This document shows positions 1 through 55,031 of a stretch of 55,031 nt of DNA, one piece after another (the first letter of the stretch is position 1; the number at the start of each line of letters is the position of its first letter). The stretch covers positions 1 to 55,031 of the forward strand of contig DYPL01000010.1 of assembly GCA_020719945.1 (NCBI GenBank), written 5' to 3'. The stretch is from Turneriella parva. Lineage in GTDB: Bacteria; Spirochaetota; Leptospiria; Turneriellales; Turneriellaceae. The notes below the pieces were generated by a model, which saw nothing but the letters and a program-made list of their open reading frames with translations, had not been told where the DNA came from and searched no databases. A program made the position numbers and the translations under genes.

Positions 1-109
1 AAATGTCAGTCGCGAGTGGTCGTCGATAAATGCAACCATGTCTCCGGGTTGCATAAAAGCCCCCCCTAAATACGCTTTACAAAAATATAAGAATTATCCA
101 CGTGTAACC

Positions 110-955
110 ATGAGAAATGCACTCATTGTATTCGCGCTTGTGATCGCGCTGCCCGCATGGCCGTCGGCACTGAGTAATTTCAGTGAAAAAACAAACGAAG
201 AAAAAAAGAAAGATGACACAAAAGAATCTAAACAGGATTCGGATGAATCAGAAATAACGACATCAAAATCCCCAACCGCATGGAAAGATGAAACCAAGCA
301 ATCAAAAGAGGATAACATAGCCGGGAAATTCCTCGGTGCGGCCTATTCGCTCAATTTTGAAGTAGCCTACGATGCGTACCCGTTCGCCAAACGCCCTGCG
401 TATTACTACTGGGCTTTTGAAAAAGAACCGGAAAAGGCAAGGGAAAGTATGTTTGATAACTTAGAGTATTTTCCAAAAGTAAAGAACTGGTATATTTTGC
501 CGGAACTGGAATACTTCCACTATGACGACGCAACGTTTTCCTGGAATGGCGGAGTGCGGTCTCGTTTTTTCTCCACGATTGGCCCAGCTTTTTTCTACAA
601 ATCAATACGGGACGAAAACGACAAACTCACCATTATCGAAGGCGGGCTGGAAGTAGCCATCGCTCAGCTACATTTTTTTTCGTTCAGTCTGTATTTCGGT
701 GGATCGCAATTCCGTGAAGCACTCGATATTTCTACGAGTATCGTCGGGATTTTTGCAGATATGACAGCTCTCAAACCATTCGTGCTCTCGTTTAGAGCAG
801 CAAAGTACACCCACGATGACATCAGCTTTGTATTGTACGAACCAGAAATTGGAATCATGCTCACGCGCACAGAATGGTTTGTGAGCTACTCTACTCTGTT
901 TTCTAAAACGGCAGCGCTCAATGCCTACGGCATTGGCCTGCGCGTTTGGTTTTAA
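110..955 (+). CDS. Exported protein, probable outer-membrane beta-barrel
   Basis: I do not recognise this family. I chose the ATG at 110 because it begins a typical signal peptide (MRN, then a hydrophobic run ending near PAWPSALS); the reading frame is open back to 38, but that extension is not signal-like. After the signal comes a low-complexity Lys/Glu/Asp/Ser linker (about residues 25-70). The rest is rich in alternating aromatic and polar stretches, and the protein ends in Val-Trp-Phe, as many outer-membrane barrels do. A short hairpin (31-37 pairing with 47-53) lies upstream. An outer-membrane location is inferred from the terminal Phe and strand pattern, not from homology. It stands alone, 240 bases from the next gene. 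Confidence 0.6.
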   Translation: MRNALIVFALVIALPAWPSALSNFSEKTNEEKKKDDTKESKQDSDESEITTSKSPTAWKDETKQSKEDNIAGKFLGAAYSLNFEVAYDAYPFAKRPAYYYWAFEKEPEKARESMFDNLEYFPKVKNWYILPELEYFHYDDATFSWNGGVRSRFFSTIGPAFFYKSIRDENDKLTIIEGGLEVAIAQLHFFSFSLYFGGSQFREALDISTSIVGIFADMTALKPFVLSFRAAKYTHDDISFVLYEPEIGIMLTRTEWFVSYSTLFSKTAALNAYGIGLRVWF

Positions 956-1194
956 CATCGCCACTAAACGCGACAGCCTTCTCGACTCCGGTCCAGTCTT
1001 CTGCAGGCGAACGCACTGCTTCTTTTTTTCCCAGTTTTACCGCAAGCAGAATCATGACCTGCGGCGCATGCTTTATGCGAACCGCGTAAAAAAAAGATGA
1101 TAGCGATCCGGTTTTATTATTCCCACTCTATAGGCGATCTATTCGGGAAGTCAAAACATCTTTTCGTTCACGGAAAGCTCGACTGACTAAAAAA

Positions 1195-2331
1195 ATGGTT
1201 GTCACATTATGTCGCATTCCTAAGAGACATAATATGCTGACGAACCTGTCGACTCAAAAGAATAGCCAGATCGCTTTTCTCAAACCCACCCTTACCCGCA
1301 ACGAACTTAAGTCCGTTCTCGAAACTCTCATTCTCGATGGCGTAGACAATGGCGAGGCCGTCCGCAATTACGAAAAAGAATTTGCCACAGCGTTTGATTA
1401 CCAGAAAGCACTGGCCGTTACTTCCGTCACATCGGCGTATCATCTTGCTTTTCTTGCCGCAGGAGCAGAGGAAGGAAGCGAAGTAATTCTACCTTCTACA
1501 GCGCCCGTCTCTTCACTCGATGCCCTGGGCTTAACCGGTGCAACGCCCATAATCACCGATATAGGCAGAGATTCGTTTCACCCGACCATGGAGCAGATTG
1601 CAGAAAAAATAACGGCGCGCACCAGAGCCATCGTTCTGCCGTATACGTTTGGATCCTTCCGCGACTTTGAATCGCTCCGGGAAAGAATTCCGTCGTCCGA
1701 TAAAAAGAATATAAAATTTATTGAAGATATTTCCTACATGGCCGGTGCAGAATACCAGAATCATTTTGCCGGTGGGAATGCAGACATAGCCATTGTAGGC
1801 CTTAACCCGGATATGATTATGACGATTGGCAAAGGAGCCATAGTGCTCACGGACCAGAATGCCACCTATGCCACCATGAAAGATCTTCGCATGCACGGTG
1901 GTTCGCGTCCCTACCGCATGCGCTTTGATTATTCCATTACAGACTACCAGGCCGCCATGGGCATGGAACAGCTTAGCCTGCTACCTACAGTTCTCGAAAG
2001 GCGCCAGAAAATAGGATCCATGTATTTAGATGCGATTCGAAACAGTCGCCTCAAGACATATTTTTTCTCACCTGGCACGGACGCCTTTGGAGCATTTCCC
2101 GTTCTTTTTGAAACAGATATGGAGCATGCCACGCGCTACTTCCAGTCTCAGGGAATGGAAATCCGAAAAATATTTGGACAGGATCCTCTCCACGTCCTGC
2201 TCGATCTCCCGGGATCAGAATTTCCCAACACGCAGAAATTGCAGGATCGGGGCCTTTTGCTCCCTCTGTATCCGTATCTCACAAAATTAAATGTTGAACG
2301 AATTACCTCTGCCATTAAAGGTTTCTACTGA
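1195..2331 (+). CDS. DegT/DnrJ/EryC1/StrS-fold protein lacking the PLP lysine
   Basis: Length (378 residues) and layout match the sugar aminotransferase family of type I PLP-fold enzymes, which make amino sugars for surface glycans. The substrate-binding Asp is present (IEDIS, about residue 178) and the C-terminal half aligns well. Several PLP contacts are altered. Where family members read S-F-H-x-x-K, this one reads G-L-N-P-D-M, putting Met207 at the Schiff-base lysine. The usual Gln/His three residues after the Asp is Tyr, and the phosphate-binding Gly-Thr is Thr-Ser. It may be a non-catalytic or PLP-independent relative. ATG 1234 (residue 14) is an alternative start directly after an 8-bp inverted repeat. 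The last 41 bases overlap the methylase-like gene, so the two are probably co-translated. Confidence 0.8.
   Translation: MVVTLCRIPKRHNMLTNLSTQKNSQIAFLKPTLTRNELKSVLETLILDGVDNGEAVRNYEKEFATAFDYQKALAVTSVTSAYHLAFLAAGAEEGSEVILPSTAPVSSLDALGLTGATPIITDIGRDSFHPTMEQIAEKITARTRAIVLPYTFGSFRDFESLRERIPSSDKKNIKFIEDISYMAGAEYQNHFAGGNADIAIVGLNPDMIMTIGKGAIVLTDQNATYATMKDLRMHGGSRPYRMRFDYSITDYQAAMGMEQLSLLPTVLERRQKIGSMYLDAIRNSRLKTYFFSPGTDAFGAFPVLFETDMEHATRYFQSQGMEIRKIFGQDPLHVLLDLPGSEFPNTQKLQDRGLLLPLYPYLTKLNVERITSAIKGFY
1206..1233. promoter_or_regulatory. Inverted repeat around the DegT-like gene start
   Basis: ATTATGTC (1206-1213) is followed 12 bases later by its exact reverse complement GACATAAT (1226-1233), immediately before the in-frame ATG at 1234. 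It could be an operator, or an RNA hairpin over the start region if translation begins at 1195. Neither candidate start has a clear Shine-Dalgarno sequence. Confidence 0.4.
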
Positions 2332-3856
2332 ACCACCCATAGGAGCCGTCTTTACACCCGCCCCCTATGTTCGTTGGGTAATCGATAAATGGCATTTATC
2401 AGAGGCATGGGCCTCTGGAGCTTCGTTTCTGGACCCGACTGCGGGTGAGGGAATTTTTCTCACAACTCTGATAGAAATGTCTCTGGAACGCGGCTTCCCC
2501 ATAACAGAGTCCATGTTTGCATCTCTGTACGCGGCAGAAATTCATCCACCTTTTTTTCAGAGAATGCGAGACAGACTACAACAGTTGTTTGAACGTGCCC
2601 ACCTGCTTCGTTTCCCGGAAGAAAACTTTCTCCAGGTTGATTATCTTCTGGCCAGTAATGTTCCCCGCGTTGATTATATTCTGGGTAATCCGCCGTGGAA
2701 AAGTTTTTCCGAACTGCCAGAGAAATATCTCGACAACGATCAATATAAAGAAACCGTAAAATTGGCCTTTCTGCATTACGGCATGGTAACAGAAAAATCG
2801 AATATGCTCCTGGGCAATTCGCGCATGGACATTGCCAGCCTTATCACCATGCGAGCCTTGTACGAACATTTAAAGCCATCCGGGGCGGCACTGCTGTATC
2901 TCCCCATGTCACTGTTTCTGAACTCCGGAGCACATTCCAGTGTACAACAGTGTTCCGTGCTCGGCAGAAACTATGCGGTCGAAACCTTTTACGATTTTAA
3001 TAAAGAACGTGTTTTTCCGGGAGTTTCTACCCGTTATGTGCTCGCTGCTTTCCGGGCCGATGAACATTGCAGATACCCCGTAACGGCCCACTACCACAAT
3101 GGGAACCATTGGGAAAAGAAGTTACTGTCTCGTTCCTTTTCCGGCAAAGGGCCACTCGTTCTCACAAATCCGCTCAGCCATACGCACACGCGCATTGGCG
3201 AACTTAAAAAAATGGATATTTACAAAGAAGAGCTTCCAAGACAGGGAGCGAACACTGCTGGTGCCAATAAAGTTTTTCATTTCTCGCATGATTTGTATGG
3301 AAATTTTGTTTCCGGAAACGGACAAATCTACCAGGGCAGCGCAAGCCTGCTGTATCTCCTTGCTCCAAATAAAATTATTCCTTTCCCTAATTGGGAAAGA
3401 AAGAAATTTATTCTTGTACCATACGACCACAGGGGAAAAGCTTTGCCCGCAGATATACTTAGCTCGCTTGGAGCCCTAGAATATTTTGAGGACAACAAAG
3501 AAATTCTTCAAAAAAGAAAAGGTGTGTACATAAGCAACCAGATACGGCGGGGCAACTACTGGGCTCTGCTTGGAGTGGGACCCTACTCTTTTTCGCACTG
3601 TAAAATATTCTGGACTGCCCTTGGAAGCAGCCGCTTCTATCCCGAACCCGTTTATCCCTCGGAAGAAGAAATCTGGCAGGGAAATCAGGCTCACCATGTG
3701 ACCATGTCGTTTCAAGATGCAGAGCGCTGCGAAACAGTTCTATCCTACTTACGGTCTGACCAGGTTCGCGCGTATATGGAATCTTCTGCCATTGCCGGCT
3801 CAAGAAGTTTTGCTCAGCCGGGAAGAATCCGTGAACTGTTCCAGGTCATCCGGTAA
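2291..3856 (+). CDS. N6-adenine DNA methyltransferase-like protein (orphan)
   Basis: The 521-residue protein has the architecture of class I SAM-dependent adenine methylases of the Eco57I/type IIG kind. It shows the N-terminal V-F-T-P box (about 19-22), motif I F-L-D-P-T-A-G-E-G (about 45-54) and the catalytic motif IV N-P-P-W in YILGNPPW (about residue 135). The C-terminal 250 residues probably hold the target-recognition domain. No nuclease motif is visible in it or nearby, so it is an orphan methylase or the modification half of an unknown system. It starts inside the DegT-like gene (41-base overlap) and ends 37 bases before asd. The fold and chemistry are well supported; DNA as substrate is inferred from NPPW. 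Confidence 0.75.
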   Translation: MLNELPLPLKVSTEPPIGAVFTPAPYVRWVIDKWHLSEAWASGASFLDPTAGEGIFLTTLIEMSLERGFPITESMFASLYAAEIHPPFFQRMRDRLQQLFERAHLLRFPEENFLQVDYLLASNVPRVDYILGNPPWKSFSELPEKYLDNDQYKETVKLAFLHYGMVTEKSNMLLGNSRMDIASLITMRALYEHLKPSGAALLYLPMSLFLNSGAHSSVQQCSVLGRNYAVETFYDFNKERVFPGVSTRYVLAAFRADEHCRYPVTAHYHNGNHWEKKLLSRSFSGKGPLVLTNPLSHTHTRIGELKKMDIYKEELPRQGANTAGANKVFHFSHDLYGNFVSGNGQIYQGSASLLYLLAPNKIIPFPNWERKKFILVPYDHRGKALPADILSSLGALEYFEDNKEILQKRKGVYISNQIRRGNYWALLGVGPYSFSHCKIFWTALGSSRFYPEPVYPSEEEIWQGNQAHHVTMSFQDAERCETVLSYLRSDQVRAYMESSAIAGSRSFAQPGRIRELFQVIR

Positions 3857-3893
3857 TGGTTTACGTCCTGACTCACCTGCTGCGTATTGACTC

Positions 3894-4898
3894 ATGAAGC
3901 GTGAAGTCAATGTTGCCGTAGCCGGAGCCACAGGGGCCGTCGGAGTTGAGTTTTTGTCTGTTCTCGAACGCCTCGAGTTTCCCGTTAAAAATCTGAAACT
4001 CCTTGCATCCGCGAGATCTGCTGGAAAAAAAATGAAATTCAAGGGAACGGAGATGGTTGTAGAAGAAATGAAACCAGATTCTTTTAAGGGAATAGACATT
4101 GCTCTATTCTCTGCCGGCAGCTCCCTTTCCAAAGAATACGAGACTCACGTACACCAGGCAGGGGCCGTCATGATAGACAATTCCTCTGCTTTTCGCATGC
4201 GCGAAGGCACGCCCCTCGTCGTTCCGGAAATCAACCCGCAGGATGCCCTCCAGCATAAAGGTACCATCGCTAATCCCAATTGTTCCACCATCATCATGCT
4301 CATGGCCGTGTTTCCCCTCCACCAGAAATATCCTGTCAAAAGAATTGTCGTCTCCACATACCAGGCGGCTTCCGGTGGCGGTTATGCAGCCATGCAGGAA
4401 CTTACAGAAAGCACAAAGGCCTATCTTCAGGAAATACCATTCACTCCCCAGGTTATGCCCGTCGATTATGCGTTTAATCTTTTTTCTCATAATTCAGCCA
4501 TGCAGGCTTCTGGCTACAACCAGGAAGAAGAAAAAATGATCCACGAAACGCATAAGATTCTTCGCATGCCGCAAATGGAAGTGACTCCCACCTGCATCCG
4601 CGTTCCCGTCTTGAGGGCTCATGCAGAAAGTATCAGCATGGAATTCGAAGGCGACGCCCCATCTGTGGAAGAAGCAAGAGCACTGTACGAAGCCTTTCCC
4701 GGTGTAGCGGTAATCGACGACAGAGACAACAACCGCTTCCCAACGCCGCGCGAAGCAAGCGACAGCTTTGACACCTATGTAGGAAGAATCCGCCACGATC
4801 CTTTCCGCAAAAACGTGCTCAATGTATTTGCCGTTGGCGACCAGTTGCTTAAGGGTGCAGCCCTCAACGCTGTGCAGATTGCAGAACTTCTCGTGTGA
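3894..4898 (+). CDS. asd: Aspartate-semialdehyde dehydrogenase
   Basis: It catalyses NADPH-dependent reduction of aspartyl phosphate to aspartate semialdehyde, the branch point to lysine/diaminopimelate, threonine and methionine. The N-terminal Rossmann motif is GATGAVG (about 11-17). The catalytic cysteine is Cys130 in NPNCST, and the downstream substrate-binding regions (YQAASGGG, the R-V-P-V-L-R-A-H motif) are present. Length (334 residues) is normal for the family. The start ATG at 3894 fits the usual N-terminus. It follows the methylase-like gene on the same strand with a 37-base gap. About 200 bases without a gene follow it. Confidence 0.95.
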   Translation: MKREVNVAVAGATGAVGVEFLSVLERLEFPVKNLKLLASARSAGKKMKFKGTEMVVEEMKPDSFKGIDIALFSAGSSLSKEYETHVHQAGAVMIDNSSAFRMREGTPLVVPEINPQDALQHKGTIANPNCSTIIMLMAVFPLHQKYPVKRIVVSTYQAASGGGYAAMQELTESTKAYLQEIPFTPQVMPVDYAFNLFSHNSAMQASGYNQEEEKMIHETHKILRMPQMEVTPTCIRVPVLRAHAESISMEFEGDAPSVEEARALYEAFPGVAVIDDRDNNRFPTPREASDSFDTYVGRIRHDPFRKNVLNVFAVGDQLLKGAALNAVQIAELLV

Positions 4899-5036
4899 AT
4901 GGCTTAGCCGAGAGGGAGAGTGCACGCAGGGCCGCTGCCTAGCCCCGGCAGAAAACGTAGAACAACTTTTAGAGCGCATAAACAATCTGTAGAAACATTT
5001 CAGCGGGTTCAGGCTTCTTCCTAAGAACACAATAAA

Positions 5037-5066
5037 TTGTGGACGGTAGTGAGTTTTTTATATATA
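5037..5066 (+). promoter_or_regulatory. Possible sigma-70 promoter of htpX
   Basis: TTGTGG (5037-5042) and TATATA (5061-5066) are separated by 18 bases in an AT-rich stretch. They lie just upstream of the strong GGAGGAG ribosome site that precedes the ATG at 5098. The -35 match is partial. Confidence 0.4.
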
Positions 5067-5097
5067 CTGTCCGCGACTCTTGGAGGAGTTAATACCA

Positions 5098-5985
5098 ATG
5101 AAAAGAATATTTTTGTTTCTTCTGACGAACATTCTGGTCATTGCGACCATCTCTATCATTACGAGTGTATTCGGTCTGAACCGTTTCATCACCGCCCAGG
5201 GCCTTGACTATACTGCTCTGCTTGGGTTTGCGCTCGTTTGGGGTATGGCAGGTTCATTTTTCTCCCTCGCCATTTCCAAATGGATGGCCAAAACCGCCTA
5301 CGGCGTAAAGGTAATTAACCCATCCCGTGCTACGGGTAACGAAGCAGAAATAGTCGAAATGGTTCATGCACTCGCACGCCGCGCTGGCTTGAGCAAAATG
5401 CCCGAAGTGGGGATCTATGATTCTCCGGAAGTCAATGCATTTGCTACCGGCCCTACCAAAAATAACTCGCTCGTTTCGGTTTCCACAGGACTTCTACAGA
5501 ACATGAGACGCCATGAGGTAGAAGGCGTTCTCGCCCACGAAGTTGCACATGTTGCCAATGGCGACATGGTGACAATGGCTCTGATACAGGGCGTAGTCAA
5601 CGCATTCACCATTTTTATGGCGCGGATCGTGGCTTATGCGGTTGCCCAGGCTGTACGCGGAAACAACAATGAAGGTATTTCTCATGTCGTTTTTTCGATT
5701 ACAGCCTTCGTCATGGACATCATTTTCAGCATTCTCGGAAGCATAGTAGTCGCATCCTTTTCCAGATACCGCGAATACCGTGCTGATGCCGGCGGAGCAA
5801 AACTCGGAGGCAGAGAAAATATGATCGCGGCCCTGCAGAGACTGCAATCCACTATGGAGCTGGTAGACACCGAACAAAAAGCGATTGCTTCCATGAAGAT
5901 TTCCAATAAGGGCGGAATCATGGCTCTGTTCTCTACGCATCCTCGTCTCGAAGACAGAATCAAAAAACTGCGCGAAGGAGCCTGA
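5098..5985 (+). CDS. htpX: Membrane zinc metalloprotease HtpX
   Basis: M48-family integral-membrane protease that degrades misfolded membrane proteins during envelope or heat stress. Two N-terminal membrane segments (about 3-25 and 38-60) precede the zinc site HEVAH (147-151). Two more hydrophobic segments follow, then the third zinc-ligand region REYRADAGGA. The 295-residue length is typical. The start at 5098 is set by GGAGGAG 11 bases upstream; the frame opens 18 bases earlier, but that codon lies within the ribosome site. It is a single-gene unit, with its own apparent promoter and two tandem hairpins after the stop. Confidence 0.95.
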   Translation: MKRIFLFLLTNILVIATISIITSVFGLNRFITAQGLDYTALLGFALVWGMAGSFFSLAISKWMAKTAYGVKVINPSRATGNEAEIVEMVHALARRAGLSKMPEVGIYDSPEVNAFATGPTKNNSLVSVSTGLLQNMRRHEVEGVLAHEVAHVANGDMVTMALIQGVVNAFTIFMARIVAYAVAQAVRGNNNEGISHVVFSITAFVMDIIFSILGSIVVASFSRYREYRADAGGAKLGGRENMIAALQRLQSTMELVDTEQKAIASMKISNKGGIMALFSTHPRLEDRIKKLREGA

Positions 5986-5992
5986 TTTTTAC

Positions 5993-6046
5993 AGAGGTTG
6001 CTTTTGCAGCCTCTCCATTTTTTAAGCCCGGCTTTGCCGGGCTTTT
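5993..6046 (+). terminator. Tandem hairpins after htpX
   Basis: The first stem pairs 5993-6001 with 6006-6014 around a TTTT loop, and a run of T follows a few bases later. The second is a strong GC stem, 6025-6032 with 6036-6043 (AGCCCGGC / GCCGGGCT), followed by TTT. The second is a good intrinsic terminator. Together they separate htpX from the next gene. Confidence 0.8.
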
Positions 6047-6083
6047 CACTCGACAGTCTGGCAGGTATTTTTTTTCTGCTTCT

Positions 6084-7220
6084 GTGCAAAACACTGACAC
6101 TCAAACACCTCCATCAGACGATTTCGCATCCAGGGCCATTGGCCGACTCGTCCGCATAGTCATTCTACCTCCCATTCTCGCTGTTACTCTGCTACTTTCC
6201 ATTACGATGGGAATGAAGGCTTTTACGCAGCCGGAATCCAGAAAAGTAACCGATGAAAAAGGAAAAAAACAGGTGGAAGCCGTCTCACTGCTTGAATCTT
6301 TTCAGTCGGATGGCGCAGAAATCTATTATACCTTTCGCACAGCAAAACCAGGCTTGCCTCTTCTCATTTACGTAGAAGATCCCACGTTAATGCCCGGTAT
6401 CATCAACAATGTATTTTTTGCACAAAACCCCTATCTGGAATTGAAATTTACCACGGTCGTGTATGATCATCGCTACACTGGCAAATCTGTTTCTACGGCT
6501 CCCGCACCTGAAAAATATCTCGAAAAAGATCTCAAGGCACTTATACTTGCAGTGCGGAAAAAGCAGGCAGAAATCCTCAGCATTCCCGAAAATACAGTGC
6601 CTATCTATATCCACGCCCGTGGCCTCGCCGCACCTATTGTTCTACTATTACAAAAGGAGGAAAATCTGTTTACTGGAATTGCTCTGGTTTCCCCCATTTT
6701 AGATCCGCTCGCACAATTTTCCGTTCTCTACCTACGCGCTTCGGAAAAGTCTTCCCTTTCCTCTGTAAAATCGAAATATACCAATTTTTCGATGGGAGAA
6801 ATGGAGAAAAATCCAGCACTGCTTCAGGAAAAGTTTTACCCCTTGCTGAGCGAACAGGGGATTACCCTTCCCCAGGATGCACCGCTGCACAAGCGAAAGC
6901 TATTTACTGCGGCATTTTTATCGCCCGAATATACCCTTCTCGATACCTTTCGAACTCCTAAAATTAACCCGGCCTCTTCTGCTGAAATATCCCGCCTTTT
7001 GCACAGCAATGTGTCGCAACCCGTTCCTCTATCCGGATGTCTCGTAGCCGTTTTTGGTGCCGAAGATCCCGTTTCTACGCCTGAACAATTTTCCCCGTTT
7101 GCTGCAGCCCAAAATCCTAACCAGTGTATGGAAACCGTGGTGTATGAAAAATCCGGTTTTTCGCCGCATTTTCAGAATTTAAGCCAATATGCCGCTTTGC
7201 TTTCTCAAAAGTTTCCGTGA
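6084..7220 (+). CDS. Membrane-anchored alpha/beta-hydrolase-like protein
   Basis: It starts at a GTG (6084). A short cytoplasmic tail is followed by one membrane segment (about residues 23-45), then a domain with alpha/beta-hydrolase features: a strand and oxyanion-like region, VVYDHRYTGKS (resembling the D-x-R-G-x-G-x-S segment of many hydrolases), a putative nucleophile elbow, and a late strand with an Asp (FGAEDP) before a terminal His region. The elbow reads H-A-R-G-L instead of G-x-S-x-G, so the serine nucleophile is missing. It may therefore be inactive or use another mechanism. The fold assignment is moderate; no substrate can be named. It converges on the methyltransferase gene. Confidence 0.5.
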   Translation: MQNTDTQTPPSDDFASRAIGRLVRIVILPPILAVTLLLSITMGMKAFTQPESRKVTDEKGKKQVEAVSLLESFQSDGAEIYYTFRTAKPGLPLLIYVEDPTLMPGIINNVFFAQNPYLELKFTTVVYDHRYTGKSVSTAPAPEKYLEKDLKALILAVRKKQAEILSIPENTVPIYIHARGLAAPIVLLLQKEENLFTGIALVSPILDPLAQFSVLYLRASEKSSLSSVKSKYTNFSMGEMEKNPALLQEKFYPLLSEQGITLPQDAPLHKRKLFTAAFLSPEYTLLDTFRTPKINPASSAEISRLLHSNVSQPVPLSGCLVAVFGAEDPVSTPEQFSPFAAAQNPNQCMETVVYEKSGFSPHFQNLSQYAALLSQKFP

Positions 7221-7282
7221 GCACAGCTGCCGCGAACAGACCAAAATCTCTGGCAGTAAACTGAGATACGCATGGGATGAGT

Positions 7283-8128
7283 TCAGCGTTTGCGATATAA
7301 TGCCGCTATCATATCTCCCCTATGGTGTGTGCGCGCCAGTGAGTCGGCATATCGTTTTAGAAAAGAATAGAATGGCCCTGCTCCCTGTCGGGAAGTAAAA
7401 CCAGATCCATAGGTAAAACTGTTGATTCTTTGAAAATGCGGTTCCAGCAGAGTATCCAAAGATTTCCGGTTCCAGTAATAGATATGTTCGGGGACGTTAA
7501 GATACCGCCATTGTTTTCCGTAAAGCCGGGCAAACAAACCGGTATGCGCCGTTGTAAATACAAAGTATCCACCCGGTTTTAGATTCCGATAAATTTTTTC
7601 TATAAAATCTCGTGGATTGGATAAATGCTCCAGAGTAGCCCACATGGCTGTTAGAAAATAATGCTCCTCTGGAAATGATTCCTGCAAAAAATCTCCATGG
7701 CGAACAGATAGTCCCTTTTGCTTCGCTGCCGCAGCCATGGGTCGGGAAATTTCTATTCCTTCGGCTGTCCAGCCCCTTCCCTGCATCCATTCCAAAAAAT
7801 ATCCTGCTGCAGATCCAATTTCAAGGACGGTTCGGTCTTCCGGCAATAGACGAGACTCCATTTGCAGTAACCCCAAATCAGTCATATTTTTATGCAGCGT
7901 CGACAAGACAGATTTTTTTACGGTTTCTGAAGTATAATCGTTGTAGCCCCGGTCTGTTCTGGTCTCAAAATACTCTCCCTGGTAAAGAGCAGACAGTTCC
8001 TCTGCGGATGGAATTGGATCAATATGCCATAAACCGCAGCTTCTGCACTCTGCCACCGTGTACAATCCAGCGCGTCCTTCTTTACGAAAGCGTGGAAGAG
8101 ACTTGCCAGAGCATAGGGGGCACTTCAT
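7283..8128 (-). CDS. SAM-dependent methyltransferase with N-terminal Cys4 motif
   Basis: The 281-residue protein begins with C-P-L-C and C-R-S-C (about residues 4-7 and 28-31), a small zinc-ribbon-like module. A class I methyltransferase domain follows, with motif I V-L-E-I-G-S-A-A-G-Y-F (about 100) and later M-W-A-T-L-E-H and the L-K-P-G-G-Y motif. This matches the Methyltransf_23 type that methylates small molecules or glycans. It is the last gene of clpP-clpX-lon-methyltransferase and overlaps lon by 4 bases (8125-8128), so it is translationally coupled to a protease operon. The substrate is unknown. Confidence 0.85.
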   Translation of the reverse strand: MKCPLCSGKSLPRFRKEGRAGLYTVAECRSCGLWHIDPIPSAEELSALYQGEYFETRTDRGYNDYTSETVKKSVLSTLHKNMTDLGLLQMESRLLPEDRTVLEIGSAAGYFLEWMQGRGWTAEGIEISRPMAAAAKQKGLSVRHGDFLQESFPEEHYFLTAMWATLEHLSNPRDFIEKIYRNLKPGGYFVFTTAHTGLFARLYGKQWRYLNVPEHIYYWNRKSLDTLLEPHFQRINSFTYGSGFTSRQGAGPFYSFLKRYADSLARTHHRGDMIAALYRKR

Positions 8129-10566
8129 GTGCTGATTGGTTCGTTATCCGTGCGCAAATGCATGGTATAAAACGGAAACTGTTCCGATGATTCCAGCAGT
8201 ACGGATTTGCGGGTAGCGAGCGCAATGGGAAGCACCTCGCGGATATTGCGAACAAAATGAAAATTGAGTTTTTCGCGAACCGAAAGTGGAATTTCTTCCA
8301 TATCCTTTTCATTTTCTGCCGGACAAACAATGTCCGTTACACCACCCCGAAACGCAGCGAGTGTTTTTTCCTTGAGCCCACCAATGGGCAGCACATGGCC
8401 CCTGAGCGTGATTTCTCCCGTCATGGCAATATGGCTGTGGACCGGCTCCTGGGTAACAGCAGAAATAATGGCCGTGGCAATGGCTATGCCGGCAGAGGGA
8501 CCATCTTTGGGAATTGCCCCTTCGGGAACGTGCAGAAGAATATCATTCTTTTCAAAAAAATCGAAGGGCAGCCGCAGTAAATGCGCCTGAGACCGGATAA
8601 ATCCCAAGGCGGTCATGGCGCTTTCTTTCATGACATCGCCAAGATTCCCTGTTAATACAAGATTTCCTTTTCCATGCGCAATGGCTACTTCAATATGAAG
8701 AATATCCCCTCCGGCAGAAGTCCATGCAAGCCCATTGATTTTTCCGACGGAGGGTTTATCCTCTTTGCGATTATACTGGTACTGTTCAGGCCCTAACAGG
8801 CGACGAATATTTTTTTTGTCAAGCTGGTAATCGGAAAGATTAAATTCTGAATTTTGCGAAATCCCCTGTTTAAATTCCAGATATTCCCTTGCTATTTTTC
8901 GGCATATCTTTTCAATTTCACGTTCTAACTGGCGCACACCGGCCTCGCGGGTATAATGGCGAATGATGTACGCAAATGTTTTTAGCGAATATTTCGCTTG
9001 AACTTCTTCGATGCCATTGTTTTCTATCTGCCTGGGCAAAAGATATTTCCTGGCGATCTGGATTTTTTCCTGCTCTGTATAGCCAGAAAGCTGTATGACT
9101 TCAAGGCGATCGAGAAGAGCTTCTGGAATAGCATGGGCTACATTGGCGGTTGCAATAAACAACACGCGGGATAAATCGTAAGGGAGCTCCAGATAATGGT
9201 CTGTAAATTCCTTGTTCTGTTCCGGATCGAGTACCTCGAGCATGGCTGCAGCCGGGTTTCCCCTGTAATCAGAAGAAAGTTTATCTATCTCGTCCAATAA
9301 TATAACGGGATTCACGACTTTGGCTTTTTTCAGAGAATGCAGGATTCTTCCCGGAAGAGCGCCAATATAGGTTCTGCGGTGTCCCCGGATTTCTGCCTCG
9401 TCCCGAACCCCTCCCAGGGAAATTCGGATAAACTCTCTGTTAAGTCCTTTGGCAATGGAACGGGCCAGCGATGTTTTTCCAACACCGGGAGGCCCCACGA
9501 GACAAAGAATGGGCCCACGCGATTCTGCGCGCAGCTGGCGGACGGCGATAAATTCGAGCAGTCTGTCCTTCACCTTGGGAAGCGAATGGTGCGAGTCTTC
9601 GAGAATTTCCTGTGCCTTTAAAATGGATGTATTGTCTTCTGTCGTTTCGTTCCAGGGAAGTTCCAGAATCGTGTCGAGATAATTGCGAACAATGGTAGAC
9701 TCTGCCGCCATGGGGGGCATCTTTTCGAGTTTACGCAGCTCCGATAACGCCTTATCCTTTGCTTCCTGTGGCAGCATTTTTTCTTCTATGCGCCTGCGAT
9801 ATTCATCGAACTCGCTCTCGGCTCCTTCTCCCATTTCTTCCCGAATGACGCGAATCTGTTCGTTGAGATAATACTGCTTCTGCATCTTGTCCATTTGATT
9901 GCGTACTTTATCATGAATGGACGACTCTAATTCGGAAATTTCGATCTGGCTTTCGAGTGAAACCCGCACTTTTTCGCTTCTCTCTACAAGCGACTCTGTT
10001 TCCAGAATATCCAGTCTTTGCGTATACGCGACGGGAAGAAGATGAGCAATCGCATCTACCACTTCTTCGGAATTTTCATTTTCACGAAGTTCACTGATAA
10101 ATTCTTCCGAAACAGCCTTACCATCCCGGTTAAATTCTTCAAAAGCAGCAAACAGTTCTTGGACAGATCTCTCGAGCAGGGCTTCTTCCCGCGAACCAGA
10201 CAACGGGTTTTTAGTAGTATAGGTCAGAACGTCACACTCGGCATATTCATCGAGCTCGCGCATTTCGGAAAGAGTAATGCGGTGCAAACCTTCAACGAGA
10301 ACCTTGAAAGTGCCATCGGGCATTTTGAGAAGCTGGAGTATTTCTGCCAGTACGCCCGTGGAATAGAGATCTTTTTTTTCAGGAAGAACGGTTTTTGTTT
10401 CTTTTTGAGTAAACAACGCAATGAGCCTGTTGGCATCCATTGCCCGACGCATTGCCTCCATGGAGCGTTCACGGCCTACAAAAAGGGACGCAACGCTCCC
10501 TGGGAAAACGACAGTATCCCTGAGTGGAAGAAGCGGAAATGTTTTCATTTTTTCTTTAGACGGCAT
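8125..10566 (-). CDS. lon: ATP-dependent protease Lon
   Basis: AAA+ serine protease of the cytosol that removes damaged and regulatory proteins. The N-terminal LON substrate-binding domain (about 8-200) is followed by a coiled region, then the AAA+ module with Walker [10 protein letters not shown] and Walker B VILLDEID. The C-terminal protease domain has the Ser-Lys dyad: Ser691 in KDGPSAG and Lys734 in GGLKEK. The length (813 residues) is typical. Its ATG overlaps the clpX stop by one base and its end overlaps the methyltransferase by four, so all four genes of this run are probably one transcript. Confidence 0.97.
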
Positions 10567-11918
10567 TACGCCATTTTTTCTCCAGTTTTATTAAGGAGAG
10601 TATCGGAGGATTCTGTCGATTCTGTGAGCTTGTTCTTTCTCGATTTAGCTTCTTTTTCGCTGATCGTAACGATGCGCGGATCTGCCTTTCCATCAATGAC
10701 ATCTGCTGAAATGATGACTTCCTGTACTCCTTTCATGGAGGGGATGTCATACATGAGATCAATCATGGCTTCTTCGAGAATGGCGCGTAGTCCCCTCGCA
10801 CCTGTTTCGCGGGCTAGTGCGAGTTCCGCCACGCGGGCTATGGCGTCTTCTTCAAATTGAAGCTGCACGTTTTCCAGCGCAAAGATTTTCTGGTACTGGC
10901 GCACCAACGAATTTTTGGGTTCCGTAAGAATGCGTACCAGAGTTTCTGTATCTAACTGATCGAGAGTACGGATGATAGGCAGGCGACCTACAAACTCAGG
11001 GATAAGGCCATAACGCATGAGGTCATCTGCTGTTACTTCTTTCATCAGTTTATCGCGCTCGGAACGCTTTCTGGAAACAGCACTGGAGTCAAAGCCCATG
11101 GAAGTTTTTTCCACTCTGTTTTTGACGACTTCGTGGATTCCTTCAAACGCGCCGCCGACGATAAATAATACATTGCGCGTATTCATCTGCAGAAATTCCT
11201 GATGCGGATGCTTGCGCCCGCCGGCTGGAGGAACATTGGCAACGGTTCCTTCGAGTATCTTCAGTAGAGCCTGTTGCACGCCTTCACCCGACACGTCTCT
11301 AGTGATGGAAGGATTATCGCCTTTTCTGGCTATTTTGTCTATTTCGTCTATATAGATAATGCCTATTTCTGCGCGGCCCAAATCCAGATTTGCGTTCTGG
11401 TACAAACGCAAAAGAATGTTTTCTACGTCTTCACCTACATAGCCAGCCTCTGTGAGGGCTGTGGCATCGACAATGGCCATAGGAACCTGTAGAATGCGGG
11501 CAAGAGTCTGAGCGAGCAGAGTTTTGCCTGAACCGGTTGGACCAATCAGGAGGACGTTGGATTTGTCTATTTCTACCTCGTTGAGTTCATCGTTTTTGTT
11601 TTTATAGGTATCCTGCTGGATGCGCTTGTAATGATTGTACACGGCTACGGAAAGCGCTCTTTTGGCCTCGTCCTGGCCTATCACGTATTCATCGAGAATC
11701 GATTTTATTTCACGCGGAGTTGGAACAGTTCCTAAAATGCGCCCCAGAGGGTTTTTGGACGTGTCGTCTTCTGCAAGAATGTGGTTGCATAACTGCACGC
11801 ACTCATCACAAATAAATACACCTGGTCCAGCAATAAGCCGTTTTACTTCGTTCTGTTCTTTGCCGCAAAAGGAGCAAAAATATTGATCTTCCGGTGGGTT
11901 CTTTTTGGTATCTACCAT
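10566..11918 (-). CDS. clpX: ClpX, unfoldase of the Clp protease
   Basis: AAA+ hexamer that unfolds proteins and feeds them to ClpP. An N-terminal C4 zinc domain (Cys15, Cys18, Cys37, Cys40) precedes Walker A (GPTGSGKT), the G-Y-V-G pore loop and Walker B ([10 protein letters not shown]). The tripeptide that docks on ClpP, usually I/L-G-F, is M-G-F here (in TSMGFDS). It lies 9 bases after clpP and overlaps lon by one base. The C-terminal tail beyond the AAA+ core is about 30 residues and rich in Lys/Ser. Confidence 0.97.
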
Positions 11919-11927
11919 TTTCTCTCT

Positions 11928-12512
11928 CTATTTTCTTTTTTCTATTATGTTGTCAATGAGACCAAAGGCCACCGCTTCTTCTGCATTCAGATAGAAATCG
12001 CGCTGCGTATGCAATTCAATTTTTTCTACGGACTGGCCGGTGTGGCTGGTGTACAGCTGGTTTAGCCTGTCGCGCGTGCGAAGAACTTCGTTTGCTTGGA
12101 TTTCAATATCCGAAGCCTGTCCCGAAGCACCGCCCAATGGTTGATGCATGTGGATGCGGGCGTTAGGAAGAGCGCTGCGCTTTCCTTTTGTTCCCGAAGC
12201 GAGAATGAGAGCGGCAATGTTACTGGCCTGTCCAAGGGCAACCGTCCGGACATCCGGACGAATGAATTGAATGGTATCGTAAATGGCGAGCCCGGAGGAA
12301 ATATATCCTCCGGGAGTATTGATATAAATGTAGATGTCTTTATCGGGATCTTCTGACTCAAGAAAGAGTAACTGGGCAATGACGATATTTGCATACACAT
12401 CGTCTATGGCATATCCGAGAAATATAACGCGGTCTTTTAAGAGACGGGAGTAAATATCGTACTGGCGTTCGCCACGACTTGTTTGTTCTATTACTATGGG
12501 TGCATATGGCAT
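11928..12512 (-). CDS. clpP: ClpP peptidase subunit with Asn at the catalytic Ser position
   Basis: The 194-residue protein aligns without gaps to ClpP across the active-site region. His123 (in HMHQPLGG) and Asp172 (TQRDFYL) are at the standard positions. The serine motif, normally G-x-A-A-S98-M-G-A, reads G-Q-A-S97-N98-I-A-A, so the nucleophile position is Asn and a Ser sits one residue earlier. The bases (GCC AGT AAC ATT) are unambiguous. It may be a ClpR-like non-catalytic subunit that needs a second ClpP, or it may use Ser97. Leptospira are known to carry two ClpP isoforms that form mixed complexes. A good AGGA ribosome site precedes the ATG. It is first in the clpP-clpX-lon run. Confidence 0.93.
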
Positions 12513-12639
12513 GAGTATTTCCTGATGTGGTGTTGTTTTTCAACATCCAGATACGGTCACGTTCGCAATGGTTTTACCTGCTGTAAAGCAGAGTGTAAAA
12601 AAATGATTGTATGGGTGTGCATAAGATAAAGATTTGCCT

Positions 12640-13260
12640 ATGAGTCTTTCTCCTTTAATCGCCGGTCTGCCCGACTGGGTAGTAACCTCCATGATTCTCA
12701 TCACATCTGTGATTGCGTTTACGATTATTTTGGAACGCGGTTATTCTCTGATGCATCGCCTTAAGCTTCTCGATCTCGACAAAGAAAAAGTTTTTCTGGC
12801 ACATGTGGAAAAGGGCGAATACGATATGGCACTCTCGCTGGCTGCATCCGAAAAACATCCCGCCTATCGCATTGCTGAAACCATTCTGCTTGCCCGCGAG
12901 AGCACGGTAGACAAAAAAAGTCTGATGGACGAAGCCGTTATGAAAGAGCTTGCCGGCCTGGAGCGCTATCTGCCTACCCTTGGAACCGTATCCACCGTTG
13001 CTCCTCTTCTCGGTCTTCTTGGAACCGTTACCGGTATGATCAAATCATTCCAAGCGTTTGAAACAAGCGCGTCGAGAAGCGCCCAGCTCATGACTGGAAT
13101 CGATGAAGCCCTGATAACAACGGCTCTCGGCCTTGTCGTAGGTATTCCCGCTCTGATTGCCTATAACTACTATGTAGCGCGCGCTAACAAACTCATAGAC
13201 GAGGCCACCATCATGAACGAAATGGTTATTTCTGCCATGGGCAGGAAAAAAGACAAATGA
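12640..13260 (+). CDS. exbB: ExbB/TolQ/MotA-family proton channel subunit
   Basis: Inner-membrane protein that, with ExbD, converts proton flow into mechanical work on the envelope. Three membrane segments are visible (about 12-35, 115-140, 160-185), with the conserved stretch between the last two (LGLLGTVTGMIKSFQAF, then IDEALITTALGLVVGIPALIAYNYY). I preferred the ATG at 12640 to the TTG two codons earlier. It overlaps exbD by four bases (ATGA) and heads a four-gene operon. No TonB or TolA is nearby, so the partner driven by this motor is unknown. Confidence 0.9.
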   Translation: MSLSPLIAGLPDWVVTSMILITSVIAFTIILERGYSLMHRLKLLDLDKEKVFLAHVEKGEYDMALSLAASEKHPAYRIAETILLARESTVDKKSLMDEAVMKELAGLERYLPTLGTVSTVAPLLGLLGTVTGMIKSFQAFETSASRSAQLMTGIDEALITTALGLVVGIPALIAYNYYVARANKLIDEATIMNEMVISAMGRKKDK

Positions 13261-13652
13261 AAGTTAGATCCCGACTGAACATCAAAAGTGGAATTGAAAT
13301 GGCCCCCATGGTGGACGTTGTCTTTCTTCTCGTCACGTACTTTCTGATCAATTCTACTCTGGTAAAAAACCCTGCGATAAAAATTGAGCTTCCAAAATCG
13401 ACGACTGCACAATCTGAAGTTCAAAAAAAAGCCATTATTCATGTGGATTCAGAAAACAAAATCTATCTGAACGATACAGAAGTGGCTTTAGCGGATCTCC
13501 CCATTGAACTCAAAAGACTCATTGCAGACTCTCCCGACCAGCAGGTTATTATCAAGGGCGACAAAGAAAGCAATTACCAGACCATAATCTCCGTCATGGA
13601 TTACGTAAACCAGGCCGGAGTGAGCCATTTTAATCTGGCAACGGAAAGATGA
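13257..13652 (+). CDS. exbD: ExbD/TolR-family proton channel subunit
   Basis: One N-terminal membrane helix carries the proton-relaying Asp (M-V-D-V-V-F-L-L, about residue 21), followed by a periplasmic TolR-like domain ending in the conserved V-x-D-Y-V-N-x-A-G-V-x-x-F-x-L pattern. The length of 131 residues is normal. It overlaps exbB and the following membrane-protein gene by four bases each, so the stoichiometry of these three products is probably set by translational coupling. Confidence 0.92.
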   Translation: MKVRSRLNIKSGIEMAPMVDVVFLLVTYFLINSTLVKNPAIKIELPKSTTAQSEVQKKAIIHVDSENKIYLNDTEVALADLPIELKRLIADSPDQQVIIKGDKESNYQTIISVMDYVNQAGVSHFNLATER

Positions 13653-15607
13653 AACCGATTGCCCTGTTGCAATCTATTCTCGCTTTTTTCTGGGGTGTAT
13701 TATTCACTATCAACGTTCGGCGGCTGTATGATTATTCTTTTCCTTTCGTAAAAGAATTTCTTTCCTCTTCGTCTGTTGCCTACATAACCGGCATTCTCTT
13801 TTTATCGGCCTTTTATTTTGCTTTTCGGCATTCCTCCAGACAGAGCCCCGCAAGAATCTTTGCTACGGCACTTCTGCTAACATCGGCTGCTGCTTCCGCT
13901 TATTTCTTTTTTAAAGATGTTCGATTCCAGTTCCCGCTGGCAGTTATCCTTCTTGAGCTGCTGGTGTTCGTTTTGTTTGCAACCCGCCTGCCGCCCCTCT
14001 TTTCCAAAAAGGCCGAGCTGTTAACGGGTGCCTTTGCGGGAATTTTCATCGGAATGGCAGAATGGAAGCCGGAAATTTCGCTCTCGGCAGCGCTCCTGTT
14101 TGCCGCCATTCCGGCAGCCTTTTTTTTGACGGTCAGCGAAACCAAACCCATGCTGCACCGGTTAACAGGCATTCGTCGTATTACGGATTTTTTACGCTAT
14201 TTTCTTTTGGCTTCGATAGCACAGGGAATTTTTGAAACATACAGGCATTTCTTTTTCCCTGCATTTGGTCTACTTCTCGCTGTGCATGCACTGCGCTATC
14301 TGATCGCCCGTTTTTATGCGAAGCGCGAACACATTCGCTATGGCATGTATTTTCTTCCGGTCATTATCCTGTTTTCTGGAATTGCTTTTGCCCGGCTTCC
14401 TCTTCCCGTATGGGGTGTCCTTTCCTACGGACTTTTATCTCTCTGGGAAACCATCTACTTTAAAAGAAGCGACGAGGCAGCACTTCTCCACGAGCACTTA
14501 CTCCCTCTCGGAGTTCTCGCCCTGTTATTGATTCTATCTTTTCTCCCCATCGAGCAAATCACTATAGCTACGGGACTCGTATTGTCTATTGCCAGTTTTT
14601 TTCTGCTGTTTTTTACCTTTAAGAAAACCCGCGCTCTCCTTATATCTTTATTCGCCGCTTCGGGGGTTTTATATGCCGCCTTATCCTGGCAAAGCTTGGA
14701 TAGATCGCTTTCTAAAAACTCAAAATCGATCGCGTCTGCTGAGCAGATTCACGCAAAACATTTAAGCATTCTGCCGGGGTCAAACCCGCTCTCAACCAAT
14801 GTATTCCCCGAACCACTTGTCCGGAAGCTTCGCCAGGATGCAGGAATTCAGGTTTTTTACTTTAACCCTTCCTCCCTGTTTACCATCCAGAGCATAGGCC
14901 GCGAACTTTCCAGGGGAAGAGAAGTCTATTACAGAATTCCTATCTCTTCCCCCTACCATGCAGCAGAACTGCAGGGACAAATACATTCACACTTTTCCGG
15001 GAAAAAAGTACTGTTCGAAAAAACAAATAACGACATTTCGACAATGCCTTCAAGCACAGCCACTGAAACGACTTTGCGAGCCGGCATATATTCCCTGCAG
15101 TATTATCTTGGGAAAGCGGAATACGAAAAAGCCAGAATTCTCGCTGAAGAACTTAGACTCCTGTTTCCGGAGAATTCGGACCTCCTTCTGCTCCATGCAA
15201 GAACACTCGGTGCACTCGGAAATACGGCTGAACAAATTGGAATGCTCGAGACTTTTTTTGCCAGCAATGGAACAGGATTTCTTACAGAAAGACAAATGCT
15301 GCTCGATTTGTATCTCCTTTCTGTAAGACATTCCGAAACGATGCGGTTGGCTGCGTTGCTGGTACAGCAGGATCCCGACAATACTCTCACCTATATGCGA
15401 GCCATGTACCAGTCTTTAACTAAATTTGCAACCCCATACGAATGGCAGCAGTTCTATTACAAAGCCATGAATTTGCCCAACACCTTTCAACCGGGAAAAA
15501 ACTCACTGCTCTCCGATATTCGGGAGCGGATACGGGAATCGCCTCCTATGTACGATCTTTTTAAGGAGGAACTGGAGCGGCAGGAAACCCTGGAGTTCCC
15601 CGAATGA
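13649..15607 (+). CDS. Large polytopic membrane protein with C-terminal helical repeat domain
   Basis: I do not recognise a named family. Residues 1 to about 365 form roughly a dozen hydrophobic segments with short loops. The remaining 290 residues are soluble, and from about residue 475 they look like TPR-type helical repeats (YYLGKAEYEKARILAEELRL and following). The gene overlaps exbD upstream and the acyltransferase downstream by four bases each. This suggests a membrane partner that works with the ExbBD motor or with the acyltransferase, for example in moving or modifying an envelope polymer. That role is inferred from context only. Confidence 0.6.
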   Translation: MKPIALLQSILAFFWGVLFTINVRRLYDYSFPFVKEFLSSSSVAYITGILFLSAFYFAFRHSSRQSPARIFATALLLTSAAASAYFFFKDVRFQFPLAVILLELLVFVLFATRLPPLFSKKAELLTGAFAGIFIGMAEWKPEISLSAALLFAAIPAAFFLTVSETKPMLHRLTGIRRITDFLRYFLLASIAQGIFETYRHFFFPAFGLLLAVHALRYLIARFYAKREHIRYGMYFLPVIILFSGIAFARLPLPVWGVLSYGLLSLWETIYFKRSDEAALLHEHLLPLGVLALLLILSFLPIEQITIATGLVLSIASFFLLFFTFKKTRALLISLFAASGVLYAALSWQSLDRSLSKNSKSIASAEQIHAKHLSILPGSNPLSTNVFPEPLVRKLRQDAGIQVFYFNPSSLFTIQSIGRELSRGREVYYRIPISSPYHAAELQGQIHSHFSGKKVLFEKTNNDISTMPSSTATETTLRAGIYSLQYYLGKAEYEKARILAEELRLLFPENSDLLLLHARTLGALGNTAEQIGMLETFFASNGTGFLTERQMLLDLYLLSVRHSETMRLAALLVQQDPDNTLTYMRAMYQSLTKFATPYEWQQFYYKAMNLPNTFQPGKNSLLSDIRERIRESPPMYDLFKEELERQETLEFPE

Positions 15608-16638
15608 GTCGGCTGGCAACCGATCTGCTGCGCATTTTCGCTGCGGCCTTCATTGTATTTAATCACGGTACCTGGATTTTTTTTAACTCGCTTGGCACCC
15701 ATTACCAGAGCAAGTTTGCGTGGCCCGTTGCCGCGATCAACCAGTTTGGCAAGGGTGCCGTCCTCTTTTTTATTTTTCTGAGTGGACTTGCGTTTTCTTC
15801 TCATTCCGTATTTTCGAAGGCGGACAATGTTCTGTATTTTTATAGACAGCGACTGCTCCGCATCCTCCCTCCCTATATCTTTTTTTCTGTCATTTTTGGA
15901 ATTTTCTGGTATGAAGGAACGGGAAATATTGTTATCGATTTTTTTACCGGCGAAACCATGTACCATCTGTATTTCCTCCCTCTGATTTCTATTCTCTATC
16001 TCTTATTTCCTTTTTTGGTAAGACTACATCCCGAACCCGGAAGTATTTTTCTTCTGGGTCTATTTATGTTTGCATTAGATTTTGCCGGGAATTATGTGGG
16101 CGACAGGGGAAATTCCATTGCATCGGACTGGCTGCTCTCTCTTGCCTATTCCTTGCCAGCCTTTGTAGCGGGAATCTGGACGGGAAAAAAACAGCACACC
16201 ATAAACCTCTCCTGGTGGTTGCTCCTTCTCCTATTTGCTCTCGCGTATGGCCTGGTTATGCTGGATTTTTTCTATCTGATGCATTCTGGATTGCGACCAG
16301 ATCCTGCCGGAAAAATATGGCGCCTGTCTGTTTTTCTCTACTCTGGAATCTGGATAGTAATGTTCCTGAAACTTCCTGCCATGCATTCACCTGCGACCAT
16401 TCGCAACCTTGCCAGAGCGACATTTTTAGTGTATTTAATTCATCCCCTGTTTATTCGTATTGCGGAAGCTCACCAGTACAATAAAAATCCCTTTTTTTTG
16501 TTCGGACTTTATCTGAGTCTATCCTGGATTATAGTCCTTGCCATACAGTGGCTGGCACTGCGCAACCGCTGGATAGGCTTGGTCTTTGGTGAGGGCGATT
16601 TGTATTTTCGTAAGCATAAATCGGCTTTACAAATCTAA
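15604..16638 (+). CDS. Membrane acyltransferase, Acyltransf_3/OatA type
   Basis: A 344-residue protein with about ten membrane segments. It has the family's N-terminal signature: L-R-I-F-A-A-A-F-I-V-F-N-H (Arg about 10, His about 21), the G-A-V-L-F-F-I-F-L-S-G stretch, and an R-Q-R-L-L-R-I-L-P-P-Y motif. Such enzymes transfer acyl groups to exported sugars such as O-antigen, peptidoglycan or other glycans. It ends the exbB-exbD-membrane protein-acyltransferase operon (four-base overlap), so it probably modifies a surface glycan handled by that set. The acceptor is not known. Confidence 0.85.
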   Translation: MSRLATDLLRIFAAAFIVFNHGTWIFFNSLGTHYQSKFAWPVAAINQFGKGAVLFFIFLSGLAFSSHSVFSKADNVLYFYRQRLLRILPPYIFFSVIFGIFWYEGTGNIVIDFFTGETMYHLYFLPLISILYLLFPFLVRLHPEPGSIFLLGLFMFALDFAGNYVGDRGNSIASDWLLSLAYSLPAFVAGIWTGKKQHTINLSWWLLLLLFALAYGLVMLDFFYLMHSGLRPDPAGKIWRLSVFLYSGIWIVMFLKLPAMHSPATIRNLARATFLVYLIHPLFIRIAEAHQYNKNPFFLFGLYLSLSWIIVLAIQWLALRNRWIGLVFGEGDLYFRKHKSALQI

Positions 16639-16659
16639 CGATAATCGGAGTATCTTCGC

Positions 16660-17880
16660 ATGAATAGATTTTTACCGGCATTTCTGTTTGCCACAGTGCT
16701 TTTTCCCCTCTTTTCTCAGGAAGCCCCAGAAACCGAAAATGAGCATGACGTAGATCCACGCAAATTGCTCATCGACGATTTCAATACGCGCCATAGTTTT
16801 CAGATCACCGGTAGACTCCAGATGAGAACATATCTTTCTTTTTTGGAAGCAACACCAAGAATATACGAACAATCCGATTTGTTAGAGACTTTAAATTCTG
16901 ACTCTGCCCACTGGGGAAGTGAAGCGCGCCGCCTTCGCATGGGAATGAAGGGCAATCTGGACAAAGTGCACTGGCAACTGGATCTGCGTTCCGAGAATAT
17001 GGTCTCTGTTCACGAAAATGCTTCCATGATTACCTTTGCCTATGTTGGCTATAAATTTCACAAAGATTTCCTGGACATACGCATTGGTTCCGATGAACTT
17101 CCCTTCTCGCGAGAATGGGTCACTTCATCTGCCTCTCTGGTTACCATGGAGCGGGCGCAGATTATAGACAGCATTGCCGATTTTTATGGAAACGGTTTAT
17201 TTGTAGAAAGCCATCCGTTCGACAGAAAGTTGACACTCTACGCGTCCGTAACGGGAGGCGAAGGCGGCTTTTTTGCCGGCACCAACACCACCAATACGGA
17301 ACATCCTCTTTTTGGTATGCGCCTCCAGTACGATCCTATCGGAGAGTATATAAACGGAGTCAGCTATATGGGACATTCTAACCTTATTTCTTTTGGCATA
17401 GGATCCCTGTTTGCAACCCGTGCGGATCCAGACGGAAAGCCATATAAAGAAGACTATAAAAATCTTGCGATTGGCACGTTTGATACAACGATCCTTCTCA
17501 ATTCCTTTGAGCTTTCCGGTGCCGTTGCCTACTCTGCCGCCGAAAAATATCATTACTGGGGTTACCACATTACCCCGGCGCAGTTTGTATACAAGCGGTT
17601 TGTACAGATTTACGGCAGATACGAAATGATGAGCAATGGATCCTATATCCATACGACCAGTCTTCCCTCCGGAACTCCCCTGCCTGCTGAAAAAGATGTT
17701 TCGCAGACCAAAACTACCTCGTTTGGCATTAACTTGTATTCTATGTACCAGAATCATATCAAGTTGCAGATAGCCCATGTTTTTGGACTCAACCAGAGCT
17801 ATCATGCTGATACCGGAAAATGGAAGGATCTGGGAATTTCAGATGACTGGACCGCTGTACAGGCACAGGTTTCGTTTTAA
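16660..17880 (+). CDS. Porin-like outer-membrane protein
   Basis: It has a clear signal peptide (MNRFLPAFLFATVLFPLFSQ, cut near residue 20). A short acidic segment follows, then about 370 residues of alternating strands, ending in VQAQVSF with a terminal Phe. The pattern R-R-L-R-M-G-M-K-G near the start, with repeated aromatic girdle residues, resembles the phosphate-selective porin (OprP/OprO) family. The phosphate assignment is tentative. A phosphate permease lies 2 kb away on the other strand, which fits but does not prove it. It begins 21 bases after the acyltransferase stop, and its stop nearly meets the cyclase gene. Confidence 0.65.
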   Translation: MNRFLPAFLFATVLFPLFSQEAPETENEHDVDPRKLLIDDFNTRHSFQITGRLQMRTYLSFLEATPRIYEQSDLLETLNSDSAHWGSEARRLRMGMKGNLDKVHWQLDLRSENMVSVHENASMITFAYVGYKFHKDFLDIRIGSDELPFSREWVTSSASLVTMERAQIIDSIADFYGNGLFVESHPFDRKLTLYASVTGGEGGFFAGTNTTNTEHPLFGMRLQYDPIGEYINGVSYMGHSNLISFGIGSLFATRADPDGKPYKEDYKNLAIGTFDTTILLNSFELSGAVAYSAAEKYHYWGYHITPAQFVYKRFVQIYGRYEMMSNGSYIHTTSLPSGTPLPAEKDVSQTKTTSFGINLYSMYQNHIKLQIAHVFGLNQSYHADTGKWKDLGISDDWTAVQAQVSF

Positions 17881-17887
17881 TACCGAT

Positions 17888-19927
17888 TTATTTTCTGTTG
17901 GCTAAACGACTAATCCCCGTCCATTTTTTTCCGGGCGGGTGGGCAATTAAGTATTCGCAGCGGTGGGCATACGTTTTTGGCAGAGGGTCATCCGGGGCAG
18001 AGTGTTCAGCATTCTGAAACACCGATTGAGCTTCCGAAAAATCGCCCGCTTTATAGAGAGCGACTCCAAGCGCAAAATCAGATATCACAGCATTCTTTTG
18101 TTCAATCAATTTTTTTGGATCCGCGTCAAAGCATTCATACACGACGACAGGATTCTGCTTTCCCTTTACACGGATCGAATCAATTTCTCTTAAAAAATAC
18201 AGCGAAGGATTTTTTAGTTCTTTGAAGGCAGAATCCGTAATCAGCAGAGGTGTATGAAATACTTTGGTGAGGGATTCAATGCGCGCAGCAAGATTCACGT
18301 TGTCGCCTATCACCGTGGTTTGAAGGCGCTCATCCGTACCAATAGCGCCTAAAGCAACGCTTCCGCTGTGAATTCCAATCCCAATTTCAATGGGACTTTT
18401 TTCCTGGCTGATGCGATTAGCATTGTATAGAGTCAATTCCATGCGAATGGAAATGGCTGCTTTGAGAGCATCTTCTGCTCCACCCGGAAATAAAGCCATT
18501 ATTGCATCGCCAATAAATTTATCCACGATTCCCTTACTTCCCTGGATAATAGGCGTCATGTGGACGAGATACTCGTTGAGAAACGAAACAGTATCCGTTG
18601 CCGACAGTTTTTCAGAAAGAGTCGAAAACTGGCGAATGTCGACAAACATAATCGTAAGGTTTCTTTCTAAACTTTTTCCAGAACGAAGGTTTTGTATGCT
18701 GTCAGTGCCTAACAGGTTAATAAATTCTCTCGGAACAAAAGGACTGATATTGGCTTCCCACTTTTTATTTTCGGTTTCTGTTTGTTCCCTACTCAGGGAA
18801 GAACGGGCAATGATGGCGAGAATCATCGAAAAAATGGCCACTATTCCAGTCGCTTTCTGGAGATTCCAGTAAGCCGGTAAAATGCCGTTAGCTGTATATT
18901 CCTGAACAGCCTGAAGCAGAGTGGCCGCTGCGAAAATCATCCAGGCCAGTTGGTACACCCGCCTTCCCGCCCCCTTGTCCCTGGAGAGAATAGAGAGGCG
19001 AATGGCGTTAACTCCAATGAGAGAAATAAGAGCTTGGCTGATAAAAATGTTGTACTGGTATGGTATTACAAGACCAGCCGTTAGATGAAGAATCACCAGA
19101 ACAAATAACACTGTCTCCGACTTTCCAAAATGAACGTGGTTGCCTGGTTCTCGGAACAAATACAGCCGGGAAAAAATAAGAAGACTCACGCCGAGCAAAT
19201 CGAGCAGCAGAAAATCCGCTGCATGGTTCCACTGGGGAAAATCCGGCCACAATAACAGATGAGCAAGGCCATCCATGGTAAACTGCCAGAACCCAAAAAG
19301 GACAATCACGGCAGAAAGAGAATAGGCCGATGAATTTTTTCTCTGCACACCAACTCCAAGAGATACAAGAGCAAGTAGAAACAGGCTGCCGTAAAATGCG
19401 CCCGAAATAAGGTTTAATCCCTGAGAAAGTTCGATAAGCCTGGCTTCGCTTACCACCATAGGAGTGAATCGAATTCCTCTGTCACTCTGCAGGTAGATAT
19501 AAATTTCAGAACTGGTATTTGGGTTGCCAAACACGGGAAACGCATAGAACTGAGTCTGCAGCATGCGCTGCGAAAATCGCATGGAACTCCCCGTTGCGGC
19601 GAAAAGCGAACCTCTGTAAAAACGTATATTGGATATGGATGGATCCTGGATTACAAAATAATACTCGCCACGATCCGCATCCGTTCTTTCTACAAGCAGA
19701 CGAATCCAGATATGATCGCGGGGAGATGCAGAAAAAATACTCTTTGCAGAAAGAGGATGAAACTGAGCTCCCGAAGCAAGAAATTCTTCCAGTGTCTGCT
19801 CACTGTCGGCATGGGCAATCTGGATAGAGTCCACAACGGAGTGGCGGGAATCTTCCGCACTATACGGCTTCAGCGGTTCGGAATATAGTAAACCGCTGAA
19901 CAGGGCGGATAAAAAGAATGTAAGCAT
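17888..19927 (-). CDS. 7TM-sensor class III adenylate/guanylate cyclase
   Basis: A signal peptide (residues 1-16) is followed by an extracytoplasmic 7TMR-DISM beta-domain (about 30-180) and seven membrane segments (about 185-385). A short linker leads to a class III nucleotide cyclase catalytic domain (about 425-600). The metal-binding Asp is in M-F-V-D-I-R and the second Asp in F-I-G-D-A-I-M. The Lys in V-D-K-F-I-G-D and the N-L-A-A-R transition-state motif are present. A TPR-like tail ends the protein. It should sense an external ligand and make a cyclic nucleotide, probably cAMP. The gene is preceded by a structured leader and runs toward the porin-like gene. Confidence 0.9.
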   Translation of the reverse strand: MLTFFLSALFSGLLYSEPLKPYSAEDSRHSVVDSIQIAHADSEQTLEEFLASGAQFHPLSAKSIFSASPRDHIWIRLLVERTDADRGEYYFVIQDPSISNIRFYRGSLFAATGSSMRFSQRMLQTQFYAFPVFGNPNTSSEIYIYLQSDRGIRFTPMVVSEARLIELSQGLNLISGAFYGSLFLLALVSLGVGVQRKNSSAYSLSAVIVLFGFWQFTMDGLAHLLLWPDFPQWNHAADFLLLDLLGVSLLIFSRLYLFREPGNHVHFGKSETVLFVLVILHLTAGLVIPYQYNIFISQALISLIGVNAIRLSILSRDKGAGRRVYQLAWMIFAAATLLQAVQEYTANGILPAYWNLQKATGIVAIFSMILAIIARSSLSREQTETENKKWEANISPFVPREFINLLGTDSIQNLRSGKSLERNLTIMFVDIRQFSTLSEKLSATDTVSFLNEYLVHMTPIIQGSKGIVDKFIGDAIMALFPGGAEDALKAAISIRMELTLYNANRISQEKSPIEIGIGIHSGSVALGAIGTDERLQTTVIGDNVNLAARIESLTKVFHTPLLITDSAFKELKNPSLYFLREIDSIRVKGKQNPVVVYECFDADPKKLIEQKNAVISDFALGVALYKAGDFSEAQSVFQNAEHSAPDDPLPKTYAHRCEYLIAHPPGKKWTGISRLANRK

Positions 19928-19934
19928 TCGCGTC

Positions 19935-20045
19935 CTTAGGGAGCGCCAGGGTTTTGGCCTTGCGTTTACTTTTGGGTTAAACGCAGCGCTCTTCTCTATT
20001 ACGAGTAGCGCTTCCCTGGGCTGTTTTTCATTATCGGAACGGATT
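19935..20045 (-). promoter_or_regulatory. Structured leader upstream of the cyclase gene
   Basis: Read on the minus strand, this gap holds nested complementary segments. AGGGAAGCGC near the 5' end can pair with GCGCTCCCT near the cyclase start. Inside them are an AGCGCT pair and a GCGTTTA/TAAACGC stem. The arrangement suggests a folded 5' untranslated region, or a terminator and spacer after pit. No known riboswitch was recognised. Confidence 0.35.
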
Positions 20046-20054
20046 GCCCGGATG

Positions 20055-22364
20055 TTAAGACTTCTTTGGCCTTCCCGGCTTTGCTTTGGCCTGCGTTGTT
20101 TTTTCTGGCACTACCGGTTTTGCTTTCTCCACTTTTGTTTTTCTCTCTGATTTTTCCTGTTTCGATGTGAAAGAAATTGGCAAAAGAATGCGCAGCTCGC
20201 TGAGCAATGCTACGAGGTTTTCATTGATTTCGACCATTTCATCGAGATACAGAAGATAAGAAATACTGGGAGACAGCTTTGATTTGCCATCCTTAAGGCG
20301 ACGGATCTGGTTGTCCTGAATTTCTTCCTTGAGCTTCATGAGCTCTTTTCCCTGCCTTGTAGAAGGCCGTGGCTTCCCTTCTTTAATGCCACTCACGAGC
20401 AGATCAAGGTTTTCGACTGCGAGAGAACCCAGAGATTCAATATCTTTGGCTTCATCTTTGGTGAGCGGATTTTCAAATGTATCCGATCTTTCCATTCCAA
20501 GCTGTCTCACTCTGTTGATGCCTTGCACAACATTGCGCGACCGAATAAAAATATTCGTCATGGCATGCAGCGTGACCATGTCTTTATCGGAAAATTCATT
20601 TTTAGCAAGCTGCACGAGCTGGGAAATCGTGTGAACATGCTCGTCCGTCATGTGGGAAACGAGCTCTTTGGTGTTTCGAAAATGTTTTTTCTTGCCCGTG
20701 ACAAAGCCCTCATGGATATCTTGGAGCAGCCTTGCCGAACGCTCCAAGATATGGGAAATGGTCTGGAGTGATTTTTCGAGAATACGGGAAGGATTCTTCT
20801 GCATTTCTTCTATTTCGCGCAGTTGCTCCAGATATTCCTCTTCGCGCTTTTTATGGATTCTATTAAAGAACATAACCAGTGCCACTACGGCAATCACCAT
20901 AATCAGGATTCCAGGAATTTTTCCAAGATACACAATGGTGGCCACAAAGGCTGCCGTCATTGATGCTATTACTGCCGTCATAAACCATCCTCCAATTACG
21001 GTGAGAACGCCGCTCACCCGAGAAACCGCATTCTCCTTTCCCCAGGCTCTGTCTGAAAGAGATGTCCCCATGGCAACCATAAAGGTTACAAAGGTAGTGG
21101 AAAGAGGCAGCTTCAGAGAGGTACCAAGCATAATCAACATGGCAGAGGTAAAGATATTTACGGAGCCCCGCAGAATATCGAAAGCTTCCTCTTTATCCTG
21201 CGTATATGTATGCTTAAAACGTTCGTCAATGGAGGCTAATAGTTTGTCCGGTACAAACGCGAGAAAGAATTTACCGACACCATGAAAAATCTGGACAAAG
21301 GCACGCGCCATGGGATTCGGCGAAAACATTTCTACCGTTTGTTGATGCGAAGAAAGGGAAATCTCTGTTTTGGTGACCGTTTGCGCTTTTTTGGAAAAGC
21401 GAAGTGTCAGAACCATGATAATGGCGGCAATAATCAGAAAAAACAAAGGGGTTCCAGCCTCTCCTCCGAGAGCCGCAGCAGAAGCATCGGGTCCACCATC
21501 GATAGCCATGCGCGTGTAGGCAACATAGCTGGCAATGGGCACGCCAATAAAATTCACGAGGTCATTGCCGGCAAAAGCCATGGCGAGTGCACCTGTTCCT
21601 ATAAGGATGAGGTACTTAAACACATTCTGCTTTTTGAGAATGAGAAACTGCGCCACGATAAAAAACACGACGAGCATGACGACAGAAATGAGTACAAGAT
21701 TGGATACGAGAGCGTCATGGAAAGCCTTTGTCATGAAAAATGCTTCCTTAAAACCTTTGAGAAAAATATAGAGAGTTATGACCGTGAGAGCAATGGATGC
21801 AAAGGCTGCCCCAAAGTACTTCATTGTATTTTCGAGATGAAACGTAAACAGAAGCCTTGCCAAGAACTGGACGATCATCCCGACGGTAAAAGCGATAATA
21901 ACGGAAACCACAATTCCGGAAATAACCGTTAATGCTCCGGTTGCGTTGATCATAGCCATGGCTTCAGAACCGCTGCCGGACTTGAGCAGAGCAATGGCGA
22001 TGGCTGCCCCTATCAGTTCAAACACCATGGAAACTGTTGTAGAAGTAGGAAGACCAAGCGTATTATAAAGATCGAGAAGAATAATATCCGTAATCATTAC
22101 GGCGAGAAAAAGATACATGAGATCCGCAAGAGAATACATTTCCGGGTGAAAGAATGACTTGCGCGCCACTTCCATCATGCCAGAGGAACTGACAGCTCCG
22201 AGTAAAATACCTGCCGCAGCCACCCAGATGATAGTATTGCGCGTGGCCACCCGGGAACCCACAGCAGAATTGGTGAAGTTTACGGCATCGTTTGCGACCC
22301 CAACGACGAGATCCGCAGCCCCTAAAGCAAGCATTATGACGACAATGATCAGATATATTTCCAT
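20055..22364 (-). CDS. Pit-type phosphate permease with fused PhoU-like C-terminus
   Basis: Inner-membrane phosphate (metal-phosphate) symporter of the PiT/SLC20 family. Both signature repeats are present: G-A-A-D-L-V-V-G-V-A-N-D-A-V-N-F near the N-terminus and A-F-A-G-N-D-L-V-N-F-I-G in the middle, with about eleven membrane segments up to residue 520. The last 240 residues are helical and charged, like a PhoU/DUF47 regulatory domain, making the protein larger (769 residues) than ordinary PitA. I set the start at 22364, preceded by a purine-rich GGGGATAG site. The frame is open further upstream but would overlap the divergent FG-GAP gene. The linker Lys/Pro-rich tail is unusual. Confidence 0.9.
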   Translation of the reverse strand: MEIYLIIVVIMLALGAADLVVGVANDAVNFTNSAVGSRVATRNTIIWVAAAGILLGAVSSSGMMEVARKSFFHPEMYSLADLMYLFLAVMITDIILLDLYNTLGLPTSTTVSMVFELIGAAIAIALLKSGSGSEAMAMINATGALTVISGIVVSVIIAFTVGMIVQFLARLLFTFHLENTMKYFGAAFASIALTVITLYIFLKGFKEAFFMTKAFHDALVSNLVLISVVMLVVFFIVAQFLILKKQNVFKYLILIGTGALAMAFAGNDLVNFIGVPIASYVAYTRMAIDGGPDASAAALGGEAGTPLFFLIIAAIIMVLTLRFSKKAQTVTKTEISLSSHQQTVEMFSPNPMARAFVQIFHGVGKFFLAFVPDKLLASIDERFKHTYTQDKEEAFDILRGSVNIFTSAMLIMLGTSLKLPLSTTFVTFMVAMGTSLSDRAWGKENAVSRVSGVLTVIGGWFMTAVIASMTAAFVATIVYLGKIPGILIMVIAVVALVMFFNRIHKKREEEYLEQLREIEEMQKNPSRILEKSLQTISHILERSARLLQDIHEGFVTGKKKHFRNTKELVSHMTDEHVHTISQLVQLAKNEFSDKDMVTLHAMTNIFIRSRNVVQGINRVRQLGMERSDTFENPLTKDEAKDIESLGSLAVENLDLLVSGIKEGKPRPSTRQGKELMKLKEEIQDNQIRRLKDGKSKLSPSISYLLYLDEMVEINENLVALLSELRILLPISFTSKQEKSERKTKVEKAKPVVPEKTTQAKAKPGRPKKS

Positions 22365-22488
22365 AACTATCCCCAGAGAATGTTTTTGACAACCTGTTGA
22401 ATGTAGCTTAGAGCGTAAAGGAAATAATTCGAATTTTAACGAAATAACAAAACAACAAAGTGTTGCAAAAATTGACAAGGGGCTGTGT

Positions 22489-23883
22489 ATGGGAAAACGA
22501 TTGATTCTGCTGCTGGCATGTATCCTGCCGCTATTTTCTGAATCCTGGAATATGGAAACAAGGGAAGTGCGACTATCCCTTGTTCCCCGCAGAGCTGGCT
22601 CGGTCGATACAGAAAACACGCGTTGGTATTTTGCTGCGTCCGGAAACGCCATACAGATTATCACCGATGCCTTTGAGCCGCTCGGCAGCACCTCCCTGCC
22701 TTCTCGAACTGCTGCCTATTTTCTGGGAAGCCTAGATAAGCAAACTCTTTCTCTCTTTGAATTTTCCGGAACAGAATTGCGGGCGCGAGACTGGAACGGC
22801 CGCTATTTTGGGCAGCCCCGCATACTCGCTCGAAATTCTTTTGCCCCTCCGCCGAATCTGTATTACGCCGAGTGGATTGATTTCAGCTCTGATTTTGATT
22901 TAGACGGGGATCCAGACTTTATTTTACCCCACGCAGATGGAAAATATGTGATCTATGAAAATCGGGATGGCGAGCTTGTCATCCTCAAAGAAATTCCGGT
23001 CAATGCTCCCGGAACCTTCAGTGATCGCCTCTGGAAAAATTCCGAACAACGATCCAATACAATTAAAACCACGAGGGAGATACCCCGCATTCAAACTGTG
23101 GACATAAACGGAGATGGCTACATGGACCTGTCTTTTCGCGAAAAAGAAGTGTGTACCATGTACATGACGGAACCGGGCAGTTCCCGCAATCCACCGGAAT
23201 ATTTCAAAAACAGGACGAGCTTTGTTTTACCCGTTAATTTTTCTTCTTTATATAATCAATTCAGTGAATTGAGTGATCTCGATGGAGATGGAGATCTCGA
23301 TCTTTTGCTGTCGCTGGTTAAAGGCCTTGGACTGGAAATTCGCACGGAAATTCATATTTTCTGGAATGAAGGGCATGGTCCATCGCCCTATTTTCATACA
23401 TCGCAGAATTTTAAGGGCGGATTTTTTTCTGCGTTCCCAGTTCTTGGAGGAAATAAAGCGCATCTCATGCTTCCCATGGCAGATATCAACGTAAATTTCT
23501 TTGCCGGTTATATTCTACAGCGGAAAATAGGAATCAACGTTACATTTTTGTCACCGAAGATTTCTGGAATAGAACGCAGTACGGCGTATCCGTTTACTTT
23601 TTTTTCGGAGGGAATGCAGTTCCCTGCGTTTGCCATGGCCGATTTAAACCAAGACGGCAACAGCGACTTTCTGGCCGGAACCACGCCCCGGCAACTTCTT
23701 TTGTATCCCGGCAACAGCGAAATGCGCAAGGAAAAGCCCTTTGAACTCAACATTCCTTCTTACGGTTTACTCCGCCCGCTACCAGTCCGAGGAGATTATG
23801 GAGAAGTGTTAGCCTATATGCCCGAAAAAATTGCCGATCTGCCGCGAGACCGGCTATATTTGATTCGAGTGAAAAAAAAATGA
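22489..23883 (+). CDS. Exported FG-GAP/VCBS-repeat protein
   Basis: A signal peptide (about residues 1-18) precedes a 440-residue region with at least four Ca-binding loops of the D-x-D-x-D-G-x-x-D type: D-L-D-G-D-P-D (about 140), D-I-N-G-D-G-Y-M-D (about 205), D-L-D-G-D-G-D-L-D (about 265) and D-L-N-Q-D-G-N-S-D (about 385). These mark FG-GAP/integrin-alpha-like beta-propellers, usually found on surface or periplasmic proteins. AGGGG eight bases before the ATG is a good ribosome site. It diverges from pit with 124 bases between, and it converges on the STAS gene. The binding partner is unknown. Confidence 0.8.
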   Translation: MGKRLILLLACILPLFSESWNMETREVRLSLVPRRAGSVDTENTRWYFAASGNAIQIITDAFEPLGSTSLPSRTAAYFLGSLDKQTLSLFEFSGTELRARDWNGRYFGQPRILARNSFAPPPNLYYAEWIDFSSDFDLDGDPDFILPHADGKYVIYENRDGELVILKEIPVNAPGTFSDRLWKNSEQRSNTIKTTREIPRIQTVDINGDGYMDLSFREKEVCTMYMTEPGSSRNPPEYFKNRTSFVLPVNFSSLYNQFSELSDLDGDGDLDLLLSLVKGLGLEIRTEIHIFWNEGHGPSPYFHTSQNFKGGFFSAFPVLGGNKAHLMLPMADINVNFFAGYILQRKIGINVTFLSPKISGIERSTAYPFTFFSEGMQFPAFAMADLNQDGNSDFLAGTTPRQLLLYPGNSEMRKEKPFELNIPSYGLLRPLPVRGDYGEVLAYMPEKIADLPRDRLYLIRVKKK

Positions 23884-23910
23884 CACAGCCATCCCTTGGA
23901 GAGAACCGCC

Positions 23911-24258
23911 TTAGCGAATAATGATATCGCTGATTTGACCTAACTCTACAAGGTGGAAAATTTTGGCGATTTCTGGCCTGAGATGGCTGAAAATAATTTT
24001 CACTTTTTTGCCTTTCTCTACATTGTAATAGCGATATACGGATATAAATTCTGCAATACCAAGTGAGTTGACGTAAATGACATCGGCCATATCAAACTCA
24101 ATGGACCGGGGATCGGAATACTCTGGCCTAGCCGTCAGTGCGGATAACAGCTTTGTGTCTCCTTCGAGTCTTCTCAATTGAAGCTTTACAGTGATCTCAC
24201 CCGACTGAATATCTATGGACATATTTTTTTTTGCTGCGTTTTCCTGGTTAGCCGGCAT
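23911..24258 (-). CDS. STAS-domain protein (anti-sigma factor antagonist-like)
   Basis: A 115-residue single STAS domain, the fold of SpoIIAA/RsbV partner-switch proteins that bind an RsbW-type kinase when dephosphorylated. The phosphorylation loop, D-S-S-G-L in SpoIIAA, reads V-N-S-L-G-I here, with Leu at the phosphoserine position and Ser one place earlier. Regulation by phosphorylation may therefore be altered or absent. It lies 11 bases downstream of the RsbW-like kinase gene on the same strand, the expected pairing. The ATG at 24258 gives a 13-residue lead before the domain; ATG at 24222 (M-S-I-D-I) is a shorter alternative. Confidence 0.8.
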   Translation of the reverse strand: MPANQENAAKKNMSIDIQSGEITVKLQLRRLEGDTKLLSALTARPEYSDPRSIEFDMADVIYVNSLGIAEFISVYRYYNVEKGKKVKIIFSHLRPEIAKIFHLVELGQISDIIIR

Positions 24259-24269
24259 ACTGTTCCTCT

Positions 24270-24701
24270 TTATTGTTTTTGTTCTGTAAAAACCATCGTG
24301 ATTTCGTTGCCCATGGCGTTAAACGACACGTCGCAAAATTTGCGGATAATATAAATCCCCCGCCCCCGTGGCGATAGCGCGCCATTGAGCTGCAACTGAT
24401 CCGTCAGGTGGTCCGGATTAAAGCCGAGGCCTTCGTCTTTGAGCTTGACGACAATGTTTTCCGGATTTTCTGCGCTGCGCCGGATCGTTACAAACACATT
24501 TTTGTCAGCAATCCAGCGGTTTCCGTGCTCCATGGCATTGGTAATGGCTTCGTCTAAAACGAGATAGAGCTCATACCTGTCTATGTTCAGTTCAATTCCC
24601 TGTTGATCAAAAAAACGTATCATATCCTCTATGAGTTCAACACGCGAACCCATGGAGGATTTTTCTACCCGGGAATACGCTGAATCTTCCGTGAACCGCA
24701 T
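24270..24701 (-). CDS. RsbW/SpoIIAB-like ATP-binding anti-sigma factor
   Basis: A GHKL-type serine kinase/anti-sigma domain: N-box D-E-A-I-T-N-A-M-E-H-G-N, G1 box K-D-E-G-L-G-F-N, G2 box R-G-R-G-I-Y-I-I-R. All nucleotide-binding elements are intact. I placed the start at 24701 (MRFTED), which gives 143 residues, the usual size. The frame extends to ATG 24800, but that would overlap purF by 13 bases and add a hydrophobic stretch foreign to the family. With the adjacent STAS protein it should form a partner switch. Its sigma factor or other target is not in the window. Confidence 0.85.
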   Translation of the reverse strand: MRFTEDSAYSRVEKSSMGSRVELIEDMIRFFDQQGIELNIDRYELYLVLDEAITNAMEHGNRWIADKNVFVTIRRSAENPENIVVKLKDEGLGFNPDHLTDQLQLNGALSPRGRGIYIIRKFCDVSFNAMGNEITMVFTEQKQ

Positions 24702-24787
24702 AGCATCGTTTAACAAAAAGCAACAAAGCGTCAAGATGAATATTTCCTTAGTGACGTGCAATCCGTCCTCTATTTTTTGGGTAAAGG

Positions 24788-26203
24788 ATGGACGACTCAA
24801 ATAACCATATTCCCCGCGAAGAGTGCGGCATTCTGGGCCTCTACAATATTCCCGATGCCGCCAATATGGCCTACCTTGGTGCCTACGCCCTCCAGCACAG
24901 AGGACAGGAGAGTGCCGGAATTGTTACCAGCAATGGATCCCGCCTGACCCGCTATGCCGGAATGGGAAAAGTAACCGAAGTGTTTTCTACGGATATTCTG
25001 CGTGAACTCAAAGGCAATCTGGCCATAGCGCATAACCGCTATTCCACTTCGGGTGCAAGTTTTTTGGCCAATGCCCAGCCATTACGCTTTGAATCCAGGC
25101 TTGGAACGTTTGCACTGGCCCACAATGGGAATCTTACCAATGCTCATGTTCTCAGGGAACAGCTGGAGCGTGAAGGTTCCATTTTTCAAACCACTGTCGA
25201 TTCCGAGGTGATCAGCCACCTCATGGTAAAATCGGGGGAGTCTGACTTTACCAATGCTCTCATTTATGCCCTGCGCAAAATCAAAGGAGCATTTTCGCTC
25301 GTCATCATGAACGAAAACTCTCTGTATGCCCTGCGCGACTCAAACGGCTTTAGACCTCTCGTAATGGGAAAAAAAGAAGACGGATATGCTTTTGCGTCGG
25401 AATCTTGTGCCCTCGACATAATTGACGCAGAATTTATTCGCGACGTAAAACCGGGGGAACTCATCCGCATCAAAGATGGAATCGTAGAATCCATCTTCCC
25501 GTTTGAAGAAGTACGCGAAAGCCTCTGTATTTTTGAGTTCATCTACTTTGCCCGGCCAGACTCTCAGATTTTCCGCAAATCTGTTTACGAAGTCAGGCTT
25601 CAGTTGGGCAGAAATCTGGCCAAAGAACACCCTTCCAATGCAGATATTGTCATAGCCGTTCCCGATTCTTCCGTGGCCGCCGCCATTGGCTTTGCTGAAG
25701 AAAGTGGAATCCCTTACCAGGCCGGACTCATTCGTTCCCACTACATTGGCCGCACGTTTATTGAACCCGACCAGAGAATACGGGATTTTGGGGCACGGAT
25801 CAAATACAATCCCATTCGGTTTGTCGTCTCCGGCAAACGCGTTGTCGTCGTGGACGATTCCATTATGCGGGGAACCACGCAAAAGAAAATTGTGGGAATG
25901 CTCCGGCGTGCCGGTGCAAAAGAAATTCACGTCCGCATATCAGCCGCCCCCACGCGCCATGCCTGTTATTATGGAATCGATATTCCCAGTCCCACCGAGC
26001 TCATTGCATCCGCACACTCCGTAGAACAGATTGTTTCTTTTTTACGCGTAGATTCCCTGGGGTATCTCTCCGAAGAAGGTATGATTTCTGCAGCGGGAAC
26101 AGAGAGAGTCTACTGCACGGCATGCTTCAACGGACGGTATCCGGTTCCATTAGAAGAAATGCAGGGTGTTCCCTACAGCAACAAAAAAGAGCAGGATGAA
26201 TAA
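24788..26203 (+). CDS. purF: Amidophosphoribosyltransferase
   Basis: First committed step of purine synthesis: glutamine plus PRPP to phosphoribosylamine. The N-terminal Ntn glutaminase begins at Cys13 (E-E-C-G-I-L-G) after a 12-residue propeptide, as in Bacillus-type enzymes, so self-cleavage is expected. H-R-G-Q-E-S-A-G and N-R-Y-S-T are conserved. The C-terminal phosphoribosyltransferase domain has the PRPP loop V-V-V-D-D-S-I-M-R-G-T-T. Four Cys suited to an Fe-S cluster are visible (one in the mid region, C-Y-Y-G and C-T-A-C near the end). It is 471 residues long. It overlaps lpxB by eight bases. Confidence 0.96.
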   Translation: MDDSNNHIPREECGILGLYNIPDAANMAYLGAYALQHRGQESAGIVTSNGSRLTRYAGMGKVTEVFSTDILRELKGNLAIAHNRYSTSGASFLANAQPLRFESRLGTFALAHNGNLTNAHVLREQLEREGSIFQTTVDSEVISHLMVKSGESDFTNALIYALRKIKGAFSLVIMNENSLYALRDSNGFRPLVMGKKEDGYAFASESCALDIIDAEFIRDVKPGELIRIKDGIVESIFPFEEVRESLCIFEFIYFARPDSQIFRKSVYEVRLQLGRNLAKEHPSNADIVIAVPDSSVAAAIGFAEESGIPYQAGLIRSHYIGRTFIEPDQRIRDFGARIKYNPIRFVVSGKRVVVVDDSIMRGTTQKKIVGMLRRAGAKEIHVRISAAPTRHACYYGIDIPSPTELIASAHSVEQIVSFLRVDSLGYLSEEGMISAAGTERVYCTACFNGRYPVPLEEMQGVPYSNKKEQDE

Positions 26204-27314
26204 GCCCGAAGAAGTTCTCATAGTGGCTGGAGAAATTTCCGGAGACATGCTTGGTTCTCTTGCCATGACCCACGCACCGTCAACCCTGCATTTCTTTGGA
26301 GCAGGAGGCGAATCCATGCAGAAAGCTGGAGTAGAACTGCTGTACACCACGGAGTCGTTTGCCACCATTGGATTTCTGGAAGCTGCTCTGCGCTTCTCTT
26401 TTTTTAAGAAAGCAATCCGTCGGCTCACAGAAGAGGCGCAGATTCGGAATGTTCTCAGAGCCATTCTCGTTGATTTTCCAGGGTTTAATTTGCGGCTGGC
26501 AGCTTCGCTGAAAAAGTCTATTCCAGGAATACAGATTATGCAAATATCGTCCCCACAGATTTGGGCTTCCCGGTATCACAGAATCCACAAAATCAGATCT
26601 TCCATCGATAAAATTCTCGTTTTTTATCCTTTTGAGGAAAAACTCTACCGCCGTGAGAATATACCGGCTGTTTACACCGGGCATCCGCGAACGCAAGAAC
26701 TCGACGCTGCTTTTCGCAAATATTCTGGCAAGCGAAACAAAAAATTAATTACCATTATGCCTGGTTCGCGTCGCTCGGAAATTGAACGCCACATGCCAAT
26801 TCTCATAAAGTCCGTCGCGGATTTCTCTAAAAGCCATCCGGAATACAAATTTGTCATCCCCGTTGCCTCACAGTCTTCCCTGAAAATTCTGCGCAATTAT
26901 AACCTGCCTCAGGGAATGGAATTATCCGAGGCAGGTGCAACCGAACTTTTGGCCCACTCTTCGGCAGCCATTGTAGCGAGCGGCACGGCAACTCTCGAGG
27001 CCGCGTGGATGGAAACACCTTTTTTTCTCGTGTACCGCACTTCGGGACTAACCTACTTTCTGGTCCGCAAAATTATTCTGATTCCGTATATAGGTCTGGT
27101 TAACGTGATTGCGGGACGATTCCTAGTTCCAGAACTAATTCAGAAAGATATGAATGCAGCCAGTGTAACGCGCCAGCTTGAGCAGGTGGTACTGAATGAG
27201 ACAATGCGCCGGGAACAAAAAGTGTCGTTTCAGGAATTAAAAAACCAGATGAAATCGCGCAATATCCAAACGGGCCTTGCAAGAGAAATTGCAGAGTTTC
27301 TCCACCTCGAATAA
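26196..27314 (+). CDS. lpxB: Lipid-A-disaccharide synthase
   Basis: GT19 glycosyltransferase that joins lipid X and UDP-diacylglucosamine during lipid A synthesis, at the inner face of the cytoplasmic membrane. The N-terminus V-A-G-E-I-S-G-D, the central V-D-F-P-G-F-N-L, the Y-T-G-H-P segment, L-P-G-S-R-class motif (M-P-G-S-R-R-S-E-I) and S-G-T-A-T-L-E are all present. I chose ATG 26196, preceded by GAGCAGG and overlapping purF by eight bases; an in-frame ATG ten codons earlier adds residues unlike the family. The gene shows that the organism makes LPS, in line with Leptospira-type rather than Borrelia-type spirochaetes. Confidence 0.95.
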   Translation: MNKPEEVLIVAGEISGDMLGSLAMTHAPSTLHFFGAGGESMQKAGVELLYTTESFATIGFLEAALRFSFFKKAIRRLTEEAQIRNVLRAILVDFPGFNLRLAASLKKSIPGIQIMQISSPQIWASRYHRIHKIRSSIDKILVFYPFEEKLYRRENIPAVYTGHPRTQELDAAFRKYSGKRNKKLITIMPGSRRSEIERHMPILIKSVADFSKSHPEYKFVIPVASQSSLKILRNYNLPQGMELSEAGATELLAHSSAAIVASGTATLEAAWMETPFFLVYRTSGLTYFLVRKIILIPYIGLVNVIAGRFLVPELIQKDMNAASVTRQLEQVVLNETMRREQKVSFQELKNQMKSRNIQTGLAREIAEFLHLE

Positions 27315-27349
27315 TCAATATTGCATTCCGCCAAATAACGAATTATTTA

Positions 27350-27377
27350 TTGACAGGGCAAGCCCTCCTGTCATTAT
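27350..27377 (+). promoter_or_regulatory. Sigma-70-like promoter in the gap after lpxB
   Basis: A perfect TTGACA (27350-27355) is followed after 16 bases by CATTAT (27372-27377), a 4-of-6 match to the -10 box. No gene on the plus strand follows, only hairpins and a terminator, so it would drive a short non-coding transcript. Confidence 0.5.
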
Positions 27378-27383
27378 TGCGTC

Positions 27384-27492
27384 GCGGATGACCGCACTAT
27401 TCGAAAGCAAACAGAGGATGAACGGGGAGGTTTCTCCCCGATGACTCCCAGGGACTCATAAAAAACACGCCCCCAAAAAGGGGCTTTTTTTT
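27384..27492 (+). ncRNA. Candidate small RNA with its own promoter and terminator
   Basis: Between lpxB and the convergent lipoprotein gene lies a 310-base gap without a protein gene. Downstream of a TTGACA/CATTAT promoter there are, in order: a GC-rich hairpin (27423-27429 with 27434-27440), an imperfect palindrome (27441-27459), and an intrinsic terminator (27469-27492). The RNA would be about 110 nt. It does not resemble tRNA, tmRNA, RNase P, SRP RNA or any riboswitch I know. It could also be a processed lpxB 3' untranslated region. The remainder of the gap (27493-27624) shows nothing I can name. Confidence 0.4.
27469..27492 (+). terminator. Intrinsic terminator
   Basis: GCCCC (27469-27473) pairs with GGGGC (27480-27484) around a CAAAAA loop and is followed by eight T. 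It ends either the purF-lpxB transcript or the candidate small RNA. Confidence 0.85.
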
Positions 27493-27624
27493 AGCCTTTG
27501 AAAAGTCCATTCTTAAACTTTTTATTGCGCGGCTGCGCGAACGCAAAATACGGGGGACGAAAACTTTGACATCTATCAACTGCGTCCCTTGCGTGTCAGG
27601 GAAAATTCGCCCACCCAGGACTGC

Positions 27625-28455
27625 TTAATCTGACTGAGAAACCGATTTTACGCAGCGAAAACCAAAATGATGCGGCGGATCGTTCTGCGGCATATAAGCC
27701 CTGCGCTTAGCCCCACGCAACCATTCCTCTCCCCAGTACCACGAGCCGCCCTTGACCACTTTTTCTGAGTAGCCCGCACAGCTGTCTTCCCCCGCGCATG
27801 GTCCTTTTGGATCTTTTCCGAGACAGTGTTCACCGCACTTTGTTCGGTCGGCTGCATACCAGTCACTCACCCACTCCTGCGCATTGCCCGCCATATCGTA
27901 TAATCCGTACCGAAAACTGCCCTTGGTACCAACCGGTGCTGTATTGCCCTTTTCGTGATAGCCGCCCACACAGCCGCGCAATCCTTTTTCCAGCATCACA
28001 GCTCGGGAACAATCTGGCCGATCGTTGCCCCAGGGAAACATTTCGCCAGACTCTCCGCGCATGGCCTTCTCGAACTCTGCTTCGGTAGGAAGCCTTTTTC
28101 CCTGCGCCTCGCAGTACGCCTTTGCCTGAAACCAGTTGGCTTTAAGATGCGGTTGCGTTTCTCCCCGCATTTGCCTGTAGTTGGAAAGAGCGTGCGTGCA
28201 TTTACCCGATTGAACGCACGCAAAATAATCGGCGTTGCTCACTTCGTACTTATCAATCAGAAATGTAGATACATATACTTTTGTCTCTGGGTTTTCATCC
28301 GGATAGCGGGAATCACTGCTGCCGTAAATAAACTCTCCCCCAGGAATGCAAGACATTTCTTCCGATACCGACCGGGGACAAACATCTTTCTCCTTTGACT
28401 GACACGATGCAAAGGGAAACAGGAGAATCAGAAAAAGCCAACTATTTTTACGCAT
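27625..28455 (-). CDS. Lipoprotein with formylglycine-generating-enzyme-like (SUMF1) domain
   Basis: A lipoprotein signal (lipobox F-A-S-C, Cys at about residue 18) is followed by an FGE-sulfatase fold domain. Family hallmarks are visible: I-P-G-G-E-F near the start, the D-K-Y-E-V-S-N-A-D-Y segment, A-x-A-Y-C-E-A-Q-G-K-R-L-P-T-E-A-E-F-E, F-P-W-G-N-D, D-M-A-G-N-A-Q-E-W-V-S-D-W-Y, G-G-S-W and the terminal G-F-R-C. Most bacterial lipoproteins of this kind are not true sulfatase activators but structural or iron-dependent relatives. No sulfatase is nearby. Several extra Cys pairs suggest disulfides. It sits 39 bases downstream of the peptide-binding lipoprotein gene. Confidence 0.85.
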   Translation of the reverse strand: MRKNSWLFLILLFPFASCQSKEKDVCPRSVSEEMSCIPGGEFIYGSSDSRYPDENPETKVYVSTFLIDKYEVSNADYFACVQSGKCTHALSNYRQMRGETQPHLKANWFQAKAYCEAQGKRLPTEAEFEKAMRGESGEMFPWGNDRPDCSRAVMLEKGLRGCVGGYHEKGNTAPVGTKGSFRYGLYDMAGNAQEWVSDWYAADRTKCGEHCLGKDPKGPCAGEDSCAGYSEKVVKGGSWYWGEEWLRGAKRRAYMPQNDPPHHFGFRCVKSVSQSD

Positions 28456-28494
28456 TCACCAATCCTTTTGGCGCAACCAACAAGACAAGCTTTT

Positions 28495-30078
28495 TCAAAA
28501 TTCTGGATTGATAATCCACCTATCTTGGTCAAGACCTCCCGGATACACGACGACGTTCTTGAAACGTTTATGAACGGCAACGAGATTATAGGGAGAAAAT
28601 AAAAATGTGTAGGGCTGGTTCTCGTATAGAATTTCGTGGATGCGGCGAAACATGGCGTTTCTTTTTTCATCGACAGGTTCACCGCGCGCAGCTTCGATCA
28701 GCGCGTCGAGTTCGCTCGTTGTAAAACCCGTAAAATTGTGCCCCTTCTCTAACTGGGAAGAATGCCAGAGCTGGTAGGGATCTGATTCTACCGGCGTAGA
28801 CCAACCTAAAACCAAAGCTTCAAAATCTCTCTGGTTTACTTTTTCAATGAGAACCTGAAATTCCAGCTTCCGAATCTCCATATCGATTCCCTGTCTAAGC
28901 AGACTTTCCCGCATTACGGCTGCCATTTGCTCGTACTCCATCACGGAAGAAGGTATCAGCAGTTCAAACCGGAACTCCTTTCCATTGCGATCCAGAATTC
29001 CGTCATTATTGGAATCTTTAAATCCTGCCTCCAGGAGAAGAGTGCGCGCCTTTTCGGGATTGTAGGGAATTGGCTGCAACGAACGATTGTATTGGGGCGA
29101 GTGCAGAAAAAAGCCGCCTGTAATGGGTTCTGCCAGATTCCAGAAAATACTCTTTCGGATTTCTTCGAGGGGCAGAGCATAAGCCATGGCCCTGCGGACG
29201 CGAACATCGCCAAAAGGTTCCCGCCGTAAATTGTACCCAATATAGCGATACACCTGAGCAAGATATTTATGCCTTTCAAAATTTTTCTGAAACTTTGGAG
29301 CAGAGGTCTGCCGTGCGTACTGGAATGGGCGCAGATTGAGAGTATCTATCTCCTGTTTTTTTAAGGCCTGTAAAGCAACAGACTCATTTTTAATAATGCG
29401 GTACTGGATTTGGTGGATATCTGGTTTTTTACCCCAGTATTTTTCGTTCCTCCCTAATACAATTTTTCTGCCCGTTTTCCATTCAGAAAGAATGTAGGGA
29501 CCGCTCCCGATCGGCTTGGCTATGGAATGTTCATCTGTGACAAAATTCTTAACTTGGGAAAAAATATGTCTCGGAATAATTTCAAATCCGCCAAGCATTT
29601 CGAGAGATTTGAAGTAGGGTTTTTTGAGAGTAAACACAACCGTTTTGTCATCTGGAGCAGAAATAGTTTTAACATTTTCGTAATACACTTTTAAATGCGG
29701 ATTGGGAACGGCAGGATCCATAATTTTCTGAAAGCTGAAAACGACATCCCGCGATGTAAGGCGAACTCCATCGGAAAATACTGCATCCGACCGCAGCCTG
29801 AATGTAAAGGTTATAAAATCATTCGAAATGTTCCAGGATTCGGCGAGAAGCCCCTCGAGCGCAAGAGTTTCCGGGTTTCTGCGGAGCAGACCTTCATAAA
29901 TATGCGAGATGATACTACCGGAATAGGAATCCTCGGACAACACCGGATTCAGTGTGAGCGGATCGGATCCAATTGTGGCCGTAAGTGTAAAAGGATCCTG
30001 CCGAAAGTTTTTTTCTGGTGCGCAGGAATAAATAACAAATATTACCAGCAATAAGGACAGGAAATTGAAATACCGCAT
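28495..30078 (-). CDS. Solute-binding lipoprotein, SBP_bac_5 (peptide/nickel) family
   Basis: The extracytoplasmic receptor of a DppA/OppA-type ABC importer. I set the start at 30078, giving M-R-Y-F-N-F, a hydrophobic run and the lipobox Y-S-C (Cys about 19); the frame extends 24 codons further but without signal character. Domain features include the D-P-L-T-L-N-P start, the R-R-N-P-E-T motif, L-A-E-S-W-N-I-S, the R-R-A-M-A-Y-A hinge segment and the Y-N-P-E-K-A-R-T-L-L-x-E-A-G-F segment. It has 527 residues, a normal length. No permease or ATPase gene is adjacent, so the transporter partner is elsewhere, or the protein has another role. Confidence 0.9.
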   Translation of the reverse strand: MRYFNFLSLLLVIFVIYSCAPEKNFRQDPFTLTATIGSDPLTLNPVLSEDSYSGSIISHIYEGLLRRNPETLALEGLLAESWNISNDFITFTFRLRSDAVFSDGVRLTSRDVVFSFQKIMDPAVPNPHLKVYYENVKTISAPDDKTVVFTLKKPYFKSLEMLGGFEIIPRHIFSQVKNFVTDEHSIAKPIGSGPYILSEWKTGRKIVLGRNEKYWGKKPDIHQIQYRIIKNESVALQALKKQEIDTLNLRPFQYARQTSAPKFQKNFERHKYLAQVYRYIGYNLRREPFGDVRVRRAMAYALPLEEIRKSIFWNLAEPITGGFFLHSPQYNRSLQPIPYNPEKARTLLLEAGFKDSNNDGILDRNGKEFRFELLIPSSVMEYEQMAAVMRESLLRQGIDMEIRKLEFQVLIEKVNQRDFEALVLGWSTPVESDPYQLWHSSQLEKGHNFTGFTTSELDALIEAARGEPVDEKRNAMFRRIHEILYENQPYTFLFSPYNLVAVHKRFKNVVVYPGGLDQDRWIINPEF

Positions 30079-30173
30079 AAACCTGTATGTACTTTTTTTT
30101 CCGCTTGTAAATGCAATCCAGAAAAAATGTTGATGATTCGACATAATCAACCGATAGAACAGTGAGGCATAGA

Positions 30174-31070
30174 ATGCGGAAACGGATAATTCAAATCATC
30201 GTATTATTTTCGGCAACGGCTGTATTTTCCGTTTCGCCAGACCAGACGTTTACAGAACGAGCACTTAAGGACAATCGTTATTTTCTCGAATTCATCAATA
30301 AAGGCGTATCGAACTTTGGAACAGAAAAAAACATTGAACAGCTGAAAGAAGCCAACCAGCACAATTTCAACGCCAACCTCTGGTACCTGCAGAGCGATTA
30401 TGTAAGTTCTTTTAAGGAAATCAGAGCATCGCAGGAATTAATGCGAGATCTTTATCTGGATTTGCTGACAAACCGATACATAGAAGACGCTCGTTATCTA
30501 CTCGACCTTTCTGCCCCGCGGATTGTTCAATCCAAAGATAAAAAAGCGGAAATGTTTTTGCGGCTGGGCTACCGCGATCTCGAAGTATCCAGACAGTATT
30601 ATCTCAAAGGTTTTAACTACAATCGTTTTCTCTTTTCCAATAAAATTCGCCATTATATTGATGGAATTAAAAGGGCGCGCCGGGCAAAGCGATTTGCCTT
30701 TTTAGCGCTCATAGAATCCAAAACGCCTGTAGAAGAGAAAGACGAATACCGTACGCAAACTCTCGACGAAGCACTGCGCAAAATAGAGACAGAAGACATC
30801 AGCGATTATGAACGAGTCAAAAATCTTTTGACCAATATGATCAACCGCCAGCTTTTTAAGGATGAATACAATTTCTTTCTGCACCACTACGACAACTACG
30901 GCTACATTTCAGAAGAAAAAGAAAATATACTGAGAAAAGGTTCCGAAACCCTGAATACGGACGACGTTTCCGGTAAACTGAAACCACCTTCTTCAGAAGA
31001 AGAATCGGCAGGAGTAACAAGGAAAAAAGAAGAAACTGCAGAAACCAAAACCACTGCTGAAACTCCATGA
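30174..31070 (+). CDS. Exported helical protein of unknown function
   Basis: Not recognised. The start at 30174 gives a signal peptide (M-R-K-R, hydrophobic run, A-V-F-S-V-S near residue 20). The mature part (about 278 residues) is almost wholly alpha-helical and charged, with long K/R/E-rich stretches. Its last 60 residues are a low-complexity Ser/Glu/Thr/Lys tail. Ten bases later comes a second exported helical protein in the same direction, so the pair is probably an operon and may act together in the periplasm or at the envelope. Confidence 0.6.
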   Translation: MRKRIIQIIVLFSATAVFSVSPDQTFTERALKDNRYFLEFINKGVSNFGTEKNIEQLKEANQHNFNANLWYLQSDYVSSFKEIRASQELMRDLYLDLLTNRYIEDARYLLDLSAPRIVQSKDKKAEMFLRLGYRDLEVSRQYYLKGFNYNRFLFSNKIRHYIDGIKRARRAKRFAFLALIESKTPVEEKDEYRTQTLDEALRKIETEDISDYERVKNLLTNMINRQLFKDEYNFFLHHYDNYGYISEEKENILRKGSETLNTDDVSGKLKPPSSEEESAGVTRKKEETAETKTTAETP

Positions 31071-31079
31071 GGTGATTCC

Positions 31080-31646
31080 ATGCGAAAGGTACTATTAACT
31101 CTAATCGTTATAACCGGTCTGTATGCCAGCCCTTCTGCCGAAAGGACAATCGAAAAAGGAAATGAATTGATTCGCCAGATGGACGCTCTCTTAACGCAGT
31201 ATCCCCATCCTCTCGCACTGCGCGAAAAAATAAGCCTGCTGCACACGAACTGGGAACAGGCCACTGAAGAATATAAACTCTCTTCCGTACCACAAAGGAG
31301 AGAGGCTGCCCGACTCGTTTCTGAATCCTACAGACAGCTCGTAGTTTCTTCCGAAGGAATTTCTGTTTCCATGCGGACCATAGCCACCGATGTACTTGCC
31401 GATCTCAACGCTGTAATTAGCGACCAGCAGAAAGATGGTGTCTATCCAGAAAAAGACAAATATGTTCCAGCCTTGGAAATAGCGCACAGAGATATTTACC
31501 GCGCAGCAGAAGCAACCAGCCGGGGACAGCACATGTATGCCGCCCTTCTGTACGATGAATCCATAGGTATTCTAAAGCGCACCTACTCTGCTTTGTCCTA
31601 TCCACTGCCGCCGGTTCTCAGCGAAGCTTCCGAGGTGGTTCCGTAA
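31080..31646 (+). CDS. Exported helical protein of unknown function
   Basis: Not recognised. A short signal peptide (about residues 1-17, cut near Y-A-S-P-S-A) is followed by about 165 residues of predicted helix with no Cys and no obvious metal site. GAGGTG a few bases before the ATG is a good ribosome site, overlapping the stop of the previous gene, so the two are translated together. Its 3' end overlaps the end of the opposite-strand tsaC-like gene by 29 bases. Confidence 0.6.
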   Translation: MRKVLLTLIVITGLYASPSAERTIEKGNELIRQMDALLTQYPHPLALREKISLLHTNWEQATEEYKLSSVPQRREAARLVSESYRQLVVSSEGISVSMRTIATDVLADLNAVISDQQKDGVYPEKDKYVPALEIAHRDIYRAAEATSRGQHMYAALLYDESIGILKRTYSALSYPLPPVLSEASEVVP

Positions 31647-32277
31647 TCAGCGAAATAATTTCGCTGGGTGAGCCCGGCTTGTAGTTTTCTTCAAAAAAAT
31701 AATCTGCGTTTTCTCCAAAGACATTTCGGGCTTCCTCCGGATTTGTAATGACCGGCTGCCCGGGAAGATTCAGCGATGGCGCAAATAAAGGCCCTGTTTT
31801 CTGGAGCAGATCCACAATGGCACCGCGCTGCGGATATCTGACTGCTATGGTCGTCTGATCCGGGGGATACCAGAATTCTGGATTTTTGGGCAATACAAAA
31901 GATACAGGATTCTCCTGGAATCCCTGCAGAAAATCGAGATTGCCCGGAGGCAGGAATTCGCTCTGTATCATCTCCTGGCATTGTGTTCCCCCGGGCATGT
32001 ATTCCTTTTTCGCTGGCAGGAGCACAATGAAAGGCTTATCATCTCTCTGTCGCAGCTCCCGCAAAGAAATCAGCGTAGATGGATGCACTATGGCAAGCAA
32101 ACCGTACGTGGTATCCGTAGGAAAAGCGACGAGTCTGCCCTGCAAAAGAAGACTGGCTGCCATGATAACAGCGTTCTGCACATTGTCCCGATTGAATACC
32201 TGTGTCACGAGGAAAAAGAGTTGACCAGACAGTTGCTGAAAAGTTCTTTTTTGCAAAGCTATAAAAATTGCATACAA
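31618..32277 (-). CDS. tsaC: Sua5/YciO/YrdC-family protein, probable threonylcarbamoyl-AMP synthase
   Basis: The YrdC fold makes threonylcarbamoyl-AMP for the universal t6A modification of ANN-decoding tRNAs. The family motif A-F-P-T-D-T-T-Y-G-L, the R-Q-R-D-D-K-P-F substrate region, and the later V-R-Y-P and A-P-S-L-N-L-P-G segments (canonical S-A-N-x-S-G) are visible. The S-A-N box is replaced by S-L-N. It has 219 residues. The true start may be internal, as the first 25 residues are not family-like; ATG 32163 is the latest possible. It could be the paralogue YciO rather than TsaC, so the symbol is provisional. Confidence 0.75.
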   Translation of the reverse strand: MYAIFIALQKRTFQQLSGQLFFLVTQVFNRDNVQNAVIMAASLLLQGRLVAFPTDTTYGLLAIVHPSTLISLRELRQRDDKPFIVLLPAKKEYMPGGTQCQEMIQSEFLPPGNLDFLQGFQENPVSFVLPKNPEFWYPPDQTTIAVRYPQRGAIVDLLQKTGPLFAPSLNLPGQPVITNPEEARNVFGENADYFFEENYKPGSPSEIISLITEPPRKLR

Positions 32278-32296
32278 GCATACAAAAGGAGTCTAT

Positions 32297-32752
32297 ATGA
32301 AAACGAAAAACATCAAAGAGAATAAAATACAAAAACGCAGAGGGTTCACTCTGCTTGAACTCATGATCGTCATCGTCATCCTCGGTGGCCTTATTGCCCT
32401 GCTCATGGGTTCTCTGAACAGCAGCAAAGTAAATGACAAAGCAGCACGATTAGAAATGCAGAAGGATTTTTTTGAAATTTCCACAGGTCTTCTCGAGTTT
32501 GAGCAATCCTTTGGTCGAATCCCTTCCACAGACGAAGGCCTCTTAGCCCTTGTGGAACCTCCAGCGGGAATAGATGCAGGCAGTTTCCCGGAAGGTGGCA
32601 TTGTTAAAAAAGCAGTCATTACAGATCCCTTTAAGCACGCCTATTATTACGAAGAAGAAAATGGACAGTACAAAATACTTTCTTTGGGTGCTGATGGAGA
32701 AATTGGCGGCGAAGGAAAAAATGCGGACATCGATATAGCAAACCTGAATTAA
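32297..32752 (+). CDS. gspG: Type II secretion major pseudopilin GspG
   Basis: It has a class III prepilin leader (R-R-G^F-T-L-L-E, cleavage after about residue 16, Glu at +5), a long hydrophobic helix and the GspG C-terminal pattern: P-S-T-D-E-G-L-L-A-L, D-P-F-K-H-A-Y-Y-Y and L-G-A-D-G-E-I-G-G-E-G-K-N-A-D-I (Ca-binding loop). This identifies the major subunit of the pseudopilus that pushes proteins through the outer membrane. AAAGGAG precedes the ATG at 32297. It is the first gene of a G-H-I-J run; the ATPase, inner-membrane and secretin genes are not here. Confidence 0.95.
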   Translation: MKTKNIKENKIQKRRGFTLLELMIVIVILGGLIALLMGSLNSSKVNDKAARLEMQKDFFEISTGLLEFEQSFGRIPSTDEGLLALVEPPAGIDAGSFPEGGIVKKAVITDPFKHAYYYEEENGQYKILSLGADGEIGGEGKNADIDIANLN

Positions 32753-32753
32753 T

Positions 32754-33554
32754 ATGTCTTTACTTGACAGGTTGTTGAAAAAGTCCCTCCGTGGACTTTT
32801 TGCAAAACCCAGGCAAAGCCAGTTGTTTTTCACAGACCAGAAAATCCGGAGAGGGATTTTCTGGCTGGGAACTCAAAATCTGAACAAGAATTTGACTATC
32901 TCCATTTTGCGAAAACATGCAATTTCTACGCAAAAATGCCGGTACATTTACACTGAGCGTAGTCGAAGTGTCCATCTACCGATCAAGCAACCTGTTGTTG
33001 TTCAACAGCCTGTTAAAGGTCACCGCTCCGGTTTTACCCTGATAGAACTCATGGTAGTCATAACCGTATCGGGGGCCTTGTTTTTTATTTCGCTGAAAAT
33101 TCTGCAGGGCCTGCTCGGGAAAAGCGTCAGCGGTGCTACCGAAATTTCCTGGGAAGGAATTCTGTACCATGCACGGGAACTCTCCATGCAGCGTGGAGAA
33201 ATACTGAGTCTGGTTATCCGAGGCGAAAAGAAAACATTTGTTCTGACAGAATTCCAGCCTGCACAGGAAGGAATCGCTGAAAATGAAATTTCTGAACCGA
33301 AAAATCCAAAAGCGGAAAATCCAGATCCCATTCTTCCGGAAAAAAATCTTCCCTTCCGGATTCGCTCGGTTCGCAATGCTGCCGGCTTTACAATCCCGGG
33401 AGAGACGCACACCATCCACTTTTACCCCGACGGATCCAACGATTCTGTCTTCATTGAAATAGACAGAGAGGAGAACCGCTTCCTCTATATTCCTCCCTAC
33501 CGCAATAAGGCCATCTACCTTGAAGAACCATCTATCGAGAGGATAAAACCGTGA
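32754..33554 (+). CDS. gspH: GspH-like pseudopilin with an element-derived leader
   Basis: The prepilin signal H-R-S-G^F-T-L-I-E-L-M appears only at residue 94, whereas normal leaders are 6-20 residues. The 93-residue leader is the in-frame translation of a palindromic repeat element lying right after the gspG stop. The original leader was probably M-S-L-L-D plus K-G-H-R-S-G, split by the insertion. After the cleavage site comes the hydrophobic helix and a GspH-like globular domain of about 170 residues. No ATG or GTG lies between the first Met and the signal. Whether the long leader is processed, or a TTG is used, is open. It overlaps gspI by four bases (GTGA). Confidence 0.8.
   Translation: MSLLDRLLKKSLRGLFAKPRQSQLFFTDQKIRRGIFWLGTQNLNKNLTISILRKHAISTQKCRYIYTERSRSVHLPIKQPVVVQQPVKGHRSGFTLIELMVVITVSGALFFISLKILQGLLGKSVSGATEISWEGILYHARELSMQRGEILSLVIRGEKKTFVLTEFQPAQEGIAENEISEPKNPKAENPDPILPEKNLPFRIRSVRNAAGFTIPGETHTIHFYPDGSNDSVFIEIDREENRFLYIPPYRNKAIYLEEPSIERIKP
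32767..33013. mobile_element. MITE-like palindromic element between gspG and gspH
   Basis: The ends, 32767-32779 and 33001-33013, are inverted repeats matching at 12 of 13 bases (ACAGGTTGTTGAA type). Inside are four more dyads: AAAAAGTCC/GGACTTTTT (32778-32801, terminator-like), CCAGAAAATCC/GGATTTTCTGG (32837-32864, 11 bp), ATTTTGCG/CGCAAAAAT around 32903-32938, and an ACACT/AGTGT dyad around 32950-32971. The last contains the widely dispersed C-A-C-T-G-A-G-C-G-T-A-G-T-C repeat, translated as T-E-R-S-R-S. No transposase is encoded, so it would move only in trans. Confidence 0.75.
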
Positions 33555-34006
33555 ACAGCAAACGCGGATTTACGCTTCTGGAGATTCTGATTTCCATTGG
33601 CCTGTTTGGGGTCATCATGGGGATGCTGCTTGGATTGCTGGCATCGTCTCTTACATACCGCTCCAGGGCGGCTGTTCTGCGGCAGAGCACTTTTCTGGCG
33701 GAGAGTAAAATGAACGAACTGCTCACCCAGTCCGAAGAAAAATCAGATAAAGCGGATTTTACGGACTATCCGGGTTATTCTTTCGAGACCCAGATAAAGG
33801 AGGAGCCGCTCGACATAGAAAAGCTGTTAACGGGTGTTTCTCCGGAAGAATCAAAGGAGCCAACGGTCGCAGGCTATTACCAGGATCGCGCAAGCTCGGA
33901 ATCAACGACGGGCCTCGACATTAAAATGCTCCACTACATGGTGCGAATATTCTTTAAAGAAAAACAAATGACGGAACTGGAGTATTTTCGTGGAACAAAT
34001 TTCTAA
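33551..34006 (+). CDS. gspI: GspI-like minor pseudopilin
   Basis: It starts at a GTG that overlaps the gspH stop (GTGA). The leader is short (M-N-S-K-R-G^F-T-L-L-E-I) and followed by one hydrophobic helix, then a small globular part. The E-S-K-M-N-E-L motif after the helix is typical of GspI (A-E-x-x-x-x-E-L). It is 151 residues long. It sits at the tip of the pseudopilus with H and J. Its end overlaps gspJ by 17 bases. Confidence 0.85.
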   Translation: MNSKRGFTLLEILISIGLFGVIMGMLLGLLASSLTYRSRAAVLRQSTFLAESKMNELLTQSEEKSDKADFTDYPGYSFETQIKEEPLDIEKLLTGVSPEESKEPTVAGYYQDRASSESTTGLDIKMLHYMVRIFFKEKQMTELEYFRGTNF

Positions 34007-34631
34007 ACGCAGGGGATTTACGCTGCTCGAACTGCTTATCGTCATTGCCCTCCTCGGAATGCTCTTTACAGCTTTATTTGGAACTTATCTCGGCATTCAA
34101 AAATCCATATCACGGGCAGGAAAAGACAGCAACGAAAGACACAAGGCGGAAAGTGCTCTTTCTTCTGCCATTCGCGATTTTGCTAATGGGTCCTTTGATA
34201 ATTACAGCAAAGAAATTCTGTTCGAGGGAAAAAAGGAAATACCAGGAGGGAGTCGCTGCGACTCGGTAGCCTTTAACACGGGAAGATATTATTCCTCTGG
34301 ATCTGTGCTGACATCTTCCGTATTCTCGGTTCGCTATTTTTGTCAAATGGACAGCACGGGAAGAACTATATTATACAGGGCAGCAGCCCCCTACGCGCTC
34401 AATTCCAAAATGTCCGGATCGCTGGAGATTTTCGCAGTTCCCGTTATCGCTGTAGAAGAATGGGCCTTGTCGTACTCTTCGGATGGATCCAGTTTTTCAG
34501 ATGAATGGACGCAGACTTCGTCCGGAAAAATACCAAAAGTAATTTCGATTACCATGGCTTGGCTCGATTCGGACGGAAACCGCAGGGAAATTACTACCCG
34601 CGTTCAACCCGTCCGCATGAGCTTTCGCTGA
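33990..34631 (+). CDS. gspJ: GspJ-like minor pseudopilin
   Basis: A GTG start inside gspI gives a standard prepilin leader (S-K-R-R-G^F-T-L-L-E-L-L). After the hydrophobic helix comes a 170-residue globular domain ending in the W-L-D-S-D-G-N-R-R-E-I-T-T-R-V segment seen in GspJ. It is the last gene of the run. A GspK gene, which usually follows, is absent: the next gene is on the opposite strand only two bases away. Confidence 0.85.
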   Translation: MEQISKRRGFTLLELLIVIALLGMLFTALFGTYLGIQKSISRAGKDSNERHKAESALSSAIRDFANGSFDNYSKEILFEGKKEIPGGSRCDSVAFNTGRYYSSGSVLTSSVFSVRYFCQMDSTGRTILYRAAAPYALNSKMSGSLEIFAVPVIAVEEWALSYSSDGSSFSDEWTQTSSGKIPKVISITMAWLDSDGNRREITTRVQPVRMSFR

Positions 34632-34633
34632 GA

Positions 34634-35080
34634 TCAGTCTATTTTGTGCCAGGTTTGAGTTCTGCCGAGAGCAGATACACCCAGATAGCCGCGCACGCGC
34701 AATTGTTTGCCACCATTAGAGGGCTCTACTTCGCAACCATAGGTTTTTCCATTTTTGGGATCCACGATGGTCCCACTTTTCCACTTCTTTCCTTCTGGCT
34801 TAAGATCCTGCATTATCTGCATCCCTACAATTTTTTGGTCTTTTCTCCAACCTTTACATTTGTCACAAACTGGATCCTGGTTTTCCGTTGCCTTGCGGAA
34901 GAGTTTTGTGATTTTTCCATAGGCCATGCCATTCTGTGTGTAAATAACGACATGAGATTTCACTTCTCCGGTTTCGTCGTCTATGGTTTTATACGTGCCC
35001 TCAATGGCAGACTGTGCCGAAATGGCCATGGGCAAAACTGCCAGCAAAAATACGGTTATTGTTTTGATTGTTCTTTTCAT
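34634..35080 (-). CDS. Exported DUF2147-like protein
   Basis: A signal peptide (about residues 1-22, cut near I-S-A-Q) is followed by a lipocalin-like small beta domain of the DUF2147 type: G-x-Y-K-T-I-D-D-E-T-G, then S-H-V-V-I-Y, G-K-I, a C-x-x-C (C-D-K-C), G-x-x-I, G-T-I-V-D-P-K-N-G-K-T-Y, and a final R-V-R-G-Y-L-G x n T-Q-T-W. Function of the family is unknown. It is convergent with gspJ and divergent from a small lipoprotein gene with 84 bases between. Confidence 0.8.
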   Translation of the reverse strand: MKRTIKTITVFLLAVLPMAISAQSAIEGTYKTIDDETGEVKSHVVIYTQNGMAYGKITKLFRKATENQDPVCDKCKGWRKDQKIVGMQIMQDLKPEGKKWKSGTIVDPKNGKTYGCEVEPSNGGKQLRVRGYLGVSALGRTQTWHKID

Positions 35081-35164
35081 AATTCCTCTGGTGAAATAGA
35101 TTCAGCCGTATTGAACAGGTCAATAAAAAAATTGTCGTGAAGAGTTGAGTTGCCATTCAGTACC

Positions 35165-35431
35165 ATGAAAAAAATCATCATTTCCCTGGCTGCCGTTCTC
35201 ATGATCTCCTGCGCGCCATCCCCAAATCCCGTTGCCGTTTCGCCCGACACCGTAAAAGAAGTGATGCAGGCATTTTCGCAATACAGACTGGAATACTCTC
35301 TCCAGGGCAAATCCATGGGCAACGAAGAACTGTTGTACAATATTCTCAAAGAGCGCGGACTGCCTGCTGAAACTTTTTTTGAACAGTTAAAAGCCAACCC
35401 GGAACTCTACAAAATGCTGTTCCCTCAGTAA
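35165..35431 (+). CDS. Small lipoprotein of unknown function
   Basis: The 88-residue product starts at ATG 35165, with signal M-K-K-I-I-I-S-L-A-A-V-L-M-I-S-C (lipobox, Cys16). The mature part is a short Pro-rich linker and about 60 residues of helix. The frame is open five codons earlier, but the signal fits the later ATG. It stands alone and converges on the glycosidase gene, 14 bases away. I cannot name a family. Confidence 0.65.
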   Translation: MKKIIISLAAVLMISCAPSPNPVAVSPDTVKEVMQAFSQYRLEYSLQGKSMGNEELLYNILKERGLPAETFFEQLKANPELYKMLFPQ

Positions 35432-35445
35432 CCGTATTCAACCGG

Positions 35446-37830
35446 TCACTGCTTCAGGCGAAAGCGAATATAAATTCTGCCGTTTTCGGGAAGCGCCGCA
35501 TAGAGGACCCGTCCTTTATGCGGTTCAATATCGAGGGCTGTCCAGTCTGCGTTGCGGATCGTATTTTCGGTCGTCATAACCTGTAGATTTTCTGGCAGGG
35601 CGAGAAAGCAGATGCTGCGGCCCAGTTTGCGGATTCCCGATACGAGAATAGAACCGGGCTGAATCTCCAGATACAGCCTCCCGCTGGGCGTATAGAGATT
35701 CTCTATGACTGCTTCCTGGCTGAACCATTCCGGAGGAACGCCTGCAAAAAGCAGATAGCCCGTGGTGTATTCGAGAAAGAACATATTCTTAAGCAGAGAG
35801 ATTACTTCGGCAAATGCCCAGCCGTGGAATCCGTCCCCCATGGTGCCACCGCGAGAGCGAGGGTGAACGGCTTCGGGAAACGAGTAGGCCTTGGAGCGCC
35901 ACTGGCGCAGCCGCTTGAGAATTTCCATGGCCGTAGCAGATTCTCCCGTAGCGAGAAATCCTTCGGCTACCTGCAGGGTGAGATAAGGATTTACGCCGGA
36001 ATGAATATTTTCCTGAAAGAAGCCACCTTCGTAAAAATATTTGTCTTTGATTGTATGCAGAGTCTGCAGCATTCTGGGATCGTTAAATTCGGGCAAACCA
36101 AGAGGATACACGGCAGCGACAGAGCCAATCATGCCGGCATCTTTTGCTCGGCCCAATGCGGCGGGATAATAATCGTACCCCTGTAGATACTTCTGGAGAG
36201 ATTCGAAAAGCTTCTTGTAAATTCTTTCGAGATCTACCCCAAGATTTTTTTCCCAAGGAAACAAGGCGCGAAGTCCCCCTAACGCCCAGAAATTATCCCA
36301 TAAATACCAGTCGGCAACTCCAAGATGCTCGGCAGAAAATCCGGGCGGGAGAACTCCTCCATGCTCGTTTATCGTTCTCTCTATCCACCGGACCATTCTG
36401 CGAATTTGTGATCTCAAGCGGGTTATCATGTAATCATCGCCACTCACGGCAACATAACGACCTATAATCCACAGAGCCTGTCCATTGGCATCCCATTCTC
36501 CCGCCTGCGACTTGAACAATCCACGGGAAGAAACCATTTTTGCCGCCTTTAGCAGTATTCTCTGAACGGGCATGATGCCCCCCATAAATAACAGAGAATT
36601 GAGAACAATGACGGCATCGCGTATCCAGAAATTGTGGTACGTAAAACTTCCCGGAGTAATCGTGTCAAAATCCCAGAGAGAAAGAATATGGTCCCTGCTG
36701 GTAGAATACCATTCGCCAAATTCACCGGGCAGTTTCATCGTCATCAGGTTGGGAAACCAGTGTTCCCATACTTTATCTGCACTGTAAGAACCATCCGGTC
36801 CGGCCAGCAGACCACGCACGAGTGAGCGGGAAATGGGAGGATCGTTGTCCCTGACATACCAGTCAATGGCAGAAACAGAAGAATAATAGAAAGCCCCCGT
36901 CACCAGACCAATTCTATCTCTGGCTTCAAATCGTTCTGCGCTTCTCGAGAATAAGTTAGCGAGAGCTCTTTTTTTCTCTTCGGTGGCGTTTCCCTGTTCA
37001 ATGCGGCGGCCAATAGAATGCAAAGCATCCCCGTGCTGGAATCCGTTGACAACAGCCATATCTGGTTTGTTGCGAACGGCAATCTGAATATCTGTGCCTG
37101 CAATTTTGGCCACATCGCGAAAATACTGGAGGCGATAGATTTGAACACCGCCCTCCATATTGAAAGGGCGAATCGAAAGAATGAGATCACCGGCTCCTTC
37201 GCCAAGCAAGCGGAGTCCAAACTGTTCAGAACGCAATATCAGTTTGCGCCCTTTCCAGAGAAGCTGCAGTTCGCTGGGATTCGGTTTGCGAATTTCGAGC
37301 ATATCTTCGTTGTCGTGCGGGCGCAGAATTTTTCCATTTTCATAAATGGCCATCTCTATGGTGAATCGATCCAGGCCAGGCATGACGCCGCCAGCCATAT
37401 CTACCGATGTCTCAAATTTTTTACCGGGAAACGAAATAGCCACCCAGTTTCTCTGCGTCTGGTTAATGGACATGACGTTGTGAGATCGGGGAATAAAAGA
37501 TCGAGAGGATGGATCGTACTGCTTAAGGGCCCAATAGGGAAAAAAATAAGAACGATGAAACTGGAAGAACGAGTAGTTCCAGACGCCGCCACTCAAGAGG
37601 CGCGACACCATGGGCGTTGTCTCATTTGGCCAGAGAGAATTCGTAGGATTGGACAACTCAAGAGCATGCCTCAATATTTTCACTGCCCGTGGATGCACAT
37701 TGAGAACGCGCGTCATCCCGTGCAGAACGAGTCCAATCGCATATTTTAAGATATGTCGGAAGCGGAATGTCGGGATTTTTCCCCAGTGCAGTCCACTCGA
37801 TTCGGGGCCTGTTGGCGGTATCGCTTTCAT
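35446..37830 (-). CDS. Six-hairpin (alpha/alpha)6 glycosidase-like protein
   Basis: A 794-residue cytoplasmic protein (no signal peptide). The N-terminal 300 residues are beta-rich. A six-hairpin catalytic domain (about 350-680) follows, with H-N-F-W-I-R-D-A-V, the A-G-E-W-D-A-N-G-Q-A-L-W segment, W-D-N-F-W-A-L and a C-terminal G-G-x-M-G-D-G-F-H-G-W-A acid-rich loop. A small beta domain ends the protein. This layout suits GH15/GH63/GH78-type inverting hydrolases or phosphorylases of alpha-glucans. The glgC gene lies in the same minus-strand block, which fits glycogen turnover. Activity and substrate are inferred. Its ATG directly follows the HIT gene stop. Confidence 0.7.
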   Translation of the reverse strand: MKAIPPTGPESSGLHWGKIPTFRFRHILKYAIGLVLHGMTRVLNVHPRAVKILRHALELSNPTNSLWPNETTPMVSRLLSGGVWNYSFFQFHRSYFFPYWALKQYDPSSRSFIPRSHNVMSINQTQRNWVAISFPGKKFETSVDMAGGVMPGLDRFTIEMAIYENGKILRPHDNEDMLEIRKPNPSELQLLWKGRKLILRSEQFGLRLLGEGAGDLILSIRPFNMEGGVQIYRLQYFRDVAKIAGTDIQIAVRNKPDMAVVNGFQHGDALHSIGRRIEQGNATEEKKRALANLFSRSAERFEARDRIGLVTGAFYYSSVSAIDWYVRDNDPPISRSLVRGLLAGPDGSYSADKVWEHWFPNLMTMKLPGEFGEWYSTSRDHILSLWDFDTITPGSFTYHNFWIRDAVIVLNSLLFMGGIMPVQRILLKAAKMVSSRGLFKSQAGEWDANGQALWIIGRYVAVSGDDYMITRLRSQIRRMVRWIERTINEHGGVLPPGFSAEHLGVADWYLWDNFWALGGLRALFPWEKNLGVDLERIYKKLFESLQKYLQGYDYYPAALGRAKDAGMIGSVAAVYPLGLPEFNDPRMLQTLHTIKDKYFYEGGFFQENIHSGVNPYLTLQVAEGFLATGESATAMEILKRLRQWRSKAYSFPEAVHPRSRGGTMGDGFHGWAFAEVISLLKNMFFLEYTTGYLLFAGVPPEWFSQEAVIENLYTPSGRLYLEIQPGSILVSGIRKLGRSICFLALPENLQVMTTENTIRNADWTALDIEPHKGRVLYAALPENGRIYIRFRLKQ

Positions 37831-38169
37831 TTAGCCTGGTGGCCATCCCAAGTGTCTTCCACCAAGAATGTGAAAATGGAGATGCGGAACTGTCTGGCCG
37901 CCATGTTGTCCTATATTGGTAAGAACGCGGTATCCGTCATCTTCCAAGCCTTCTCTGTGGGCCGTTTCGCGAACAGCCTGGAGTAATCGTCCCGACAAAG
38001 CGGGATCGGATAAATCAGCAAGGGAAGAAATATGCTGTCTGGGTACCACGAGAAGATGAGTGGGAGCCTGCGGAGCAACATCGCGAAAAGCAACAAAGTC
38101 TTCCCCTTGATGAATCAGAGGTGTTGCCAGTTCTCCTGCCGCAATTCTGCAAAAAATGCAATCTGCCAT
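37831..38169 (-). CDS. HIT-family nucleotide-binding protein
   Basis: A 112-residue Hint/PKCI-like protein, a nucleoside phosphoramidase or Ap4A-type hydrolase. The start at 38169 gives the usual M-A-D-C-I-F-C-R-I zinc/cysteine opening. The catalytic triad motif H-L-H-F-H-I-L-G-G is near the C-terminus. H-L-L-V-V-P-R-Q-H-I and N-I-G-Q-H-G-G-Q-T-V are conserved. It touches the glycosidase gene with no gap. Confidence 0.92.
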   Translation of the reverse strand: MADCIFCRIAAGELATPLIHQGEDFVAFRDVAPQAPTHLLVVPRQHISSLADLSDPALSGRLLQAVRETAHREGLEDDGYRVLTNIGQHGGQTVPHLHFHILGGRHLGWPPG

Positions 38170-38233
38170 ACAATGCTGACTTTCCCTCTGCGCCGGTGCC
38201 TGCAAGTATTTTTTGTTTTCCCGCGTAGCAGCG

Positions 38234-38821
38234 TCAGTACAGTGAACTGAAAAACCGCAGCAGATACTCTAACCCCGAACGTTTAACGGCGGAGAGCGGA
38301 ATTACTGCGTGGTAGGACTCTTCGTAGACAGCTGCTCGTTTTCGCACGGCACTGAGTTCTTTCTGGTTGAGCCTGTCTGTTTTGGTGAGAGCCAGAATCA
38401 GCGGAATTCTGTGGCTGCGAAAAAGTTCAGCCAGATAAGATTCTTCCTCCTCTGGTTCGCGCAGACAGTCCAACGTTAAAATGCCTGCTTTAATGGTAGA
38501 GGCCTGTTCCAGATACGACGAAATCATATCGGACAAAACATCTCTTTCCCTGCGGCTTCTTCGAGCATAGCCAAAACCGGGAGTATCAATAAAATACAGA
38601 CTTCCGTAAGAATAGGCATTGAGAGTAACCGTAGAGCCAGGCTTTGAACTCGTTCTCACAATGGAGGAATTCCGAAAAAAAGATCTAAGCAGAGAAGATT
38701 TTCCACTGTTAGAGCGACCCAGAAAAACGACGGAGGGCTTGTCCGTGGGAATTTTAACAGGATCGCCGAAGGCACCCTGAAAACTCCCCTCGGGAAGCTG
38801 TTCGGTTTCAAGTGTTTTCAC
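38234..38821 (-). CDS. engB: GTP-binding ribosome biogenesis protein EngB/YsxC
   Basis: TRAFAC-class GTPase needed for large-subunit assembly. G1 is G-R-S-N-S-G-K-S-S; the switch region holds a T within S-K-P-G-S-T; G3 is D-T-P-G-F-G-Y-A; G4 is T-K-T-D-R; G5 lies near L-S-A-V-K. The 195-residue length is standard. It overlaps glgC by four bases (ATGA) and is separated by 64 bases from the HIT gene. All of this block is read in one direction: glgC-engB-HIT-glycosidase. Confidence 0.94.
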   Translation of the reverse strand: MKTLETEQLPEGSFQGAFGDPVKIPTDKPSVVFLGRSNSGKSSLLRSFFRNSSIVRTSSKPGSTVTLNAYSYGSLYFIDTPGFGYARRSRRERDVLSDMISSYLEQASTIKAGILTLDCLREPEEEESYLAELFRSHRIPLILALTKTDRLNQKELSAVRKRAAVYEESYHAVIPLSAVKRSGLEYLLRFFSSLY

Positions 38822-40101
38822 AGAACTGTATTATCCGGAACAATGCCATTTCGACCGATCACGAGAATACCATCGCGAATAAATATGTCTTTATCTGGAA
38901 CATCGTACTCAAGCAGGCCTTTTTTGTTTTCCAGCCTTACATTTTTGCCAATCCGGGCATTCTTGTCAATGATAGCATTCTGGATAATGGAACCCTCTCC
39001 AATACCAAGCGCAATCTTTTCAGAACGGGAAAAGTCTGTCTCGTAATAATCTGCACCAAGCATGACGACATTGTTGAGCACCGTATTGATACCGACAACG
39101 GATCGGATGCCAACCACGGAATTGTGGATTCTGCCACCCTTAATGCGCGCCCCGTCAGCAATGAGAGCCTTGTCTATATCCGCTCCATCGATAAACGCGG
39201 GCGGAAGAAAGCGGGGATTGGTGTACAGGGGGTACAACACATTGGCCAGTTCAAAGCGGGGGTTTTCTCCCACGAGATCGAGGTTCGCCTGGTGAAATGC
39301 CTTAATAGTACCAATGTCTTCCCAGTAGCCATCGAACACATACGGGGCCACTTCTTTTTCGCGAATCATGCGCGGAATAATATCGTGTCCAAAATCGAGA
39401 GAGCCGTCTTTATTGAGCTCTTCTACGAGAGCATCGCGATTAAACAGATAAATGCCCATGGAGGCAAGATGGCTGCGGGAATTGTCCTTCACGCCAAATT
39501 CTTCGAGAACCTCAGGGGAAGATTTTAAGGAGGAAATCAGTTTGGGCTCTTTCGGTTTTTCTACAAAATCGAGAACGCGCATTCCACTGGAACGAGTTCC
39601 CGTTTTCATGATTCCAAACGCGGATACCTTATCTTCTTCCACTGGAATGGTGGCAATGGTCATGTCGGCATTCTGCTCTGTATGCCAGCGATGGAGTTTT
39701 CGAAAATCCATTCGATACAACTGGTCTCCCGATAAAATGAGTACATGTTCAATGTTCTTTTGATCCAGAATATAGCGCAAGTTCTGTCGAACCGCATCAG
39801 CCGTTCCCTGGTACCAGGTTGCCCGCTCGTTGGTCTGCTCGGCTGCAAGAATGTCTACAAAGCGCGAACCATAAAAATCAAAGCGATAGGCGTGATTGAT
39901 ATGGTGATTCAATGATTTGGAATTAAACTGCGTGATGACAAACATTTTGCGAATGTCTGAATTGATGCAGTTGGAAATGGGAATATCGATAATGCGATAT
40001 TTTCCCCCGAGTGGAACGGCGGGTTTGGATCTGTCTTTCGTTAGAGGGAACAGGCGGGTCCCTTTTCCTCCGCCAAGGATCAGTGCTATTACTTTGTCCA
40101 T
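38818..40101 (-). CDS. glgC: Glucose-1-phosphate adenylyltransferase
   Basis: It makes ADP-glucose for glycogen. The N-terminal nucleotidyltransferase motif is L-I-L-G-G-G-K-G-T-R-L-F-P-L-T-K-D-R-S-K-P-A-V-P-L-G-G-K-Y-R. A left-handed beta-helix C-terminus follows, with the A-L-I-A-D-G-A-R-I repeat region. Conserved segments around the catalytic Asp (S-G-D-Q-L-Y-R-M-D) and glucose-1-P site (F-V-E-K-P-K-E-P) are present. I set the start at 40101 (M-D-K-V-I-A-L-I), giving 427 residues. It indicates that this organism stores alpha-glucan, with the nearby glycosidase as a possible degrading partner. Confidence 0.95.
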   Translation of the reverse strand: MDKVIALILGGGKGTRLFPLTKDRSKPAVPLGGKYRIIDIPISNCINSDIRKMFVITQFNSKSLNHHINHAYRFDFYGSRFVDILAAEQTNERATWYQGTADAVRQNLRYILDQKNIEHVLILSGDQLYRMDFRKLHRWHTEQNADMTIATIPVEEDKVSAFGIMKTGTRSSGMRVLDFVEKPKEPKLISSLKSSPEVLEEFGVKDNSRSHLASMGIYLFNRDALVEELNKDGSLDFGHDIIPRMIREKEVAPYVFDGYWEDIGTIKAFHQANLDLVGENPRFELANVLYPLYTNPRFLPPAFIDGADIDKALIADGARIKGGRIHNSVVGIRSVVGINTVLNNVVMLGADYYETDFSRSEKIALGIGEGSIIQNAIIDKNARIGKNVRLENKKGLLEYDVPDKDIFIRDGILVIGRNGIVPDNTVL

Positions 40102-40191
40102 GTGTGATTCTAATTGATCAATGCAACACGTCAACGTATTTTACGGAATTCTGACATTAATGTTTCTATATTGGGGAAAACTTTGCTTTCT

Positions 40192-40256
40192 GCCGGCATT
40201 CTTTATTTTTCCGCCGGAGTGGCTACTGCTCTATTGTCCATCCACATGCGGTGGGC
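40192..40256 (+). repeat. Dispersed repeat, copy A (upstream of fliD)
   Basis: The 65 bases starting GCCGG and ending GCGGTGGGC align without gaps to two other intergenic stretches (51323-51387 and 54768-54832). By eye 40-44 of the last 60 positions agree pairwise. The best conserved parts are GAGTGGCTAC, the CTATT block and TGCGGTGGGC. This copy lacks the GCGCTTCGCGC lead found in the others. It lies in the 317-base gap between glgC and fliD, where I see no other gene. Confidence 0.7.
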
Positions 40257-40418
40257 TAATTGTTCTTATCCTATAGCGATATTTTGGGGCGTGAAAATAA
40301 TCTTTATGGTAGCTGGCAGTGTACTTGGTTTTGCGCAAAGTTGTTATCCATACCTTTCAGCCCAAAAAAAACGCTCAAGGATTCCAGGATTCGTCCGAGT
40401 AGTACAATAGAGGAATAT

Positions 40419-42401
40419 ATGCCATTACCAATGGGAAATGCATCGGGTGTTGATACAGAAGAAATGATCAACAAACTCGTAGAAGTAGAAAAAGCTCCCA
40501 TGTTGCACATGGAATTGCGCCAGAAAGAGCTCGAATACGAAAGCGAAGCCCTCAAAGAAATGCGCCTTAGAACCGATAAACTCCGCAAGGCATTGCAGTC
40601 TCTCACCGGATTTGAAGCCGGGTTTGAACGCAAAGTAGTACTTCCCTCTGCTGAAGGGTATATTTCTGGTATTGCCAACCGGAACGCCCGCGAAGCCACT
40701 TATAAAATTGAAATTCCCAGAATTGCCGGGCGCCTGCGAATCCGTTCGGCAGCCATTCCAGAGAACCATACTATCCCCGCCGGAGCTGTCACAATTAATG
40801 GCAAAACCCAGGAATTCTCCGGTGGTACTCCCGAAGAATTGCGCGATTTTCTCAATAAATATTTCGCAACCGAGATTAAGGCCGGGACGGTAATCCTGCG
40901 CCCGGGCGAGAAAACCGTATTCCTGGAGTCGCTTAAAACCGGTGTAAACTCCATCCCAACCATAGAAGATCCCGCCGGAATTCTCACCTCCATTGGCCTG
41001 CTCTCCCCCGGTACAGCTCCGTTTGTTAAGCCGGAAGTTGCCGGTGGCCTCGCCTCTCGAACCATCCCTTTTGAACCATCTTTGCTTTTACCTCCGGTCG
41101 CTGCTTCTTTTAAGGCAGAAAAAAATTCTCTGTCTGTTTCCCTTGGATCAGCAAAAACGCGCTCGCTGCCAATAACAACAGATAAGGAAACGCTTCGCTC
41201 TCTCTCTGTATCAATTCGCTTTTCAGAAAAACCACCCGAAGAAGACAATCTGCCAGAAACTCTTTCCGAAGGGCCGCTTCATCATCTCACCATTAAAGAG
41301 TTTGAATTATCTACCTACAATATTACGCGTATTCGGGAAAAAGAAAGCGACGAAAGCGTGGCAGAGGCAGGGATAATCTGGCATCTTGCCGATGGGCAAA
41401 CGAGCCGTATTCCACTCCCAAATGGACCTTCCCTCCAGATGATTCCGCAGGGAGCCACAGCAGTGGAGTTCTTTGCCAGCAAAGGTACAGCCGACTTCAG
41501 CGATTTGACATGGAATGTCGAAGCGCCGGCAGAATCCGGGGAACAGCTGCGCCAGTCGGCTATCGATTATCAGACCAAAAGCTTTCCTTTTATTATTGAA
41601 CACGCAGACGATGCCCTCGTTACCATAGATGGAGTAACGGTAGAAAGACCGGAAAACACAGGATTAACGGATATTATAGAAGGTGCAACGCTAACGCTGC
41701 ACGCAAAGACAAATAACCCGATAGACCTCCAGATTGTAAATTCTACAAAAGAGGCGACGGAACAAATACAGTTGTTTGTGGAATCCTACAATGATCTTGT
41801 CGCGTTTTCGAGAGAAGCCGCCAAGTCAACCGAAGTGAAAGAAGTTGGTAAATACAACGAAATGAAACAAAACACGGGAATACTCGTGACCAATGCAAGT
41901 GTTCGGTCTTTAATATCTGGACTGAAAATGAAAGTTTCGGGGGCTTATCCTTCGATCCGCGAACCGGGTTACCATGTTCTTTCCGACATTGGTATCCATA
42001 CGGGAATGCCGGGTACGGCCTGGAAGGAAATATCCGAAGGTTTTTTGAACATACACGAAGAAAAACTGGAAGAGGCTTTGCGCACACATCCAGAATCGGT
42101 GAGAAATTTCTTTGGTCTGGACAGCAACAATGACTATCGCCTCGATGATGGTTTTGCCGTCGTAACGATTGAATTTCTGGAACCCTATTCACGCGGCACC
42201 GGCGGAATTTTTACTGCTCAAATAAAATCTAACGAAGAAAAAGTCGTGAGCATTGGGAAAGATATCAAACGGGTAGAAGAACACGCAGAAACCTACCGCA
42301 TTAAACTTAAGCAGAGATTCGGGTACATGGAAAGTAGCGTTTCCAAAACAAAAGCAACGGGAGATGCACTGCGCCAGCGATTTAACCAGCGCGGCGATTG
42401 A
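40419..42401 (+). CDS. fliD: Flagellar cap (hook-associated protein 2), FliD
   Basis: It caps the growing flagellar filament and folds flagellin. I set the start at 40419, after AGAGGA, giving the FliD N-terminus G-V-D-T-E-E-M-I-N-K-L-V-E-V-E-K-A-P-M. The frame is open back to 40260, but through the repeat region. The central domain is long and variable. The C-terminal FliD_C region (about 470-650) has the Y-N-D-L-V-A-F, L-S-D-I-G-I-H-T and coiled-coil ending typical of the family. It is 660 residues, long for a FliD, and has no flagellar neighbours. Its stop abuts the convergent lpd gene. Confidence 0.9.
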   Translation: MPLPMGNASGVDTEEMINKLVEVEKAPMLHMELRQKELEYESEALKEMRLRTDKLRKALQSLTGFEAGFERKVVLPSAEGYISGIANRNAREATYKIEIPRIAGRLRIRSAAIPENHTIPAGAVTINGKTQEFSGGTPEELRDFLNKYFATEIKAGTVILRPGEKTVFLESLKTGVNSIPTIEDPAGILTSIGLLSPGTAPFVKPEVAGGLASRTIPFEPSLLLPPVAASFKAEKNSLSVSLGSAKTRSLPITTDKETLRSLSVSIRFSEKPPEEDNLPETLSEGPLHHLTIKEFELSTYNITRIREKESDESVAEAGIIWHLADGQTSRIPLPNGPSLQMIPQGATAVEFFASKGTADFSDLTWNVEAPAESGEQLRQSAIDYQTKSFPFIIEHADDALVTIDGVTVERPENTGLTDIIEGATLTLHAKTNNPIDLQIVNSTKEATEQIQLFVESYNDLVAFSREAAKSTEVKEVGKYNEMKQNTGILVTNASVRSLISGLKMKVSGAYPSIREPGYHVLSDIGIHTGMPGTAWKEISEGFLNIHEEKLEEALRTHPESVRNFFGLDSNNDYRLDDGFAVVTIEFLEPYSRGTGGIFTAQIKSNEEKVVSIGKDIKRVEEHAETYRIKLKQRFGYMESSVSKTKATGDALRQRFNQRGD

Positions 42402-43802
42402 TCACTGGTGAATTGCCCAGCCCGTGGTGGCTTGTGCTGCATCGCGTATCACTTCACTCATCGTGGGATGCGCATGCATGATGCGGGCAATATCCTCTGA
42501 GGCTGCCTTGTACTCCATGGCTACTGCAATTTCCTGAATCAGTTCCGATGCTCCTGCTCCAAATATGGCCGCTCCAAGAACTTCGTCGGTCTGCTCATGC
42601 GCATGGATTAAAACCATTCCCTCCCGTTCTTCGCTCGCTCTCGCACGGCCATTCGCCTTGTAAAACGATACACCGGATCGAAACGGAATCCCTATGCTTT
42701 TGAGTTCTTCTGCCGGGCTGCCTATCCAGGCTATTTCCGGATGCGTGTAGACCACAAAAGGAATCGTGTTATAATTGACATGTCCCTTTTGGCCAGCCAG
42801 AATTTCTGCCACCGCTATTCCTTCGTCCTCTGCACGGTGAGCCAGCATGGGTCCGCGAATAACGTCGCCAATGGCATATATTCCAGGCACGCTGGTTTGA
42901 TAGCTATGGGATTGAACGGGAATAAATCCTCTTTCGTCCGTGGCAAGCCCCGCTTTTTCAAGGCCAAGGCCAGCCGTATAGGGCTTTCGGCCAGCTGCGA
43001 CCAATAAAACGCTCCCCTCTAACTGGAATTCCTCTCCGGTCGATGACTGCGCGGTTACCAGCAACGAATCTGCCTTGTCTACCCGCGTAACCTTTGTCGA
43101 TAAATGAAATGTGATTCCCAGCTTTTCGAGGCTGCGCTTTGCCGCTGTAGAAATGCGGGCATCCACTCCGGGAAGAAGACCGGGAAGCATTTCCAGAATG
43201 GTAACGCGCGATCCAAGCCTGGCATAGACAGAACCAATCTCCAGACCGATCACACCTGCCCCGAGAATCATTAAATGGTGGGGAATCTGCTGCAGCGAGA
43301 GAGCTTCGGTGGAAGAAATAATCGTCTCTCCATTGAAAGCCATTCCGGGAATTTCTACAGGCTGGGAACCGGTTGCCAGAAGAATTCGTTTGGCTTCTAA
43401 AACTTCCTCCCCTCCCTTTGCTTTCTGTACCAGCACTCTGTGAACATTCTGTGGAGGCAACAGACTTCCCGTTCCCTGATGAATTTCGATGGAGTTTTTC
43501 TTCATTAAAAAAGCAACGCCTTTGGTGACATCGGAAACAACCAATTCCTTGCGCTTTTGCATGGTGGGCCAGTCGATGGAGGCACCCTGTACGCCTATCC
43601 CATGAACAGCAAGGGATGTTAGATCGTGGTAGCGATGCGAAGAATCGAGAAGCGCTTTGGAAGGAATGCAACCAACATTGAGGCAGGTTCCACCGAGGGT
43701 TTCGCTTTTTTCTATGATAGCTGTTTTGAGGCCAAGCTGCGATGCGCGGATAGCGGCAACATAACCGCCAGGGCCGGATCCAATTACTATGAGATCATAC
43801 AT
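42402..43802 (-). CDS. lpd: Dihydrolipoamide dehydrogenase (E3)
   Basis: FAD flavoprotein that reoxidises lipoyl groups of 2-oxoacid dehydrogenase complexes. The N-terminal FAD motif G-S-G-P-G-G-Y, the redox disulfide G-G-T-C-L-N-V-G-C-I-P-S-K, the NAD-binding G-A-G-V-I-G-L-E-I-G-S, the A-I-G-D-V second FAD site and the C-terminal H-A-H-P-T-M-S-E active-site base are all there. It has 466 residues. Its ATG overlaps the sucB stop by one base, so E2 and E3 are coupled. Confidence 0.96.
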   Translation of the reverse strand: MYDLIVIGSGPGGYVAAIRASQLGLKTAIIEKSETLGGTCLNVGCIPSKALLDSSHRYHDLTSLAVHGIGVQGASIDWPTMQKRKELVVSDVTKGVAFLMKKNSIEIHQGTGSLLPPQNVHRVLVQKAKGGEEVLEAKRILLATGSQPVEIPGMAFNGETIISSTEALSLQQIPHHLMILGAGVIGLEIGSVYARLGSRVTILEMLPGLLPGVDARISTAAKRSLEKLGITFHLSTKVTRVDKADSLLVTAQSSTGEEFQLEGSVLLVAAGRKPYTAGLGLEKAGLATDERGFIPVQSHSYQTSVPGIYAIGDVIRGPMLAHRAEDEGIAVAEILAGQKGHVNYNTIPFVVYTHPEIAWIGSPAEELKSIGIPFRSGVSFYKANGRARASEEREGMVLIHAHEQTDEVLGAAIFGAGASELIQEIAVAMEYKAASEDIARIMHAHPTMSEVIRDAAQATTGWAIHQ

Positions 43803-44974
43803 TATACCTCCAGGAGCAATCGGGCTGGATCTTCAATTGCATTCTTGACTTTTACGAGAAAGGTAACGGCTTCTTTTCCATCGACAATTCTGTGATCGTA
43901 AGACAAAGCAAGATACATGACAGGGCGAATTACAATCTGGCCATCGACGACGACAGGTCGATCTGTAATATTATGCATGCCGAGAATTCCGCTTTGCGGT
44001 GGATTGAGAATAGGAGTAGAAAGCATGGAGCCGTAAATTCCTCCATTAGAGATAGTGAATGTTCCACCCTGCATTTCTGCAAGCGAGATGGAACCATCGC
44101 GCACTTTGCCGGCAAGGCGTGTTATTTCCATTTCTATTTCTGCAAAAGAAAGCTGGTCTGCATTGCGCACGATGGGAACGACCAGACCTTTGGGTCCCCC
44201 AACGGCAACGCCAATATCATAGTACTTTTTATAGACAATAGAATCGCCCCGTATTTCGGCGTTGATTTCTGGCACTTCTTTCAGAGCATGCACGACTGCC
44301 TTCACAAAAAAACTCATGAATCCCGGCTTAACGCCGTACTTTTTAAGGAAAACATCTTTATACTTTTCTCTGAGATCCATGACACCTTTCATATCTGCTT
44401 CGTTAAAGGTGGTCAGAATAGCGGCAGACTGCTGGGCAGAAACCAGTCTTTCTGCTATAGCTTTGCGAAGCCGCGTCATGGGAACAATGGTCTCGCGCTC
44501 TCCAGCAGGCAGCACGGGCCTGGACTCGGCAACCGTTTTTTCCTGCGGCTTTTCCCCGCCAGGGACGGTTGAGAGTACATCTGCTTTTGTGATGCGCCCG
44601 TTTTTACCGCTGCCCTGGATGGCGGCTGTATCGGTCTTCTGTTCTGCAGCTATTTTGGAAGCAGCCGGAGACAGAACAGGTTCAGTAGGAGGTTTAGCCG
44701 GTTCGGGAATTGGCGCAGCGGGCGCGGCAGCAGGCGAGACATCGAACATGGCAATGACTTCGCCTACTCGGGCAGATTCTCCCGTATTGCGCAATATTTC
44801 CCGAATTGTCCCGAATTCCGGGGCATAGATTTCCTGGGTTACTTTGTCGGTTTCTATTTCTGCAATGGCTTCATCCCGGTTCACAAATTCACCCGGTTTT
44901 TTAAGCCAGTTTGCAACGGTACCTTCCGTAATGGACTCCCCCATCGCGGGGATTTTGATTTCTAAGACAGGCAT
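43802..44974 (-). CDS. sucB: 2-oxoglutarate dehydrogenase E2 (dihydrolipoyl succinyltransferase)
   Basis: The core acyltransferase of the 2-oxoglutarate dehydrogenase complex. One lipoyl domain (Lys in E-I-E-T-D-K-V, about 43), an Ala/Pro linker, the E3-binding domain (S-P-A-A-S-K-I-A and G-R-I-T-K-A-D-V) and a catalytic domain with the H-R-I-V-D-G motif and D-x-R-x-x Y-K-K-Y-Y-D-I-G pattern are visible. The A-E-I-E-T-D-K-V lipoyl signature favours SucB over pyruvate E2. The start at 44974 (M-P-V-L-E-I-K) is the family start; upstream frame is non-homologous. SucA is not next to it. A divergent signalling operon starts 82 bases upstream. Confidence 0.93.
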
Positions 44975-45056
44975 GAAGCAATACTGTGGAAATGCAGCAG
45001 CATGGCAAGATTTGTTTTTTGATTGCCATGCGCCTTCCCCCCGATAATTAGCGTCA

Positions 45057-47396
45057 ATGGATTCTGATATAGAGATGTCCCCGGTCAAGAGCGATACCCA
45101 CGGCTATTATGTAGAACTGCACAATGAATTTGTAGAAGCAGCCGGACACATGCTCCGCTCGGCAACGGCCCTGTTACACACATCGGGGGCTCTGCTACTG
45201 CTTCGCACGTCGCAGGGAAAGCAAAAAATATTCCGCTTTCAAACTTCCGAAATCAGCGCGGTAGAAAGAAAAATCCTTCGAAAAACGTGGAGTGCAAGGG
45301 CGACTCTCAGTCTGGTGCGCGGACAAATCGTCTATGACGAAAATGGAGAAATCGCGGGAAAAACGGAGGCATCGTATCTCAGTGCTCCCATGATGGCATC
45401 ATCTGCCGTTGTCTTTGGTGTTCTTCTTCTGGTTGACAATAATCCATCGCGCAGCTTTACCGCAGAAGACACATCGCTTATCAACGCATTTTCCAAAACA
45501 TTCGCGCGACTCGTCTATTCCTCTACCAGTGATCCCAATAACGGTCGACTCATGGTGCAGTTCAGCAGCAATCTCGTTACTATTCTTGAAAACCTGTATC
45601 TGTACAAAAACAATCTGGAGAATAATTTTCTTCTATCAGAAATAATTAAAGTATCTAAATTAATCAACTCTACTCTCGATTTGCAGAGTCTTCTTGAATC
45701 CATTATGGATTCGGCCAAGGTGGTTTTGAAGGCAGAGGGCGCTTCCCTGATGCTCATAGACGAAAAAACAAACGAACTTTTTTTTAACACCGTGTCTGGA
45801 GAAAAAGAGAGAGGGCTCAAGGAAGTGCGCATACCCATAGGTCAGGGAATTGCTGGAATTGTAGCCAAAACCAGAAAACCGGAAATTGTAAACGATGCGC
45901 AGAACGATCCCCGTGTGTTCAAACAGGCAGATGAGACAATTAATTTTATCACCTATAACATGATTGCCTCTCCCCTTATGGTGAGAAATAAAGTGATAGG
46001 GGTCATCGAAGTAATCAATTCCATTGGACGAAAAGTATTTTCAGAAAAAGACATGGAACTCTTTAATACATTTTCTGAACAGGCGGCTCTTGCCATCCAT
46101 AAACGGGAGCTCATTGATTCTCTACAGGATATCAACCGGGAACTCAAGAAAAAAGTCCACGAACTCTCGTCCCTGCACGAAGTGAGCAAAGCACTTATTT
46201 CCACAATTAAAGAAAAAGATCTGTTTGATTCCATTGTGCGGATTGTCGCAGATGAACTCGGAGCAGAGAAAGTATCTATCATGCTTTATAACAATGAGGA
46301 GCAGGCTTTGCAGATTGCCTCTCACTTTGGGCTCCATATCAATCTGCTCGATCCCGTAAATGTTTCCATTGGCAACTCCCTTTCGGGAATTGCGTTTTCA
46401 GAAAACCGCGTTATCTATTCCAATAATCTGGAGCGATCCCCCTTTGCGTCGTTTCGCAACAAAGAGCGCTACCATACGGGAGTGTGCATTATTCATCCTC
46501 TCGGACAGGGAGATAAAGTCTACGGCGTAATTAACATTTCGGATAAAACGGTGGACCTCGGTTTTACAGAAGATGACATGCGCCTGGTTTCTACCATTGC
46601 CGGACAGATTACCAAGGGAATTCAGAATTTTCGCCTCCTCGAAGAAATGCTGCAAAAACAGGCCTACGAAAAAGAGCTCGAAATTACGTCTTCCATACAG
46701 CGCTCCATTCTGCCAACGCGTAAGCTCGAGTCTTCTGTTCTTGAACTGGGAGTACTCTCTGTTCCTGCAAAAATAATGGGTGGAGATTTTTACGACTATT
46801 CCTCCACGGCAGAAGAATACACGTTTGCCGTAGCAGACGTTTCGGGGAAAAGCCTTCCGGCGGCTCTGTTCATGGCAGTATCGAGTTCCATTCTGCGAAC
46901 AATTTCGCGGGAAACATTGTCTCCATCAGAAACTCTGTTTCGCGCCAATGATCTCATTTACCAGGATTCCCGCTCCGGCATGTTTGTTACTCTGTTTCTC
47001 GCTAAATACGATCCCGAAACGCGGGAGCTCAAATATTCTTCCGCCGGACACAACGAGCAGCTTATTTACAGACAAGATACGCAAACTTTTGAAACGCTGC
47101 ATGCACGAGGGCGTCCGCTCGGAGTAATCGATTCGGAACTGCATGGACCCTATGGCGAAGGCTCGGCATTTTTAACTCCCGGCGATCTGTTAATTCTTTA
47201 CACGGACGGCGTTGTAGAAGCCATTAACGAAAGGCAGGAAGAATTTTCACTGGAGCGCTTTATGAGCGTAATACGGGAAACGTACCTTTTGCCGGCAGAG
47301 CAGATTACCAAAAGGATATTTCGTGCTGTGACTGAATTTGCGGGCAGGGAACCACAGTTTGACGATCTTACTCTTCTGGTAATAAAAATAAAGTAG
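45057..47396 (+). CDS. GAF-domain SpoIIE-type (PP2C) protein phosphatase
   Basis: The 779-residue product has an N-terminal GAF-like domain (about 15-165), two clear GAF sensor domains (about 200-350 and 385-530, each ending in the sensory A-L-A-I-H or I-T-K-G-I segment), a coiled coil, and a C-terminal SpoIIE/RsbU phosphatase (about 560-779). The phosphatase has the metal-binding M-G-G-D-F-Y-D, A-D-V-S-G-K and a final F-D-D-L-T-L-L motif. It should dephosphorylate a STAS antagonist such as the one encoded two genes downstream. It leads the operon phosphatase-kinase-STAS-FliG. Confidence 0.92.
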
Positions 47397-47402
47397 GCAA
47401 AT

Positions 47403-47816
47403 ATGAAAAGGACGAATGAGTTTCTAGCTGCCGTTTCCGAAATTCCAAACATAACGGCTTTTGCAGAGAGAATCATGATACACTGGCATCTTGACAGAAA
47501 CACAGCCTACGATGTTCTGTTGGCCATAGACGAAGCCTGCACAAATCTTTCTACGCATGCTAAAACGGCATCTGGAGAACCTATTATGATTATTCTTAAA
47601 ATGCGGAAATGTTTTGGCTTTCTATGCATTCGCATTGTAGATAATTCAATCTATTATGATATTGAAAATGCCCCATCACCGGATATCCAGAAAAATCTGT
47701 CCGGCGAAAAAAAGGGAGGCTTTGGAATATTCCTTATTAAAACTCTGATGGACAGGGTGAAGTATAAAAGAACAAATAATGGAAATGTGCTGACCATGGT
47801 TAAAAAAATACGCTGA
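47403..47816 (+). CDS. RsbW-like anti-sigma/serine kinase with altered G1 box
   Basis: A 137-residue GHKL-type domain. The N-box D-E-A-C-T-N-L-S-T-H-A retains the Mg-binding Asn. The G2 box G-G-F-G-I-F-L-I-K is intact. The G1 box, normally D-x-G-x-x-F-D, reads D-N-S-I-Y-Y-D, lacking its Gly. It may still bind ATP weakly, or act as a pseudokinase. It starts six bases after the phosphatase stop, so it belongs to the same operon and should be the partner of the STAS protein that follows. Confidence 0.85.
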   Translation: MKRTNEFLAAVSEIPNITAFAERIMIHWHLDRNTAYDVLLAIDEACTNLSTHAKTASGEPIMIILKMRKCFGFLCIRIVDNSIYYDIENAPSPDIQKNLSGEKKGGFGIFLIKTLMDRVKYKRTNNGNVLTMVKKIR

Positions 47817-47899
47817 AATATCTCAGGGCAAATGTAAAATTTATTTTTTGGTTGCAGGAAAGATAACTTTGAAGAAACTGGCAGAAAGGCAGGGATAGA

Positions 47900-48229
47900 A
47901 TGATTAAAACAAAGGACACAGGCGACAATATTGTTGTATATCTTCGGGGCCGTCTCGATGTTCACATGAGCGGAGAGATAGAGAAAGATATTCAAAAACT
48001 GATCGATGAAAATCCTGAAAAAAGTCTTATCGTCAATCTTTCCGAAATTGAATATATGTCTTCAAGCGGGTTGCGCGTGCTCGTTGCCATTATGCGCATT
48101 CTCAAAACCAATGGACAAAACCTTAAACTCTGCCATCTCAATGCTGCCGTCAAAAAGATTTTTGAAGTGGTTGAGTTAATGGATATGTTCGACATTTACG
48201 AAACCGAAGAAGAAGCTCTCCGGACGTGA
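47900..48229 (+). CDS. STAS anti-anti-sigma factor
   Basis: A 109-residue SpoIIAA/RsbV-type protein with an intact phosphorylation loop M-S-S-S-G-L-R. It would be phosphorylated by the RsbW-like protein and dephosphorylated by the SpoIIE-type phosphatase encoded upstream. Its stop overlaps the fliG start by four bases (GTGA), tying its synthesis to a flagellar switch protein. It lies 83 bases after the kinase gene. Confidence 0.92.
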   Translation: MIKTKDTGDNIVVYLRGRLDVHMSGEIEKDIQKLIDENPEKSLIVNLSEIEYMSSSGLRVLVAIMRILKTNGQNLKLCHLNAAVKKIFEVVELMDMFDIYETEEEALRT

Positions 48230-49215
48230 ACTCACCTCTTTCCAAGGCAGCGAAAACTTTGCTCGCTTTAGGCCCCGAAAGGGCCGCAGAAGTATTGCGC
48301 CATTTATCTCCGGAAGAGATAGACAAACTGACGCGCGCGATTGCCAATATTGACAAGGTAGATCCCAAAGAATCCGAAAAACTGCTGCGCGAACTCGAAG
48401 AGCAAATGCGCATCGAAAAGCATTCTCTGCGCGGCGGATCGGATAAAGCCCGCAACCTTCTCGAAATGGTTCTCGGTAAAGAGAAAGCTCAAACCTATAT
48501 AGATAAAATGGATCGAGCCAATCTGCGGCACGAATTCCGCGAATTTGAAGACTACGCCCCCGAAGTAATTGCACAAGCCCTCTCCCAAGAGTACAGCCAG
48601 ATTGCAGCTGTAATACTGACACAGCTTTCTCCCGTCTATGCAGCGAAAGTTTTGCCTCTTTTAGAGGCAAAAGCAGATATAGCAAGGCGAATTGCAAGAA
48701 TGCAGCCGGTATCGCCCGAAGTACTCGAAAGTTCCTATAAAAGTCTCTCCAAAAAACTACAGGCTATAGAGCGCGAATCAGCTTTAGAAACCGACGGCGA
48801 AGACCGCATTGCCAGAATCCTGAGTTATATGGACACGTCGTCCGAAGAAAATATCTTAGAAAATCTGCGTCGCGAAGATACAACCATGGCGGAAAGAATT
48901 CGAGACAAACTTTTTCTATTTGAAGAACTTATTTATCTTTCTAAACAGGAAATCCGTAAAATTTTTGAAATGTTTCCGGATAACCAGTTGTGGGCTAAAG
49001 CACTGAAAGGTGCAGGATCGGATTTACAGCGACATATACTTTCTTCTTTTTCTATTAACCGGGCATCGGATATCATGGACGAAATGACGGCACTTTCCCC
49101 GTTAAGGCTTAAAGAAGTCGAAGACGCTCGAAGACAAATCATGAAAACTGCAGAGGATCTCCACAAAAGATCGGAGATTTATTTGCGAAAAGACAGAGAC
49201 GAACTGGTGGAATAA
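48226..49215 (+). CDS. fliG: Flagellar motor switch protein FliG
   Basis: One of the three switch-complex proteins; its C-terminal domain meets the MotA stator. The N-terminal (K-A-A-K-T-L-L-A-L-G), middle (Q-E-Y-S-Q-I-A-A-V-I-L) and C-terminal (L-F-L-F-E-E-L) segments fit FliG. In the torque helix the E. coli D288/D289 pair is D-E, R297 is kept (P-L-R-L) and K264 corresponds to the Lys of K-A-L-K-G-A; the R281 position appears shifted by one residue. It starts at a GTG inside the STAS stop. Spirochaetes usually carry more than one FliG; which copy this is cannot be told here. Confidence 0.9.
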   Translation: MNSPLSKAAKTLLALGPERAAEVLRHLSPEEIDKLTRAIANIDKVDPKESEKLLRELEEQMRIEKHSLRGGSDKARNLLEMVLGKEKAQTYIDKMDRANLRHEFREFEDYAPEVIAQALSQEYSQIAAVILTQLSPVYAAKVLPLLEAKADIARRIARMQPVSPEVLESSYKSLSKKLQAIERESALETDGEDRIARILSYMDTSSEENILENLRREDTTMAERIRDKLFLFEELIYLSKQEIRKIFEMFPDNQLWAKALKGAGSDLQRHILSSFSINRASDIMDEMTALSPLRLKEVEDARRQIMKTAEDLHKRSEIYLRKDRDELVE

Positions 49216-49237
49216 TTTTCGGGAACCGGGAAAATTG

Positions 49238-49264
49238 CCGTTATCCAGTTTTCCTGAATAACGG
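49238..49264. terminator. Hairpin between convergent fliG and the DEAD-box gene
   Basis: CCGTTAT (49238-49244) pairs with ATAACGG (49258-49264), extended inside by CAG/CTG. T-runs are short on both sides, so termination is plausible but not certain. Confidence 0.55.
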
Positions 49265-49301
49265 TTTAGAAAAAGCAGGCTGTGGGAAAACCCAATGCTT
49301 A

Positions 49302-51068
49302 TCAATAATCTTCGTTACGACGTTTACGGATGACCACCTTGCGGGGCGGTCTATCATCCCGTTCGCGGCGGAAATCTGCCTCTCCCTTCCATTTTTCAAT
49401 GAGGAGCTGCTTGCCGCGGACGCGGATTTTTTTCATGTCTGCAAGCTGGGCATTGCTTAAATCAGCAGGCAGCTCTACGAGAGAGAAATCCCTCTGTATG
49501 GCAATGGAACCAACATCGTCCCGGCTCATTCCGGTTTCGTTGAGGATAGCACCGAGAATTTCTCCGGGCATGGCTCCGTCGTTTTTACCAACGGCAATTT
49601 TATAGGGAGCCATACCTTCGGATGTTCTGCGGGGACCTCTGTCGCGGCTTTCGCGCGGCTCTCTATCCCGGTCTCTTTTTTCCCTGCCTCTGTTTTCCCC
49701 GGAAGCACGATCGCGTTGTTCGTATCTGTCCTCTGGATCTTCTGTAAATTCTTCGCCGAGCATCAGCGGAGTTTCCTTTTGGGCCAGATGTGCTAACGCA
49801 CCGGCAATATCAAATATATCGATTCCGGATTCCTCTGCAATTTCTTCTACAATGCCACGGATAAGCTTATGCTCTCCAATTTCAATAATCTCCAGAATGT
49901 TTTTCTTGAAACGCTCAATGCGCAGCGAGCGAATATCTAATCTTGACGGAAGATTGATCTGCTTGATTTTGGAACCGGTGGTTTTTTCTATCACCTGGAG
50001 CATGCGCATTTCACGGGGAGAGACAAATAGAATTGCCTTTCCACTGCGCCCGGCACGGCCAGTACGGCCAATGCGGTGTACATAGGCTTCCGGGTCTGTA
50101 GGAATGTCGTAATTGATGACATGGGTAACGCGCGAAACGTCAATTCCACGCGCGGCTACGTCGGTAGCAACGACAATGTCGAGCTGGCCACTTTTTAACT
50201 GATCTACAATTCTTTGTCTCTGGTTTTGCTGAATATCGCCATTAAGAGCTGCGGCTGTAAACCCACGGCTGAGAAGTTTTTCGGCAAGTTCAAGAGTATC
50301 GTTGCGCGTGCGCACAAATACGATCACGCCTTCGTATGCTTCTGCATCGAGAAAGCGATGGATGGCATCGAGTTTGTTTACTCCGGAAACTTTCCAGAAA
50401 AGCTGTTCAATGTTTTCAACTGTTTTGGTTTTGCTTTTTACGCGAACGTGGACGGGATCGCGCAGGAACTTCTGCGTAACGCGGCGGATTCCCTCTGGCA
50501 TGGTTGCAGAAAAAAGAGCAACCTGTCTGTTTTCGGGAACATGTTCCAGAATATATTCTACTTCTTCCTGAAATCCCATATTGAGCATTTCGTCTGCTTC
50601 ATCGAGTACAAAAGAGTGTACGCTGTCGAGTTGCAGAGTTCCGCGCCGCATGTGGTCTTGGATGCGCCCCGGAGTTCCAACGACAACGTGGACGCCCCGC
50701 TTGAGACGCTTGAGCTGTATGTCCATACCCTGGCCGCCATAGACGGGTAGAACGTGGAAGTCGCCGAGATACCGGGCAAAGGCCTGGAACGCTTCGGAGA
50801 CCTGGAGGGCCAGTTCGCGCGTGGGCGCAAGGACGAGAAGCTGCGGGCTTCGTTTGTTGACATCAATGCGCTGTAACAGAGGAAGCGCAAAAGCAGCTGT
50901 TTTTCCAGTTCCCGTTTGGGCAAGGCCAAGAATGTCTTTGCCTTGAAGAATGTGCGGAATTGCTTCCTTTTGGATATCGCTGGGTGTTTCGTACCCCATT
51001 TCTGCGATTGCTTTTAAGAGTGGCTCAGATAGCCCGAGTTCGGCAAATTCTGCCGGTATGTTTGTCAT
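49302..51068 (-). CDS. deaD: DEAD-box RNA helicase, DeaD/CsdA type
   Basis: ATP-dependent RNA helicase for ribosome assembly and cold adaptation. It has a Q motif (Y-E-T-P-S-D-I-Q), Walker A A-Q-T-G-T-G-K-T, D-E-A-D, S-A-T and H-R-I-G-R-T-G-R. After the core comes an acidic/Arg-rich linker with R-D-R and R-E-S-R-D-R stretches, then a DbpA-like RNA-binding domain. The start at 51068 follows GGGAG; the frame runs 49 codons further but without homology. The 588-residue protein has a long 5' leader (over 140 bases), as cold-shock helicase genes often do. Confidence 0.94.
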   Translation of the reverse strand: MTNIPAEFAELGLSEPLLKAIAEMGYETPSDIQKEAIPHILQGKDILGLAQTGTGKTAAFALPLLQRIDVNKRSPQLLVLAPTRELALQVSEAFQAFARYLGDFHVLPVYGGQGMDIQLKRLKRGVHVVVGTPGRIQDHMRRGTLQLDSVHSFVLDEADEMLNMGFQEEVEYILEHVPENRQVALFSATMPEGIRRVTQKFLRDPVHVRVKSKTKTVENIEQLFWKVSGVNKLDAIHRFLDAEAYEGVIVFVRTRNDTLELAEKLLSRGFTAAALNGDIQQNQRQRIVDQLKSGQLDIVVATDVAARGIDVSRVTHVINYDIPTDPEAYVHRIGRTGRAGRSGKAILFVSPREMRMLQVIEKTTGSKIKQINLPSRLDIRSLRIERFKKNILEIIEIGEHKLIRGIVEEIAEESGIDIFDIAGALAHLAQKETPLMLGEEFTEDPEDRYEQRDRASGENRGREKRDRDREPRESRDRGPRRTSEGMAPYKIAVGKNDGAMPGEILGAILNETGMSRDDVGSIAIQRDFSLVELPADLSNAQLADMKKIRVRGKQLLIEKWKGEADFRRERDDRPPRKVVIRKRRNEDY

Positions 51069-51215
51069 AGTTTCTCCCATAAATAATTTGCGGGGAGTGA
51101 ACTCGACAACCGGCTTTGTACCAGAAATTGCACAAAAGAAGCCATGTAACCCAGAAGGCTTGCGGCCTCTAAAAAGAGGCAGTCGGGTCATTCCCAACCC
51201 TTGGACAGGTTTCAT
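51069..51215 (-). promoter_or_regulatory. Long leader of the DEAD-box helicase gene
   Basis: About 150 bases precede the helicase start. They include a perfect 6-bp hairpin (51165-51170 with 51175-51180, AAAA loop) and a second complementary pair nearby (AAGCC around 51139 with GGCTT around 51157). The layout suggests a structured 5' untranslated region, as known for cold-shock mRNAs. No promoter could be placed with confidence. Confidence 0.35.
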
Positions 51216-51299
51216 AACTTGAACAGCTTGTAAAGCGGATTAACATGGGAAAGTGATCAGACGGTTTTAGCAAGCGGTAGTGGAAATCATTTTGAGCTG

Positions 51300-51387
51300 G
51301 CGCTTCGCGCGGGGTACTTATTGCCGGAGGGAACTATTTAGCCGCCGGAGTAGCTACCGATCTATTAATCGTTCCCCTGCTGTGGGC
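51300..51387 (+). repeat. Dispersed repeat, copy B (upstream of the polymerase cassette)
   Basis: It begins GCGCTTCGCGC and ends GCTGTGGGC, 88 bases. It aligns without gaps to copy C (54745-54832): 25 of the first 28 and about 43 of the last 60 bases agree by eye. Copy A shares only the last 65. It lies in the 512-base gap between the helicase and the RecA-like gene; the rest of the gap holds a long hairpin and the cassette promoter. Confidence 0.75.
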
Positions 51388-51413
51388 TGATTACCACAAG
51401 CTCACCCCATCCT

Positions 51414-51449
51414 CTCGATACGCTTGCCCAAAAAAGCAAGCGTATCGAG
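51414..51449. other. Perfect 14-bp stem hairpin in the repeat-B gap
   Basis: CTCGATACGCTTGC (51414-51427) and GCAAGCGTATCGAG (51436-51449) are perfect reverse complements around an eight-base loop. No T-run follows on either strand, so it is not a simple terminator. It may be part of the repeat element or a protein-binding site. Confidence 0.6.
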
Positions 51450-51540
51450 GTAAAAAAGAATCTGCAACCCCCTCCAGCGAAAAAATAACTCCCGCCGGGA
51501 ACAAAGCGCCGCCCGCGTAGGGCACCCCATCAAAAAAAAC

Positions 51541-51568
51541 TTTACACTTCAAGCATGTTTACTATACA
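51541..51568 (+). promoter_or_regulatory. Promoter of the RecA-like/small protein/PolB operon
   Basis: TTTACA (51541-51546) and TATACA (51563-51568) are 16 bases apart, a good sigma-70 promoter. The predicted transcription start (about 51575) lies very close to the start codon, so the first message may be nearly leaderless. Confidence 0.6.
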
Positions 51569-51584
51569 GGAAAAGTGAACATGC
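51553..51584. promoter_or_regulatory. Palindromic operator candidate over the cassette promoter
   Basis: GCATGTTTAC (51553-51562) and GTGAACATGC (51575-51584) are inverted repeats matching at 9 of 10 bases with a 12-base spacer. The left arm fills the -35/-10 spacer and the right arm covers the transcription start, so a dimeric repressor bound here would block RNA polymerase. I do not recognise the binding protein; it is not an obvious LexA box. Confidence 0.6.
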
Positions 51585-52180
51585 AGTCAGCAAAGCGCCT
51601 TCCGTGGATTGGCAGTGGCTCCGCCGTTCTGCTCGGCAGTGATGCAAGAGAACTTGCCCATCTATCCATGTTACAGCTCGCTCTGCAAAATAAAAGCATA
51701 CACGTTGTCGATGGAGCCATCCAGTTTAATCCCTTTAAGCTTGTCGATGGCGCGCGCTCCCTGGGCATACACCCCGACCTCGTTTTAGAGAGGGTTACCG
51801 TGCAACGCGCTTTTTCGCCCTATCAGGTTCTCGATGCCGCGCGGGACACGCTCCATTTTCCCGAACGCCACACTGTTTTTTTAAGCCCCTTTAAGCAGTT
51901 TCTCGATAACGATGTCCAGGAACAGGAAGCCCTGTTTCTTCTTGGAAAACTCATACGTTTATACAGAGAATTCGAGACAAATCATTTGCCCGTCGTTTTT
52001 TCTGAGAGCAATCGCGTTTCGCTCAAGGCATCTGTTTACCGGCAGGCTCTTGCCAGCCTAGTTTCGAGCGCGCGCGTGTATACGTTTCCAGACTCTGATC
52101 GCGCTTCTCTTTCTCGCGCTCACTCGTTTTTACCAAACTTTTATTCAACCGCTGGGAGTACAACATGGGAAGAACCGTAG
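51581..52180 (+). CDS. Degenerate RecA/Rad51-fold protein without Walker motifs
   Basis: The ATG at 51581 follows AGGA by nine bases; a GTG two codons earlier is an alternative. The product (199 residues) follows the RecA/RadA core order. A beta-strand and loop where Walker A belongs reads G-S-D-A-R-E-L-A, with no Lys. Next come V-D-G-A-I-Q-F-N-P-F-K-L-V (cf. the D-T-E-G-T-F-x-P-E-R region of RadA), then D-L-V-L-E-R-V-T-V-Q-R-A-F-S-P-Y-Q. The Walker B strand is T-V-F-L-S-P-F instead of V-V-D-S. The helix and L-P-V-V-F-S-E-S-N strand fit the next core elements. It is therefore probably ATPase-dead, like ImuA-type RecA relatives. It overlaps the next gene by 16 bases. The family assignment is an inference from motif order. 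Confidence 0.6.
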   Translation: MQSAKRLPWIGSGSAVLLGSDARELAHLSMLQLALQNKSIHVVDGAIQFNPFKLVDGARSLGIHPDLVLERVTVQRAFSPYQVLDAARDTLHFPERHTVFLSPFKQFLDNDVQEQEALFLLGKLIRLYREFETNHLPVVFSESNRVSLKASVYRQALASLVSSARVYTFPDSDRASLSRAHSFLPNFYSTAGSTTWEEP

Positions 52181-52425
52181 CAGCCTATTCATGGCAAATA
52201 GAACACATAGAGCAGAGGCTTGCAGACTTCAGGCGGGCTCTGCGTCGCGAAGACCAGAAGCGTCTGGACGAGCTTTTGCGCTATGCCCGTTTTCACGTGA
52301 CCTCTGGCGTCATGGCGTCTTTTCCTTCTGCCAGCGATGCCATGTTCTGGAGCATTCTTTTGGAACAGCAAAGAAAAATAGAAGAGCTCGAAAAAACAGT
52401 TTCTTCGAGAGCAGCTAAAGGTTAA
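52165..52425 (+). CDS. Small helical protein between the RecA-like and PolB genes
   Basis: An 86-residue acidic/basic helical protein, not recognised. It has two amphipathic segments (I-E-Q-R-L-A-D-F-R-R-A-L-R-R-E-D-Q-K and W-S-I-L-L-E-Q-Q-R-K-I-E-E-L-E-K, the second coiled-coil-like). Its start overlaps the RecA-like gene by 16 bases and its stop is 12 bases before polB, so all three are co-translated. A bridging or accessory role for the polymerase is inferred from position. Confidence 0.65.
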   Translation: MGRTVAAYSWQIEHIEQRLADFRRALRREDQKRLDELLRYARFHVTSGVMASFPSASDAMFWSILLEQQRKIEELEKTVSSRAAKG

Positions 52426-52437
52426 CAGTATTAAACC

Positions 52438-54732
52438 ATGTCTACCGATATCCGTGGCTGGCTGTTTGATATATACCACCACGAAGATGAAATCACTCTC
52501 TGGATTCTGGACGACCAGCAGAAAGTCCATTATTTTCGAGATCATTTTTATCCCGTGATCTATGCAGCCGGAACACGCACGGCAGAAGAACATTTTATCA
52601 GAAGGCTTCGCGAGCTACAGGCGCTGCGTGAAGAACCCGTTCGAGTCATCAAAAAAGATTTTTATTCCAACCGGGAACGCGCTGTCTGGCAAATCACCAT
52701 ACAGCGTCCATCCGTTCTGCGCAGAATCCATCGTCGTTTATATGCATTCACAGACAAACTCGAAATTTTTCACTCGGACATTGAAATACCCGTATTCTAT
52801 CTGTACGCACGAGGGATTTTTCCGCTGGCCCGAGTAAAGGTTAGCAGCCTGCCATTTAACAAAGTTGGCCACATAGAAACAGAATTTCCCAATGACACTC
52901 CTTTTCGGGAAACCGATTACCAGCTTCCTGATTTCCGCACTCTTACGATGGAGCTCAAATATGCGCACCGCATGGGACTTTCGCGCACCAATCCTCTGCT
53001 TCTTCGTTTTGGCAGTGAAACCATGGAACTCGATTTGTCGCGGCCTCAGAAATTTTTAGAAGCGCTCAACGCGGTTTTGCTGCACTGGAATCCAGATATT
53101 CTCCTGAGTTCCTATGGCGACCAGATTCTGTTTCCCACTCTATTCAATCTTTCGCACAGAGAAAAAATTCCTCTTATGTTAGACCGCGACAACATTTATC
53201 TCTACCGCAATACGGGGTTTCGTGGAACCTCTTATGAATCCTATGGAAATATTCTTTTTCGTGCTGCCTCCTACCCCACCTATGGGCGCTGGCATATAGA
53301 CTCCTTTAACTCTTTTGCCTACCGCGAAACACAGCTCTATGGCGTAATAGAATTGTCTCGCACAACTCGCCTGCCCGTTCAAAAATTATCGAGAGCCTCT
53401 ACGGGACAGGCACTAACAGCCATGCAGGTCTGGAATGCCTTGCAGCAGGGCTATCTGGTTCCCTGGCAAAAATCGAGAATCGAGAAACCCAAAACGGCGG
53501 CAAAACTGTTGCAGGTAGACAAAGGGGGGCTCGTGTACATGCCCGACAATCGGGAGAGCTGCGTCCACGAACATGTTCTGGAACTCGACTACTCGCAAAT
53601 GTATCCCACCATTATGGTTCGCCACAATATTTCTCCCGAAACAGTTCTGTGCGATTGCTGCGAAAATAGTGAAAACGCAGAAACAGTGCCAAACAATGGA
53701 GACCATATCTGCGCGCTGCGCCGAGGAATTGTGCCGCTCACGCTGCAGCCCGTTTTGGAGCGCCGCAAACTTTTCAAGGAGATAAAAGCAAATGGCAGCC
53801 CGCAAGAAAGAGAACGCGCAGACCAGAGACAAAGCGCCCTCAAATGGATGCTCGTTACCTCGTTTGGATATCTTGGATACCGCAACGCAAAATTTGGAAG
53901 ACTGGAATCCCACGAGGCTGTAACAGCCTTTGGCCGCGACATTTTGTTAACCGGAAAAGAAATTGCGGAAGACGCGGGACTTTCTCTCGTCCATGCCCTC
54001 ACCGACTGCCTGTTCTTGAAATCCAATCCAGATCAGTTTGGCGAAAAAGAAGCCCGCGCTCTTGCCATTAAAATGGAAGAGGCAACGGGAGTAGAAATGA
54101 GCTACGAAGGAACGTTCTCCTGGATTGTGTTCCTGAACTCCAACACGGACAAAAAACAGCCAACGGCAACGCGCTATTTCGGGCGCTATACCAGTGGAGC
54201 CGTAAAGGCGCGCGGAATCTGGATGCGCAGAAAAGACATTCCGGCTTTTTTCAAAATTTTCCAGAAACAACTGCTCGCGATTCTATCTCTGCCCCAAAGC
54301 CTTGCCGAATTGAGCAATCAGATCCCGGAGGCAGAAGCGCTGTATCTGGAAAACCGCGCAAAAATCATCGAAAGAAAAGTCTCTGCCGAAGATCTTTTGT
54401 TTCGTCTCACAGTGGGAAAAGATCTTGCATCTTACCGGGTAGGTTCGCCCACGCATCTCATTTTGCGGCAGCTTCCCTCTTACCGCATTGCTCCGGGAGA
54501 AAAGGTGCGCTACCTTATCGCCAACCGTGCCCACAAAAATCCCCGCGAACGCTATCTTGCAGAAGAAACTCTAACAGAATACCAGCGGCAGGGCAAACCT
54601 ATTCCCATCGACATTCCCGTGTATCTTGAACATCTCTCTACCGCCTATCTTGAAATTGTGGAACCTTTGGCAGAGAGCGGCTATCGCATTTCTCTGGAGC
54701 GCAGGTTACAAAAGCAGCACTATCTGTTTTAA
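52438..54732 (+). CDS. Family B DNA polymerase with degenerate exonuclease
   Basis: The 764-residue polymerase has motif A L-D-Y-S-Q-M-Y-P-T-I-M (catalytic Asp384), motif B K469-W-M-L-V-T-S-F-G-Y-L-G-Y (canonical N-S-x-Y-G changed to T-S-F-G), and motif C H-A-L-T-D-C, in which the first Asp of DTD is Leu but the metal-binding second Asp (523) remains. A C-x-C-C ... H-x-x-C cluster (about 405-425) may bind zinc. The proofreading motifs are lost: the D-I-E site reads M-E-L-K (about 171), and the N-x-x-F-D and Y-x-x-x-D sites are absent. This pattern resembles PolB2-type enzymes; crenarchaeal Dpo2 acts in damage tolerance. It is probably error-prone, but activity must be shown. Confidence 0.85.
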   Translation: MSTDIRGWLFDIYHHEDEITLWILDDQQKVHYFRDHFYPVIYAAGTRTAEEHFIRRLRELQALREEPVRVIKKDFYSNRERAVWQITIQRPSVLRRIHRRLYAFTDKLEIFHSDIEIPVFYLYARGIFPLARVKVSSLPFNKVGHIETEFPNDTPFRETDYQLPDFRTLTMELKYAHRMGLSRTNPLLLRFGSETMELDLSRPQKFLEALNAVLLHWNPDILLSSYGDQILFPTLFNLSHREKIPLMLDRDNIYLYRNTGFRGTSYESYGNILFRAASYPTYGRWHIDSFNSFAYRETQLYGVIELSRTTRLPVQKLSRASTGQALTAMQVWNALQQGYLVPWQKSRIEKPKTAAKLLQVDKGGLVYMPDNRESCVHEHVLELDYSQMYPTIMVRHNISPETVLCDCCENSENAETVPNNGDHICALRRGIVPLTLQPVLERRKLFKEIKANGSPQERERADQRQSALKWMLVTSFGYLGYRNAKFGRLESHEAVTAFGRDILLTGKEIAEDAGLSLVHALTDCLFLKSNPDQFGEKEARALAIKMEEATGVEMSYEGTFSWIVFLNSNTDKKQPTATRYFGRYTSGAVKARGIWMRRKDIPAFFKIFQKQLLAILSLPQSLAELSNQIPEAEALYLENRAKIIERKVSAEDLLFRLTVGKDLASYRVGSPTHLILRQLPSYRIAPGEKVRYLIANRAHKNPRERYLAEETLTEYQRQGKPIPIDIPVYLEHLSTAYLEIVEPLAESGYRISLERRLQKQHYLF

Positions 54733-54744
54733 GGAAGTGTGAGG

Positions 54745-54832
54745 GCGCTTCGCGCAGGGTACGTATAGCCGGCAGAAAGTATTATTCCTCCAGAGTGGCT
54801 GCAGATCTATTGTTCATTCCACTGCGGTGGGC
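54745..54832 (+). repeat. Dispersed repeat, copy C (downstream of polB)
   Basis: Same 88-base layout and orientation as copy B, beginning 13 bases after the polymerase stop. Copies B and C thus bracket the RecA-like/small protein/PolB cassette as direct repeats about 3.4 kb apart. Beyond it lies the remnant of an RND pump gene. Confidence 0.75.
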
Positions 54833-54892
54833 GGTGCTACTTCCTCCAGACCTTTTTTACAAAAATGGGCAACACCTCCGGGATTCCCTGTA

Positions 54893-55031
54893 TCAGGGCT
54901 TCCTTCTTTTGGCGGCTTTGAAGGATTTCATACCGGATTCCAGTTTACGGAAAATATTCTCCCGCACCACAATGGCATCATCTACTAAAAGTCCCACCGG
55001 CGGGAAAAGTGCCATCAGCGTCATGATGTTC
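54893..55031 (-). pseudogene. Fragment of an RND efflux pump gene, frameshifted
   Basis: Read on the minus strand from the window edge, the frame encodes [27 protein letters not shown], the conserved AcrB/CusA-type transmembrane segment with its paired Asp. It then hits a TGA after K-A-A-K-R-R-K-P. The next frame continues as [10 protein letters not shown], which fits the following RND segment, so a frameshift near 54905 broke the gene. The usual several hundred C-terminal residues are missing before repeat C. The start lies outside the window. Confidence 0.7.

Follow-up and report, generated by a model that had tools for sequence, protein, structure and literature searches.

A predicted archaeal-type PolB2 mutasome operon in a Leptospirae-type spirochaete lineage

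Background

What kind of system is specified by three adjacent genes that combine a RecA-like protein, a small protein and a family B DNA polymerase in a spirochaete genome? The genes are located on a stretch of 55,031 nucleotides, hereafter called the window, that belongs to contig C107 of genome G000 (2.42 Mb, rated 100% complete). According to the original prediction, which was made from this stretch of DNA alone, they constitute a regulated damage-tolerance mutasome that is related to PolB2/Dpo2, parallels ImuA-ImuB-DnaE2 in its layout and has no described bacterial counterpart of the same composition. The last of these claims has to be withdrawn, since both the composition and the gene order have been published (PMC4104785, PMC11791011).

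A linkage of PolB2 with arCOG07300 and an inactive RadA was described for archaea and several bacteria, in some of them along with lexA (Makarova et al. 2014, PMC4104785). Timinskas et al. 2025 (PMC11791011) introduced the names PPB2 and iRadA and found only the order iRadA-PPB2-PolB2 in bacteria. Their model is a heteropentamer, PolB2:iRadA:PPB2(3), with an MGRT arm in PPB2, a D(K/R) loop that contacts this arm, and clamp-binding motifs that are located in PolB2 or iRadA and rarely in both (PMC11791011). The Dpo2 protein of Sulfolobus islandicus is damage-inducible and responsible for targeted mutagenesis (PMC7390963), and it represents a proofreading-less extender polymerase that extends mispaired primer ends (PMC8764526). 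With respect to bacterial members of the PolB2 mutasome, no activity or expression data were found in the literature.

Results and discussion

Genetic organization of the operon

Inspection of the open reading frames confirmed the three-gene set, including the 86-residue protein, on the plus strand between positions 51575 and 54732. The product of the first gene (51575-52180) was assigned to the catalytically dead RadA/Rad51-like subunit iRadA, that of the second (52165-52425) to the arCOG07300-type protein PPB2 with its N-terminal MGRT arm, and that of the third (52438-54732) to the B-family DNA polymerase PolB2. The start of the PPB2-like gene overlaps the end of the iRadA-like gene by 16 nt, and a gap of 12 nt separates the PPB2-like gene from polB2; the resulting arrangement is the sole order reported for bacteria. 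An ATG at position 51581 had been proposed as the first start codon, yielding a protein of 199 amino acids. In a sister species, represented by a MAG labelled Caldithrix (a label unsupported by the tree), ATC is present in place of this ATG and the GTG at position 51575 is retained, so that translation from GTG, yielding 201 amino acids, is at least as likely.

Other genes of the window encode Lon, a ClpX-like ATPase, FliD, FliG and a DeaD-type helicase, among others. Judging from these genes and from the Leptospirae-type spirochaete MAGs that are its nearest relatives, the host is a bacterium. The operon of the sister species (L016:295-1661) follows two genes that by eye look like hicA and hicB, and that of the window adjoins the DeaD helicase gene instead, which indicates a change of site within the genus. 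In the window, two directly oriented copies of a degenerate interspersed repeat, approximately 90 bp in length, are located one on either side of the operon (51299-51387 and 54744-54832, 78% identical), with a further copy at 40204-40261 and 11 matches genome-wide. Additionally, the intergenic DNA upstream of the operon contains a strong inverted repeat at 51414-51449, CTCGATACGCTTGC ... GCAAGCGTATCGAG, which is possibly a terminator or a small repeat.

Deduced subunits of the predicted mutasome

A search with the single iRadA sequence gave weak matches (best E 0.043), 22 of 22 being RadA/RAD51 proteins, and a family profile built from 16 orthologues matched RadA at E 1.5e-5 over a segment ending in the conserved motif RAF..Q. 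The AlphaFold model of iRadA (pLDDT 81, pTM 0.79) displayed a RadA-type fold, with members of the RadA/DMC1/RAD51 family making up all 50 of the 50 structures listed by Foldseek (best E 8.8e-8, TM about 0.5). The protein is thus a RadA/Rad51 homolog, and it lacks the N-terminal domain and the Walker A residues, as is characteristic of the mutasome subunit; the former Walker A segment (SAVLLGSDARELAH) also differs from that of its relatives. The RecA/Rad51 fold and the loss of Walker A that had been proposed for the first protein were therefore both borne out. No clamp-binding motif was seen by eye (unscored) at the end of iRadA, and Pfam and NCBIfam searches returned no family name for iRadA or PPB2.

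The PPB2 family comprises helical proteins of about 90 amino acids with an N-terminal MGRT sequence (PMC11791011). The window protein, with 86 amino acids, agrees in size, starts with MGRT and shares 30-53% identity with proteins encoded at the PPB2 position in other genera, archaeal operons included. The MGRT start is nearly or fully invariant and was found from spirochaetes to Methanomassiliicoccales.

The third protein, of 764 amino acids, was matched by Pfam DNA_pol_B at 2e-31, and among proteins of solved structure archaeal PolB enzymes are the closest to it. The model PRK05761.1-2 ('type B DNA-directed DNA polymerase') scored 342 bits, a value that lies below every family cut-off and yet greatly exceeds the 134 bits of the polymerase I model and the 43 bits of the polymerase II model. 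NF004416 was rejected as a PolB2-specific marker, as it also gives matches under its cut-off in E. coli and in four archaeal control genomes. Motif A (LELDYSQMYP) is intact and includes D384, motif B is altered, and motif C (HALTDC) has lost its first Asp, which is missing in every aligned relative, and has kept the second, D523; the two catalytic Asp residues of the original prediction are accordingly present. The older view that PolB2 is inactivated (PMC4104785), which would leave the complex with a structural or regulatory role, draws on the lost Asp of motif C and the altered motif B; considering, however, that D384 and D523 are kept and that S. islandicus Dpo2 is a robust polymerase in spite of the same loss in motif C (PMC8764526; PMC11791011), an inactive enzyme is quite unlikely.

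Within the exonuclease domain of PolB2, the DxE acids of Exo I are not conserved and the Asn and Asp of Exo II are replaced by Y226 and L231. The Tyr of Exo III is lost as well, and an invariant Asp, D288, is found at the position of the Exo III Asp or one residue from it. The proposed loss of all three exonuclease motifs was hence upheld for Exo I and Exo II, and Exo III is equivocal; this assignment is based on sequence alignment because the AlphaFold model of PolB2, computed from six sequences, was poor (pLDDT 55). The D(K/R) loop is represented by the conserved sequence LDRDN (D249-R250). PolB2 ends with a candidate beta-clamp-binding tail, QHYLF (54715-54729, plus strand; recognized by eye, unscored), and Q..LF-type tails occur in several relatives; binding of the clamp by such C-terminal tails was proposed previously (PMC11791011). 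A C-x-CC...H-x-C cluster follows motif A (C405, C407, C408, H423 and C425; about 53650-53712) and may possibly constitute a metal site. It was observed in most bacterial and partly in archaeal PolB2 proteins and is absent from the WOR-3 and Chloroflexota copies.

Distribution of the triad in genomes and phages

PolB2 was detected in 31 of 41 related genomes. In the PolB2 tree, the archaeal proteins form one side of a branch with 100/100 support and the window protein is placed in a bacterial group dominated by Spirochaetota, with MAGs of Leptospirae-type spirochaetes as nearest relatives; the PolB2 protein of the sister species is 93% identical. Most of the spirochaete (Leptospirae) loci examined contain the complete triad in the order iRadA-PPB2-PolB2; this order was also found in a Chloroflexota locus and in archaeal loci, and the triad in several archaeal and bacterial loci outside the spirochaetes. 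The co-occurrence of the two small genes with polB2 is conserved across Leptospirae-type spirochaetes and extends to archaea.

The same triad is carried by LE1-like Leptospira phages (KF114878-KF114880, KX656785), the gene order, read in KF114878 and KF114879, being that of the window. The phage PolB2 proteins are about 42-46% identical to the window protein, and the phage PPB2 genes specify MGRT proteins of 94 and 87 amino acids that are annotated in two records only as shorter unnamed fragments. Two IMG/VR contigs also contain iRadA-PPB2-PolB2, and the phage and IMG/VR triads are located at L137:4192-7445, L138:4207-7256, L139 and L140:3192-6253. The main text of PMC11791011 contains no mention of phages or Leptospira. 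Along with the relatives of PolB2 and PPB2 on haloarchaeal plasmids and the different neighbourhoods of the operon (hicAB-like genes in the sister species, the DeaD helicase gene in the window), the phage-borne triads could suggest that the polymerase is phage-derived or mobile cargo serving the replication or escape of its own element and not host damage tolerance; this explanation is nevertheless very unlikely, as no phage genes were seen beside the operon in the window and the operon is widespread in the class, being present in most of its genomes, as a chromosomal trait would be.

Translesion polymerases of the window's genome

The Y-family domains PF00817 (IMS) and PF11799 (IMS_C), both of which match in most control genomes, gave no match in the window's genome, so neither a Y-family UmuC (Pol V) nor ImuB was found; DnaE2 was likewise not found, with a single PolIII alpha subunit of the DnaE type detected. 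As PolB2 is in addition the single B-family match, it looks like the only recognizable specialized translesion polymerase of this genome. PolB2 without any Y-family match was likewise found in the sister genome and in several further genomes of the order, and within one genus G014 encodes PolB2 and lacks a Y-family match, with the reverse in G016. A class-wide anticorrelation was rejected, since Y-family matches are missing in 9 of the 31 PolB2-bearing and in 3 of the 10 PolB2-lacking genomes.

Replacement of DnaE2 by a B-family polymerase within a homologous ImuA-ImuB-DnaE2-like mutasome is extremely unlikely, because the similar logic (an operon encoding a RecA-fold protein, a small partner and an error-prone polymerase) is opposed by a genome without any Y-family protein and hence without ImuB, a lone PolIII alpha subunit of DnaE1 size, a RecA-fold protein closest to RadA/Rad51, and a PPB2 protein outside all Pfam and NCBIfam families; the parallel that was originally drawn therefore holds for design and not for homology.

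Transcriptional control of the operon

A candidate promoter was recognized in the sequence at 51541-51568 on the plus strand, consisting of TTTACA (51541-51546), a 16-nt spacer and TATACA (51563-51568). The surrounding block CAAAAAAAACTTTACACTT..TGTTTACTATACAGG is conserved in the sister species and the DNA further upstream differs. The promoter and the start codon are spanned by a palindrome, GCATGTTTAC-N12-GTGAACATGC (51553-51584), with 9 of 10 matching pairs; only 2.7% of Markov-shuffled promoters contain as many. This element of the original prediction is real in the window and uncommon by chance, but a role as operator is doubtful because the sister species retains only 6 of the 10 pairs. 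Since, moreover, lexA is located elsewhere in the genome, the description of the operon as regulated is unproven.

LexA and RecA are both encoded away from the operon. A comparison of the lexA, recA and iRadA promoters by eye yielded no clear common LexA operator; only ACTTTACA, of which the two strands of the 55 kb together contain a single copy, is shared by the regions preceding iRadA and lexA, here and in some relatives. The element may be nothing more than a -35 element, and its presence in the iRadA and lexA promoters is at this stage only a lead to a regulatory link. One genus of the same family includes several genomes with lexA-like genes no further than about 2-3 kb from polB2. The iRadA promoter of a related genus (L012, L013), likewise with a lexA-like gene near polB2, contains palindromes such as AAAGTACACCGATAGTGTACTTTT that likely represent a dedicated operator.

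Functional interpretation

The defining features of gene order, protein sequence and iRadA structure that could be checked for the published PolB2 mutasome were all found in the window set, which matches the already described archaeal-type damage-tolerance polymerase set and is a bacterial copy of it. With respect to the gene content, homology, motif states, iRadA fold and operon conservation observed here, along with a genome free of Y-family polymerases, the triad can be regarded with high confidence as the PolB2 mutasome operon in a lineage of Leptospirae-type spirochaetes. A damage-tolerance mutasome related to PolB2/Dpo2, as first suggested, accordingly explains the triad best and is consistent with the literature.

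The window operon shares with the published iRadA-PPB2-PolB2 sets (PMC11791011; PMC4104785) the three genes and their order, the dead RadA-like subunit, the MGRT arm, the D(K/R) loop, the loss of the first motif C Asp, the decayed exonuclease and a clamp-like tail in PolB2, with none evident in iRadA. It differs in belonging to an uncultivated Leptospirae-type lineage unnamed in the main text of PMC11791011, in having no adjacent lexA and in residing in a genome without Y-family polymerases. Sulfolobus islandicus Dpo2 (PMC7390963, PMC8764526) is likewise a PolB2-group polymerase without proofreading, but it is archaeal and uses a PCNA-based clamp, whereas the window copy is bacterial, carries a beta-clamp-like tail and has a predicted function. 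E. coli Pol V (UmuD'2C-RecA) and ImuA-ImuB-DnaE2 resemble the set in design, each combining a polymerase with a partner of the RecA/Rad51 family and a small accessory protein; the polymerase family and the small subunit of the window are others, and its Rad51-family partner is dedicated and ATPase-dead. The LE1-like operons have the same triad and order, but they are carried by phages and their PPB2 genes are annotated only as short unnamed fragments.

By analogy with the models of PMC11791011 and the archaeal Dpo2 experiments (PMC7390963, PMC8764526), complex formation, polymerase activity, an extender role, mutagenesis and induction would be expected of the window system. PolB2 would act as the catalytic subunit without proofreading, and iRadA would serve as a dead scaffold of the Rad51 fold, held by a PolB2 loop that mimics the Rad51 filament interface. 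A PPB2 trimer would place one MGRT arm near the PolB2 active site, and the C-terminal QHYLF would dock the complex on the beta clamp. After DNA damage, the complex probably elongates primer ends beyond lesions, with mutations as the cost. It is a tentative further proposal, somewhat less probable than its opposite, that SOS-type translesion synthesis and mutagenesis are run solely by an archaeal-type B-family mutasome here and in some relatives, the module also being present on temperate Leptospira phages.

Conclusion

The additions to PMC11791011 and PMC4104785 are the role of PolB2 as the apparent only translesion polymerase of a genome and the presence of the triad on LE1-like Leptospira phages. 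A lineage in which PolB2 is the only recognizable translesion polymerase would allow a clean test of the sufficiency of the complex for damage-induced mutagenesis. Mobile elements of other kinds carry mucAB and rumAB, and the phage-borne sets found here suggest a capacity of this mutator for transfer between spirochaetes.
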